Below, one piece after another: positions 1 to 46,259 of a stretch of 46,259 nucleotides of DNA. The notes under the pieces are model-generated. The model was not told the origin of the DNA, made no database searches, and was given only the letters and a program-made list of their open reading frames with translations. Source of the stretch: Methanobacteriota archaeon (lineage in GTDB: Archaea; Thermoplasmatota; Thermoplasmata; Methanomassiliicoccales; Methanomassiliicoccaceae); NCBI GenBank assembly GCA_012518185.1, contig JAAYTA010000081.1, forward strand, positions 1 through 46,259, in the 5' to 3' direction. Within the stretch, counting starts at the first letter, position 1; each line of letters starts with the position of its first letter. The translations under genes and the position numbers were made by a program.

Positions 1-792
1 ACTACTAGGCAACTCTTCTGGACAAAAGTCCACATCTGCTTTCTGACAATCTATCTTACTTAGTGAAGCATCTATTATCTCAATTCCAGGTGGACAATCT
101 AAATTATCTAAGTGGCCGAACCAATATACTACCATTCCAGGTCCAAACATTTCGACATATTGTGCCAATTGACTACGGATGTTCCTGTTAAATTCAATAC
201 GATCTCCAAAGGAAGCTTTACTCTCTATCCAATGTATGGTTTGTCCATTAATCTTAATTGGTTCATCAAGCAAGCAGTCAGGAGTCTTAGAATATTTTCC
301 GCGAAGTTCATCCTCATCCTGGTATGTAAGCTCCTGCTCTTCCAACCACTCTTGTAGCTTTTCCTCGCCCCATATGCCTCTCTTATGCTGAATCTCGTTA
401 CCCTCTGGAGAGTAGATAGTGTCAGCAGCAGTAATCTCTATTATCTCTTTTCTTAGGCGCGGATCCTTAATTGAATTAGGATCATGAACGTGCTTCCAGA
501 ATTGCTTCTTAGAATAACCGTTTTCTTGGAATAATATAAGGCCGATCAAGATTGGGGGAAAATTCCATTGCTGAGCTAGTGATAGAAAGCTAGATCCTTT
601 TCTCCACTCTCTTAGGAGGCGAGGCGCATTGCGTCTTATCACATGATAGCGCTTAGTCGCGGCTCTAACTGTCTTCTGAGTATAAATGACGTTAAGGAAT
701 TCTTCATCAAGACCGGTCTCTTCGGCAAGTTTCTTCACATCCGAATAGTCATTCAATTTATCATAAAGGGCCTTGAACTTTTCATATCTCAT
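1..792 (-). CDS. CDIN1/TPD-family nuclease (partial, 3' end outside window)
   Basis: The frame is open from an ATG at 792 to the window edge, giving 264 residues with no stop. The N-terminal ~120 residues are helical and basic (likely HTH-type DNA or RNA binding). The C-terminal part has the KTPD motif (residues 169-172), the HWIESKASFGD stretch (187-197) and FGPGMVVYWFGHLDN (216-230). These are hallmarks of the TPD family (human CDIN1/C15orf41), a PD-(D/E)xK nuclease fold; D172, E190 and K192 fit the catalytic core. Human CDIN1 is 281 residues, so only a few residues are probably missing. The archaeal role is not known; DNA or RNA cleavage is inference. The next gene is divergent. No annotation of the + strand frames inside this gene is supported. 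Confidence 0.82.
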   Translation of the reverse strand, partial: MRYEKFKALYDKLNDYSDVKKLAEETGLDEEFLNVIYTQKTVRAATKRYHVIRRNAPRLLREWRKGSSFLSLAQQWNFPPILIGLILFQENGYSKKQFWKHVHDPNSIKDPRLRKEIIEITAADTIYSPEGNEIQHKRGIWGEEKLQEWLEEQELTYQDEDELRGKYSKTPDCLLDEPIKINGQTIHWIESKASFGDRIEFNRNIRSQLAQYVEMFGPGMVVYWFGHLDNLDCPPGIEIIDASLSKIDCQKADVDFCPEELPSS

Positions 793-964
793 AATTATCC
801 TACTATTAGCTTTTGTACATCCTAAATAATCAACCTTTTTATAACTATTGATAGACAGGACCTCTTCAATAGAGATATTTCTGACAATCTATCCTTTAAA
901 ATTATGCTCAGATATCGATAGATTCTTTATCAAAGAGGCTAATCTATTGACAAATTCATCAATT

Positions 965-1627
965 GTGGTAATCTTGGCAACTATTCCATACTTAGCAAAA
1001 AATACTGGGCCAGATTGGCTACCGGTATCGGCTGCACAAGGAAGACAATTCGCATACTGGGGCCAGTTAGTATTATTACTCATGGCAGTTGTATTGTTCA
1101 TGGGTAGTGCATATGCTATCGTATCTGGTTCGTATTCTGCTGGAGCATACATGCTCATAGCAGGAATAGTAGATCTGATATTATATGCTATGATGTCCAG
1201 TACAGTATTTGCTCCCCTGGATCAGGGACGATTTCGCGAGGCAAGCGACCGTCTGCTCATTTGGGGAGTACTTGGCCTCTTGTTCAGTGTACTGGGAGGT
1301 TTAGTACTTTTAGCAGCCTATGTCAAGCTCCAGGATGTATTCCAGCCACAATATCAGCAATATCCTCCTGGCCAGTATTATGATATGCCTCATTACCAAC
1401 AACCCCAATATTACTCAGCACCTTCGCCCCATCAATTTCCTAGCAAAGTCGATGATATATCTGAAGTAATAGATGAAACAGCTAGTGAAAAATCTATTTA
1501 CGAGTCAAAAGCCGAACCTGAACCCCAACCATCTCACAAATCAGAGATGACTAAGTGTAAAAATTGCCAAGTGCAATATCCATCCTTCATGATGAATTGT
1601 CCCAACTGCGGTGCTCCCCGCAATTAA
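965..1627 (+). CDS. Membrane protein with C-terminal zinc ribbon
   Basis: The protein has about three hydrophobic segments: one beginning at YWGQLVLLL, one at AGAYMLIAGIVDLILYAMM, and one at LLIWGVLGLLFSVLGGLVLLA. A cytoplasmic-looking P/Q/Y-rich linker follows, then an acidic stretch, and finally a treble-clef/zinc-ribbon ending CxxC-x11-CPNCG. Such membrane plus zinc-ribbon proteins are common and uncharacterised in archaea. The start is uncertain. The frame is open to a TTG at 848, but TATA-like sequences lie at 838-845 and 893-900, and the conserved-looking part begins near residue QFAYWGQ. GTG 965 or TTG 974 are better candidates than 848. The stop overlaps the stop of the convergent DUF504 gene by four bases. 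No function is assigned. Confidence 0.7.
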   Translation: MVILATIPYLAKNTGPDWLPVSAAQGRQFAYWGQLVLLLMAVVLFMGSAYAIVSGSYSAGAYMLIAGIVDLILYAMMSSTVFAPLDQGRFREASDRLLIWGVLGLLFSVLGGLVLLAAYVKLQDVFQPQYQQYPPGQYYDMPHYQQPQYYSAPSPHQFPSKVDDISEVIDETASEKSIYESKAEPEPQPSHKSEMTKCKNCQVQYPSFMMNCPNCGAPRN

Positions 1628-1872
1628 TCTTCTACCTTCTCTCCTCTATCGCGGTAAATGACCTCATCATCTAGCATAATTAAACGGATGCGATGATAGG
1701 GGATTTTACTCTCAGCAGTCTTAAAGAATGATCTACCTAAGTCCGTTATTGCAGATCCACTAATAATCCTGCGATCCCCCGGAGCACCGCGATGTAGATA
1801 TGCTATTGAAGCGTCGCTTAATCTATCATGGCGCCATTTGAGCTCATTGAGGATATCGCGAGGAAATGCCAT
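1624..1872 (-). CDS. DUF504 / UPF0248 (MJ1316-type) protein
   Basis: This 82-residue protein matches the small archaeal DUF504 family, also called the MJ1316 RNA cyclic-group end recognition domain. The recognisable pieces are the N-terminal DILNELKW, the central YLHRGAPGD followed by a beta strand, and the C-terminal IPYHRIRLIMLDDEVIY. Length and motif order are normal for a stand-alone family member. Family knowledge suggests RNA-end binding, but the role in the cell is not established. It starts with ATG at 1872, about 80 bases from the divergent adenine deaminase start, so the two probably share a short divergent promoter region. It converges on the zinc-ribbon gene with overlapping stop codons. 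Confidence 0.85.
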   Translation of the reverse strand: MAFPRDILNELKWRHDRLSDASIAYLHRGAPGDRRIISGSAITDLGRSFFKTAESKIPYHRIRLIMLDDEVIYRDRGEKVED

Positions 1873-1950
1873 ATTTTTTCCACTGCTTAAGAGATTCTTT
1901 AAACCTTGCCTTGGAAAACTTCATCATCCCTCGCTTCACATGAATTATGT

Positions 1951-3570
1951 ATGTGCCCTAACGCGCCTCTCCAATCTTATGACGATGTACTCGGAGCTAT
2001 ATCTGTTAGACATCTGAATGGCTACTTTGTAGATGTATTGAGCGGAGCAATCTATCCAGCATGTGTAAATTTTTACGATGGAAAGATAATTCGCATCGAT
2101 CAGAGGCCGACCGCCCCTGATCAATACATACTCCCTGGCCTAGTGGATTCTCACACTCATATAGAATCATCACATCTTAGTCCATATCGTTATGCCGAGC
2201 AAGCCATATTACATGGAACTACATCAGTAGTAACCGATCCATCGCCAGTATGTGCAACTACGGGGTTAATCGGACTGGAGTATATGGTAGAGGCGGGCAA
2301 TACTACTCCATTAAAATTTCACTACACTGTGCCATCGGATATTCCAGGATTAGGATGGAAAGAAGTGCGATCTCTTCTCTCGCGCGATGAGTTTGTAGCT
2401 CTTGGTGAAATTACAGACTATGAGGGATTGATTGAAGAAAAGCAGAGTATTATGGGAAAAATAGAAGTAGCGCGCCAGTTAGGAAAACCAATAGATGGAC
2501 ATGCTCCAGGTCTTAGAGGTTTCCATTTAGAGCAATATATAATGAGTGGAATCACATCCGATCATGAGTCTACCACTTCAGAGGAGGCGTTGGAGAAACA
2601 TAAGAAGGGAATGGCCATTGCACTCAGAGAGAGTAGTTCTAATCAAAATCTAAATGCCCTATTACCCTTCGCTCGCAAAAATAAACATATGCTTGCGACA
2701 GATCATCTAAGATCAAGGGATTTAATTAGGGGGCACATTGATAATATGCTCCATATGGCCGTAGAGGGTGGAGTAGATCCTATGCAAGCAGTGAGAGCAG
2801 CTACACTATGGCCTTCTCAGCATTATGGTCTAAAATCTGGCGCATTAGAAATAGGCACACCTGCTGATATGACTGTAGTTAGCGATCTTCATTCTTTCAA
2901 AGTATTAGAGACATGGATTGATGGTGATCTCGTGGCTCGAAATGGTGAACTGCTTTATCTTGGAAGTCCTCCCAAATTGGTAGAAGCAACATTTCCTATG
3001 ACTCGGCTAGATCAGATTGATATCCATGTATCTGGCAGAGTTGCACCCGTGAAGGTAATATGTATCGGTAGTGACGGAGAGATTACGCAAGAGCATGAAG
3101 AATTACAGGTAGAGGATGGCAGAATCTTAGCCGATACTTCTCGAGATATACTTTATATGATATGGGTTGACCCGGCTCATAATTGGTCGATACATGTGGG
3201 CTTCGTCAGAGGATTTGGGCTATGGGATGGAGCTATCGCTACCTCAGAAGTGCATAAGTTTGGCGGTATATTATGCGTAGCTACTACGCTCACAAATGCA
3301 CAAGATCTAATTAATGAAATAATTGTTGCGGGAGGTGGTTCGGCAGCTATACTTGGCCGAGACCTTGTATTACTCCCACTCCCTATCGCAGGCCTTATGT
3401 CTGACTTACCTGCCAAGGAGGTCGCCGCCAGGGAATTTGATCTTATGAGTATGACCAGGAATATGGGCTGTCTCATGAATGATCCTTTCTTAATTCTCTC
3501 GTCATTAGGTACTTATCTTCCATCAACGTTCTGGGCAGAGCGCACTGAGATGTCGGTCGGAGCTCGATAA
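1951..3570 (+). CDS. Adenine deaminase-like amidohydrolase (divergent)
   Basis: About 539 residues with the adenine deaminase architecture. An amidohydrolase barrel carries PGLVDSHTHIESS (metal ligands H68, H70), LGEITD (E153), GHAPG (183-187), SDHES (203-207) and GHID (261-264). The C-terminal Ade domain has GFGLWDGAIA and LLPLPIAGLMSD. Canonical Ade converts adenine to hypoxanthine plus ammonia. Two hallmark motifs are altered: DPHEIAN has become DPSPVCA (96-102), and HDSHN is absent around residues 431-439 (TSEVHKFGG). The second Asp of TDD is His252. Activity or substrate may therefore differ. I prefer ATG 1951 over TTG 1906, because a TATA-like TTTAAA sits at 1897-1902. The two phosphoribosyltransferase genes downstream support a role in purine salvage. 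Confidence 0.8.
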   Translation: MCPNAPLQSYDDVLGAISVRHLNGYFVDVLSGAIYPACVNFYDGKIIRIDQRPTAPDQYILPGLVDSHTHIESSHLSPYRYAEQAILHGTTSVVTDPSPVCATTGLIGLEYMVEAGNTTPLKFHYTVPSDIPGLGWKEVRSLLSRDEFVALGEITDYEGLIEEKQSIMGKIEVARQLGKPIDGHAPGLRGFHLEQYIMSGITSDHESTTSEEALEKHKKGMAIALRESSSNQNLNALLPFARKNKHMLATDHLRSRDLIRGHIDNMLHMAVEGGVDPMQAVRAATLWPSQHYGLKSGALEIGTPADMTVVSDLHSFKVLETWIDGDLVARNGELLYLGSPPKLVEATFPMTRLDQIDIHVSGRVAPVKVICIGSDGEITQEHEELQVEDGRILADTSRDILYMIWVDPAHNWSIHVGFVRGFGLWDGAIATSEVHKFGGILCVATTLTNAQDLINEIIVAGGGSAAILGRDLVLLPLPIAGLMSDLPAKEVAAREFDLMSMTRNMGCLMNDPFLILSSLGTYLPSTFWAERTEMSVGAR

Positions 3571-3635
3571 GTAATAAATTCATAATGAGTCATGCTCGTC
3601 TGCCTCGAATTTACGATTCGGAGGAAGGTTATGGG

Positions 3636-4295
3636 ATGTCAAGTAAGGAAAGTTTCCAGTGCAAATTAGTCAGTTTTGATGACATAACTGACTGGACGAA
3701 AAAATTAGCAGAGCAAATAAGGACATGTAACTGCAAGCCTACCGTAATTATCGGATTAACTCGCGGAGGTTGGATACCAGCTCGCTTATTATGCGATATC
3801 CTCGAAGTTAAGAAATTATATGCTGTGAAAACAGAGCATTGGGGAGTCACGGCCAACCCTGATGGAAAGGCACTACTGACTCAGGAATTGAACGTAGACA
3901 TACAGAACGAAGAAGTACTACTAGTAGATGATATAACTGACACTGGGGAATCCATGTCACTTGCTATGGCTCACCTCCATGACATGAATCCTAGAGTGCT
4001 CAATAGCGCTACTTTATTGCATATAACTCGTTCCAAATTCAAACCAGATTACTATTCCATCGAGGTTCCAGAAGATAATTGGACTTGGTTCATATTTCCC
4101 TGGAATCGAAATGAAGACCTCAGAACACTTCTTCCTAAAACATTGTATGAGGAAAAATGCATTGATGATATTCAGAGTGCATTCCGAGAACAATTTCATA
4201 TAAACGTTCCTATGGATGATATTCGCATTACATTGAAGGACTTAGCAGTTTCCAGAAAAGTTAAGCGCATTGGAGATAGATGGATAAGAGCGTAA
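3636..4295 (+). CDS. Phosphoribosyltransferase (COG2236-type, purine salvage)
   Basis: This 219-residue protein has a type I phosphoribosyltransferase fold. An early strand-turn TVIIGLTRGGWIPARLL is followed by the PRPP-binding loop VLLVDDITDTGES and a C-terminal hood-like region with FIFPWNRNE. It resembles the archaeal COG2236 group (hypoxanthine or xanthine-guanine type). The exact base cannot be read from the sequence. I chose ATG 3636 because GGAGG lies at 3620-3624, whereas the upstream ATG-type start at 3585 has no ribosome site. It lies between the adenine deaminase-like gene and a second phosphoribosyltransferase, all on the same strand with short gaps, which suggests one salvage operon. 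Confidence 0.82.
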   Translation: MSSKESFQCKLVSFDDITDWTKKLAEQIRTCNCKPTVIIGLTRGGWIPARLLCDILEVKKLYAVKTEHWGVTANPDGKALLTQELNVDIQNEEVLLVDDITDTGESMSLAMAHLHDMNPRVLNSATLLHITRSKFKPDYYSIEVPEDNWTWFIFPWNRNEDLRTLLPKTLYEEKCIDDIQSAFREQFHINVPMDDIRITLKDLAVSRKVKRIGDRWIRA

Positions 4296-4317
4296 CATAG
4301 ATGTTAATAATAACTCA

Positions 4318-4887
4318 ATGTATGCTTCAGACGTGTCAAACCTCCTCCGGGAATCATTTCTAGCTGCTGAAGTGATAAGTGTCGAATCATATGATTATAT
4401 AATCCATCCGCTCCTGGATGGTGTGCCAGCTGTGGAGCCCGAGTTATTGAATGAAGTTACCAATTCTTTTTTTGAGATGATGGATAAAAATTGCGATATA
4501 ATCGTTGCTCCGGAAGCAATGGGCCTTCCCCTGGCAGCATCACTTTCTATTGTTAGCGGGATACCATATACTGCAATTCGTAAACGATCGTATGGGTTAC
4601 CAAATGAGGTTAAAATTCATCAACCAACTGGCTACTCTGATAGAGAGATATATTTAAATGGAATTAAAAAAGAGGATCGCGTAGTGATTATAGATGATGT
4701 GGTGAGTACTGGCAGCACTATTCGAGGAATTGTTAATGCTATTCGCGGTATTGGTGCTGAAGTACTAGAGGTCTTAGTAGTAGCGGATAAGGGCGAACAT
4801 TCGGAAGGATTAGAAATAGAACTAGACGTTGCAATTAAATATTTATTACGTCTGAAAATCAAAGATGGTCGAATAATTATTGATTAA
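4318..4887 (+). CDS. hpt: Archaeal hypoxanthine/guanine phosphoribosyltransferase
   Basis: At 189 residues this matches the archaeal HGPRTase family in length and along its whole sequence: YDYIIHPLLDGVPAVEPELL near the start, then EAMGLPLAASLS, IRKRSYGLPNEV, HQPTGYSDREIYLNG, and the PRPP loop VVIIDDVVSTGST. The enzyme makes IMP or GMP from the base and PRPP in the cytoplasm. Adenine deaminase feeding hypoxanthine to this enzyme would complete adenine salvage without an adenine phosphoribosyltransferase; that link is inference from gene order. The family is related to adenine phosphoribosyltransferases, so some specificity for adenine cannot be excluded. Its stop (4885-4887) directly abuts the stop of the convergent ABC permease. 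Confidence 0.88.
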   Translation: MYASDVSNLLRESFLAAEVISVESYDYIIHPLLDGVPAVEPELLNEVTNSFFEMMDKNCDIIVAPEAMGLPLAASLSIVSGIPYTAIRKRSYGLPNEVKIHQPTGYSDREIYLNGIKKEDRVVIIDDVVSTGSTIRGIVNAIRGIGAEVLEVLVVADKGEHSEGLEIELDVAIKYLLRLKIKDGRIIID

Positions 4888-5682
4888 TTACCTTGTCAGA
4901 CGCTTTTTCATAAGTCTGATAGCAAGATAAAATGCAATCGTAGTTAGAATAATAATGTATAGCAATGACAGTCCATTAAGGATTGAAGATATTCCTAACG
5001 ATAGATCTCTTATCAATATGGTAGCATGAGTGAGCGGTAATAGGTAAGCGAATGGTTCGGCAACGCCTAGCTGACTTATTGGGAAGAAAGTCCCTCCAAA
5101 TAAAAACATGGGCGTAATGAGTAAAAAGAATGGATAGTTAAATGAATCAATATTTGGGACTATAGCAGTAAATATCATGGCCAAGGAGGAGAACATAAGG
5201 CCAGCTAGAAACGCTATTGGCGGAATTAATAGGATTGTTAAGGAGGTAAATCTTATGGCTGGGAACAAGATCCATCCTATGATTGCTATAACGATGAGCA
5301 CTATTGTAGAGTTTATCAAACTCTTACTAGCTCCCCATAGAATTTCACCCGCGATAACATCTCCTAAGTTCACTGGTGTGGCCACAATAGCATCAAAAGT
5401 CTTTTGATAATGCATCCGCACGAATGATCCATACGTACATTCGAAGAATCCGCTATACATTGCAGATATAGAGACGAGTCCTGGGGCAAGGAAGCGAATA
5501 TATTCCATCGGTTGGCCTGCATAAATTAGCCCAGAAACAAGACTTCCAAAACCCAATCCCATGGCTACTAAATATAATAAAGGTTCAAAAATGGAGGGAA
5601 GGAAATTAGTTTTCCAGGTTTTGAAGAAGACATCAGCATTCCTTCTCCACACTGCCATCATCCCACGCCCCATCTCTATCAT
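4888..5682 (-). CDS. ABC-2 type transporter permease
   Basis: The 264-residue protein has about six hydrophobic segments and the ABC-2 permease pattern: an N-terminal cytoplasmic helix, FEPLLYLVAMGLGFG, the central GEILWGASKSLINS region, and FLFGGTFFPISQL before the last helices. It resembles NodJ/DrrB-type permeases that pair with DrrA-like ATPases. It would form the membrane channel of an exporter; the substrate (lipid, polysaccharide or drug) cannot be told from sequence. The gene follows the ATPase gene with an ATGA overlap (5679-5682), so the two are translationally coupled and almost certainly form one complex. Confidence 0.88.
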   Translation of the reverse strand: MIEMGRGMMAVWRRNADVFFKTWKTNFLPSIFEPLLYLVAMGLGFGSLVSGLIYAGQPMEYIRFLAPGLVSISAMYSGFFECTYGSFVRMHYQKTFDAIVATPVNLGDVIAGEILWGASKSLINSTIVLIVIAIIGWILFPAIRFTSLTILLIPPIAFLAGLMFSSLAMIFTAIVPNIDSFNYPFFLLITPMFLFGGTFFPISQLGVAEPFAYLLPLTHATILIRDLSLGISSILNGLSLLYIIILTTIAFYLAIRLMKKRLTR

Positions 5683-6590
5683 TCTCTTAGTCTCCTCCCT
5701 GTTAGGCGCAGGAATACATCTTCCATTGTCGAGGATCGGATAATGGATTGGGATTTAGGATACAATTCTTGGAAGTCTCGTTCGATATTTCTACATTCAT
5801 TTGAATATAAATATAGGCGATCAGCGGAACGTTCTACCTGTTTTCCTGTAGATCGAAGATATTCCTCTGCCTCATCGTCTGCTCCGACGATCTCCATTAC
5901 ACAATCACCTACTATGTCAGATATCATCTGCCTTGGCTTTCCCTCAATAAGGAATCTCCCATGCTCCATTATAACTAGCCGATCACAAAGCTGCTCTGCC
6001 TCATCCATATAATGCGTTGTTAAAATTACAGTGCTGCCCTCTTGTTTCAGTTGCCTAATCCTTTCCCATATCAGATGTCTTGCCTGAGGATCCAGTCCTG
6101 TAGTGGGCTCGTCTAATATTATGATATCAGGATCATTTATCAATGCTCTGGCAACGATCAGACGACGTTTCATGCCTCCAGATAGATCATCTATCATGGT
6201 GTTTCGCTTTTCTTCCAGCTGCATGAATTCTAATAATTCATTTGCTCTCTGGTTAGCAAGATCTTTGGGCATGTTAAAATAACGGGCATAGCTGGTAAGA
6301 TTTTGCAATACACTGAAATCAGGATCTAGATTATCATCCTGAGGAGCCACACCTAACCGAGCCTTAATCTCTCGAGGTTGTTTTTGCACATCCATATTTA
6401 ATACTTTCAGACTTCCTGATGTGACTGGAGACACACATTGGATCATCCTAATGATTGTAGATTTACCTGCTCCATTAGGGCCAAGAAATCCGAATACTTC
6501 GCCCTGCTCTATATTAAAGTCTATATGATCGACGGCAGTAAGATTTCCGAATCTCTTAACAAGTCCACGAGCAACTACTACCGAAGACAT
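5679..6590 (-). CDS. ABC transporter ATP-binding protein (DrrA-type)
   Basis: This 303-residue ATPase has Walker A GPNGAGKST, the Q-loop region VAPQDDNLD, the signature LSGGMKRRL, Walker B DIIILDEPTTGLDP and the switch His in TTHYMDEAEQL. The C-terminal ~80 residues form the extra domain seen in DrrA/NodI-like exporters. It energises the permease encoded immediately downstream, with a four-base overlap. The gene starts with ATG at 6590 and is followed upstream by a long gene-free region that holds the ribosomal operon promoter on the other strand. Substrate unknown. Confidence 0.92.
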   Translation of the reverse strand: MSSVVVARGLVKRFGNLTAVDHIDFNIEQGEVFGFLGPNGAGKSTIIRMIQCVSPVTSGSLKVLNMDVQKQPREIKARLGVAPQDDNLDPDFSVLQNLTSYARYFNMPKDLANQRANELLEFMQLEEKRNTMIDDLSGGMKRRLIVARALINDPDIIILDEPTTGLDPQARHLIWERIRQLKQEGSTVILTTHYMDEAEQLCDRLVIMEHGRFLIEGKPRQMISDIVGDCVMEIVGADDEAEEYLRSTGKQVERSADRLYLYSNECRNIERDFQELYPKSQSIIRSSTMEDVFLRLTGRRLRE

Positions 6591-7064
6591 ATGTGGTAAG
6601 TATGCTCAACTTCTTTGTCATAAATCTTCCCAATACTTCATATCGAATGATATGTAGTAAATGAGAATAAGAGAAGAATTAGTATGCTCATATAGAATTA
6701 CTATACAAGATCAATCCATGAGTAAATCTTTCAAAGTTAATTTTCAACGGTTGTAATGATTGTGTTTTAAGTATGAGAGATTAGTACATAATTTACAGGC
6801 TAGTTAATATTCGATATTGATACGCTGCTGTAATTATAATAACCTAGATCTAATGATCAATATGTTAACTAATCGAGCCCTATTAGTAAGGAATAATATT
6901 AGTGCTTCAACCGAATAATATTTTCTACACATTTGCAACACACAATTCGATACCTCATTACTACTCAAGATAGTAAGTTATTCCATCTGCAGAATATGTT
7001 ATATATTGGTAGAATAATTGATGAGCCAGTAAGGTATTTTTACATCATAGTGACCTTCGGTAAC
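6591..7064. other. AT-rich intergenic region without recognisable gene
   Basis: About 470 bases between the divergent ABC ATPase and the ribosomal operon promoter. Stop codons are frequent in all frames. I see no tRNA, CRISPR array or insertion-sequence end. The part next to 6590 must hold the promoter of the exporter operon, but I cannot single out one TATA box with confidence. Confidence 0.5.
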
Positions 7065-7075
7065 TTTAAGTATAA
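7065..7075 (+). promoter_or_regulatory. Candidate TATA box of the ribosomal protein operon
   Basis: The sequence TTTAAGTATAA lies where composition changes from AT-rich to GC-richer. Transcription would start about 25 bases downstream, near 7096, giving a leader of roughly 190 bases before the L3 start. This is a sequence-pattern call only. Confidence 0.5.
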
Positions 7076-7095
7076 TAACCCTTATCAGACCATTT

Positions 7096-7285
7096 ACGCT
7101 TAACGCGCTGAGGACGTTCGACCAGACGCCATGGGCAATGTGTATACATCCCAATTTCCCCTCTACTCCATTCTCGGAGGGTGGATAACGCGTCACGGTC
7201 GAAGGTGCTGACCTCGAACAAACGAGAAAATCACGCGTAGCACAAAAGAGAGTGGATTCTCTCCAAATTAGCGAGAGGGAGAACC
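7096..7285 (+). promoter_or_regulatory. Structured 5' leader of the ribosomal protein operon
   Basis: A GC-richer stretch without a convincing gene holds several complementary segments: CCCTC 7159-7163 with GAGGG 7177-7181; CTCG 7213-7216 with CGAG 7223-7226 (six-base loop), enclosed by GTGCT 7205-7209 and AGCAC 7239-7243; and GAGAG 7248-7252 with CTCTC 7259-7263. Two copies of the self-complementary ACGCGT (7188-7193 and 7233-7238) could pair in competition with the GTGCT/AGCAC stem. Autoregulation of ribosomal operons by leader binding of a ribosomal protein is known in both bacteria and archaea (e.g. archaeal L1); the regulator here is unknown. GAGAGGGAGAAC ahead of 7286 includes the L3 ribosome site. 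Confidence 0.45.
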
Positions 7286-8287
7286 ATGCCGAACAAAAGA
7301 CGTCCACGTAAAGGTTCCAAAGCGTATTCACCACGCAAGAGAGCATTAAGCCAGACTCCAAGATTAGATTCTTGGCCTGAGATTAGCGAAGGCCCTAAAC
7401 TTCAGGGATTTGCTGGATATAAGGCCGGAATGACTCATGCCTCTGTAGTTGACTTTAGATCAAAGAGTCTCACGACTGGTCGTGAGATACAGATCCCTGT
7501 CACTGTACTAGAAGCACCTCCTATGAAAGTAGCAGCAGTCAGGGCATATGAAAACACCCGCTATGGTCTGCGCACTGTTGGAGAGGTTTGGGCAAATTCA
7601 TTCAGTAATGATCTATCTAGGAGGTTACCAATTCCTAAAAATTACGATCTGGAAAATGCTTGGGAAGACTTGATCAAGAATGATGTAGATGACGTTCGAG
7701 TCCTCACATATACACAGCCCAAGATGATTTCTGGAGTTCCTAAAAAGGTGCCTGACCTAATGGAGACTAGAGTTGGTGGTGGCACCATTGAAGAGAGACT
7801 TGAATATGCCAAGTCATTATTGGGAAAGGAAGTCACAATCAACGACTTTGTGAAAGATGGAGGCATGGTTGATGTCTCCGCGGTTACAAAGGGTAAGGGA
7901 TTTCAAGGCGCTGTCCAGAGATGGGGTGTCAAGCTACTAACTCATAAAAATTCCAAGCACCGCCGTATGGCTGGTAATCTAGGTCCAAAGAGTCCAGGAT
8001 ATGTGAGGCCCACTGTCCCCCAGAGCGGTCAGATGGGTTATCATCAAAGGACTGAATTCAACAAGCGTATCCTCAAAATAGGGGAGAAAGGCGAAGAGAT
8101 AACACCTAGAGGTGGCTTCATAAATTATGGAGAAGTAAGAAATAATTATGTATTAATTCACGGCTCCGTACCCGGACCCACTAAGAGACTAATACGTCTT
8201 AGGGATCCTGTTAGGCCGAATGGTCCAGCACTTACGGAAGCTCCCAATCTAACCTATGTCTCTACGCAATCTAAGCAGGGGGCCTAA
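7286..8287 (+). CDS. rpl3: Large ribosomal subunit protein L3 (uL3)
   Basis: The 333-residue product begins MPNKRRPRKGSKAYSPRKRA, has the archaeal/eukaryotic L3 stretch GFAGYKAGMTHASVVD, and later VTKGKGFQGAVQRWGVK and KHRRMAGNLGP, the segment that reaches toward the peptidyl transferase centre. Length is typical for archaeal L3 (about 330-340), longer than bacterial L3. It is an early assembly protein of the 50S subunit that binds 23S rRNA. It is the first gene of the long operon, with GAGGGAGAACC as ribosome site, and is followed by L4 after five bases. Confidence 0.97.
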   Translation: MPNKRRPRKGSKAYSPRKRALSQTPRLDSWPEISEGPKLQGFAGYKAGMTHASVVDFRSKSLTTGREIQIPVTVLEAPPMKVAAVRAYENTRYGLRTVGEVWANSFSNDLSRRLPIPKNYDLENAWEDLIKNDVDDVRVLTYTQPKMISGVPKKVPDLMETRVGGGTIEERLEYAKSLLGKEVTINDFVKDGGMVDVSAVTKGKGFQGAVQRWGVKLLTHKNSKHRRMAGNLGPKSPGYVRPTVPQSGQMGYHQRTEFNKRILKIGEKGEEITPRGGFINYGEVRNNYVLIHGSVPGPTKRLIRLRDPVRPNGPALTEAPNLTYVSTQSKQGA

Positions 8288-8292
8288 TATTT

Positions 8293-9063
8293 ATGGCTAA
8301 GTACAGTGTCAATGTTTATTCAGTAAATGGCGACGTGATGAGGAGTGTAGAGCTACCCTCTGCCTTTGAGGCGGAATTCCGTCCAGACCTCATTCACCGC
8401 GCCGTAGTGGCTGAACAGGCCAATAAGCGACAACCTTACGGCCCTAGCCCCATGGCAGGAATGAGACATGCAGTCTCTACATGGGGAAAAGGTCGTGGAG
8501 TGGCCCGTGTTCAAAGACTCTCACAAGGTAGTAGGGCAGCAGAGTCGCCCAATAATGTAGGCGGTCGCCGTGCATTTCCTCCTAAACCAGATAGAAATTA
8601 TTCCAAGAAAGTCAATAGGAGGGAGAGGCAGAAGGCCAAGATATCTGCTTTGGCAGCTGTTGCAAATTCAGAACTCGTACGACAGCGTGGTCATCTATTC
8701 GGAGATGACATTACTACGCCGATTGTTGTTGAGGATGCCTTTGAAGGCTTGTCAACCACTGCTGAAGTGTATAATGTTCTAGACCGATTAGGCGTCTCTG
8801 CAGATTTAGAGAGAGCTAAGAATGGTCGAAAGGTAAGGGCTGGGAGAGGAAAGATGCGCTCTCGCAGATATAAGGGAAAACGTTCGTTATTGCTCGTGGT
8901 ATCTGCTCAGGAAGCTTCCTTATTTAAGGGAGCTAGCAACCTACCCGGCGTTGAGATCATATGCGTTGACCGACTCAATACGGGAAGACTTGCTCCAGGC
9001 GGAATGCCTGGTAGGCTAGCTGTATTTTCCGAATCTGCTCTTAAAAAGATAGGAGAGTGGTAG
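8293..9063 (+). CDS. rpl4: Large ribosomal subunit protein L4 (uL4, L4e type)
   Basis: This 256-residue protein has the archaeal L4e features: the loop region RQPYGPSPMAGMRHAVSTWGKGRGVARV, then RRAFPPKP, and the C-terminal domain with LLVVSAQEASLFKGASNLPGVEIICVDRLNTGRLAPGG. The extended loop lines the nascent peptide exit tunnel. Length agrees with archaeal homologues (about 250-255). It sits between L3 and L23 as in other archaea. The GGAGAG near its end doubles as the ribosome site of L23. Confidence 0.96.
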   Translation: MAKYSVNVYSVNGDVMRSVELPSAFEAEFRPDLIHRAVVAEQANKRQPYGPSPMAGMRHAVSTWGKGRGVARVQRLSQGSRAAESPNNVGGRRAFPPKPDRNYSKKVNRRERQKAKISALAAVANSELVRQRGHLFGDDITTPIVVEDAFEGLSTTAEVYNVLDRLGVSADLERAKNGRKVRAGRGKMRSRRYKGKRSLLLVVSAQEASLFKGASNLPGVEIICVDRLNTGRLAPGGMPGRLAVFSESALKKIGEW

Positions 9064-9065
9064 AG

Positions 9066-9347
9066 ATGGCTACTAGCAACATCCTCCTTCACCCCTATGT
9101 TACAGAAAAAACGATGAATGGTATGACTGGCACTCCTACTCAGGATTTCAAAGATGGAAATCGTATTGAGTTTGTAGTCCTGATGTCTGCGACTAAGCAG
9201 CAGATCAAGAAAGCATTCGAAGAAAATTTCGATGTTAAGGTTGAGAAAGTCTGGACTAAGGTTACCAAAAAAGGGAAACGTGCCACAATATTGCTAGCCG
9301 AGGGCTACTCGGCAGAGGACATTGGAATGAGAATTGGAGTGTTCTGA
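9066..9347 (+). CDS. rpl23: Large ribosomal subunit protein L23 (uL23)
   Basis: The 93-residue protein opens MATSNILLHPYVTEKTM, the typical L23 start, and contains EFVVLMSATKQQIKKAFEENFDVKVEKVWT, the conserved core. L23 sits at the tunnel exit and docks SRP and the Sec61/SecY translocon. The frame extends three codons upstream to a GTG at 9057, but GGAG at 9052-9055 is properly spaced only for ATG 9066, which I use. The start lies just beyond the L4 stop, so translation is probably coupled. Confidence 0.95.
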   Translation: MATSNILLHPYVTEKTMNGMTGTPTQDFKDGNRIEFVVLMSATKQQIKKAFEENFDVKVEKVWTKVTKKGKRATILLAEGYSAEDIGMRIGVF

Positions 9348-9356
9348 GGGGATATT

Positions 9357-10049
9357 ATGGGAAAACGACTCAGACAACAGAGACGAGGCAGGGGAAATCC
9401 AGGATACCGCAGCCCTAGCCACAGACACGTTAAGGATATTAGGTATCCCCGTTTGGATGCTACTAGCGGTGTAATTGAAGATCTAGTACATGCTCCTGGT
9501 CGAAGTAGTCCCTTAGCTAAGGTTGACTTTGATGGAAAGAAAGCTTTAATGATCGCTGCTGAGGGGATGATGGTAGGCAACGAAATCAACTACAACGTCC
9601 CTGGTAAGATATCTCCTGGTAACGTAGTTCCGATCAAGAATGTCCCTGAGGGAACATTCATTTACAATATCGAAGGGCAGCCCGGCGACGGCGGCAAGTT
9701 TGTCCGCACTGCCGGAACATCTGCGACTGTGGTTAGCAGAGGCGATAAAGTCGTAGTACTCATGCCAAGCGGTACTTTCAAGTCGTTCGATCCTCGCTGC
9801 TCTGCCACTATAGGCGTGGTTGCCGGGGGCGGTATGAAAGAGAAGCCCTTCGGTAAGGCTGGTAACAAGATTCATGCCTACCGAAGCAGGAGTAAGGCCA
9901 CTTTCACAGTGAAGGGTCAGGCCATGAATGCAGTAGACCACCCTCATGGTGGCGGAGGTCATCCGCAAGTGGGCAAGCCCAGCACTGTTAGCAGGAACGC
10001 ACCACCAGGTCGTAAGGTTGGCCGTCTATCTCCAAAGCGGAGGAAGTGA
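9357..10049 (+). CDS. rpl2: Large ribosomal subunit protein L2 (uL2)
   Basis: At 230 residues it carries the archaeal L2 signature: the N-terminal MGKRLRQQRRGRGNPGYRSPSHRH, the central PGDGGKFVRTAGTSATVVSRG, and the C-terminal NAVDHPHGGGGHPQVGKPSTVSR, whose HPHGGG loop approaches the peptidyl transferase centre. L2 binds domain IV of 23S rRNA and is needed for subunit association and catalysis. It starts nine bases after L23 with GAGGGGATATT ahead of the ATG. Confidence 0.97.
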   Translation: MGKRLRQQRRGRGNPGYRSPSHRHVKDIRYPRLDATSGVIEDLVHAPGRSSPLAKVDFDGKKALMIAAEGMMVGNEINYNVPGKISPGNVVPIKNVPEGTFIYNIEGQPGDGGKFVRTAGTSATVVSRGDKVVVLMPSGTFKSFDPRCSATIGVVAGGGMKEKPFGKAGNKIHAYRSRSKATFTVKGQAMNAVDHPHGGGGHPQVGKPSTVSRNAPPGRKVGRLSPKRRK

Positions 10050-10053
10050 TTGA

Positions 10054-10521
10054 ATGGCAAAGGCAAAGATAAGAACAGGTAGCCAGAAAGCCGCACGCAG
10101 AAGGCAGCGTAAGAAGAGAAGCGGTATTACGGCGAAGAGAAAGAGAGAGTTCACTTATCGCGGATATACTGTAGAAGAACTCTGCGAGATGCCCTTTGAT
10201 GATATGGTACTCCTACTGCCAGCTAGAGTCAGGAGAACCCTTACTCGAGGCATGAATGAGGGACAAAAGATTGCGTATGAGGTGTTGAAGAATGAAGATC
10301 GAGAGATCACAAGAACTCACCGCCGCGATGTACCAATCATTCCTCAATTTGTAGGAAAGAAAGTTTCCGTATATAATGGAAAAGAGTTCATAGAGTTTGA
10401 AATCAAGCCCGAAATGATCGGACATTTCACCGGCGAATTCGCCATGACTCGTAGTGATGTGAAACACTCTGGACCTGGAGTCGGTGCTACTAGGGGCTCT
10501 AAGTTCCTGCCACTTAAGTGA
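10054..10521 (+). CDS. rps19: Small ribosomal subunit protein S19 (uS19)
   Basis: The 155-residue protein is of the archaeal S19/S15e type. It has a basic N-terminal extension (KAARRRQRKKRSGITAKRKREFTYRGYTVEEL) and the conserved core IPQFVGKKVSVYNGKEFIEFEIKPEMIGHFTGEFAMTR near the C-terminus, ending HSGPGVGATRGSKFLPLK. It binds the head of the 30S subunit with S13. The start follows AAGTGATTGA immediately after L2. Length is slightly above the usual archaeal 130-150 because of the N-terminal extension. Confidence 0.96.
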   Translation: MAKAKIRTGSQKAARRRQRKKRSGITAKRKREFTYRGYTVEELCEMPFDDMVLLLPARVRRTLTRGMNEGQKIAYEVLKNEDREITRTHRRDVPIIPQFVGKKVSVYNGKEFIEFEIKPEMIGHFTGEFAMTRSDVKHSGPGVGATRGSKFLPLK

Positions 10522-10532
10522 GGTGAACCCAT

Positions 10533-10979
10533 ATGGTAGGATATACTCAATACACTGATCCAGACACCACTGCCCGAGCCATCGGGAAAGAGATCCCTAT
10601 CTCTCCAAGAAAATCGCGCGAAGTATGTAGGATGGTACGTGGAAAAGATGTCGACGTAGCTCTCCGCATGCTAGAGGAAGTAGTCGAGCTTAAGAGGCCC
10701 GTAAGCTTCCCTCGCAGGGATGCCGGCGCAGCTCATAAGAAAGGCATTGGTCCAGGACGTTATCCTGAGAAATGTGCAAGAGCTATCAGCCGAGTTATAG
10801 AGAGTGCTATTCATAATGCTGAATATAAGGGCCTTGATACCGACAATTTAAAGATTAAAGTAATTACGGCAAATCTTGGAAGAACTATTCCTGGATATAT
10901 GCCGCGTGCGCACGGTAGGAGTACTCCCTGGAATCAACAAACCGTCAATATCGAGGTTATCTTAGAGGAGGTACAATAA
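10533..10979 (+). CDS. rpl22: Large ribosomal subunit protein L22 (uL22)
   Basis: A 148-residue archaeal/eukaryotic L22 (L17e type). The motifs are ARAIGKEIPISPRKSREVCRMVRGKDVDVALRMLEEV, RYPEKCARAISRVIESAIHNAEYKGL, and the tunnel-lining beta-hairpin PRAHGRSTPWNQQTVNIEVILEE. L22 forms part of the peptide exit tunnel constriction with L4. AGGTGAACCC precedes the ATG. Its stop overlaps the start of S3 by one base (TAATG), a pattern repeated through this operon. Confidence 0.96.
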   Translation: MVGYTQYTDPDTTARAIGKEIPISPRKSREVCRMVRGKDVDVALRMLEEVVELKRPVSFPRRDAGAAHKKGIGPGRYPEKCARAISRVIESAIHNAEYKGLDTDNLKIKVITANLGRTIPGYMPRAHGRSTPWNQQTVNIEVILEEVQ

Positions 10980-11791
10980 TGGCAAGTGAAAGGAAGTTCA
11001 TAGCAGAGAACGTCCGCCGGGTCCTCCTTAAGGAGTACCTAATGAAGGAAGTCAGCCGCGCTGGCTTTGGCGGATTAGATGTACAGAGGACCCCAATGGG
11101 TACTAGGGTGACACTTATCACTGAGCGACCAGGCATAGTGATAGGGCGCCGTGGTGCAGCTATCAAGAGCTTAACACGATCTATTGAAGAAGAATTTGAC
11201 TTTGACAATCCACAGATAGAGGTTCAGGAAGTAGAGAGCCCTAATCTCAATGCTCAAATCATGGCTGAGAAGTTAGCATTTGCTCTCGAGAGAGGATGGC
11301 ACTTCCGGAGAGCTGGTCATTCAACCCTTCGTAGGGTGATGGAGGCTGGCGCTCGAGGCTGTCATATTATCCTTGCTGGAAAACTGACTGGACAAAGGCA
11401 CCGTACTGAAAAATTCAAAGACGGTTACATTAAGTTCTGTGGAGAAACTAAGATTACGAACATGGATCGCGGCTATGCTGTAGCAAAATTAAAGCCCGGT
11501 ATAGTAGGCGTTACTGTGGAAATAATGCATCCTGATGCAAAGTTGCCTGATGAGATAGACGTAATGTCTCCTTCTGAAGCAACTGAACAGTTCCCTGACC
11601 TTGCTGATCTAATCAACAAGAAGGAAGCACCAATAATTGCTGTAGAAGTTAGGGATACAGATGCAGAAGAATCAGAAGCCGATGAGGCTGATGAAGAACC
11701 GGTTGAAGAGCCCTCTGATGAGGCTCCTGCAGATGCAGAAGAATCAGAAGCCGATGAGGCTCCGGTAGAAGCGGAAGAAGGTGATCAGTAA
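10979..11791 (+). CDS. rps3: Small ribosomal subunit protein S3 (uS3) with acidic C-terminal tail
   Basis: The first ~210 residues are a normal archaeal S3: KH domain with VTLITERPGIVIGRRGAAIKSL, then GHSTLRRVMEAGARGCHIILAGKLTGQR and the C-terminal S3 fold. S3 lies at the mRNA entry tunnel. The last ~45 residues form a Glu/Asp/Ala-rich tail with two copies of the same eight-residue unit (DAEESEAD). The tail makes the protein 270 residues, longer than the core. Acidic tails on S3 occur in halophiles and some other archaea; here it appears to have grown by duplication. The stop overlaps the L29 start (TAATG). Confidence 0.96.
   Translation: MASERKFIAENVRRVLLKEYLMKEVSRAGFGGLDVQRTPMGTRVTLITERPGIVIGRRGAAIKSLTRSIEEEFDFDNPQIEVQEVESPNLNAQIMAEKLAFALERGWHFRRAGHSTLRRVMEAGARGCHIILAGKLTGQRHRTEKFKDGYIKFCGETKITNMDRGYAVAKLKPGIVGVTVEIMHPDAKLPDEIDVMSPSEATEQFPDLADLINKKEAPIIAVEVRDTDAEESEADEADEEPVEEPSDEAPADAEESEADEAPVEAEEGDQ
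11658..11761 (+). repeat. Direct repeat encoding the S3 acidic tail
   Basis: Bases 11658-11689 and 11730-11761 are identical over 32 bases and spaced 72 bases (24 codons) apart, so both copies are read in the same frame. Exact nucleotide identity, not just similar residues, points to a recent in-frame duplication. Confidence 0.85.
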
Positions 11792-11994
11792 TGGCCCTCA
11801 TCCGCACTGAAGATATCCGGAATATGTCCGTCGAAGAGAGGGGCAAGAAGCTCCGCGAACTCCGAGACGAACTTATGCATGAGAGGGGCGCAGCCGCAAT
11901 GGGGGGTGCGCCCACCAACCCCGGTAAAATAAGAGCCCTCAGGTCTAACATCGCTAGGATCATGACCATCCAGAGGGAGGTGGAGAAGTACTAA
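11791..11994 (+). CDS. rpl29: Large ribosomal subunit protein L29 (uL29)
   Basis: This 67-residue, mostly helical protein has the L29 two-helix pattern: RTEDIRNMSVEERGKKLRELRDELMHERGAAAMGG, then PGKIRALRSNIARIMTIQRE. L29 lies near the tunnel exit beside L23 and contacts SRP. It starts inside the S3 stop (TAATG) and ends inside the aIF1 start in the same way, so its translation depends on its neighbours. Length is typical. Confidence 0.94.
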   Translation: MALIRTEDIRNMSVEERGKKLRELRDELMHERGAAAMGGAPTNPGKIRALRSNIARIMTIQREVEKY

Positions 11995-12293
11995 TGGCAG
12001 AAATATGTCCGGTATGTGGACTACCTAGAGAGTTGTGCATGTGCGAAGAAATTGCACGTGAACAGCAAAGCGTCCGAATAAGTACAGATAGTCGCCGATA
12101 CGGCAAGATCGTGACAGTAGTCGAAGGAATCGATGAGAATGATATCGACATGGATGATCTAGCCAAGAAGCTGAAGAATAAATGTGCCGCTGGAGGCACA
12201 GCCAAAAAGGGCCGTATTGAACTTCAAGGCGATCATAAGAAAAAAGTCAAGGAAGCTCTCGAACAGATGGGCTTTAAAACGGACGTTAGATGA
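11994..12293 (+). CDS. Translation initiation factor aIF1 (SUI1)
   Basis: The 99-residue SUI1-domain protein has an N-terminal Cys cluster (CPVCGLPRELCMC) that is usual in archaeal aIF1, then the SUI1 fold with KIVTVVEGID, LAKKLKNKCAAGGTAKKGRIELQGDHKKKVKEALEQMGF. aIF1 binds the 30S subunit near the P site and helps select the start codon. Presence between L29 and Rpp29 is the classical archaeal arrangement. It overlaps L29 by one base at its start and Rpp29 by four bases at its end. Confidence 0.95.
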   Translation: MAEICPVCGLPRELCMCEEIAREQQSVRISTDSRRYGKIVTVVEGIDENDIDMDDLAKKLKNKCAAGGTAKKGRIELQGDHKKKVKEALEQMGFKTDVR

Positions 12294-12553
12294 GTAAAGT
12301 ACGAAAGAGGGATGTCATGAGATCGGAACTCATTGGTTTAGATGTAGAGGTGCGATCGTCCGGCCAAGGGACCTTCACAGGCATGGTGGTGGATGAGAGT
12401 AAGAATACTTTCACAATCTGTCATAATGGTCGAGAAGTTATCGTGCCAAAGGATCATTCCGAGTTCCAGTTCACATACCAGGGCGAAAAAGTTCTCCTCC
12501 AAGGATCGGAGATCCAGTATCGACCTGAAGATCGAATCAAGAAAATAAGGTGA
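12290..12553 (+). CDS. rnp1: Ribonuclease P protein component 1 (Rpp29/Pop4)
   Basis: An 87-residue Sm-like protein with the archaeal Rpp29 core: ELIGLDVEVRSSGQGTFTGMVVDESKNTFTI, the basic strand EVIVPKDHSEFQFT, and GSEIQYRPEDRIKK at the end. It binds RNase P RNA with Rpp21 and supports 5' tRNA maturation. A second RNase P protein, Pop5, is encoded at 38997-39284 in this window. The ATG overlaps the aIF1 stop (ATGA), which suggests coupled translation. Confidence 0.94.
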   Translation: MSKVRKRDVMRSELIGLDVEVRSSGQGTFTGMVVDESKNTFTICHNGREVIVPKDHSEFQFTYQGEKVLLQGSEIQYRPEDRIKKIR

Positions 12554-12558
12554 TCCCA

Positions 12559-12888
12559 ATGGCTAATCAAGTCAAGGATATCGGAATCGATGTCAAGGTT
12601 CCTGACACTGCCTGCACCGACAAGAACTGCCCTTTCCATGGAAAGCTCGCGGTCAGGGGGCAGATCATTGAGGGGGTTGTAGTCTCTATTAAAATGGACA
12701 AGACCGCAGTAGTCAAGAGGAACTATCTGAACTATCAGCAAAAGTATGAGAGATATGAAAAGAGGACAGGTCATTATTCAGCACATAATCCTCCATGTTT
12801 GGATATAAAGGCCGGCGACCAAGTAAAAATCATGGAATGCCGACCGCTGAGTAAGACAGTTTCCTTTGTTATCGTAGAGAAGAGGTGA
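12559..12888 (+). CDS. rps17: Small ribosomal subunit protein S17 (uS17)
   Basis: The 109-residue archaeal S17 has KDIGIDVKVPDTACTDKNCPFHGKLAVRGQIIEGVVVSIKMDKTAVVKRNYLNYQQKYERYEKR, then the OB-fold end with HNPPCLDIKAGDQVKIMECRPLSKTVSFVIVE. It binds helix 11 of 16S rRNA. I chose ATG 12559 rather than GTG 12550, because AAGGTGATC at 12547-12554 is the obvious ribosome site. The N-terminal extension with two Cys is common in archaeal forms. Confidence 0.95.
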   Translation: MANQVKDIGIDVKVPDTACTDKNCPFHGKLAVRGQIIEGVVVSIKMDKTAVVKRNYLNYQQKYERYEKRTGHYSAHNPPCLDIKAGDQVKIMECRPLSKTVSFVIVEKR

Positions 12889-12892
12889 AGTG

Positions 12893-13291
12893 ATGAAAGG
12901 TATCGCAGGAAGGCAGACTCGTGGAGTTTGTAGCGGCTCCGTACTCGATGTAGTTGATAATACTGGTGCCAGGACGATCCAGATCATCACTGTCCCTGGC
13001 TATCACGGAACTTCTCGCAGACTGCCCTCGGCAGGTGTGGGAGATATAGTTATGGCCTCTGTAAAGAAAGGGACTCCAGAAATGAGGAGGCAAATTGTTC
13101 ATGCCGTTGTCGTCCGCCAGCGCCGCCCCTTTAGGAGGGCAGATGGTGTGATGGTGATGTTTGAGGACAATGCTGCCGTCATCACTTCTGAGACAGGTGA
13201 GACTAAAGGAACAGACATAAAAGGCGCCGTAGCTAGAGAGGCCGCTGAAAGATGGCCCCGTATAGCCGCTACTGCTTCCATAATCGTCTGA
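12893..13291 (+). CDS. rpl14: Large ribosomal subunit protein L14 (uL14)
   Basis: The 132-residue protein has the L14 pattern: SVLDVVDNTGARTIQIITVPGYHG, GVGDIVMASVKKGTPEMRRQIVHAVVVRQRRPFRRADGVMVMFEDNAAVI, and a C-terminal TDIKGAVAREAAERWPRIAATASIIV. L14 sits at the subunit interface and binds the GTPase centre side of 23S rRNA. ATG 12893 is preferred over GTG 12890 because AGGTGA (12883-12888) overlaps the latter too closely. Confidence 0.96.
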   Translation: MKGIAGRQTRGVCSGSVLDVVDNTGARTIQIITVPGYHGTSRRLPSAGVGDIVMASVKKGTPEMRRQIVHAVVVRQRRPFRRADGVMVMFEDNAAVITSETGETKGTDIKGAVAREAAERWPRIAATASIIV

Positions 13292-13302
13292 GGTGAAGTA
13301 TA

Positions 13303-13680
13303 ATGATAAAAAGTAGGAAGGCAAGAAAACAGAGGAAGGCGCTGTACAACGCACCTCATCATGTCCGAAGTGCCATGATATCCTCCCACCTCGACGAGCC
13401 GCTTCGCAAGGAATATATGTTGCGGTCGGTGCGCGTGGTGAAAGGCGATACTGTCAAAGTTATGCGCGGGGATGAAGACGTTCTCGGGCATGAGGGCAAG
13501 GTTCAAGAAGTAAATACAAAGACCGGGCGCATAATCGTAGAAGGAGTTACTGTTGCTAAAGCTGATGGAACAGAGGTTGCGCGCCCAATACATCCGTCCA
13601 AGGTCATGATCACACGGCTTAATCTTACTGACGCTCGTCGTAAGACAAGGCTCACGAAGGCCAAGGAGGTTTCACAATGA
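13303..13680 (+). CDS. rpl24: Large ribosomal subunit protein L24 (uL24)
   Basis: The 125-residue archaeal/eukaryotic L24 (L26e type) contains a KOW motif: VRVVKGDTVKVMRGDEDVLGHEGKVQEVNTKTGRIIVEGV. An N-terminal basic stretch with RKQRKALYNAPHHVRSAMISSHLDEPLRKEY precedes it. L24 starts 50S assembly by binding domain I of 23S rRNA. GAGGTGAAGTATA ahead of the ATG is a good ribosome site. Its stop overlaps the S4e start by four bases. Confidence 0.95.
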   Translation: MIKSRKARKQRKALYNAPHHVRSAMISSHLDEPLRKEYMLRSVRVVKGDTVKVMRGDEDVLGHEGKVQEVNTKTGRIIVEGVTVAKADGTEVARPIHPSKVMITRLNLTDARRKTRLTKAKEVSQ

Positions 13681-14387
13681 GTAATGAGATTAATAGACTG
13701 ACAGCGCCAAGAAGTTGGCCAATTAGGCGTAAGGCGCATCAGTGGATCACCAAGCCATCTCCCGGAGCACATTCTATTGATAACAGCGTACCGGTGACTG
13801 TAGTAGTCAGAGATCTGCTCAAGATCTGTAACACCGCGGCTGAGGTAAAAAGAATAGTGTCCAATCGAGATATGCTGGTTGATGGAAAAATAGTAAGAGA
13901 TACTAGGAAAGGCATAGGTCTAATGGACGTTGTTTCATTCCCTAAGAACAATTCTTATTATCGAATGATGGTAAATACTCGGGGAAAATTCAGTCTAGTT
14001 CCTATATCAGAGGAAAAATCATCTTGGAAACTATGCCGTATTGATAATAAGACCATAGTTTCTGGCGGAAGGACTCAGTTAAATCTCCATGATGGAAGAA
14101 ATATTATTACAGATAGTAATGAATATAATACTGGAGATGTACTGAAAATAGAGATCCCATCACAGAATATACTTGAAGTCTATAAGATGGAACAAGGGAA
14201 TCTAGCACTGATTACATCTGGTTCTAACGTAGGCAAGGTCGAGGCGATTGATGAAATCATATTCAGACGTTCATCCTCGGACAATATAGTTAATTTCGAA
14301 AATGGTTCCTCAACTACAAAGAGCAATGTTTTTGTGATTGGTAATAAGGTGCCAGAGATAGAATTGCCAGAGGAGGCGACGATATGA
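13677..14387 (+). CDS. rps4e: Small ribosomal subunit protein S4e (eS4)
   Basis: At 236 residues the domains are, in order, an N-terminal extension (LTAPRSWPIRRKAHQWITKPSPGAHS), an S4 RNA-binding domain (VVVRDLLKICNTAAEVKRIVSNRDMLVDGKIVRDTRKGIGLMDVVSFP), a central S4e domain, and a KOW-like end (LALITSGSNVGKVEAI). It is restricted to archaea and eukaryotes. Position between L24 and L5 is canonical. Codons in its second half are more AT-rich than in neighbouring ribosomal genes, as in faster evolving surface regions. ATGA overlaps occur on both sides. Confidence 0.95.
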   Translation: MSNEINRLTAPRSWPIRRKAHQWITKPSPGAHSIDNSVPVTVVVRDLLKICNTAAEVKRIVSNRDMLVDGKIVRDTRKGIGLMDVVSFPKNNSYYRMMVNTRGKFSLVPISEEKSSWKLCRIDNKTIVSGGRTQLNLHDGRNIITDSNEYNTGDVLKIEIPSQNILEVYKMEQGNLALITSGSNVGKVEAIDEIIFRRSSSDNIVNFENGSSTTKSNVFVIGNKVPEIELPEEATI

Positions 14388-14896
14388 GCAACGCCATGCG
14401 GTCACTTCATATCGATAAGATCGTTGTCAATATCGGTGTAGGTGAGGCTGGTGAACGCCTAAATAAGGCTCAGAAAGTCCTAAAGATGCTAACTGACCAC
14501 GAACCTAAAGTAACTACTGCAAAGATCATTAATCGTGATCTTGGGCTGAGAATTGGCATGCCCGTAGGATGCAAAGTTACTCTAAGGCGGAACGATGCTG
14601 ATAAGTTTCTACGCAAGGCGTTAGCCATCCGCGAGAATCAACTAGCCTCTTACAGTTATGATCAAGAAGGAAATCTCTCCTTTGGGATATCTGACTATAC
14701 TGATTTTGAAGGTATGAGATATGATCCTGAAATCGGTATATTTGGAATGGACATCAATGTAGTATTCGGTCGTCCTGGATATAGGGTATCCAAAAGGCGC
14801 ATTGCGCCAAGAAAGATCCCAAAGAGGCATCGAATCACTCGTGAGGAGACTCAATCCTTCATGCGGGAGCAGTTCAATGTGGAGGTGGTCGATTGA
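14384..14896 (+). CDS. rpl5: Large ribosomal subunit protein L5 (uL5)
   Basis: This 170-residue protein has L5 landmarks: [59 protein letters not shown], then [38 protein letters not shown]. It binds 5S rRNA and the central protuberance and contacts the P-site tRNA. It overlaps S4e by four bases at the start and S14 by four bases (TTGA) at the stop. Confidence 0.96.
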
Positions 14897-15039
14897 AGAC
14901 CAAGAAAGATTTTGGCAGAAAGAAGGGCTGCCTACGGTGTGGCAGAAGGCGCGGAATAGTTCGCAGATATGGTCTGCACTTATGTAGGCAATGCTTCCGT
15001 GAGACGGCACCGGAGATCGGTTTCAAGAAATACTCATGA
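14893..15039 (+). CDS. rps14: Small ribosomal subunit protein S14, zinc type (uS14)
   Basis: A 48-residue protein that standard length cut-offs miss. Reading from TTG 14893 gives [20 protein letters not shown], followed by HLCRQCFRE and a GFKKYS end. Cys13, Cys16, Cys31 and Cys34 form the zinc site of the small archaeal/eukaryotic S14 (S29e type). It binds the 30S head near S10 and S19. The TTG overlaps the L5 stop as TTGA, and GGAGGTGG at 14881-14888 is a strong ribosome site five bases upstream; no ATG or GTG start is available. Its position between L5 and S8 is canonical. Confidence 0.93.
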
Positions 15040-15048
15040 GGTGATGAC

Positions 15049-15438
15049 ATGCAAAGCGATCCACTTAATGATGCTATGTCAACCATTAAGAATGCAGCCT
15101 TGGTTGGCAAGAGTGAATGCGTGATCTACCCCTCCTCTAAGCTGATCGGAAGGGTGCTGAAGGTTATGCAGGAACATGGCTATATAAACCAGTTCGAATT
15201 CGTCGAGGACGGCAGAGCTGGACAGTTTAAAGTTAGAATGCAAGGAAGGATTAACGATTGCGGCGTAATAAAGCCGAGATATTCGGTACAGAGGAATGAA
15301 CTCGATAGATTCGAGTCTCGCTACCTCCCCGCTCAGGACTTTGGTGTACTGATACTCACCACTACTGCTGGTGTAGTCAGTCATGCCAAAGCTAAAGAGT
15401 TAGGAGTAGGTGGCAAACTTCTGGCCTATGTATATTGA
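15049..15438 (+). CDS. rps8: Small ribosomal subunit protein S8 (uS8)
   Basis: The 129-residue archaeal S8 (S15Ae type) opens [46 protein letters not shown], and ends with [35 protein letters not shown]8 binds the central domain of 16S rRNA. GAGGTGATGAC gives the ribosome site, ten bases after S14. Length and gene order are normal for archaea. Confidence 0.96.
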
Positions 15439-15441
15439 GGG

Positions 15442-15999
15442 ATGCAGATGACACTAGGCGGATTGATTGAACGGAGAGTTACCATCCCCGCAGGCGTCAC
15501 TGCCTCCATCGATGGGGTAAAAATTACCATCAAGGGATCTAAGACCACTCTCCAGAGAAGTCTATCTTATCCAAGGATAAGCGTGAGAGTAGATGATGAA
15601 GAGATAGTAGTCAGTAGCAAATCACCCCGCGTCCGTGAGAAAGCTATTGTGGGTACTTTTGCAGCTCACATTGCGAATATGGTAGAGGGTGTAGCGAATG
15701 GCTTCGAATACGAGATGAAGATCGTACACTCTCACTTCCCCATAAAGGCCTCCGTGAGGGGGAACAAGTTCGTCATAGAGAACTTCTTGGGGGAAAGAGC
15801 TCCTCGAAAAGCTGACATCTTGGGAGATACTAAAGTTCAGATTAAGGGTAATGATGTTCTATTAACTGGATCTGACATCGAATTGGTTTCTCAGACAGCC
15901 GCTAATATTGAGAGAGCAACTGTAATCAAAGGCTTTGATAGCAGAGTGTTCCAAGACGGTATATATATTACCAAGAAAGGAAAGAGGGTGAGCCAGTGA
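15442..15999 (+). CDS. rpl6: Large ribosomal subunit protein L6 (uL6)
   Basis: This 185-residue L6 (L9e type) has two similar alpha/beta domains. The signature GFEYEMKIVHSHFPIKASVRGNKFVIENFLGERAPRKADI bridges them, and QTAANIERATVIKGFDSRVFQDGIYIT lies near the end. L6 sits near the sarcin-ricin loop. ATG 15442 or ATG 15448 could be used; GAGGG directly before 15442 favours 15448 slightly on spacing. The stop overlaps the L32e start. Confidence 0.95.
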   Translation: MQMTLGGLIERRVTIPAGVTASIDGVKITIKGSKTTLQRSLSYPRISVRVDDEEIVVSSKSPRVREKAIVGTFAAHIANMVEGVANGFEYEMKIVHSHFPIKASVRGNKFVIENFLGERAPRKADILGDTKVQIKGNDVLLTGSDIELVSQTAANIERATVIKGFDSRVFQDGIYITKKGKRVSQ

Positions 16000-16697
16000 G
16001 TACTAACAATAAGATCGATATCAGAGAACTGGCCGATCTTCCAAATTATAAAAGTGAATATACTTCCCAGCTCGAAGAGTTAGCTATAACTAATATCTCT
16101 GAGCTAATGGATGCCCTAGCCGATGAAGATGCTATGATGGAAATCAAGGAAACTCTTGATATCGATTCTGATGACATCGCTTTATGGAAAAAAGAATTAG
16201 GGATGGAAAAATCATCTGGGAAGGTGGCTGAGGAAGAAGTAAGCACAGAAATTGTCGAACTCGATTCAGAGGACGATGAGGAATACTTCTACCGCGTCAA
16301 GAAGAAGCCTGAGTTAGATGAGGAGACAGAAAGATTACTGGCACTTCGAAATAAGATGTCCAATGATCGTACTATATTCCGACGTCAGGAATGGTTCCGC
16401 TATTCTCGTCTAGGTGAGGCATGGAGAAGGCCTCGAGGTCTACACTCTAAGATGAGACAAAGTATACGCTACCGTCCTGCTGCAGTTAGCATTGGATACC
16501 GCGGACCAGCGAAAGTTCGTGGATTACATCCTTCTGGCTTCCAGGAAGTAATAGTACATAATCCTGAACAGCTCGAAGATATTGATGCCAAGACACAGGC
16601 AGTTAGAGTAGGCTCGAGCGTAGGCTTTAAAAAGAGGTTAGCTATCGAGACTAAAGCTGATGAGATGGGCATTCGTGTGCTCAATAGGGTGGGATAA
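15996..16697 (+). CDS. rpl32e: Large ribosomal subunit protein L32e (eL32) with N-terminal extension
   Basis: The C-terminal ~130 residues are a standard L32e, with FRRQEWFRYSRLGEAWRRPRGLHSKMRQSIRYRPAAVSIGYRGPAKVRGLHPSGFQEV. The first ~100 residues are an added acidic segment with weak helix-hairpin-helix character (LPNYKSEYTSQLEELAITNISELMDALAD) and a Glu/Asp-rich linker. Haloarchaeal L32e also carries an N-terminal HhH-like extension, so the arrangement is known but variable. Total length is 233 against about 130 for the core. It starts with GTG in an overlap with L6 (GTGA). Confidence 0.94.
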   Translation: MSTNNKIDIRELADLPNYKSEYTSQLEELAITNISELMDALADEDAMMEIKETLDIDSDDIALWKKELGMEKSSGKVAEEEVSTEIVELDSEDDEEYFYRVKKKPELDEETERLLALRNKMSNDRTIFRRQEWFRYSRLGEAWRRPRGLHSKMRQSIRYRPAAVSIGYRGPAKVRGLHPSGFQEVIVHNPEQLEDIDAKTQAVRVGSSVGFKKRLAIETKADEMGIRVLNRVG

Positions 16698-16699
16698 AT

Positions 16700-17155
16700 A
16701 TGGACCTCAAGAACCAAAAACGCATGGCTGCTGAGATCCTAGATTGTGGATATAATCGAGTTTGGATAGATCCGAACCGAGTAGAAGATGTAGCAGATGC
16801 TATAACTCGAGCAGATATCAGAACTGCTATAGCCTCTGGTACTATCAAGGCTCGCCCTAAGAAAGGAATCTCCAAGGGGAGAACTCGACATGACCAGGCT
16901 CAGCGCAAGAAAGGACGTCAGCGTGGTCCAGGATCCCGTAAGGGAACAACAGGTGCCAGGACTCCTGCTAAGAGAGAATGGATAAGGACTATTAGGCCCA
17001 TCCGTGCTACTCTCAGGGAATTAAGAGATGAGAATCAGATCTCTCGCTCCGTATATCGGGAGTTCTACATGAAAGCTAAAGGTGGAATGTTCAGGAGCCG
17101 CAATCACTTGATTTCGCACCTTAAGTCTGAAGGACACCTCAAGGAGGGACAGTGA
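16700..17155 (+). CDS. rpl19e: Large ribosomal subunit protein L19e (eL19)
   Basis: A 151-residue, strongly basic L19e. The recognisable parts are MDLKNQKRMAAEILDCGYNRVWIDPNRVEDVADAITRADIRTAI, the glycine/basic segment KGISKGRTRHDQAQRKKGRQRGPGSRKGTTGAR, and RTIRPIRATLRELRDENQISRSVYREFYMKAKGGMFRSRNHL. It is archaeal/eukaryotic specific and makes an intersubunit bridge. It starts two bases after the L32e stop. Confidence 0.96.
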   Translation: MDLKNQKRMAAEILDCGYNRVWIDPNRVEDVADAITRADIRTAIASGTIKARPKKGISKGRTRHDQAQRKKGRQRGPGSRKGTTGARTPAKREWIRTIRPIRATLRELRDENQISRSVYREFYMKAKGGMFRSRNHLISHLKSEGHLKEGQ

Positions 17156-17156
17156 T

Positions 17157-17657
17157 ATGGCAGAGGGTCCAAGATACAGAGTTAACTTCCGCCGAAGGCG
17201 GGAGGGAAAGACTAATTATAGGCAGAGGCAGCGACTGCTACGCGCCCGCAAGCCGCGGGCCGTGGTAAGATTGTCTTTGCGCAATACAACCGTCCAGTTC
17301 ATAGATTTCAACTTCGAGGGCGATAGAGTACTTGCTCATGCAAACTCTAGTGAGTTATCTAAGTTAGGTTGGAGTGGCGCCACTAGTAATATTCCGGCCA
17401 CATACCTAACTGGCTATCTCGCTGGTAAGAGAGCTCTTGCCAATGGCGTTGAAGAGGCTGTACTGGACATAGGTCAGAGAATCCCAGCCAAGGGCTCGAA
17501 TGTATTCGCTGCTCTAAAGGGAATGCTTGATGCCGGCGTGAACATACCTTTTGGGGAAGGAGTATTTCCTTCTGAAGAAAGGATTTCAGGCAAACACATC
17601 GATGAGGACATCGAGAAGATGATCAAAGAAGTAATGAGCCGCATGGAGGTTGATTGA
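17157..17657 (+). CDS. rpl18: Large ribosomal subunit protein L18 (uL18)
   Basis: The 166-residue L18 (L5e type) starts with [51 protein letters not shown], and has [18 protein letters not shown] and [31 protein letters not shown]. It binds 5S rRNA with L5. A strong ribosome site (AAGGAGGGACAGTGAT) precedes ATG 17157. Archaeal length is longer than the bacterial form, as expected. Confidence 0.96.
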
Positions 17658-17659
17658 GG

Positions 17660-18352
17660 ATGGCCGACTGGATACCAAAAACTAAGCTAGGCAGGATGGT
17701 CCTGAATGGTGAAATAACTACTATGAGTCAGGCCCTTGCTACCAAACTCCCTCTGAGGGAGCCCGAAATCGTTGACATCCTCTTACCTGAGCTCAAGGAT
17801 GAAGTTCTTGACCTTAATATGGTCCAGCGTATGACTGACTCTGGAAGGAGAGTTAGGTTCGCTGCGACTTGTGCTATTGGCAACGGAGACGGCTTCATCG
17901 GACTTGGAAGAGCCAAGGGTAGAGAGGTCGGACCGACTATTAGAAAAGCGATCGACAACGCAAAACTCAATATGATTGAGATTAAGAGAGGATGCGGCTC
18001 ATGGGAATGCGGATGCGGCACTGCTCACTCATTCCCCATGACTGTCATTGGTAAATGTGGATCTGTTGAAGTAACACTTAAGCCCGCACCTCGTGGAGTC
18101 GGACTGGCAGTCGGTGACGTGGCAAAGAGTATTCTTGGATTAGCTGGAGTGAAAGATAGCTGGGGCTTTGCTCGTGGCCATACTAAAACTACAGTCAATT
18201 ATGCACTTGCCACATTTGACGCACTTAAGCGAACTGCTGAGATGAGAATATCTGAAGAGCAAAAACAATGTCTCAGAATAGTAAGTGGTCCCACCCAGAT
18301 CAGCGTAGCAGAATCAGACACCTCGGAGAATATTCGAGGCAGGGAAGCGTGA
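17660..18352 (+). CDS. rps5: Small ribosomal subunit protein S5 (uS5)
   Basis: A 230-residue S5 (S2e type). The double-stranded RNA-binding-like N-terminal domain includes [48 protein letters not shown]. The C-terminal domain has [45 protein letters not shown]5 guards the mRNA entry and decoding fidelity. The frame opens at TTG 17654, but GGAGGT at 17645-17650 fits ATG 17660. A Cys-rich insert ([11 protein letters not shown]) is typical of archaeal forms. Confidence 0.96.
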
Positions 18353-18357
18353 TTTAA

Positions 18358-18822
18358 ATGGCGTTCGCTGTCATCAGAGTACGTGGGAATATAGATACTA
18401 GACACGATATTGGAGATACTTTAACTCTCCTCCGCTTAAATAGGATAAATCATTGTGTAGTTATTCCTCAAAACGATGTATATAGGGGAATGCTCCAGAA
18501 AGCTAAGGATTATATCACCTGGGGAGAGGTCTCAGATGAGACACTATCTAAGATGATCCAGGCTCGTGGCAGACTCTCAGGAGATAGAATTATTGATGAT
18601 GCTTATATTGCTGAGAACACTTCTTACGAGGATATGGATGCATTCGCTAAGGGAATCATTGCTGGTGAGATCAAGTATGCTGATCTCAAAGATGTGAAAC
18701 CCTTATTCAGATTACATCCTCCAAAGCAAGGCTACGAAGGTGTAAAGAGACCCTTTACGCTCAAAGGCGCGCTAGGATATCGTGGTGAGAAGATCAATAT
18801 CCTCATAGAGAGGATGCTGTGA
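18358..18822 (+). CDS. rpl30: Large ribosomal subunit protein L30 (uL30)
   Basis: The 154-residue archaeal L30 (L7e type) has FAVIRVRGNIDTRHDIGDTLTLLRLNRINHCVVIP, the L30 core, then WGEVSDETLSKMIQARGRLSGDRIID and a C-terminal FRLHPPKQGYEGVKRPFTLKGALGYRGEKINILIERML. Bacterial L30 is only about 60 residues, so the length is diagnostic of the archaeal type. It lies between S5 and L15 as usual. Confidence 0.95.
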   Translation: MAFAVIRVRGNIDTRHDIGDTLTLLRLNRINHCVVIPQNDVYRGMLQKAKDYITWGEVSDETLSKMIQARGRLSGDRIIDDAYIAENTSYEDMDAFAKGIIAGEIKYADLKDVKPLFRLHPPKQGYEGVKRPFTLKGALGYRGEKINILIERML

Positions 18823-18831
18823 GGTATCAAA

Positions 18832-19257
18832 ATGCCTAGCAGGACTAGTAAATTTAGAGGTAGTAGAACTCACGGAAGAGGAAAAAAAGCAGGCCGTGGT
18901 GCTGGTCTTAGAGGAGGGCGTGGAAACGCCGGCTTACTTAAGCACAAGACCATCTCCAGACTCAAATATGATCCCATGCGCTTTGGAAGACATGGATTCA
19001 AGCGGCCTCAAAAGGTTGTCTCGGCCAAGATCACCCTCAATATTGGAGATCTAGATGAAAAGCTCGATGAGCTCTTAAAATCAGGCTTCGCAGTGAAGCA
19101 AGATGATAAGATAAAACTAAATTTAACCAATATGGGTGTCGATAAACTTCTTGGGTTCGGCAGGACTGCCAACTCCTACGATATCGTTGTGTCTGATTAT
19201 TCAGAAAGAGCGAAGGAGAAGTTGGAGGCCGCCGGAGGTTCCATACAGCAGCCGTAA
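18832..19257 (+). CDS. rpl15: Large ribosomal subunit protein L15 (uL15)
   Basis: At 141 residues it opens with the glycine/arginine-rich RTSKFRGSRTHGRGKKAGRGAGLRGGRGNAGLLKHK segment that threads into 23S rRNA, followed by the L18e/L15 fold with ITLNIGDLDEKLDELLKSGFAVKQDD and the end GFGRTANSYDIVVSDYSERAKEKLEAAGG. GAGGTATCAAA precedes the ATG. It is the last ribosomal protein gene before secY, as in most archaea and bacteria. Confidence 0.95.
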   Translation: MPSRTSKFRGSRTHGRGKKAGRGAGLRGGRGNAGLLKHKTISRLKYDPMRFGRHGFKRPQKVVSAKITLNIGDLDEKLDELLKSGFAVKQDDKIKLNLTNMGVDKLLGFGRTANSYDIVVSDYSERAKEKLEAAGGSIQQP

Positions 19258-19288
19258 ATTAGTCGTATAGAAGTTCAGGGATGAACAC

Positions 19289-20869
19289 ATGGCCGAACAA
19301 AAGAGTATGCTTTACAGATTGAAGCCACTGACAGACAGGCTTCCCACGGTCCAGCGTCCAGAAGGGCATGTCCACTTCAGGACCAAGATAATGTGGGTCA
19401 TCCTAATGTTGGTCTTCTATTTCATAATGACAAACGTCTTCATCTATGGATTAGATAAAGGTCAGAGCCTAGACCTATTCGCCCAATACAGGGCTATCTT
19501 GGCGGGCGCGCAAGGTTCGTTGATGCACCTTGGTATTGGCCCAATAGTGACGGCGTCTATCATTATGCAACTGTTTGTTGGAGCCAAGATTATCCGTCTG
19601 GACCTAACAAATGACGAGGATAAGGCTATGTATCAGGGAGCTCAAAAGTTCCTGGTATTAGTCATGATCCTCGTCGAATCAGTTCCTCAAGTATTCGGTT
19701 ACCTTGTCCCATCTGCTACGTTTGTCTCTGGACTTAATGGCGTTGTTGGGGCAGGCGGCCTAATCGATGGCCAGGGATTAGCGCAAATAATCATCATAGC
19801 GCAGTTATTCATCGGTTCCTATCTCGTATTCTTAATGGATGAAGTAGTGTCCAAATGGGGTATAGGTAGTGGAATATCTCTATTCATTGCAGCGGGAGTA
19901 TCGCAAGCAATATTCACGGGGACGGCAAATTGGGTCCCCATGATGCCTGGTGAAGCAGTAAGTCTAAACAATCCCCCTTCGGGTACAATTCCTAAGACGA
20001 TCTACTTCCTCACCAATATGTCTGCAGGCGATCTTGCAGGAGGGGGTTATGAATCCATACTATTATCGCCGCCGAATCCAATGATTGCTTTAATTGGGAC
20101 GATAATAATTTTCATGTTCGTCGCATATATTGAGTCCACGAGAATAGAGCTCCCTCTAGCACACGGTGGTGCAAGGGGAGCTAGAGGACGATATCCTATC
20201 AAATTACTCTATGCATCTAACATCCCAGTCATACTTATGGCTGCATTATTGGCAAATGTAAGTATGTTTAGTCTCCTATTGTATAATCCTGAGAGTGTTC
20301 TATCTCAGATACCCTTAATTGGCCATAATGATTGGCTAGGCTATTTCGAACCGGGAGATACTCACCCCGCAGGAGGTCTAGCATGGTATCTATCAGCACC
20401 TCGTGGTTTAGCTGATTGGCTACTGCCTATGCTGAATCCTAGTGCATATTCTGCACAAGTATATGGCCATAGTTCATTACAGATACTCATTCGTGTATTG
20501 ACATACTTTGGCGTCATGGTTGTTGGATCTATCGTCTTTGCTAAATTCTGGATTATGACTACGAATATGGGCCCTGAAGCTGTAGCTAGAAAGATTGATA
20601 GCTCCGGCCTTCAGATTCCAGGCTTCAGGCGTGATCCGCGGGTTCTGAAGCGAGTATTGGAGAGATATATTCCAGTAGTTACAGTAATATCAGGAGCATT
20701 AGTAGGTGCTCTTGCAGCGGGGGCAGATCTAATAGGTACCGTAGGTAATGCATCAGGTACTGGTGTTCTACTTGCAGTAGGTATCCTAATCCAGTTCTAT
20801 GAAGCGCTGGGTCGCGAACAAATGATGGAGATGCATCCAATGCTCAGAGGCTTCTTCGGAGGTGACTAA
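19289..20869 (+). CDS. secY: Preprotein translocase subunit SecY
   Basis: This 526-residue protein has about ten hydrophobic segments and SecY/Sec61-alpha landmarks: YRLKPLTDRLPTVQRPEGHVHFRTKIMWV at the N-terminus, FAQYRAILAGAQGSLMHLGIGPIVTASIIMQLF (plug and TM2 region), EVVSKWGIGSGISLFIAAGV, and ESTRIELPLAHGGARGARGRYPIKLLYASNIPVI. It is the channel for secretion and membrane insertion. It is slightly longer than typical archaeal SecY (about 440-490), with extra residues in the external loop around GMPGEAVSLNNPP and in the loop before the LPMLNPSAYS segment. A gap of 31 bases separates it from L15. Confidence 0.96.
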   Translation: MAEQKSMLYRLKPLTDRLPTVQRPEGHVHFRTKIMWVILMLVFYFIMTNVFIYGLDKGQSLDLFAQYRAILAGAQGSLMHLGIGPIVTASIIMQLFVGAKIIRLDLTNDEDKAMYQGAQKFLVLVMILVESVPQVFGYLVPSATFVSGLNGVVGAGGLIDGQGLAQIIIIAQLFIGSYLVFLMDEVVSKWGIGSGISLFIAAGVSQAIFTGTANWVPMMPGEAVSLNNPPSGTIPKTIYFLTNMSAGDLAGGGYESILLSPPNPMIALIGTIIIFMFVAYIESTRIELPLAHGGARGARGRYPIKLLYASNIPVILMAALLANVSMFSLLLYNPESVLSQIPLIGHNDWLGYFEPGDTHPAGGLAWYLSAPRGLADWLLPMLNPSAYSAQVYGHSSLQILIRVLTYFGVMVVGSIVFAKFWIMTTNMGPEAVARKIDSSGLQIPGFRRDPRVLKRVLERYIPVVTVISGALVGALAAGADLIGTVGNASGTGVLLAVGILIQFYEALGREQMMEMHPMLRGFFGGD

Positions 20870-20871
20870 CT

Positions 20872-21540
20872 ATGACAGCAAACATGCCGTCGGCCCCTTC
20901 TACACCGACAGGTAAAAAACAATCTAATACTTTCATCACAATATTTGTATTCCTATTAGCGATGTTCATCCTATTCAACAATGACCTTCGCTTTGGATTA
21001 GGTAGATTAGTTGGACATGTACTAAATCCTCTTATCGGATTTGGCGGTTCATCTCCTGTATTGACTCTCATCCTTGCAGGTATTGTGATGACGGGTCTTA
21101 CAACACTGATAAGGCATTTCTTCACAGATTATGTTGCACAGGCACAAAGCCAATCGATCGTGAGTGCATTCAATAAGGAATTTCGCCAAGCTAGACAAGA
21201 GAATAATCTCTACAAGATGAAGAAGCTCGGCGAGCAGCAGAATGAAATCCTACAGAAGAGCATGGATGTATCTACTGGTCAAATGAAACTCATGCCATTC
21301 ACTATGCTGATAATAATTCCTATCTTCGCATGGGTGGCAGTATTCATAAATGGCCTTGATGGTGCTGCCATAGTGAATGTACCTTGGTCCGATTCAGTAG
21401 ATCTAAATAAAAGTACTATCTTGCCGCACTGGATCCTACTATATTCATTGATTAGCATTCCATTTGCCCAGATATTGAATCGCACTCTTCGCTATTTCAC
21501 CTTCAAAAAGAGGCTTCAGGAGTTAGAGGCCGAGGCATGA
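20872..21540 (+). CDS. DUF106 membrane protein (EMC3/TMCO1/YidC superfamily)
   Basis: The 222-residue protein has three main hydrophobic segments (FITIFVFLLAMFILFNN; VLTLILAGIVMTGLTTLI; MPFTMLIIIPIFAWVAVFI) plus a C-terminal one. Between them lies a long charged coiled-coil-like helix with FNKEFRQARQENNLYKMKKLGEQQNEILQKSMD. This is the archaeal DUF106 pattern, a member of the Oxa1/YidC/EMC3 insertase superfamily. It lies two bases after secY and ahead of cmk, as in many euryarchaea, consistent with a role in membrane protein insertion. Confidence 0.9.
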   Translation: MTANMPSAPSTPTGKKQSNTFITIFVFLLAMFILFNNDLRFGLGRLVGHVLNPLIGFGGSSPVLTLILAGIVMTGLTTLIRHFFTDYVAQAQSQSIVSAFNKEFRQARQENNLYKMKKLGEQQNEILQKSMDVSTGQMKLMPFTMLIIIPIFAWVAVFINGLDGAAIVNVPWSDSVDLNKSTILPHWILLYSLISIPFAQILNRTLRYFTFKKRLQELEAEA

Positions 21541-22088
21541 GGATCACTATCTCAGGTCCACCTGGCTCAGGCAAGACCACAGTCTGCCGCATACTGGGTG
21601 AACATCTTGGCCTAGAGATAGTTAGCTCAGGTCACATATTCAGGCAGATGGCAGAAGAGCGTGAAATGTCATTAGCAGAATTTGGCCACCTCTGTGAAAC
21701 GGATCCAGAGGCCGATCTGATATTAGATAATCGCATGGTAGAGATTGCACGTAATTCAGACAATATCTGTCTAGAAGGTCGTCTATCTGCACATATGCTA
21801 ACTCGTCATAGCATAGAGGCGTTTCGAGTGCTAATGCTGGCAGATATTGATGAAAGATCAAAGCGTGTCGTCACACGAGAAGGGGGTACTTGGGAGCAAA
21901 GAAAGCGAGAAATAGAGGATCGCGAAGCTTCTGAGGCTAAACGCTATAAGGCATATTATAATATTGATATCAATGACAAAGACGTCTATGATTTGGTCAT
22001 AGATACGACTAATATTCCGGCTGAAGATGTAGCTGGGAGAATTATAAGAGAGGTGAGGAAACATAGCCGAGATGCTTGTAAGGGATAA
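21537..22088 (+). CDS. cmk: Cytidylate (CMP) kinase, archaeal type
   Basis: A 183-residue P-loop kinase: MRITISGPPGSGKTTVCRILGEHLGLEIVSSGHIFRQMA, then NICLEGRLSAHMLTR, and the lid-like REGGTWEQRKREIEDREASEAKRYKAYYNIDINDKDVYDLVIDTT. This is the archaeal CMP kinase family, which makes CDP or dCDP from CMP or dCMP. In euryarchaea it normally sits between DUF106/L34e and L14e/cbf5; here no L34e or L14e gene intervenes. It overlaps DUF106 by four bases and cbf5 by 17. Confidence 0.93.
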   Translation: MRITISGPPGSGKTTVCRILGEHLGLEIVSSGHIFRQMAEEREMSLAEFGHLCETDPEADLILDNRMVEIARNSDNICLEGRLSAHMLTRHSIEAFRVLMLADIDERSKRVVTREGGTWEQRKREIEDREASEAKRYKAYYNIDINDKDVYDLVIDTTNIPAEDVAGRIIREVRKHSRDACKG

Positions 22089-23019
22089 GAATCCACTAAT
22101 GGTTCAAGCGGGCAAGCACCCTTCAAATCGCACTATAGAGGAACTTCTTGAAGCAGGAGTCCTCAATATGGACAAGCCTATGGGTCCAACCTCTCATCAA
22201 GCTACTGCATGGGTTAGAGATATTTTAGGAGTAGACAAGATAGGCCATGGTGGCACACTCGATCCTAAGGTATCTGGCGTTCTTCCAGTCGCAACTGGGC
22301 GTGCTGTACGATCTCTAAGCTTGACCCTAAAGGCTGACAAAGAATACATTTGCATGATGCGTCTCCACCGAGATAAAGATGAAGAATCTATCCGAAGCGT
22401 CATGAAAACATTTATTGGAAGAATATATCAAACACCTCCTGTGCGCTCGGCTGTAAAACGACAATTACGTGTGCGCACAATACATGAGTTAGAATTGTTA
22501 GAAATAGATGGTAGGGATGTCCTCTTTCGCGTAGATTGCGATGCTGGCACATATATTAGGACACTCTGCGTAGACATCGGCGATGCTCTAGCAGTAGGGG
22601 CTAGTATGGAGGATTTGCGAAGGACACGCTCAGGGAATATGACCGAAAATGATGCATTCATTCTACAAGATATCAAGGATGCATATGTAGAATGGAAAGA
22701 AGAGGGAGATGAAACTTGGTTACGTCGCATAATCCAGCCGCTTGAAGTACTATTCGAACCAATTCAAAAAGTCATCATTAAGGACTCTGCTGTTGATGCC
22801 ATATGTCATGGAGCTGATTTGGCCGCTGTAGGTGTGTATAAAGCGGACTCATCTATATTAGAAAATATGCCTGTAGCTCTCATGACTTCTAAAGGAGAGG
22901 CAGTTGCATTAGGTGTTGCCAAGATGTCAGCTACTGATATGATCTCCGTTAATGAAGGAATTGCAGTTCTTACAGATAGAGTATTCATGTCTACTGGCAC
23001 ATATCCTAGAATGTGGTAG
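22072..23019 (+). CDS. cbf5: tRNA/rRNA pseudouridine synthase Cbf5 (H/ACA RNP catalytic subunit)
   Basis: The 315-residue protein has GVLNMDKPMGPTSHQATAWVRDILGVDKIGHGGTLDPKVSGVLPVATGRAVR, which contains the catalytic Asp in GGTLDPKV. It then has TPPVRSAVKRQLRVRTIHELELLE and AGTYIRTLCVDIG, and a C-terminal PUA domain with ICHGADLAAVGVY and MTSKGEAVALGVAKMS. It isomerises uridines in rRNA and tRNA, guided by H/ACA RNAs with Nop10, Gar1 and L7Ae. ATG 22072 lies inside cmk; ATG 22099 is another possible start. It appears to end the operon. Confidence 0.94.
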   Translation: MLVRDKNPLMVQAGKHPSNRTIEELLEAGVLNMDKPMGPTSHQATAWVRDILGVDKIGHGGTLDPKVSGVLPVATGRAVRSLSLTLKADKEYICMMRLHRDKDEESIRSVMKTFIGRIYQTPPVRSAVKRQLRVRTIHELELLEIDGRDVLFRVDCDAGTYIRTLCVDIGDALAVGASMEDLRRTRSGNMTENDAFILQDIKDAYVEWKEEGDETWLRRIIQPLEVLFEPIQKVIIKDSAVDAICHGADLAAVGVYKADSSILENMPVALMTSKGEAVALGVAKMSATDMISVNEGIAVLTDRVFMSTGTYPRMW

Positions 23020-23211
23020 AAATACTCGTTCCAGTATCGCCTCCAATATCATATATCATTTCAAATGAAATTACTCGTAAATATTCACTAGTTCTGACTG
23101 ACAATAAATCAGCTTATATTCTGTTTAATCTTAAAAATGATTGATTTCTGACATTGGTCTTTTATCCAATACTATGCTGAATATGATTTTGAATGTATTT
23201 ATCAAATAATC

Positions 23212-23238
23212 ATATTAATAAATTTTAATATTGTTTTT
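23212..23238 (+). terminator. Candidate terminator after the ribosomal/secY/cbf5 operon
   Basis: The stem ATATTAA 23212-23218 pairs with TTAATAT 23225-23231 over a six-base loop, followed by TTTTT at 23234-23238. It lies between convergent genes and could also stop transcription of the opposite gene. Archaeal termination depends mainly on T-runs, and the stem is all A/T, so this is a weak call. The rest of 23020-23269 is AT-rich and shows no gene. Confidence 0.3.
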
Positions 23239-23269
23239 AATAATCTTCTCTAAGTGGTAATTTACATCA

Positions 23270-23836
23270 TCACATAGGAAGAATTTTTCGTTCATAATAT
23301 GAGTTAATAAGCTGAGCTGCTGCAGAGTAGTAACAAATTGCTGAAAATATCAATGCAAGATATCCAGCAACGATTAGCGCCAATGTTGCATCTCCAAATA
23401 CGTCTGCGAGGCTAAGTCCAAGGAGAAATAGCGCCACACCTATAACTACCAATCCTGCAGCCATAATTCTAGATAATTTTAACATTGGTAGGACTAGGAG
23501 GAAAAATATTATGCTAGTTCCAGCAAACCAATATCCATCCATGACTGATTGCCCAGGGATAAGAAGTGAACGCATGAAAGATAATCCGGCTCCAAGACCT
23601 AATAATCCTCCAAAAACCATCCCCATGGTGCCAAACAATACTTCTCCACGGCGCATTTCAATAACTCCAATAATTAGCAATGGGATTGATACAGCTAAAA
23701 TCCACAATCCAAGGGCAGGTGCGAGTGTTACTTGGTCATCTGAGGTAGCAAAGAAGAATAATCCTAGATGGAGTACTCCTAATATGAAGAGTGTCGCCGG
23801 TCCGCCTGGTGCCCAGGCATGTTCACTAACCATCAT
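23270..23836 (-). CDS. Acetate/succinate transporter-like protein (GPR1/FUN34/YaaH family)
   Basis: The protein of about 188 residues has six hydrophobic segments. It follows the SatP/YaaH pattern: GGPATLFILGVLHLGLFFF, then GLWILAVSIPLLIIGVIEMRRGEVLFGTMGM, and the end AGYLALIFSAICYYSAAAQLINSYYERKILPM, which parallels the YaaH C-terminus. The family moves acetate or succinate with protons. The usual NPAPLGL entry motif is only loosely kept as APGGPATL, so substrate is open. The start is uncertain: ATG 23836 or 23833 fits the family, while TTG 23893 would add a short tail. A TATA-like TTTTAAATTT lies near 23970 on this strand. Confidence 0.72.
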   Translation of the reverse strand: MMVSEHAWAPGGPATLFILGVLHLGLFFFATSDDQVTLAPALGLWILAVSIPLLIIGVIEMRRGEVLFGTMGMVFGGLLGLGAGLSFMRSLLIPGQSVMDGYWFAGTSIIFFLLVLPMLKLSRIMAAGLVVIGVALFLLGLSLADVFGDATLALIVAGYLALIFSAICYYSAAAQLINSYYERKILPM

Positions 23837-23895
23837 ATTTCTGAGGAGTCCACATAATACATATTGACTGTGCTCATCAATGAATATTAACAATG

Positions 23896-23943
23896 TGTAA
23901 CGTACCTCGTTTTTCCTACTGAGAGATATGCTGCGACGTTACA
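23896..23943 (-). promoter_or_regulatory. Inverted repeat in the leader of the acetate-transporter-like gene
   Basis: TGTAACGT at 23896-23903 and ACGTTACA at 23936-23943 are perfect complements separated by 32 bases. They lie between the candidate TATA box (near 23970) and the start of the transporter gene. They could form a leader hairpin or two half-sites for a regulator. Confidence 0.35.
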
Positions 23944-24016
23944 TATTACTAGAATTTACCAGCTTACCAAATTTAAAAGCTGATAGTTATTCATGGGTAC
24001 TGATCCAATAACGTGA

Positions 24017-24379
24017 TTATTCTGTAGTACATGTCTTGCAAGCATCTTCTATCGGTGGCCATAAATCATCTCCAAGCTTGCTCCTGAGACGACCATGAAG
24101 ATCGAGCACCATTCTTTCATTAATCATTCTGAGCTCAACACCGCAGTCTCTGATTACATTAGGTGATGTCATTCCCCGAGTCATTAATTCGGCAATGTAT
24201 CGTTCGGTGAGACTCTGTATATCATCTTTCATAGAATTGACAATACTTACAATATCTTCTTCCGGTCTCATTTTAGGTCCATCAGGAGAGGGATGAACTC
24301 GTAATAGATCTTCTGCACAAGTTAAGATCATATCTTTAACCGAATCAGTTAGATATTGTAGATAAGTCACATCAGTCAT
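24017..24379 (-). CDS. Uncharacterised small helical protein
   Basis: I do not recognise this 120-residue protein. Starting at ATG 24379 (AGAGGAATATT upstream), it reads MTDVTYLQYLTDSVKDMILTCAEDLL, then an acidic helix-rich middle with IVSIVNSMKDDIQSLTERYIAELMTRG, and ends KLGDDLWPPIEDACKTCTTE. It has no signal peptide or membrane helix, and predicted structure is almost all helical. A further 14 codons are open upstream to a start at 24421. The two C-terminal Cys (CKTC) might bind a metal or form a disulfide. Codon use looks like that of a real gene and the ribosome site is good. It is single, with no operon partner. Confidence 0.6.
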   Translation of the reverse strand: MTDVTYLQYLTDSVKDMILTCAEDLLRVHPSPDGPKMRPEEDIVSIVNSMKDDIQSLTERYIAELMTRGMTSPNVIRDCGVELRMINERMVLDLHGRLRSKLGDDLWPPIEDACKTCTTE

Positions 24380-24639
24380 AATATTCCTCTTTGTAGTGGA
24401 GTTTACTGATAAGGCCTCCATTACATGTTCAATGGCGAGATATTCAATAGTATTTAATCTATAGTAAAATCCATCACTTCACACACGTATTAGCACTTAT
24501 TCATATGAATACTGATTAGCGATTGAGCTATCAGTACAATACCCAATCATTTATTGAATTATAGTAAATATATTTTAGCTATCTTGATCTGAGACATTTA
24601 AATCTGCCACGTGCATTGCTGTTCGGTCGGAGCATATTC

Positions 24640-25152
24640 ATGAGTGGAAATACAGTAGACAATGTACGATCGGCAGAAACATATCGCCGACTGAATAAAA
24701 AATGCATGTTGTCGATGTACATTAACAATGCCATAACTTACATAATATTGTCAATTATTTTATTATTAATTTTCAAACTTATCACACTATCTGACGAATT
24801 ATCAGTACAGTCAATTATACCACTGATTTTAGTCAGTATGATTTTATTACTTATTTACTTTATAATAGGGCCATGGATCTATTATGAGCGCTATCGATAT
24901 ATGATCACTTCAGATAAAATTGATGTGCGTTATGGAATAATAATTCTCCGCCATATTCTGGTCCCCATTGAACGCGTGCATCAAGTACAGGTGTCTAGAG
25001 GTCCAGTAAATAATCTCCTAGGGCTAGCGAACGTCAATGTAACTACAGCAGGGGGAGTCGCCACTATAAGTTATCTAGAAGTAGATGAAGCTGAGAAAAT
25101 AGTAGAACGCCTTACAGATTTAATTAATGCTATGTTACGGGACAGTGAGTGA
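24640..25152 (+). CDS. bPH-domain membrane protein (YdbS/DUF304-like)
   Basis: The 170-residue protein has two adjacent transmembrane helices (NAITYIILSIILLLIFKLI; IIPLILVSMILLLIYFIIGPWIYY). A bacterial-type PH domain follows: YRYMITSDKIDVRYGIIILRHILVPIERVHQVQVSRGPVNNLLGLANVNVTTAGG. This is the YdbS pattern. YdbS/YdbT pairs are widespread and of unclear function in membrane homeostasis. I use ATG 24640 because a TATA-like CATTTAAATC at 24595-24603 places the transcript start near 24625. The stop overlaps the next gene. Confidence 0.82.
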   Translation: MSGNTVDNVRSAETYRRLNKKCMLSMYINNAITYIILSIILLLIFKLITLSDELSVQSIIPLILVSMILLLIYFIIGPWIYYERYRYMITSDKIDVRYGIIILRHILVPIERVHQVQVSRGPVNNLLGLANVNVTTAGGVATISYLEVDEAEKIVERLTDLINAMLRDSE

Positions 25153-26623
25153 TTTGCCAGAATACTCTACCAGGATGCATCCAGTAATTATTGTAGAGAA
25201 TACATTTCGTACAGCCATAGCGCTCTTAATTATATTATTTATAAGCACTAAGTCACTTGATATGCCAATAATAGCAGCTATAGTTGCCACTGCACTCATA
25301 TTACTTTTATTATTCTATTATAGACAATGGAGACTTACTTTCATTCACTTTGGAAAAACAGACATTGTAGTGGAACGGAAAACTCTGTTCAAGCTCAAGA
25401 AAACTCTTCCTTATTCTAGGATTGCATCAATAAATCTCAATCGAGGGATCCTAAATCGCCTATCTGGAACCTCTAAACTTATGATCAATATTAATTCTGG
25501 ATATAATGCTATAGTTCCCGAAGCGTCGTTGACTTTTGAACGACATCTTGCTGATAGAATTAGAGATAATGTATCTGACTATATCTATAGAGATGAGGCA
25601 TCGCCACTTGAAGAATCAACTTCCACAATACATTTCACATTAACTGATGTAATCTTTCATGGATTGTTTAGTGTCCCTACTCAACAGAGTATTATCGGAG
25701 GGTTCTTTTTCATATACTCAATAATTCAACAATATTACTCTACTGTCAGTGACTTGGAAACCAATTCTGGAACTGCAGTTATCTCCATGTTCTTATTCTT
25801 CATATTCTTAGCTGTTCCAGCTATTCGACATATGATATATTATTACGGATTTAAGGTACATAGGCATGGAGAAACAATATATCTGGAACATGGACTGATA
25901 AGAACTTATAAGACATCCTTCAAAATATCTCGAGTCAATGCGATCACTATCAAAACCACTCTATTTTCCCGCTTACTAGGGCGCTCATGCATTGAGGCTG
26001 AAGTAGTAGGAATAGCGTCTTCTGATAGCGGGGGAAATACAAGGCCCCTTATAAGTCTGCTCGCAAATGATCGCATATCTCAACAACTTCTTCAAGAACT
26101 GGTGCCTGAATTCGTTTATGAGAGGCAGGGTGAGAAACAACCAATTGGCGCTAAGAATGTATTGATAATTAGGGGATTAATAGCCTCTGCGATATTAATA
26201 TCTATAATGATTTATCCTTCAATATTAGCTTACAATTCATTTGCTTCGAATAGCGATGGGCTCAGTACAATATTTCAGTATATGCTACCTATAACTACTT
26301 CTCTCGTACTGATTGGCATTGCATATTCTACACATATATCGTTGAAGGTTCGAGAATTAGATATTGGCAAGGAACTATTCACTTTTGTGAATGGGCTATT
26401 GGATCGTGAGATAGTGATCATGAATTATGATAAAGTGCAAATGATACATGTGAATCGAGGACCTATTTCTCGGCAATTTAATGTAGCAAAGGGGAAAATC
26501 TTCATGCTATCATCGACAGGCACAAACAGCATCTCTTCTGGCCTTTTCTCCGAAACTAGTCTAGAGAGGATAGGAGATATTATAATGGAACGATCGGCCC
26601 GCACTCTTGGAAGATACACATAA
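25145..26623 (+). CDS. bPH-domain membrane protein with three repeats (YdbT/DUF304-like)
   Basis: About 492 residues with three rounds of a hydrophobic hairpin followed by a PH-like domain. The PH parts can be seen at KTLPYSRIASINLNRGILNRLSGTSKLMININSG, at TYKTSFKISRVNAITIKTTLFSRLLGRSCIEAEVVG, and at REIVIMNYDKVQMIHVNRGPISRQFNVAKGKIFML. This matches the YdbT partner of YdbS. GTG 25145 overlaps the upstream stop and is my preferred start; ATG 25127 and ATG 25175 are alternatives. The overlap with the preceding gene indicates that the two products work together at the membrane. Confidence 0.82.
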   Translation: MSDLPEYSTRMHPVIIVENTFRTAIALLIILFISTKSLDMPIIAAIVATALILLLLFYYRQWRLTFIHFGKTDIVVERKTLFKLKKTLPYSRIASINLNRGILNRLSGTSKLMININSGYNAIVPEASLTFERHLADRIRDNVSDYIYRDEASPLEESTSTIHFTLTDVIFHGLFSVPTQQSIIGGFFFIYSIIQQYYSTVSDLETNSGTAVISMFLFFIFLAVPAIRHMIYYYGFKVHRHGETIYLEHGLIRTYKTSFKISRVNAITIKTTLFSRLLGRSCIEAEVVGIASSDSGGNTRPLISLLANDRISQQLLQELVPEFVYERQGEKQPIGAKNVLIIRGLIASAILISIMIYPSILAYNSFASNSDGLSTIFQYMLPITTSLVLIGIAYSTHISLKVRELDIGKELFTFVNGLLDREIVIMNYDKVQMIHVNRGPISRQFNVAKGKIFMLSSTGTNSISSGLFSETSLERIGDIIMERSARTLGRYT

Positions 26624-26625
26624 TA

Positions 26626-27603
26626 TCAAAACTCTGCTAGAGTCCGCTGCCCCTTCCTCATGGAGCGGGCATCGATACCTAATCGGGACTTAATCTCTTG
26701 AGCTAATGAGTCAGCTGAGCCATGATGCGTTATGACTAATTCCGGATCACATCCTTTAACAAAATTAATAAGATCATTGAAGTCAGCATGATCTGAAAAT
26801 GGAAATGCTTCATGCACTCCCATTCTCCGCTTGTAATTGTCATCTATAGCCCAGCCTGACATAGCTATGCGCTTGATATTTCGATTACACATGAGCTCAG
26901 CTTGTTTGATGCGATTTAACCATGGAGAACATATGATCACAAATGGCTCATCAATATTATTACCATTCCATAATCGACATTCTAATGGATCCACATCGGT
27001 TCGCACTAATGAAGTTGCATTGTATACTGATGAATCCACATAAGGATGAAAATCTCTCAGTATTCTGATCATATCTTGTGATTTTCCGAAAGGATATGCT
27101 AGTAGAGAAACTGATATGCCCTGTGAAAGATTATCCTCTACCTCATCACGGATAAGGGAGGCGATAACATCACTTGGTGGAAATACATATCGAGGATCTC
27201 CATATGTAGATTCGATGATTAAAATATCAGTCTCTATAGGAGAGGCACCCTTATTCCCGCATCGATCTCTAGTGCACAAATCTCCAGTATATAGCACTCT
27301 ACGATCATTGACTTCTATGTGAAACATACGAGATCCAGACATATGGCCTGCATCTAACATCGTTATCTCATCCACTGATGCCATAGATACTTGCTTCTTG
27401 CTTTTGGCATTGAGGCAACGCAGTGTTATATCTGAGGCGACGACTTCGTTACCTACGACGCGCCTTGGCATATGATCTGAGTGAGCATGTGATATGCAAA
27501 ATGTGCCACGCTCTTCGATAACACTTGCATCAAAATAATATTCCTTACTACTGAGGACTTCGATACCATTCTTCAATCGTATTATTAACTCTCTCTCAGT
27601 CAT
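26626..27603 (-). CDS. Metallo-beta-lactamase-fold exonuclease (SNM1/beta-CASP-like)
   Basis: The 325-residue protein has the MBL motifs HAHSDH (39-44), DAGHMSGSRM, YTGDLC, and in the second half SGWAID, FSDHADF and THHG. These include the zinc ligands of motifs 1-4 and late motifs of nucleic-acid-processing MBL proteins (COG1236-type). It is probably a nuclease acting on RNA or DNA ends. At 325 residues and without KH domains it is not the archaeal CPSF1 (about 630). It faces the bPH gene convergently with only two bases between the stops, and is not in an obvious operon. Confidence 0.82.
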   Translation of the reverse strand: MTERELIIRLKNGIEVLSSKEYYFDASVIEERGTFCISHAHSDHMPRRVVGNEVVASDITLRCLNAKSKKQVSMASVDEITMLDAGHMSGSRMFHIEVNDRRVLYTGDLCTRDRCGNKGASPIETDILIIESTYGDPRYVFPPSDVIASLIRDEVEDNLSQGISVSLLAYPFGKSQDMIRILRDFHPYVDSSVYNATSLVRTDVDPLECRLWNGNNIDEPFVIICSPWLNRIKQAELMCNRNIKRIAMSGWAIDDNYKRRMGVHEAFPFSDHADFNDLINFVKGCDPELVITHHGSADSLAQEIKSRLGIDARSMRKGQRTLAEF

Positions 27604-27776
27604 TCTTCGCCTTGGTACGAAATAACGTAATTAAAGATATCTGATAAAGTAACAACTGCTCAGAATATGTTTCAAGCATTATGTATTCCTGTTTATGGAT
27701 CATTTATCAAAATATGATACAATAATCATGAACTATTTGGCAAAAGAGTGAATAATGCGACATCTCTCGAATAAAC

Positions 27777-28424
27777 ATGGCCATCTTATATTTTTTAGGG
27801 GGACACGATCCATTCTTAGATCTTGGCATACATATAACGGTTCGAGCGTTGAGAGAGGCAGGAGATGCTCCTCACATACTTCTACTGCCATGGGGACTCC
27901 CTCCCCGGGGAGCTGAGCAAAAGATACAGGAAATCAAAGGTGCCTTCCATGATCTTGGTGGGACAGTAGATATTGCATGGGTAGAAGATGATCCCGATCA
28001 TCTCATCTCTAGACTCCGCAAATCCGATATGGTATTCCTCACTGATGGGAGCATTCGAAAAATGCAGAGATCCCTACGTTCATCTAGAATGGAACAACTC
28101 CTTCAAGATTATCCAGGAATTATAATGGGGGATGCTTCAGGAGCCGCGTTGATGCCTAATTTAGCATTACTCCCTCCTGATAAGTATAGTAGCACCTATA
28201 GTATGATAACTGGCTTGAATTTGGTCGACTTCTGCGTTGTGCCTCGTTATACTCATAATCTAGATCAGTATGTATTAGAGGCCTCCACTGGCCGTACTTT
28301 ATTCGGAATCCCTGAAGGTAGTGCTGTTATGTATGGCGCGGGGATCTTAAGTCATAGCGGTACTGTGCACATGTTCAGGAATGGAAAGCGAACCATCCTA
28401 ACTGATCAATTACCTATTCGATAA
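27777..28424 (+). CDS. Peptidase E (S51)-like protein, catalytic residues apparently lost
   Basis: The 215-residue protein has the class I glutamine amidotransferase-like/S51 fold: LYFLGGHDPF at the start, VFLTDGSIRKM where PepE has GGGNTFQL, GDASGAA (118-124) where PepE has GWSAGAN, VVPRYTH (154-160) where PepE has INPHFTN, and GIPEGSAV (177-184), which matches GLPEGNWI well. The nucleophile Ser position reads Ala120 and the catalytic His position reads Arg157. It therefore looks like a non-catalytic or altered member. My alignment is from memory of the family. No clear ribosome site precedes ATG 27777. Confidence 0.68.
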   Translation: MAILYFLGGHDPFLDLGIHITVRALREAGDAPHILLLPWGLPPRGAEQKIQEIKGAFHDLGGTVDIAWVEDDPDHLISRLRKSDMVFLTDGSIRKMQRSLRSSRMEQLLQDYPGIIMGDASGAALMPNLALLPPDKYSSTYSMITGLNLVDFCVVPRYTHNLDQYVLEASTGRTLFGIPEGSAVMYGAGILSHSGTVHMFRNGKRTILTDQLPIR

Positions 28425-28547
28425 CTATCTTACGCAGTCAGCAGTTCACTCACTATCGACTGAGAATGAAATATATGTATAGCCATATGTCACCCGCTCC
28501 TCCATATTAGTAATGAATGACATTGGCATATACAATTCATTATTATT

Positions 28548-28868
28548 CTATAACTTACCTTCTTTAACTTTCTTCTGCATCCGCTTAGAGCGTTGTTTCG
28601 CAGTGAATCCTGTAGCTGCCTCCATGAATTCATTATATTTTTTACTGGATTCTTCCATAGCCTCAGGAGATGCGTTCCTATCTGATTGCGTTACTATGTC
28701 TAGTGAAGTCCTACTCAGTAATTTAGCTTCTAAGCGAATTGTAGCTCCAAAGGAAGTGACTATTTTGTCTCCCTCGACCGTTACAGGGCCAAGTTTCTCC
28801 TCCATCAGCTTCTTCAATCCATCTCCTTCCAATGTTTTTCCGTGTCCTCTTTTAATATCAAACTGCAT
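28548..28868 (-). CDS. DUF5611-like small protein
   Basis: The 106-residue protein begins MQFDIKRGHGKTLEGDGLKKLMEEKLG, then a beta-rich middle (TVEGDKIVTSFGATIRLEAKLLSRTSLDIVTQSD), and a basic helical tail ending TAKQRSKRMQKKVKEGKL. I believe it belongs to the archaeal DUF5611 family, of unknown function, but that assignment is only moderately sure. ATG 28868 has AGAGGTAATACT upstream, which favours it over the longer reading from 28898. It follows the RaSEA gene after four bases and probably shares its transcript, so a link to tRNA modification is conceivable. Confidence 0.66.
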   Translation of the reverse strand: MQFDIKRGHGKTLEGDGLKKLMEEKLGPVTVEGDKIVTSFGATIRLEAKLLSRTSLDIVTQSDRNASPEAMEESSKKYNEFMEAATGFTAKQRSKRMQKKVKEGKL

Positions 28869-28872
28869 AGTA

Positions 28873-29871
28873 TTACCTCTGATCGAACTCCAAATCACTA
28901 CTTAGATATCGAGCCACATCTACAGTAGTACCCATAGTTCCTTGAACATCCATTAAGGCAATCCATTCTTCGCGGCATCCACATTTAAGTCCATCAAATT
29001 CTTCAACATTTTGCTCGAAAGAAAATCTCTGAACTGCATCTAGAATATTTTTATCGCAGGCATCACAATTGTGCACACCGCGCATAGTGCCACCGCCTGA
29101 TGGAGATGACATAAGTCGGCATTTTGATAATGCCCTTCCACGTCTTAATACTTCCACAAGGCTCCATAACCATGGCGGGCGATAATCTCCACGTCGGAAT
29201 AAGGATTCGACAACCGTACCTTTCTGTACATTAGTAGGATTAACTGACACACTCTCTGAGAATCTAGATGCATAAGCTATAGACATAACTGTATCTTCTA
29301 CTGCCGCTCTTTCAGTTAGGAATGGGGGCTTCAGAAGTAAGTATGTACGCAGTGGAATATCTGCATCATATAGTGCATTTGCTGCAGAATTATAATCTTC
29401 CACTGTGAATCCCTTCCGAATGCATTTACGAAGTACTCGCTCATCAGCACTCTCTAATCCTATAGCTACCTGCGATCGATGATCTATATCTTTCAGTGTA
29501 GCTGGTGTGACAAACTCTGCCCTACTCTCAAATAAAATGCGCTCTGCCTCATCGAATGAGTTGAAAACCTCATCTCGGAATGAGGTGGGGATCTCTCTCT
29601 CATCCAGGAATGAGCCCGAGGTATAGATCTTTACCATCGCCTCGCCTTTATAGCGCTCCATAGCTCTAGACAATTGCGCTCTGAGATGTTCCTCAGTTAC
29701 TCTTGGAGTGGAGTCGATATTATATCCGCACATCAAACATCCTTTTTTTGATGACCACCAGCACCCAGTAGTGAGGAAGATAGTAACAAATGTATCAACT
29801 CTACGTCCTTCGATGACGTCTTGCTCCTTCCAGATCGCGGCTGGCCTTTTCAGATCGATAGTGCGAGACAT
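28873..29871 (-). CDS. Archaeosine biosynthesis radical SAM protein RaSEA
   Basis: The 332-residue protein opens MSRTIDLKRPAAIWKEQDVIEG and has TTGCWWSSKKGCLMCGYN, an unusual radical SAM cluster site. SGSFLDEREIP and ESRAEFVTPATLKDI follow, and a C-terminal Cys-rich part (CDACDKNI, KCGCREEW). This is the RaSEA pattern. RaSEA works with ArcS to convert preQ0-lysine at tRNA position 15 to archaeosine. ArcS and TGT are not in this window. The gene is followed after four bases by the DUF5611-like gene. Length is normal for the family. Confidence 0.9.
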   Translation of the reverse strand: MSRTIDLKRPAAIWKEQDVIEGRRVDTFVTIFLTTGCWWSSKKGCLMCGYNIDSTPRVTEEHLRAQLSRAMERYKGEAMVKIYTSGSFLDEREIPTSFRDEVFNSFDEAERILFESRAEFVTPATLKDIDHRSQVAIGLESADERVLRKCIRKGFTVEDYNSAANALYDADIPLRTYLLLKPPFLTERAAVEDTVMSIAYASRFSESVSVNPTNVQKGTVVESLFRRGDYRPPWLWSLVEVLRRGRALSKCRLMSSPSGGGTMRGVHNCDACDKNILDAVQRFSFEQNVEEFDGLKCGCREEWIALMDVQGTMGTTVDVARYLSSDLEFDQR

Positions 29872-30020
29872 ATCATCCTCCCTGATGAGTGCACTAATAA
29901 TTAGATTTGCCCTTCCATAATGCCATAGGATAAGAATAATTATGATAATAGGCAGGATGCCAGAGACTCCACTTCCGTAAATATTAATATCAACTGGAAC
30001 ATGCCTCAGAACTGGTAGAT

Positions 30021-31376
30021 ATGGGTAGGAAAATAGTGGTTATAGGGTCGGGCGCAGCTGGAATGACTGCCGCCTCAGCAGCCAGGGAAACTGATAATGA
30101 GGCACAGGTGACCTTATTCACTGAAGAAGAACACATAGCTTATTCTCCTTGCGCTATCCCATTTGTATTGGAAGGTAAGATCAAGGACTTCCCCTCCATT
30201 GTTATGCATGATCCAGATTTTTATAAGAAAAATCGAAACATATTAGTTAGAACAGAGACACCTGTAACATCAATCGATGGCGATTCTAAAACACTCTCAC
30301 TATTCGATGGAGAGATTGTAAAATATGACTCTTTAATCCTTGCCACTGGTGGCAAAGTATTCGTTCCACCAATAGAGGGAACTAATTTACCTGGCGTATT
30401 TCCTGTTAGAACTATTTCCGACGGCATAAGTATAAAAGAGGCAATGAAGGATGCAAAATGTGCTGTGGTAGCAGGTGCTGGCGTTATTGGTCTAGAGATG
30501 GCCATAGCTCTTAAGCGTGCAGGGTTAGATGTTACTGTAATAGAGATGTTTTCTCAAGTGATCCCGCGCATTTGTGATCAAGATATCGCCGAGATGGTTA
30601 AAGTATACTGTGAGAGTCTAGGAATTAGATTCATATTAGGTACTCCCATTGGTTCTCTCTGCGGTGAAAATAAAATATCTCATGTGATGGCCGGAGATGA
30701 AAAAATTTTATGCGATATGGTCATCATGGCCACAGGTGTTAGAGCCAATCTAGACCTACCCAATTCACTAGGCTTAGATATAAGTCCACTAGGTGCAGTT
30801 CGAGTATCAGCAACTCTCCAGCCGTACAAACGTGGACGTCTTGTACCTTCAATATATCTAGCTGGTGATGTAATATCTTGTGAGAGTGCTGCTGTCCCCG
30901 GACCTACGATGAGCCAGCTGGGATCTACGGCTGTTAGGCAGGGCCGTGTGGCTGGTATAAATGCTGCTGGAGGATATGCTACATTTCCACCCGTTCTAAG
31001 TCCATGGATCTCTCAAATTGGAGATATGCAGATTGCTGGTACAGGAATATCATCCGGTCTCGCTGCATACTATGGTCTTGACGTAGTATCAGGTCATGCG
31101 TCTGGATCTACCAGAGCAAGATACTATCCTGGAGGTAAGTCTCTAATGGTTAAACTAATAGCTGATCGCGAAACTCATCGTATTATAGGCGCTCAGATGG
31201 CTGGGGGAGAAGATCTCAATGGGAGGATTAATTGGATCTCAGCTGCTATCCTCAAGGATGTCACTGCTGAAGAGTTTGTAACCTCATTCGAGAATGCCTA
31301 CTGTCCTCCCACATCTATGGTAAAAGATGTAGTAAATATTGCGGCTGAAGATTTAGTTAAGAGGTGGAAGAACTGA
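30021..31376 (+). CDS. FAD-dependent pyridine nucleotide-disulfide oxidoreductase (CoA-disulfide reductase/NADH oxidase type)
   Basis: The 451-residue protein has an N-terminal FAD site (VIGSGAAGMTAA), YSPCAIPFVLEG with the single redox Cys44 of this family, the second dinucleotide fold (AVVAGAGVIGLEMAIALKRAG) for NAD(P)H, the FAD-pyrophosphate motif IYLAGDV, and a dimer domain ending in ENAYCPPTSMVKDVVNIAA. Members reduce CoA disulfide, polysulfide or oxygen. A sulfur carrier gene overlaps its 3' end by 13 bases, which favours a sulfur or persulfide role over a simple NADH oxidase; that is inference. TATA-like AAATATTAATAT at 29977-29990 gives a short leader. Confidence 0.88.
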   Translation: MGRKIVVIGSGAAGMTAASAARETDNEAQVTLFTEEEHIAYSPCAIPFVLEGKIKDFPSIVMHDPDFYKKNRNILVRTETPVTSIDGDSKTLSLFDGEIVKYDSLILATGGKVFVPPIEGTNLPGVFPVRTISDGISIKEAMKDAKCAVVAGAGVIGLEMAIALKRAGLDVTVIEMFSQVIPRICDQDIAEMVKVYCESLGIRFILGTPIGSLCGENKISHVMAGDEKILCDMVIMATGVRANLDLPNSLGLDISPLGAVRVSATLQPYKRGRLVPSIYLAGDVISCESAAVPGPTMSQLGSTAVRQGRVAGINAAGGYATFPPVLSPWISQIGDMQIAGTGISSGLAAYYGLDVVSGHASGSTRARYYPGGKSLMVKLIADRETHRIIGAQMAGGEDLNGRINWISAAILKDVTAEEFVTSFENAYCPPTSMVKDVVNIAAEDLVKRWKN

Positions 31377-31654
31377 TTAGAGTATCATTCCGCACCTTTG
31401 GTCCCCCTGCCTCTATAATGGGAACTAATCATGCCGAGATGACATTAAGCGGAAATACTGTGAAAGAATTCCTCAATGAATTGGAATTGAAACATAATGG
31501 TATTAGGAAAATACTACGTCCCAGTGGCGACCAACTCTCTGACTTAATATATATATTAGTCAATGGTACGAATATTCATAGCCTTAACGGTTTAGATACT
31601 ATACTCAATGATGGAGACATTATCTCACTTCTCCCAGTAACGGCTGGCGGCTGA
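31364..31654 (+). CDS. MoaD/ThiS-like ubiquitin-fold sulfur carrier (SAMP-like)
   Basis: The 96-residue protein has the beta-grasp pattern of MoaD: VSFRTFGPPASI, a helix TVKEFLNELELKHNGIRKIL, YILVNGTNIHSLNGLDTILNDGDIISLLP, and the terminal VTAGG needed for adenylation and thiocarboxylate formation. It may donate sulfur for molybdopterin or tRNA thiolation, or tag proteins as SAMPs. It starts with GTG 31364 inside the upstream reductase; the ribosome site GAGGTGG (31361-31367) overlaps that GTG, so a non-standard start a few codons later cannot be excluded. No E1-like enzyme gene lies nearby. Confidence 0.88.
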   Translation: MEELIRVSFRTFGPPASIMGTNHAEMTLSGNTVKEFLNELELKHNGIRKILRPSGDQLSDLIYILVNGTNIHSLNGLDTILNDGDIISLLPVTAGG

Positions 31655-31757
31655 TCACTACTATTTTTGAGATAGAGACAATTTATACTTCGTACAATAC
31701 TAATATGGCTATTTATGTGCCGATATTCTGATTCATATAATGCATCAGAGTGAAGTC

Positions 31758-31765
31758 TTTATAAG
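31758..31765 (+). promoter_or_regulatory. TATA box of the TyrRS gene
   Basis: TTTATAAG is centred about 30 bases before the TyrRS ATG at 31792. A start 25-27 bases downstream would leave a leader of only a few bases, so the gene is probably leaderless or nearly so. No Shine-Dalgarno sequence is seen before the ATG, in agreement. Confidence 0.6.
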
Positions 31766-31791
31766 TCTGGCATTATGTCGAAACGGTTCAT

Positions 31792-32838
31792 ATGAACGTC
31801 GAAGAGAGATACCATATTGTATCCAGGAATTCTGAGGAAATAGTGACTGAATCGGAGCTAAAAGAGCTTCTTGCAACTAAGGACTCTCCTCGTGCATATA
31901 TTGGGTTCGAACCGTCTGGCCTGGTTCATCTAGGCTGGGTATTAGTAGCCTCTAAGATTAGAGATCTGATAGATGCTGGCTTCGACGTAATCATTTTCAT
32001 GGCCGATTGGCACGCCTACATCAATGATAAATTAGGTGGCGACATTGAGCGCATTAGACTATGTGCAAGATACATGCAAGATGCCTTCGAGAGCCTAGGT
32101 ATTCCGAGAGATGATGTAACATACATCCTCGCGTCTCAGATAATGGACTCTATCGAATACTGGGAAATGCTCATGAAAGTGGGAAAAGTCACCTCATTAT
32201 CGAGAGTCAGAAGATCTATGACTATCATGGGGCGAAAAGAAGACGATGCTGATTTAGATTCATCCAAGTTCCTATATCCTTTGATGCAAGCTACAGATAT
32301 ATTCCTACTTGACATCGACGTAGCCTATGCTGGCCTAGATCAGCGAAGAGCTCATATGTTAGCTAGAGAGGCAGCAGAAAAATTGAACTGGAAAGTACCA
32401 GTCGCGCTCCACACTCCGCTGTTACCGGGATTACAAGGAATGGATCGTATGGATCCTATAGCTAATAAGATGTCTAAAAGTCATCCTGATAGCGGAATAC
32501 TAATACATGATTCTCCGACAGATATTAAAAGAAAAATTAAGAAGGGATTTTGCCCTCCAGATGTGGAAGGAAATCCTATTTTAGAGTTGGCCCGCCTCAT
32601 ATTATTCCCACGAGTGTCTTGTTTAACTATCAATAGGCCTGAGAAATTTGGTGGATGTCTAGAGTTTAATAATTATGAGGAATTAGAATCTGCCTACTCG
32701 TCAGGAGAATTGCATCCGATGGATCTAAAGAATGGAGTGGCTAGCGCATTGAGTGATGTGCTAGCTCCCTCACGGAAGTACTTTGAAGAGTATCCCGACA
32801 ACTATCAGGCTCTAAAGGCATCCTTCGAAGAAGTCTAA
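31792..32838 (+). CDS. tyrS: Tyrosine-tRNA ligase
   Basis: The 348-residue class I synthetase has IGFEPSGLVHLGW (the HIGH-like site), MADWHAYINDKLGGD, SLSRVRRSMTIMGR, LYPLMQATDIFLLDIDVAYAGLDQRRAHMLARE (tyrosine and ATP site of archaeal/eukaryotic TyrRS) and NKMSKS. It charges tRNA-Tyr. The length is slightly over the 305-320 residues of compact archaeal forms. It converges on the DHH gene one base after its stop. The close relative TrpRS was considered, but GLDQRR with QATDIF points to TyrRS. Confidence 0.92.
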   Translation: MNVEERYHIVSRNSEEIVTESELKELLATKDSPRAYIGFEPSGLVHLGWVLVASKIRDLIDAGFDVIIFMADWHAYINDKLGGDIERIRLCARYMQDAFESLGIPRDDVTYILASQIMDSIEYWEMLMKVGKVTSLSRVRRSMTIMGRKEDDADLDSSKFLYPLMQATDIFLLDIDVAYAGLDQRRAHMLAREAAEKLNWKVPVALHTPLLPGLQGMDRMDPIANKMSKSHPDSGILIHDSPTDIKRKIKKGFCPPDVEGNPILELARLILFPRVSCLTINRPEKFGGCLEFNNYEELESAYSSGELHPMDLKNGVASALSDVLAPSRKYFEEYPDNYQALKASFEEV

Positions 32839-32839
32839 T

Positions 32840-33808
32840 TCATCCTACATCCTCAGCGCGGGCAGCATCTCGAAGCTCTCTAAGGAAATCTGTCGCCTGA
32901 GACATACACATGTTGAGAACGGCCTCTACATCTCCAGCTCCAGCTAAACCTGCTGCCCCAGCGTGCCCGCCTCCGCGACCATCTATCTCCTCACCGATTT
33001 GATCCAATAGGCGTCCTAGGTGAAGTCCCTTTCTAACTAGGTCTTGCTTTCCTCTAGCGCTGATTCTAAATTCTCCATCTCTCTGAGATCCAACAAATGC
33101 TACATCGGCGCCAGCAAGTATAATGGCTCTGCATACCGAGCTCTCATGAGCACTTCCTTGTGACATAGCTGCAATTTTATCTCCGATCCGATCAAACCTA
33201 AGTCGCTGAGCTCCCTTTAGCTGAGAAACTCTTTCTGAAACGTCTGATTCCATATCGGTTAGATCCATAACTTCATCCATTCCGATCTTGGCCTCCCGCA
33301 ATACTGAAGCCATGCTGTCTAGTAGGGCAGGATTAGAAAATCGAAAGTGACCACTATCAGTAAGCATGCCTGCGGCCAGAGCTAGGCCTGTGTCACGACT
33401 CAGAGTATGATCTGCTGCTCGGACTAGATCCAATACGATCTCAGCACAACTGCGCCTATTCTCATCTATAAAGTGTAATGGACCAGTCCACTGGCCAGTA
33501 GGAGCATGATGGTCGATTACAACATCAACTATGTCGCCATCCACTCCTAATTGCTCAGCAGATGATGAGTCGACTGCTGCTATTAGGTCAAATTCTTCCA
33601 AATCGATAGTCTCTTCGACAATGATAGATAATTTAGTGGCAACGACCTTGGAGACGCGATCCATACCGCCAAGTGCAGCTATGGTAACCTTTCCGAACGC
33701 TTGCTGTATAGCGAACGCACTCCCCAAGGCATCCGGATCGGCATTATTGTGCAGTAGGACAACTATGTTATCTGCAGCTCGTAATGCCTGGACTATTTTA
33801 AGAAGCAT
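32840..33808 (-). CDS. DHH-family phosphoesterase
   Basis: The 322-residue protein has NNADPDALGSAFAIQQAF (metal-binding DxD), IAAVDSSS, VIDHHAP (the DHH motif) and the DHHA1 C-terminal signature GRGGGHAGAAGLAG. This order fits the NrnA-type nanoRNase/pAp phosphatase group or archaeal RecJ-like proteins. It could degrade oligoribonucleotides or pAp, or act as a 5'-3' exonuclease; the archaeal GAN/RecJ replication forms are usually longer (about 450-480), so the NrnA-like type is more likely. It is the last gene of the - strand block, 75 bases after prefoldin. Confidence 0.88.
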   Translation of the reverse strand: MLLKIVQALRAADNIVVLLHNNADPDALGSAFAIQQAFGKVTIAALGGMDRVSKVVATKLSIIVEETIDLEEFDLIAAVDSSSAEQLGVDGDIVDVVIDHHAPTGQWTGPLHFIDENRRSCAEIVLDLVRAADHTLSRDTGLALAAGMLTDSGHFRFSNPALLDSMASVLREAKIGMDEVMDLTDMESDVSERVSQLKGAQRLRFDRIGDKIAAMSQGSAHESSVCRAIILAGADVAFVGSQRDGEFRISARGKQDLVRKGLHLGRLLDQIGEEIDGRGGGHAGAAGLAGAGDVEAVLNMCMSQATDFLRELRDAARAEDVG

Positions 33809-33883
33809 CTTTCAGAGGTATGTGTAAAACCTATTTGGCAGTTTCTAGAAGAGACGTACAATAAATTTGAAGGATAAAGGGTT

Positions 33884-34252
33884 TCAGAAGGCTTGTCCAC
33901 CTTGCATAGCTGGACCGAATGCCTTACTAATTTGCTCCTGAAGCTGCTGATAGCGATCTCGAAGACTCTTTTCCTGACGATCTAAAGATTTAACTCTTAT
34001 CTCTAGAGTCTCCTTACTCTCTTCGATCTCGTTTAGCAACTCCTCTTTGCCTTCTTTTTTGATAAGAAGTGATCCAGCGCTCCTATATACTGTAACATCA
34101 GCTGGAGCTTTACTTAGTTCCTCGATGGTATGTTCCATTTCTTTAAGCTGGACATCCATCTGATATTTCTGACTAAGAAGTGCCTGTAGCTGCTGTTGAA
34201 GCTGCTGGAACTGGGCAATCTGATTTTGGACCTTGGGGCTCAATTCATCCAT
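33884..34252 (-). CDS. pfdB: Prefoldin beta subunit
   Basis: This 122-residue protein is a coiled coil with a central beta hairpin: SPKVQNQIAQFQQLQQQLQALLSQKYQMDVQLKEMEHTIEELSKAPADVTVYRSAGSLLIKK, then KETLEIRVKSLDRQEKSLRDRYQQLQEQI. Prefoldin (alpha2 beta4) holds unfolded proteins for the thermosome. ATG 34252 is preceded at five bases by GGTGA, better than GTG 34261. It overlaps the Pcc1 stop by eight bases. Confidence 0.93.
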   Translation of the reverse strand: MDELSPKVQNQIAQFQQLQQQLQALLSQKYQMDVQLKEMEHTIEELSKAPADVTVYRSAGSLLIKKEGKEELLNEIEESKETLEIRVKSLDRQEKSLRDRYQQLQEQISKAFGPAMQGGQAF

Positions 34253-34487
34253 TATGTTCACCTACCATGCTTGAGATCTGTTCAGAGACCTCTATCCATC
34301 TTAGATATGAGTTAAGGGCAGCCCTTAGCGCGCCGAGGTCAGAAGCCTCAACATTCAGGATAATATCGCCATCCTCGTGAATCAACTCGACTTGTGTACG
34401 AGGAATATCTCTCCCAACTTCGGGAGAGAGGGCGCCCAATACGGCTGGTGCGTGTGGAGTTGTCAACCGAAGGGTTGCCCGGGGCAT
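34245..34487 (-). CDS. pcc1: KEOPS complex subunit Pcc1
   Basis: The 80-residue protein has a beta-alpha-beta fold: ATLRLTTPHAPAVLGALSPEV, then DGDIILNVEASDLGALRAALNSYLRWIEVSEQIS, the C-terminal helix typical of Pcc1. Pcc1 forms the dimerising subunit of KEOPS, which makes t6A37 in ANN-decoding tRNAs with Kae1, Bud32 and Cgi121. It lies between rpoP and prefoldin, as in other euryarchaea. GAGGGATGCCC straddles the rpoP stop and gives the start ATG 34487. Confidence 0.88.
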   Translation of the reverse strand: MPRATLRLTTPHAPAVLGALSPEVGRDIPRTQVELIHEDGDIILNVEASDLGALRAALNSYLRWIEVSEQISSMVGEHNG

Positions 34488-34490
34488 CCC

Positions 34491-34625
34491 TCACCTTGGG
34501 TTGATACTCAACTTTACGTTGGGCCTTTCCTTGTAGAAGATCTTTGAGCCGCACTTTTCACACTGAATACCGATAGTATTGATATTCGATCTCACTGGCT
34601 CATTACACCTTCCGCATTTGTACAT
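34491..34625 (-). CDS. rpoP: DNA-directed RNA polymerase subunit P (Rpo12/Rpb12)
   Basis: A 44-residue protein too short for usual length cut-offs. It reads MYKCGRCNEPVRSNINTIG, with a second CxxC in QCEKCGSKI and an end FYKERPNVKLSINPR. Cys4, Cys7, Cys22 and Cys25 form the zinc ribbon; YKERP near the C-terminus is the family hallmark (usually YK.R). GGTGAAGAAG precedes ATG 34625. It is between L37Ae (12 bases upstream) and Pcc1 (three bases downstream), the usual archaeal order. Confidence 0.93.
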   Translation of the reverse strand: MYKCGRCNEPVRSNINTIGIQCEKCGSKIFYKERPNVKLSINPR

Positions 34626-34637
34626 ATCTTCTTCACC

Positions 34638-34901
34638 TTATTGTGAATCGGCACTCTTGTATGCCGTAATCATCGTCTTCTTTGTCACGGGAGAGTATGC
34701 TCCCGCTGCAAACTTTGCATCACAAGTTCTGCATTGCCATATGCCACTACTTACTCTATTCACTCCAGCACGATGGCAACGAGGGCACTCGTGATTTGCC
34801 GTTCGCATCCTATCTATGTCGCGTACTCGATTTCGCACAATGACGCCATAGCGAGGACCGAAGCGGCCTGAACTTCCTACTTTCTCGGTTGACTTGGCCA
34901 T
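34638..34901 (-). CDS. rpl37ae: Large ribosomal subunit protein L37Ae (eL43)
   Basis: The 87-residue zinc-ribbon protein has the L37Ae pattern: SGRFGPRYGVIVRNRVRDID, then HECPRCHRAGVNRVSSGIWQCRTCDAKFAAGAYSP. Two CxxC pairs bind zinc. It is specific to archaea and eukaryotes and lies near the L1 stalk and E site. Gene order Rrp42-L37Ae-RpoP-Pcc1 is widely conserved. GGTGATAAA precedes the ATG. Confidence 0.95.
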   Translation of the reverse strand: MAKSTEKVGSSGRFGPRYGVIVRNRVRDIDRMRTANHECPRCHRAGVNRVSSGIWQCRTCDAKFAAGAYSPVTKKTMITAYKSADSQ

Positions 34902-34905
34902 TTTA

Positions 34906-35679
34906 TCACCCTATGATCTCTCTAAGGCCCTTGCTCAGGCGCAGAGACGTGTCGATTATTTCATTGACCTCGTCTAGCGTCAGAGCGCCGGCAAGCCCCT
35001 TCTGCATCGCCCTTAAATCCCCATTTTCATCGGTGGTGACAGTCAGGCGAGCATCTGCGACCATTTCCTCGTCCAAAGCCGGGTCAAATAATATAGAGTT
35101 TTCTATCTTCACAGCAGTGGTTTGGATAGGGTAATGGCGCAGGGGCATGGGATAATCATCTCCCTTTTCGTGTTTTTCTGCAGGTACGATTGTATTTCTT
35201 AGGGCAGCAACTGCTCCATAGAAGCAAGCGTCAAACAAATTTCCATCATAATCTAGAACATATATGTCTAAGAAATTTATCCATACTTCTTCGCCCTCTA
35301 CGATACAAAGCTTCTGCAGATCAATCATTTCCGATTCACGAATACCTCGGTCAACAACACGAGATAATTCAATAGCATTCTGATCTGGAGGACCAGGTTC
35401 GAATGTCGGGGAAGCCATTGGTATAAGTTCGGCATTAGTAGTTAATACGCCGCGATCTGGAGTGTCTGGAAATGGCGATCCCACATCCATCTTGACTCCT
35501 ACAACCACATCAGTATTACCGATCCTCACTCTTGCTGAGCCCTGAGCACTACCTATGATTCCTGCTTCTACTGTGATAGATCTATACTCATCGGCAGAGC
35601 GACCATCCATTCTCCTACCCATACTGAGAAGCTTATGTATGTGTCCTTTTTTGATCTGTGAAACTACTTCATCCGCCAT
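34906..35679 (-). CDS. rrp42: Exosome complex component Rrp42
   Basis: The 257-residue RNase PH-fold protein has RMDGRSADEYRSITVEAGIIGSAQGSARVRIGNTDVVVGVKMDVG, and AIELSRVVDRGIRESEMIDLQKLCIVEGEEVWINFLDIYVLDYDGNLFDACFYGAVAAL. Rrp42 is the non-catalytic ring partner of Rrp41 in the archaeal exosome, needed to form the RNA-binding site. It follows rrp41 by two bases. Length is usual. Confidence 0.94.
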   Translation of the reverse strand: MADEVVSQIKKGHIHKLLSMGRRMDGRSADEYRSITVEAGIIGSAQGSARVRIGNTDVVVGVKMDVGSPFPDTPDRGVLTTNAELIPMASPTFEPGPPDQNAIELSRVVDRGIRESEMIDLQKLCIVEGEEVWINFLDIYVLDYDGNLFDACFYGAVAALRNTIVPAEKHEKGDDYPMPLRHYPIQTTAVKIENSILFDPALDEEMVADARLTVTTDENGDLRAMQKGLAGALTLDEVNEIIDTSLRLSKGLREIIG

Positions 35680-35681
35680 TC

Positions 35682-36461
35682 TCAGGCCTCCTCATCGGGC
35701 AAATCATCATCATCATCATTATCATCCTCTGTTCCAGCCTGTGAAGCATAACGTCGATGTAGAGCATCCCTCTGTATGTCGTATATTTCTTGGCAGGCTT
35801 TTTTCGCATAGCTCAATGCAAGATCCAATTCCTCCATAGTCATATGACCATCCATTTGCATGAGAAGAACTTCTCCAGTTCTTGGAATCATAGCTATAGG
35901 AAGATCAGCACTACCAAAATTATCTTCTTTTCCATTAAGGTCTAGGATTATGTGTCCATCAGCCTTTCCGACTGCTACAGCAGGAACCAAGTCTCTCATA
36001 GGAATGCCTGCATCAGCCAGGGCGACTGACGCAGCAGTGAGGCCAGCAACTCTCGTTCCGGCATTTGCCTGTAGTACTTCAATGTAGACATCAATCGAGG
36101 TTCGGGGAAAATTTTCAGTAAACACAACATTCTCTAATGCTTCTGAAATTATCTTGGATATCTCTATCGACCTTCTATCTGGTCCGGGCCTCTTACGATC
36201 ACTAACTGAGAAGGACATCATATTGTATCTACACTGTATGATCGCTCTACTAGGATTCTGCATGTGGCGTGGATGACATTCTCTTGGCCCATATACTGCA
36301 GCCATTACCTTATTATCTCCCCACTCTAAGTAAGCAGATCCATCTGCCCTCTTCAATACTCCTGCCTCTATTTTCAAAGGTCGCATCTCATCTACTCTGC
36401 GACCGTCAATTCTCTTCCCTTCCTCGTCGATAAATTTGATATCATCAACTATTTCTGACAT
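35682..36461 (-). CDS. rrp41: Exosome complex catalytic subunit Rrp41
   Basis: The 259-residue RNase PH-fold protein has [45 protein letters not shown] and, for the phosphorolytic site, [27 protein letters not shown]. The active subunit degrades RNA 3'-5' with phosphate and adds A-rich tails in archaea. The C-terminal tail is strongly acidic (ending near [15 protein letters not shown]), encoded by a run of GAT codons. It is flanked by rrp4 and rrp42 in the standard order. Confidence 0.95.
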
Positions 36462-36470
36462 GTGATAACC

Positions 36471-37172
36471 TCACTCCGATTCTACATTATCCTGCTGCGT
36501 CACGCTTTCTAAATATTCCTTTACTCTCTCAGTGAGTCCATATGAATGGGCATCTTGCTCAATCATTCGTATGGCCTTGATAGCGTGCATGATATTATCA
36601 ACTTCTCCATCTAGCCATATGCGACCATTTTGGCCAACAAATATGCGGCAGTTCGTATATCCCTTTATCATCTGAATCATCGAACCACCTTTACCTATAA
36701 TCCTTGGAACCTTAGTAGGAGATATCTCAACAACTTGACCATCTTGGAGTTTCCTTAATCCCTGATCCTTCATGGTCACCTGTATCCTCATAGTTTCATC
36801 GACCATGAGAACTTTGGCTAAAATTATATCTCCTATATTCATATATCGCGCAGTATCTCCAAATTCCACTCTCCAAGGAACTTCATTAACATGTAATGGG
36901 GCAGGATGTGGAGCACTAATGTCGATTAGCCAATTAGAGGGTCCAATATCTTCTACCTTCCCTATCACGCTATCGCCTACGCAGGGAATGTATCTCCCAC
37001 CCATAGGTATGACATTGATATAATTAGATTTTACAGATTTAATTCCTAGAAATGCCGCGTATATTTTACCATCTGACACATATGTGCCAGCACCCGGCCT
37101 TAATTTATCGCCTTCAAGGAGATCTCCAGGTATGACGATCTCCCTCTCTTTCCTTGATACATCATTGGTCAT
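36471..37172 (-). CDS. rrp4: Exosome complex RNA-binding cap protein Rrp4
   Basis: The 233-residue protein has an N-terminal domain (REIVIPGDLLEGDKLRPGAGTY), an S1 domain (VGDSVIGKVEDIGPSNWLIDISAPHPAPLHVNEVP) and a KH domain (PTKVPRIIGKGGSMIQMIKGYTNCRIFVGQNGRIWLDG). It caps the exosome ring and binds RNA substrates. A 111-base gap before it, with a TATA-like element, suggests that exosome genes have their own promoter in addition to reading through from SBDS. Confidence 0.95.
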   Translation of the reverse strand: MTNDVSRKEREIVIPGDLLEGDKLRPGAGTYVSDGKIYAAFLGIKSVKSNYINVIPMGGRYIPCVGDSVIGKVEDIGPSNWLIDISAPHPAPLHVNEVPWRVEFGDTARYMNIGDIILAKVLMVDETMRIQVTMKDQGLRKLQDGQVVEISPTKVPRIIGKGGSMIQMIKGYTNCRIFVGQNGRIWLDGEVDNIMHAIKAIRMIEQDAHSYGLTERVKEYLESVTQQDNVESE

Positions 37173-37243
37173 ATGTTATCTCCATATACAAACGTCTGAA
37201 ACGAATAATGTGTCTATCTATATGTTTTAATGGTCTCATCACG

Positions 37244-37258
37244 AAAATATATTTTAAG
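37244..37258 (-). promoter_or_regulatory. Candidate TATA box of the rrp4-rrp41-rrp42 genes
   Basis: On the - strand the stretch reads CTTAAAATATATTTT, in the 111-base gap between sdo1 and rrp4. A transcript start about 25 bases downstream, near 37225, would give a leader of about 50 bases. Confidence 0.4.
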
Positions 37259-37283
37259 ACTTAAGATTATCCAGATACATTAC

Positions 37284-37988
37284 TTAGATGGCGCCCTTCA
37301 AGATCTTAGTGTCTACATCACCTTTGGTGAGTTCGTTAAGCTTGCTGAGAAAGTCGTCGCGCAGGCCAGCAGGTAGTTCTAAAACACCTATCCAGGAACC
37401 ACTTGGGTGCCACTCCTCTTTAGTGACTTTTCCTGACTTGTTAATGAATTCGTAGCACCGACCATATTGATCGCCAGTCAGGCGAACTGCTATCTGGACT
37501 TTATCGAACCTAATAGGCATCAGAGGTCGGAGAACTTTCAAAACTCCCTCTACTTGTGATTCTGCCGATTTAAATGGATCGATATGCACTCTTGCTTCCT
37601 CCATGGCTGAATCTATACGATTTGGAGGATGAGGAGCCCCCGTTTGGGGGTTAATTGCGTTTCGAGCTATGATTGCGACCACCCTTCGACGCTTATTTTC
37701 TTGCATCTCTTTACGCTGTTGAGTAGTCAGCTGGACCTCACCCTTGAGTATGATATGTTTGGCAACCGCCAAGGGATCAGTAGTCCCGAATACCTCCTCA
37801 ATTTTCTTATCTTCTGGCCTAGTGCCTTTTTTAGCATCCCGAAAGATCTCTTCAATCACCATGTGACTCGATAGATCGATCTCTTTGCCATCGCGGACTA
37901 GGCTAACGACCTGCGGATCTATCAATATCTCAAAGGTTTCGCCATGCGACTCAAGTCTGCCAATTATGGCCTCGTCGATGTCGACCAT
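37284..37988 (-). CDS. sdo1: Ribosome maturation protein SBDS (Sdo1)
   Basis: The 234-residue protein has an N-terminal FYSH domain (ARLE-like ESHGETFEILIDPQVVSLVRDGKEIDLSSHMVIEEIFRDAKKGTRP), a central helical part (VAIIARNAINPQTGAPHPPNRIDSAMEEARVHIDPFKSAESQVEGVLKVLRPLMPIRFDKVQIAVRL), and a ferredoxin-like C-terminal domain. It helps release the anti-association factor aIF6 from the large subunit. It lies directly after psmA, as in many archaea, with GAGGGACCTATCAG ahead of the ATG. Confidence 0.95.
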   Translation of the reverse strand: MVDIDEAIIGRLESHGETFEILIDPQVVSLVRDGKEIDLSSHMVIEEIFRDAKKGTRPEDKKIEEVFGTTDPLAVAKHIILKGEVQLTTQQRKEMQENKRRRVVAIIARNAINPQTGAPHPPNRIDSAMEEARVHIDPFKSAESQVEGVLKVLRPLMPIRFDKVQIAVRLTGDQYGRCYEFINKSGKVTKEEWHPSGSWIGVLELPAGLRDDFLSKLNELTKGDVDTKILKGAI

Positions 37989-38002
37989 CTGATAGGTCCC
38001 TC

Positions 38003-38725
38003 TTAGGCACTGTTGGCCTTATCTACAACAGCCTCAACTTCTTTATCATCGAGGCGTCGGAAATCTGAATCCATACGCACTAGGCCGATTTCCACAGATT
38101 TAGGATTAAGATTCTCCTCTTCAGTTGCCTTCTTAAGGGCCTGAAGACCTAATACTATGGCTTCCTCCATATCCATGTCTTCTTTATAGTGCTCTTCAAA
38201 GACTTCCATAACTACATTCCGACCCGCGCCGATGCTGCCTGCCTTATATGAGACTAGAGCTCCAGAGGGATCGGTTTCGAATAAATGGACGCCTTGATCA
38301 TCTGCTCCAGCTACTAACAGTGCAGTCCCGAAAGGTCTAACACCGCCGTATTGTGTGTAATTTTGCTTATAGTCACAAATTCTTTTAACTAGCATTTCCA
38401 CACTGATATTCTCATCATAGGTAATTTTACTAACCTGAGCAGTTACGCGAGCATTATCCACTAAGACTCTGGCATCAGCGACCAGACCTGATGTGGCGCA
38501 GCCTATATGCCCATCTATTTGGAAGATCTTCTCTATAGATTTGGGCTCCATAAGTCTACTAGCTATTCTTTTATCCACGATGAGGACGACCCCATCTTTG
38601 AACTTCAACCCGACGGTGGTGGTGCCCCTCTTTACCGCTTCCCTTGCATATTCAACTTGGAACAATCTTCCATCAGGCGAGAATACGGTGATGGCCCGAT
38701 CATATGCCATTTGTCCTGGTTGCAT
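38003..38725 (-). CDS. psmA: Proteasome subunit alpha
   Basis: The 240-residue alpha subunit has [36 protein letters not shown], with the YDRAIT and EYA(R/A)EAV gate motif, [11 protein letters not shown], and [40 protein letters not shown]. Alpha subunits form the outer rings of the 20S core and lack the catalytic Thr. ATG 38725 with AGGAGTGAT upstream is preferred to TTG 38746. Two TATA-like stretches lie upstream (near 38795 and 38770). It is the first gene of the long - strand block. Confidence 0.95.
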
Positions 38726-38929
38726 TACATCACTCCTAACACGCAAATTTCACTTAAAGCTCTACTCTGATATATAGCTTATATCTTGCAAAGCTAAATA
38801 AACCGCCTCTCAGGCGCTTTAGACTATAGCGTTGACACTATGTAATATACAATATCTCCCTAACTTATACATGCAGTATCGCAAATAGTTTTACTATCTC
38901 CGATCGATATACACAAAACTAGTTATTCG

Positions 38930-38969
38930 AAATAATCATTTACAACCTTTAATATCTAAATGATTATTT
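38930..38969 (-). terminator. Stem-loop after pop5, terminator-like
   Basis: A 13-base perfect inverted repeat, AAATAATCATTTA (38930-38942) with TAAATGATTATTT (38957-38969), has a 14-base spacer. It begins 28 bases after the pop5 stop on the - strand and ahead of the psmA promoter. It could stop ftsZ-pop5 transcription or bind a dimeric regulator of the psmA promoter; the first is more likely from position. The rest of 38726-38996 holds the psmA promoter region and a short inverted repeat CGCCT/AGGCG (38804-38816). Confidence 0.45.
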
Positions 38970-38996
38970 ATAAACTGTAGTATCATCTGCCAATCT

Positions 38997-39284
38997 CTAT
39001 TTAGCGAAAAATCGATCTCGTAATGTTCGAAGGGTACCGGAAGCAGCCAATGTCCGGATTTGTAATTGTTCTTCCAGATTCTTCAAAGCCTCAACTGCAA
39101 TTCTCTGTTCCTCCCTTTTTACGCGAATTATGCCCTTCGTACCATCGTATTGTATCAATTTAAACGAAGTAATATCTGCCTCCTTAAAGGCAGAGTTAAT
39201 TGAATCACGCAATGTCTCACTTGTAGAAGGTTCAGTAGCAAAAGCGATGTACCGTCTACGTCCCCTTTTGGATTTAATGATCAT
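38997..39284 (-). CDS. rnp2: Ribonuclease P protein component 2 (Pop5)
   Basis: The 95-residue protein has the Pop5 pattern: RGRRRYIAFATEPSTSETLRDSINSAFKEAD, then KLIQYDGTKGIIRVKREEQRIAVEALKNLEEQLQIRTLAASGTLRTLRDRFF. It forms a heterotetramer with Rpp30 in RNase P. Rpp30 is not encoded beside it here, although pop5-rpp30 neighbours are common in archaea. It starts four bases after the ftsZ stop with GGGATAG as ribosome site, so it is co-transcribed with ftsZ. Confidence 0.9.
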   Translation of the reverse strand: MIIKSKRGRRRYIAFATEPSTSETLRDSINSAFKEADITSFKLIQYDGTKGIIRVKREEQRIAVEALKNLEEQLQIRTLAASGTLRTLRDRFFAK

Positions 39285-39288
39285 ATTA

Positions 39289-40338
39289 CTATCCCTTCAT
39301 AGCTTTCTCAGATAGATGAGGAGAAGTTACACCAGTAATAACCAACATCACTTTCATCATTCCTTCTAATTCTGGTTCTACTGAGCATCCCCATATTATC
39401 CTCGCACGAGGGCTAATGCGATCGCTAATCATTTTCGCGGCCTTCTCTGCTTCTCCGATTGTCATATCTGGACCGCCCTGCACCCTTACCAATGCGCCTC
39501 GAGCATTGCTCAATTCTATCTCTCCAAGTAAGGGAGATGCTAAGGCATCCTCAACTGCAATTTGTACACGATCTCTAGGATCGTCACTCTCGCCTAAACC
39601 TATGGTAGCCATCCCACCATTGCGCATGACACTCGATACGTCGTTAAAATCAACATTAACTAAACCAGGCTTAGCAACGACATCATTGATGCCTTTAATA
39701 CTCTGCATTAGAACCTCATCAGCTACTTTGAACGCCACTTCTAAAGGAAGTTTAGGAACCAACTTCAATAACTGATCATTAAGAATAGTTATGGTAGTAT
39801 CACAGTGCCTTCTCAGCTCTTCTAATCCTCGTAGCGCATTATTCATACGTAACTTTCCCTCAGCCTTAAATGGTAAAGTAACGACTCCAATTACTAAGGA
39901 ACCATTCCTACGTGCCATCTCGGCTACATAGGGTGCAGCGCCTGTACCTGTACCGCCACCCATCCCTGCAGTAACGAAAACCACTTTGCAGCCATCTATA
40001 TATCTCCTTATTTCGTCCCGAGCTTCTTCTGCTGCGTACTTCCCAACCTGAGGTATCGAACCTGCTCCGAGTCCTCTAGTAGTTTCCTTCCCCAATAGAA
40101 GACGATAGGGTGCCCTTATGCCAAGTAGATGTTTAGCATCGCTATTTGCAGCTACTAATATTGCGTCGCCCACACCTACCTGAGCCAATCTGCCAACTGC
40201 ATTTGATCCGCCTCCTCCGCATCCGATGATCGATGTGCGTATCTCCATTTCCTTGATCAGCTGGCGTAACTCTTCATCGACGGCAGAGGATAGCTGAAAT
40301 GACTCATCTTCTGACCCAATATTCCACGATAGCTTCAT
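39289..40338 (-). CDS. ftsZ: Cell division protein FtsZ
   Basis: The 349-residue GTPase has SIIGCGGGGSNAVGRL, the G-box VTAGMGGGTGTGAAP, and NVDFNDVSSVMRNGGMATIGLGE (T7 loop region). It polymerises into the division ring. The first ~30 residues are a variable extension and the C-terminus is short (SPHLSEKAMKG). SD-like GGGATGCACGG precedes ATG 40338. Co-transcription with pop5 is unusual. The upstream region is shared with the divergent hdrA operon and contains three copies of AACGTTTA. Whether the genome has a second FtsZ cannot be seen here. Confidence 0.95.
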   Translation of the reverse strand: MKLSWNIGSEDESFQLSSAVDEELRQLIKEMEIRTSIIGCGGGGSNAVGRLAQVGVGDAILVAANSDAKHLLGIRAPYRLLLGKETTRGLGAGSIPQVGKYAAEEARDEIRRYIDGCKVVFVTAGMGGGTGTGAAPYVAEMARRNGSLVIGVVTLPFKAEGKLRMNNALRGLEELRRHCDTTITILNDQLLKLVPKLPLEVAFKVADEVLMQSIKGINDVVAKPGLVNVDFNDVSSVMRNGGMATIGLGESDDPRDRVQIAVEDALASPLLGEIELSNARGALVRVQGGPDMTIGEAEKAAKMISDRISPRARIIWGCSVEPELEGMMKVMLVITGVTSPHLSEKAMKG

Positions 40339-40366
40339 CCGTGCATCCCTTAAGTCGACGAATGTT

Positions 40367-40507
40367 CTAACGTTTATTTCAATCTATTTAGATTATATTC
40401 AAAATATCAATTTTAGGTCGATTCTATATCCTCTTTTGACATAGAACGTTTAGAAAATACTGTATTGGATCTGCTATCATGATCTTGATTTAGCTACTAA
40501 CGTTTAT
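40367..40507. repeat. Three AACGTTTA repeats upstream of ftsZ
   Basis: AACGTTTA occurs at 40369-40376, 40445-40452 and 40499-40506. The first and third are identical over 11 bases (CTAACGTTTAT, 40367-40377 and 40497-40507). All are in the same orientation, within 170 bases of the ftsZ start; on the ftsZ coding strand they read TAAACGTT. They are candidate regulator sites. Confidence 0.55.
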
Positions 40508-40644
40508 GAATAATAATTATTATCTTCCAATGTATTTATATAACGATCAATGTCCTTATAATATATGTTATATGTATAAACTAACACTATATGTCTAAGA
40601 TTTCTCAGGAAAGGTAATTTAGGATAAATCAGTATCGAAAAGAT

Positions 40645-40656
40645 ACGAACGTTCGT
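40645..40656. promoter_or_regulatory. 12-base palindrome upstream of the hdrA promoter
   Basis: ACGAACGTTCGT is a perfect 12-base palindrome about 28 bases upstream of the candidate hdrA TATA box, and shares the AACGTT core with the repeats nearer ftsZ. The position suits an activator or repressor operator. Confidence 0.45.
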
Positions 40657-40684
40657 CTTATAATGACTAATAAGCCGAAATCAT

Positions 40685-40691
40685 TATATAC
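40685..40691 (+). promoter_or_regulatory. Candidate BRE/TATA promoter of the hdrA-mvhDGA operon
   Basis: TATATAC is preceded by the purine-rich CGAAA (40676-40680), as in a BRE. Transcription would start near 40712, giving a leader of over 300 bases before HdrA, or about 20 bases before the small reading frame at 40735. Confidence 0.5.
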
Positions 40692-40734
40692 TTTGATGCC
40701 GAAATTGGCTTGAAAATCCCCTAGAATAGGAGTA

Positions 40735-41025
40735 ATGTACGATATGTTAATATATGGACATCCCTTTCTCCGAAAAAAGCGCCCACGCCAGATTTTCCAT
40801 CCTCTCGGGGATGATAATGTGGCATATGCCAGCTACTGGTCCAGGCTGCGGGTCTTTGAATCGAGCGATAAGTGCCAGAAAGCGTATCGCTCACGAACTG
40901 GAGGAAGAATGTTCGTAAAAAAAACAGCGAGGATTCCCATGAATGGAGTCAGACTGACTAAGGAACATTCAGACAAGAACTTTTGTACTGGTGGAGTGAG
41001 AACCATATTGCATGGAGGAGTATGA
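40735..41025 (+). CDS. Possible small basic protein or structured hdrA leader
   Basis: I do not recognise the 96-residue translation (MYDMLIYGHPFLRKKRPRQ at the start, FCTGGVRTILHGGV at the end). For a gene: AGGAG (40728-40732) lies just before ATG 40735, the candidate TATA box is about 50 bases upstream, and the stop overlaps an in-frame ATG of hdrA as ATGA (41022-41025). Against: codon use is unlike the neighbours, composition is basic and loop-like, and the segment holds possible RNA stems, including an eight-base one. It may be an RNA leader that is open by chance. Confidence 0.3.
   Translation: MYDMLIYGHPFLRKKRPRQIFHPLGDDNVAYASYWSRLRVFESSDKCQKAYRSRTGGRMFVKKTARIPMNGVRLTKEHSDKNFCTGGVRTILHGGV
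40863..40892 (+). promoter_or_regulatory. Stem-loop in the hdrA leader
   Basis: GAGCGATA (40863-40870) pairs perfectly with TATCGCTC (40885-40892) over a 14-base loop. Other possible pairings nearby are CATCC 40798-40802 with GGATG 40809-40813, the palindrome GGCATATGCC 40821-40830, and AGTCA 40947-40951 with TGACT 40955-40959. Together they suggest a folded leader. I could not match it to a riboswitch class that I know. Confidence 0.4.
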
Positions 41026-41027
41026 AG

Positions 41028-44000
41028 ATGTCAAATGATATGGGTGCAGTGATGGTCGTCGGTGGAGGTATCTCCGGCGTCCAGACCGCTCTGGATCTCG
41101 CTGAGTCGGGATTCAAGGTCTATGTTGTAGAAAATAAGCCAAGCATCGGCGGCGTCATGTCCCAATTGGATAAGACTTTCCCTACGAACGATTGTTCGAT
41201 GTGTATTCTGTCGCCCAAGCTTGTAGAGCTAGCGAGGCATCCCCTAATCGATCTTATGACTCTCAGTGAAGTAACTGAGGTCTCTGGAGAAGCGCCTAAC
41301 TTCAAAGTTAAAGTCAGGCACAATCCTAGATATGTGGATATGGACAAGTGTGTCGGTTGCGGTATTTGTGCCGATAAGTGTCCTGTTAAGGTGCCAAATG
41401 AATACGATGAAGGTTTAATGGAACGCAAAGCGATCTATGTCCCCTTCGCTCAGGCCGTACCGTTGAAGTACACCATCGATGAGGCTAGGTGTCTAAAACT
41501 CACTAAAGATCGTTGTGGATTATGTGAGAAGAACTGTCCTGCTGGCGCAATTAATTATGATGACAAGCCGGTAGAGGAAACTGTCGATGTCGGTGCGATC
41601 ATACTTGCGCCTGGATTCGATGCGTTCGATGCTAGATTGAAGAGAGAATATGGATACGGCGATTATCAGAATGTGCTTACTTCGGTGGAGTTTGAGAGAT
41701 TCCTATCCGCCACTGGACCATATGGCGGTCACATACTCAGGCCCAGCGATCAAGAAGCGCCAAAGAAAGTAGCATTCTTACAATGTGTCGGTTCCAGAGA
41801 TAGCAACACCAATGAGTATTGCTCATCTGTATGTTGTATGTATGGTATTAAGCAGGCAATTATTGCTGGCGAACATACTGCTGGATTAGAGCCAAGCATT
41901 TTCTTCATGGATATAAGGGCAGTAGGAAAGGAGTTTGAAGACTACCGAGCCCGTGCTGAGAATGAGTATGGCATCAGAATGCTGAGAGGTACTCGTGTTG
42001 CTAGCATTGATGAAGATCCTGATACTAAGAATCTATATCTGCGCTACGCAGTTGATGGCGAAGTATTCGAAGAAGAATTCGACATGGTAATCCTTTCAGT
42101 CGGACTAGAGCCGCCGAAGGGAGCTAATGAATTATCTCAAGTATTCAACGTCGATCTTAACAGATTCGGATTTGCAGGTACAGACGTATATAGCCCACTT
42201 AGCTCATCTAAGCCCGGTGTGTTTGTAACTGGCGCCTTTGCATCTCCCAAGGATATTCCAACCTCGGTAGCTGAGGCTTCTGGAGCTGCTGCTAAGGCTG
42301 GCGCTTTCATCGCAGAAAAGAGAGGTGCTGTAGAGGAACTTGATATCGAAGAGATAGATGTCGAAGGTCAGGAGCCTCGTATCGGTGTATTTGTCTGTGA
42401 TTGCGGTATCAACATTAGAGGGACTGTAGACTGTCCGGCAGTAACTGATTACTCTAAGAATCTATCCAACGTTGTGCACGCTGAAGAGATGAAATATGCT
42501 TGTTCTGCTGATGCTCAGCAAAGGATAAGGGAAGTAATTAATGATGAGAACCTCAACCGAGTAGTCGTTGCATCTTGCACGCCACGTACTCATGAAGCAC
42601 TCTTCCAGAGCACTCTGAAGGAAGCCGGTCTCAACCCATACTTGTTCGAGATGGCCAACATCCGTGATCAGTGTTCTTGGATCCATCAGAATGAGCCAGA
42701 AAGGGCTACTAAGAAATCTATGGATCTCGTTAGAATGGCAGTTGCTAAGTCGAGACTATTAGAGCCCCTCACTGAGAGCAAGTTACCTGTTACTCGCAGC
42801 GGTGTCGTCATCGGAGGCGGAATATCAGGTATGACTGCTGCCCTAGATATGGCTGCACAGGGCTTCGAAGTAGATCTTCTTGAAAAGACTGGAGAACTTG
42901 GTGGAAATGCTATCAAGATCTTCCATGAGGAAGATGGCCGAAAGGTACGCGACTTTGCCAATGAACTAGTCAGCAGGGTGAGCAATACAAGCAATATCAC
43001 TGTCCATCTAAACACGCCAGTTGAAGATATCTCCGGATTTGTCGGGAACTTTAAGGTAAAGATTCGAGATGAGGAGATTGAAACTGGATCCATTATAGTG
43101 GCAGTTGGAGCTAAAGAATACGTCCCCAAGGAATACTTCTACGGAGATGACAAGAGAGTTGTCACTCAGCTCGAACTTGAGAACAAGATGCAGCAGGGTC
43201 CACTAGATGCCAAAACCATCGCCATGATCCAATGTGTCGGTTCCAGAAATACTGAAGCTCCCTACTGTAGCAGAGTATGTTGCTCTAACGCCATTAAGAA
43301 TGCAATATCCATCAAGAAGGAAAATCCGCAAGCTCAGGTATTTGTCTTCCATAAAGATATCAGGACATACGGATTCAGAGAAGACCTCTACAAGGAAGCC
43401 GGTCGCTTAGGCGTTGACTTCGTCCGTATACCAGAGGACCAACCTCCAGAGCTTAGCAAAGAAGGTGAGTCCCTCAAGATGACAGCAAGAGACACTATTC
43501 TTGGAGAGGATCTAGTGATTCGCCCCGATATGGTAGTTCTCAGCACTGGAATAAGGCCCAATGAGGACAACGAGGAGCTTGCCAAGATGCTAAAGGTACC
43601 TCTTAGCAAGGACAAATTCTTCTTAGAGGCACATATGAAACTGCGACCGGTTGAATTTGCTACCAACGGTGTTTACCTAGCTGGACTAGCTCACTGGCCG
43701 AAGTTTGTGGATGAGAGCATAGCTCAGGCATCCGGCGCAGCATCTAGGGCAATAACAGTGATATCTAAGCCAGAACTAAAGAGTGAAGGCATAATTGCTG
43801 CTGTCAATGAAGATCTCTGTGATGGCTGCGGAATATGTGAGCCCGTATGTGAATACAAGGCGATCACTATTACTGAGAACCCGAAGAATCCAGAGAAGAA
43901 GAAGGCTATGGTAAATGAGGGCCTATGCAAGGGTTGCGGTGGCTGTGTGGCTGCATGCCCATCCGCTGCAATGGAGCAGAGGGGCTTTAAGAACGAACAA

Positions 44001-44042
44001 ATTATCGCTGCTATTGACGCAGCTCTTGAGGAGAGTGAGTGA
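41028..44042 (+). CDS. hdrA: HdrA-like electron-bifurcating flavoprotein, tandem double form
   Basis: At 1004 residues this joins two HdrA-like halves. Half one (1-~445) has the FAD site VVGGGISGVQ (10-19), TFPTNDCSMCILSPK (50-64) and two cluster motifs, C108xxCxxCxxxC118 and C155...C163xxCxxxC170. Half two begins with the HdrA N-terminal domain (RIGVFVCDCGINIRG, ~452; ASCTPRTHEALF), then a second FAD site (VVIGGGISGM, ~595) without the TFPTNDC insert, and ends with two [4Fe-4S] ferredoxin motifs (CDGCGICEPVC ~930; CKGCGGCVAAC ~966). Normal HdrA is about 650 residues. HdrA bifurcates electrons from MvhD to ferredoxin and HdrBC. ATG 41028 is nine bases after GGAGG; ATG 41022 is also possible. 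Confidence 0.92.
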   Translation: MSNDMGAVMVVGGGISGVQTALDLAESGFKVYVVENKPSIGGVMSQLDKTFPTNDCSMCILSPKLVELARHPLIDLMTLSEVTEVSGEAPNFKVKVRHNPRYVDMDKCVGCGICADKCPVKVPNEYDEGLMERKAIYVPFAQAVPLKYTIDEARCLKLTKDRCGLCEKNCPAGAINYDDKPVEETVDVGAIILAPGFDAFDARLKREYGYGDYQNVLTSVEFERFLSATGPYGGHILRPSDQEAPKKVAFLQCVGSRDSNTNEYCSSVCCMYGIKQAIIAGEHTAGLEPSIFFMDIRAVGKEFEDYRARAENEYGIRMLRGTRVASIDEDPDTKNLYLRYAVDGEVFEEEFDMVILSVGLEPPKGANELSQVFNVDLNRFGFAGTDVYSPLSSSKPGVFVTGAFASPKDIPTSVAEASGAAAKAGAFIAEKRGAVEELDIEEIDVEGQEPRIGVFVCDCGINIRGTVDCPAVTDYSKNLSNVVHAEEMKYACSADAQQRIREVINDENLNRVVVASCTPRTHEALFQSTLKEAGLNPYLFEMANIRDQCSWIHQNEPERATKKSMDLVRMAVAKSRLLEPLTESKLPVTRSGVVIGGGISGMTAALDMAAQGFEVDLLEKTGELGGNAIKIFHEEDGRKVRDFANELVSRVSNTSNITVHLNTPVEDISGFVGNFKVKIRDEEIETGSIIVAVGAKEYVPKEYFYGDDKRVVTQLELENKMQQGPLDAKTIAMIQCVGSRNTEAPYCSRVCCSNAIKNAISIKKENPQAQVFVFHKDIRTYGFREDLYKEAGRLGVDFVRIPEDQPPELSKEGESLKMTARDTILGEDLVIRPDMVVLSTGIRPNEDNEELAKMLKVPLSKDKFFLEAHMKLRPVEFATNGVYLAGLAHWPKFVDESIAQASGAASRAITVISKPELKSEGIIAAVNEDLCDGCGICEPVCEYKAITITENPKNPEKKKAMVNEGLCKGCGGCVAACPSAAMEQRGFKNEQIIAAIDAALEESE

Positions 44043-44044
44043 AG

Positions 44045-44542
44045 ATGACCTCGACCCAACATGAGACCCAGGCCGCCACCGCGGCCACAGGGGAGCAGTT
44101 TGAACCAAAGATCATTGCGTTCTGCTGCAACTGGTGCTCCTACGCCGGGGCCGACCTGGCAGGTGTCTCCAGACTACAAATGCCCACCAACTTCCTGGTA
44201 TTGAGAGCCATGTGCTCTGCCAGGGTGGATCCTGAGCATGTTCTCAGAGCCTTTTCCAAGGGCGCCGATGGCGTCATGGTGCTAGGCTGCCATCCTGCTG
44301 ACTGCCATTACATTGGTGGAAATTACCGTACTCGCAGGAGGATCGCTCTCCTGAAGATGTTATTAGAACAGTATGGATTAGATCCTGAGCGCCTCAAGCT
44401 CGAGTGGGTATCTGCCTCTGAGGGTGTAAAATTCCAGAACACTGTTACTGACTTCGTGGAGATGATCAGAGAGATGGGACCCAACCCCCTCATCGAAGCG
44501 GAGAAACAACACAAGGCCGAGAGGGCCAAATATGGACACTGA
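44045..44542 (+). CDS. mvhD: F420-non-reducing hydrogenase iron-sulfur subunit MvhD
   Basis: The 165-residue protein has the MvhD [2Fe-2S] motifs FCCNWCSYAGADLAG, LRAMCSARVDP, and VLGCHPADCHYIGGN. It relays electrons from the hydrogenase to HdrA. A low-complexity Ala/Thr-rich, GC-rich N-terminal extension (about 20 residues) precedes the core. GTG 44039, which overlaps the HdrA stop, and ATG 44045 are both possible starts; GAGGAG (44028-44033) could serve either. In some relatives MvhD is fused to HdrA, but here it is separate. Confidence 0.93.
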   Translation: MTSTQHETQAATAATGEQFEPKIIAFCCNWCSYAGADLAGVSRLQMPTNFLVLRAMCSARVDPEHVLRAFSKGADGVMVLGCHPADCHYIGGNYRTRRRIALLKMLLEQYGLDPERLKLEWVSASEGVKFQNTVTDFVEMIREMGPNPLIEAEKQHKAERAKYGH

Positions 44543-44552
44543 GGTGTAACCA

Positions 44553-45566
44553 ATGGCAAAAAAAGTATCTATTGCACAATATTGGGGCGCCGGATGTGGT
44601 GGTTGCGATGTAGCTCTCCTCGACATCGATGAAAGGATCCTCGGAGTGGCCGAGATGGCAGATATTGCCTTCTGGCCCATTGCCGTGGACACTAAATTAA
44701 AAGATGTTGAGGCGATGCCTGACAAGAGCATCACCATCACTCTGTATAATGGCGCCATAAGAAATAGTGAGAATGAACACGTCGCCAAATTACTCAGACA
44801 GAAGTCTCAGATCATGGTATCATTTGGCTCCTGTGCTTGCTATGGCGGCATACCTGGATTAGCCAATGTAACCAACAAAAAGGCTATCATGGATTATGTC
44901 TATAATAAGACATTCTCCAGCATAAACCCTGATGAGACGCTCCCCCAAGTTAAATATCAGGCTCCCGAAGGTGAGTTAGAGCTTCCTGTCCTGTATGACA
45001 CAGTCTTAACATTAGACGATGTCGTGGACGTGGACTACTATATGCCTGGCTGCCCGCCGGCAGTTAGCTTGATCAATGAATTCCTGGACATAGTGGAGAA
45101 GCATGTCAAAGAGGGTGCCGATCTACCTCCCAAGGGATCGTTCATCGCGTCGCAAAAGACGCTTTGTGACGAATGTGGTCGGGAAAAATCATATGAACCG
45201 ATAGATCGCATATACTTACCTCACGAGATCGACATCGATCCTGAGAAATGTATGCTAGATCAAGGAGTCATCTGCCTCGGGCCGGCTACACGTGCTGGCT
45301 GTGGAGCACAGTGTTTGAACGCCAATCAGCCCTGTCGTGGCTGTATGGGACCAACCGCTGCAGTGGAAGATCACGGTGGCTCTATGCTGAGTGCACTAGC
45401 ATCTATCTTCAGGACTGCTGATAATGAGACCCATCTATCCGAAGATGACATCCTCAAGATGATGAGTGAGATTAAGGATCCCCTGGGAACGTTCTATGCG
45501 TTCACAATGCCTAAATCCATCATTAAGAGGAAAGTTACCGAGAGGAAGGCGGAGGTATCCGAATGA
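44553..45566 (+). CDS. mvhG: F420-non-reducing hydrogenase small subunit MvhG
   Basis: The 337-residue protein is a [NiFe]-hydrogenase small subunit without a signal peptide. The proximal cluster site is GAGCGGCDVALLDID (C15, C18), with further ligands in GSCACYGGIPG and PGCPP. The C-terminal part has CDECGREKSYEP, CLGPATRAGCGAQC and CRGCMGP, for medial and distal [4Fe-4S] clusters. It carries electrons from the NiFe site to MvhD. GAGGTGTAACC precedes the ATG. The stop overlaps the MvhA start as ATGA. Confidence 0.95.
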   Translation: MAKKVSIAQYWGAGCGGCDVALLDIDERILGVAEMADIAFWPIAVDTKLKDVEAMPDKSITITLYNGAIRNSENEHVAKLLRQKSQIMVSFGSCACYGGIPGLANVTNKKAIMDYVYNKTFSSINPDETLPQVKYQAPEGELELPVLYDTVLTLDDVVDVDYYMPGCPPAVSLINEFLDIVEKHVKEGADLPPKGSFIASQKTLCDECGREKSYEPIDRIYLPHEIDIDPEKCMLDQGVICLGPATRAGCGAQCLNANQPCRGCMGPTAAVEDHGGSMLSALASIFRTADNETHLSEDDILKMMSEIKDPLGTFYAFTMPKSIIKRKVTERKAEVSE

Positions 45567-46259
45567 GTCCAAAATTAACTGATCAGACATACAAGTCCGA
45601 GTCAAAGAGGATCACCATTGATCCAGTAACCAGGCTAGAGGGCCATGGAAAATTGGAAATTTTCCTTGATGACGAGGGTAATGCTGAAAAGACCTACTGG
45701 CAGATCCCAGAACTTCGAGGTTTCGAGAAGTTCAGTATAGGCCGTTCGGTCGATGAGATGAATAAGATCACTCCCCGATTATGCGGAGTGTGCCCCGGTG
45801 CTCACCACATATGCTCGACCAAGGCTCTGGATCAGGTTTATAAGGTAGAGCCTCCGGAAGCAGCAGTAAGGCTCCGTGAGCTATTTTATTCAGCTCACTT
45901 CGTACACAGCCATGCAGCACACTTCTATGCTCTGGCAGCGGCTGACTTTGTAGTAGGTCCAGCAGCACCAGTCGCAGAGAGAAATATCCTTGGTGTGGTC
46001 GACAAAGTAGGTCTAGAGGTTGCGGGGAAGGTCTTAAGGGGCCGTTCTCTTGCCCAGAAGACTCAGGAGATCATTGGAGGTAAAGCAACTCATCCAGTCT
46101 GCGGTATCCCTGGCGGAATGTCTAAACCTATCTCTGAAGATGAGCGTGCCAAGATTGAAGGGTACGCTGAGGAGATCGTAGAGTTTGGAAAGCTTACACT
46201 AGGGCTGCTAGAAGACGCTGTCTTAAAGAATGAGGCCTACTTAGATCTAATCAAAGATG
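45563..46259 (+). CDS. mvhA: F420-non-reducing hydrogenase large subunit MvhA (partial, 3' end outside window)
   Basis: The first 232 residues are present. RITIDPVTRLEGHGKLEIFL and the L1 signature RLCGVCPGAHH (C74, C77) supply two Ni ligands; a second Cys pair at the C-terminus lies outside the window. The chain continues through YSAHFVHSHAAHFYALAAADFVVG, typical for group 3c. The enzyme splits H2 for the Hdr complex. It starts inside the mvhG stop (ATGA), with GGAGGT at 45551-45556. Whether the C-terminal motif uses Cys or selenocysteine cannot be seen. Confidence 0.95.
   Translation, partial: MSPKLTDQTYKSESKRITIDPVTRLEGHGKLEIFLDDEGNAEKTYWQIPELRGFEKFSIGRSVDEMNKITPRLCGVCPGAHHICSTKALDQVYKVEPPEAAVRLRELFYSAHFVHSHAAHFYALAAADFVVGPAAPVAERNILGVVDKVGLEVAGKVLRGRSLAQKTQEIIGGKATHPVCGIPGGMSKPISEDERAKIEGYAEEIVEFGKLTLGLLEDAVLKNEAYLDLIKD

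Follow-up and report, generated by a model that had tools for sequence, protein, structure and literature searches.

A conserved leader and a predicted MsvR operator ahead of the hdrA-hydrogenase operon in Methanomassiliicoccaceae

The HdrA-hydrogenase complex is the core of H2-dependent methyl-reducing energy metabolism in Methanomassiliicoccales, and its regulation in this order appears undescribed. In Methanosarcina, MsvR is regarded as a repressor and binds TTCGTAN4TACGAA when conditions are reducing; the V4R cysteines of MaMsvR are C206, C232, and C240 (PMC3729527). Our literature search found no paper joining MsvR with Methanomassiliicoccales. Ribo-seq of Methanosarcina mazei places upstream ORFs (uORFs) in archaeal 5′ untranslated regions, and the main text of that paper does not mention hdrA (PMC11456600). 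Here we analyze the region before hdrA in a member of the Methanomassiliicoccaceae and offer a hypothesis for its control that names a redox regulator, predicts its operator to the single base, and includes a target operon and a leader ORF.

The window, by which we mean the whole stretch of 46,259 nucleotides analyzed, comes from a Methanomassiliicoccaceae genome (G000:C38), whose relatives include several Methanomassiliicoccus MAGs and Methanomassiliicoccales archaeon RumEn M1. The site of interest is the gap between a divergent ftsZ (39289 to 40338; TIGR00065, 7e-114) and an operon in the order hdrA, hydrogenase delta subunit, hydrogenase small subunit:

41028 to 44042, plus strand: hdrA, 1004 amino acids; HdrA2/HdrA models match with E values of 0 to 4e-222, though under the curated cut-offs; start placed by alignment of 15
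44039 to 44542, plus strand: hydrogenase delta subunit gene, mvhD/vhuD type (Pfam FlpD, 2e-54)
44553 to 45566, plus strand: hydrogenase small-subunit gene, vhuG/mvhG type (VhuG, 2e-58, under the curated cut-off; Oxidored_q6, 3e-21)

A first-pass annotation of this DNA had proposed that a leader of about 315 nt, lying between promoter and hdrA, controls the operon either as a coupled leader peptide gene or as an RNA switch. The elements it drew on are present: the BRE/TATA fits a start near 40712, the leader is richer in GC than the preceding DNA (0.40 to 0.51 versus 0.21 to 0.34), and the 96-codon frame, its AGGAG, and the arms of a stem lie where they had been placed. It missed a palindrome upstream of the BRE/TATA, as well as a second strong ribosome site and start codon (GGAGGA at 40900 to 40905, ATG at 40909) inside the frame. 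The features are as follows:

40644 to 40657, no strand: predicted MsvR operator, 14-bp palindrome TACGAACGTTCGTC, before hdrA in 14 of 15 family genomes
40674 to 40689, plus strand: BRE/TATA element GCCGAAATCATTATAT, score 10.8
about 40712, plus strand: predicted transcription start, about 26 nt below the TATA center
40728 to 40732, plus strand: Shine-Dalgarno-like AGGAG of the leader ORF; a G-rich motif lies about 11 nt 5′ of the conserved ATG in 14 of 15 genomes
40735 to 41025, plus strand: leader ORF, a 96-codon frame with a conserved in-frame ATG at 40744; open in relatives, where it reaches hdrA in 10 of 15, is split near 40909 in 4 of 15, and is short in 1
40740 to 40784, plus strand: conserved 5′ block (block A), CGATATGTTAATATA...ACATCCC...AAAAAAGCGCCC; a hairpin is possible with flanking bases (40726 to 40766)
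40863 to 40892, plus strand: the stem-loop already named in the first pass, with perfect 8-bp arms GAGCGATA (40863 to 40870) and TATCGCTC (40885 to 40892); related stem within the genus, unalignable beyond it
40900 to 40911, plus strand: internal ribosome site and start codon GGAGGAAGAATG; ATG here in 15 of 15 family genomes, with GGAGG in 12
40904 to 40917, no strand: tentative secondary MsvR-like site GAAGAATGTTCGTA; profile score 14.5, shuffle p 0.001 in the close relative G004, which has the same site
40909 to 41025, plus strand: second, nested leader ORF, 38 codons in this genome; a separate overlapping ORF in G011, G009, G013, and G007
41014 to 41020, plus strand: hdrA Shine-Dalgarno GGAGGAG; GGAGGA identical in 15 of 15 genomes

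Scored with a profile trained on 30 tRNA promoters of the relative G008 (median 11.2), the BRE/TATA is the best site of the leader region, and the best site falls at the equivalent place in 14 of 15 genomes. The AGGAG is 2 nt before the ATG at 40735 but 11 nt before the in-frame ATG at 40744, and it is the latter that is conserved in 14 of 15 relatives. At the far end, the reported ATGA overlap (41022 to 41025) is real in that the TGA stop lies inside ATGA and the ATG at 41022 shares the hdrA reading frame; however, the overlap is private to this genome, and the conserved hdrA start is 41028.

The leader of about 315 nt is found in all 15 family genomes searched. Its 5′ block, CGATAYGTTAATATA, sits 289 to 321 nt upstream of a fixed position in the start region of hdrA in these genomes, is single copy in each, and occurs only before hdrA. 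Conservation is concentrated in patches: one is the 5′ block together with AAAAGCACCC..GCCA, another reads TTGTCC, and the remaining two are the internal GGAGGA...ATG and the hdrA site. The sequence between them diverges fast. The patches evolve far more slowly than hdrA 4-fold sites, while the intervening stretches approach those rates in several comparisons. In ten genomes of a second family (f3), a homologous block, TTCAAAAYGTTGAAATAYGGACATCCNTAT, lies below a strong TATA, about 232 to 380 nt before hdrA. A two-family profile finds the block once per genome in 15 of 15 family genomes and 17 f3 genomes, with two marginal matches elsewhere (147 genomes). The distance from block to TATA (about 57 to 65 nt, from alignments) is steadier than that from block to hdrA and is the same in the second family. 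Read in frame 0, the block gives the peptide FK[TM]LKYGHPY in one family and [YF]D[MT]LIYEH[PS] in the other; its start codon is ACG, ATC, or ATA in several second-family genomes, where the leader ORF may start upstream or at a non-canonical codon. Judged by this sequence record, the leader is a real, conserved control leader, and its presence in every family genome and the recurrence of its 5′ block in a second family bear out the general proposal of a control leader for the Hdr/hydrogenase operon.

Other arrangements occur upstream of hdrA. In one genus of f3 (g6; L160, L164, L166, L167), the HdrA frame extends about 45 codons 5′ of the usual start (RKLSGLKSIFGGLFKKDSK...) and is conserved in the genus; this upstream frame, about 140 nt before the hdrA start, either extends the N terminus or is a second leader ORF fused to hdrA. 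In families f4 and f6 (L011, L020), the hdrA copy follows a longer ORF that directly abuts it (..IGGA*) and has an HTH-like C-terminal part.

Of the new elements, the predicted link to MsvR is in our view the most useful. The palindrome TACGAACGTTCGTN stands just upstream of the BRE/TATA and, with one mismatch allowed, is present in 1 to 3 copies per genome; its exact core, ACGAACGTTCGT, is found in 14 of 15 family genomes versus 4 of 132 others of the order. The same palindrome or a close variant lies 52 to 64 nt before msvR in most of 14 family genomes. The ArsR-HTH/V4R gene behind it (L050) is MsvR by NCBIfam (NF053755, 239 bits against a cut-off of 220, 4.7e-71), with HTH_5 at 2.8e-12 and V4R at 5e-8, and the V4R cysteines Cys205, Cys231, and Cys239 are kept in 14 of 14 family MsvR proteins. 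msvR is present in exactly the 14 operator-bearing family genomes and both are absent in G006, a co-occurrence that rests on one loss event, with only one family genome lacking both. In f3, several msvR genes have CGAN4TCG palindromes about 65 nt upstream, and several hdrA promoters have similar palindromes just below TATA (e.g., AACGAACATTCGTA in G027). Elsewhere in the order, MsvR-type proteins are common and the exact core is rare. The palindrome uses the half-site of the known operators (TTCGTAN4TACGAA, TTCGN7-9CGAA) in the opposite arrangement, and a search of the hdrA promoter and leader across the family genomes found no TTCGN7-10CGAA.

Several observations concern MsvR beyond this promoter. 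In G006, where msvR has been lost, the operator and the strong promoter match before hdrA are gone as well, but the bases CGATATGTTAATATACA are kept exactly. The window genome holds two further MsvR-type palindromes (L047:2163, i.e., G000:C113:10662; and L046:2154, i.e., G000:C27:2154), one upstream of a minus-strand CoA-binding acyl-CoA-synthetase-like ORF and the other beside an unknown 132-aa ORF; these have equivalents in G001 (L048) and G005 (L052) and may be further regulon members. Two family genomes have a second, more canonical MsvR paralogue (325 to 332 bits; L121 and L122, G008:C12 and G010:C15).

Is the open frame in the leader translated? Its length is 93 to 97 codons in ten family genomes, 55 to 57 in four, and 15 in one (G006). 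In four of the five genomes with a broken frame, the stop overlaps or adjoins the internal ATG (TGATG in G009, G013, and G007; in G011 the two are no more than 10 nt apart). After the break another open frame runs on to the hdrA site; G006 is the exception. The layout in those four is what a coupled chain would require. In f3 the frame spans 58 to 113 codons in nine of ten genomes and 58 to 69 in five more. When the leader portion below the block was subjected to dinucleotide shuffles in 17 diverged leaders, the combined Fisher p for openness was 2.6e-6 in frame 0, an optimistic value because the leaders are related, versus 0.74 and 0.13 in the other two frames; five held-out leaders, all with 58 to 69 open codons, gave p 0.06 alone.

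Openness is accompanied by little sign of selection on the peptide. Third-position excess is nearly absent from the frame, while hdrA is unmistakable in the same test. A weak codon signal in the distal part at the genus level (p 0.02 to 0.035) and in the 14 N-terminal codons of f3 (p 0.033) is set against a p of 0.18 in the pooled test. An AlphaFold2 model of the leader peptide has a mean pLDDT of 51 and a pTM of 0.10, on which grounds we rejected a folded protein, and searches of Pfam, NCBIfam, and Rfam with the leader ORF returned no credible match. An alternative frame with PGCG/LEEECS-like peptides was also rejected, having an upstream stop and lacking a conserved start. The leader peptide is probably not a folded protein; the frame seems to be kept for being translated rather than for its product, and it resembles a leader ORF that is translated and works in cis. 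Between the two readings originally proposed, the coupled leader ORF is the better one, being open in 17 leaders and reaching or overlapping the next start, and the RNA switch is unsupported.

The reading we favor, at somewhat better than even confidence, is an MsvR-controlled promoter followed by a translated leader ORF coupled to hdrA. Transcription would run from the strong BRE/TATA with a start near 40712, and MsvR, a redox regulator, would control it from the upstream palindrome, with binding and sign both predicted. Ribosomes would enter the leader mRNA at its 5′ end, at ATG 40744 or 40735, and translate a leader ORF of about 55 to 60 codons, which in this genome continues without a stop into a second ORF that has a ribosome site of its own (40900 to 40911). 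They would end at the hdrA start, so that hdrA translation would be coupled to that of the leader. What has been preserved is probably the openness of the frame together with the start region and ribosome sites, not a folded peptide. It is tempting to go further and propose a translation-based attenuator, in which ribosome progress through the fast-evolving leader ORF gates the internal and hdrA ribosome sites beneath MsvR redox control of transcription, a step for which our confidence is low. If true, the central energy-conserving complex of methyl-reducing methanogens would be set by redox state and translation together.

An unlikely alternative, though the best of the others, is a cis-acting structured RNA of the riboswitch or thermosensor kind, in which a 40-nt hairpin of block A covers the first ribosome site and, within the genus, the block pairs with the internal site, the open frame being incidental. 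Block conservation is strong, third codon positions included, and 86% of hairpin cells pair. Folding predictions for four of five close genus members pair the pyrimidine tract of the block with the internal ribosome site; this A-D stem is the minimum free energy structure and leaves the internal site occluded. Genus-level structure beats slid controls, and the window leader folds at -89.4 kcal/mol versus -79.1 for shuffles (z -2.1; 3 of 100 shuffles). The stem named in the first pass has its 8-bp arms, and most genus members have a counterpart, with one compensatory pair, but it is not kept beyond the genus. The checks run on this alternative (RNAalifold on 15, 6, and 8 sequences, pair counts, and an own-versus-cross duplex test) turned up structure at the genus level only. 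The consensus of all 15 leaders reaches only -3.0 kcal/mol, folding z-scores are mostly weak, and the hairpin shows 2 double-change pairs versus 2.1 expected by shuffles. Pairing of A with D is no better within than between genomes (p 0.51), and we rejected that stem as a family-wide sequestering switch on these cross-genome energies. Neither hairpin nor long-range stem covaries above controls across the family, and an Rfam search of the leader gave no credible match. A structured RNA also leaves unexplained why only frame 0 is open. Separately, pairing of an anti-Shine-Dalgarno patch (UUGUCC) with the hdrA site was rejected, as it is the best partner in only about half of the genomes.

It is quite improbable that the leader is plain and untranslated, with block A and the internal start region serving as DNA sites, whether a further promoter or secondary MsvR sites, and the frame open by chance. 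Every tested MsvR-bearing lineage does have a weaker MsvR-like site inside the leader (shuffle p 0.001 to 0.016), and MsvR-less G006 has none, but the position of the site varies from genus to genus. Block A resembles a weak BRE/TATA (rank 2 to 7 of about 450 positions), yet its score of 5.0 compares with a tRNA lower quartile of 9.2, and a second promoter there was rejected for this weakness. Frame openness would again be unexplained.

About as improbable is a small functional protein of 55 to 97 residues that works in trans, with the Hdr/hydrogenase complex as one conceivable target. Although the frame is open, the N-terminal peptide is similar in two families, the first ORF is 58 to 60 codons in many second-family genomes and 55 to 57 in the split first-family ones, and a K-H-P-(C/G)-H motif recurs in many leader peptides, a clear synonymous excess, a confident fold, and a family match are all absent, the C-terminal part is unalignable between genera, and G006 has only its 15 codons.

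The MsvR-controlled, hdrA-coupled leader ORF can be set beside the described systems. Like MsvR of Methanothermobacter and Methanosarcina (PMC3729527), the protein here combines an ArsR-type HTH with a V4R domain bearing three conserved cysteines, the half-site is TACGAA, and a site precedes the regulator's own gene. Unlike in that regulon, the half-sites are arranged as TACGAA-CG-TTCGTA rather than TTCGTA-N4-TACGAA, which suggests that more than one arrangement of MsvR half-sites is possible, and the predicted target is the hdrA-hydrogenase operon. As with the uORFs of M. mazei (PMC11456600), a small ORF possibly tuning translation lies in the 5′ untranslated region of a long gene. A conserved open frame with a start and a ribosome site is found upstream of hdrA, although the start codon is not constant in the second family; unlike those uORFs, the frame is conserved in two families, and in most family members it is continuous as far as the hdrA start. 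From bacterial leader peptides, the locus differs in being archaeal, in a peptide that is barely constrained, and in having no identified stalling motif, ligand, or attenuator; what it shares with them, and with translational coupling, is a ribosome site within or overlapping the upstream frame and a stop that adjoins the downstream start.
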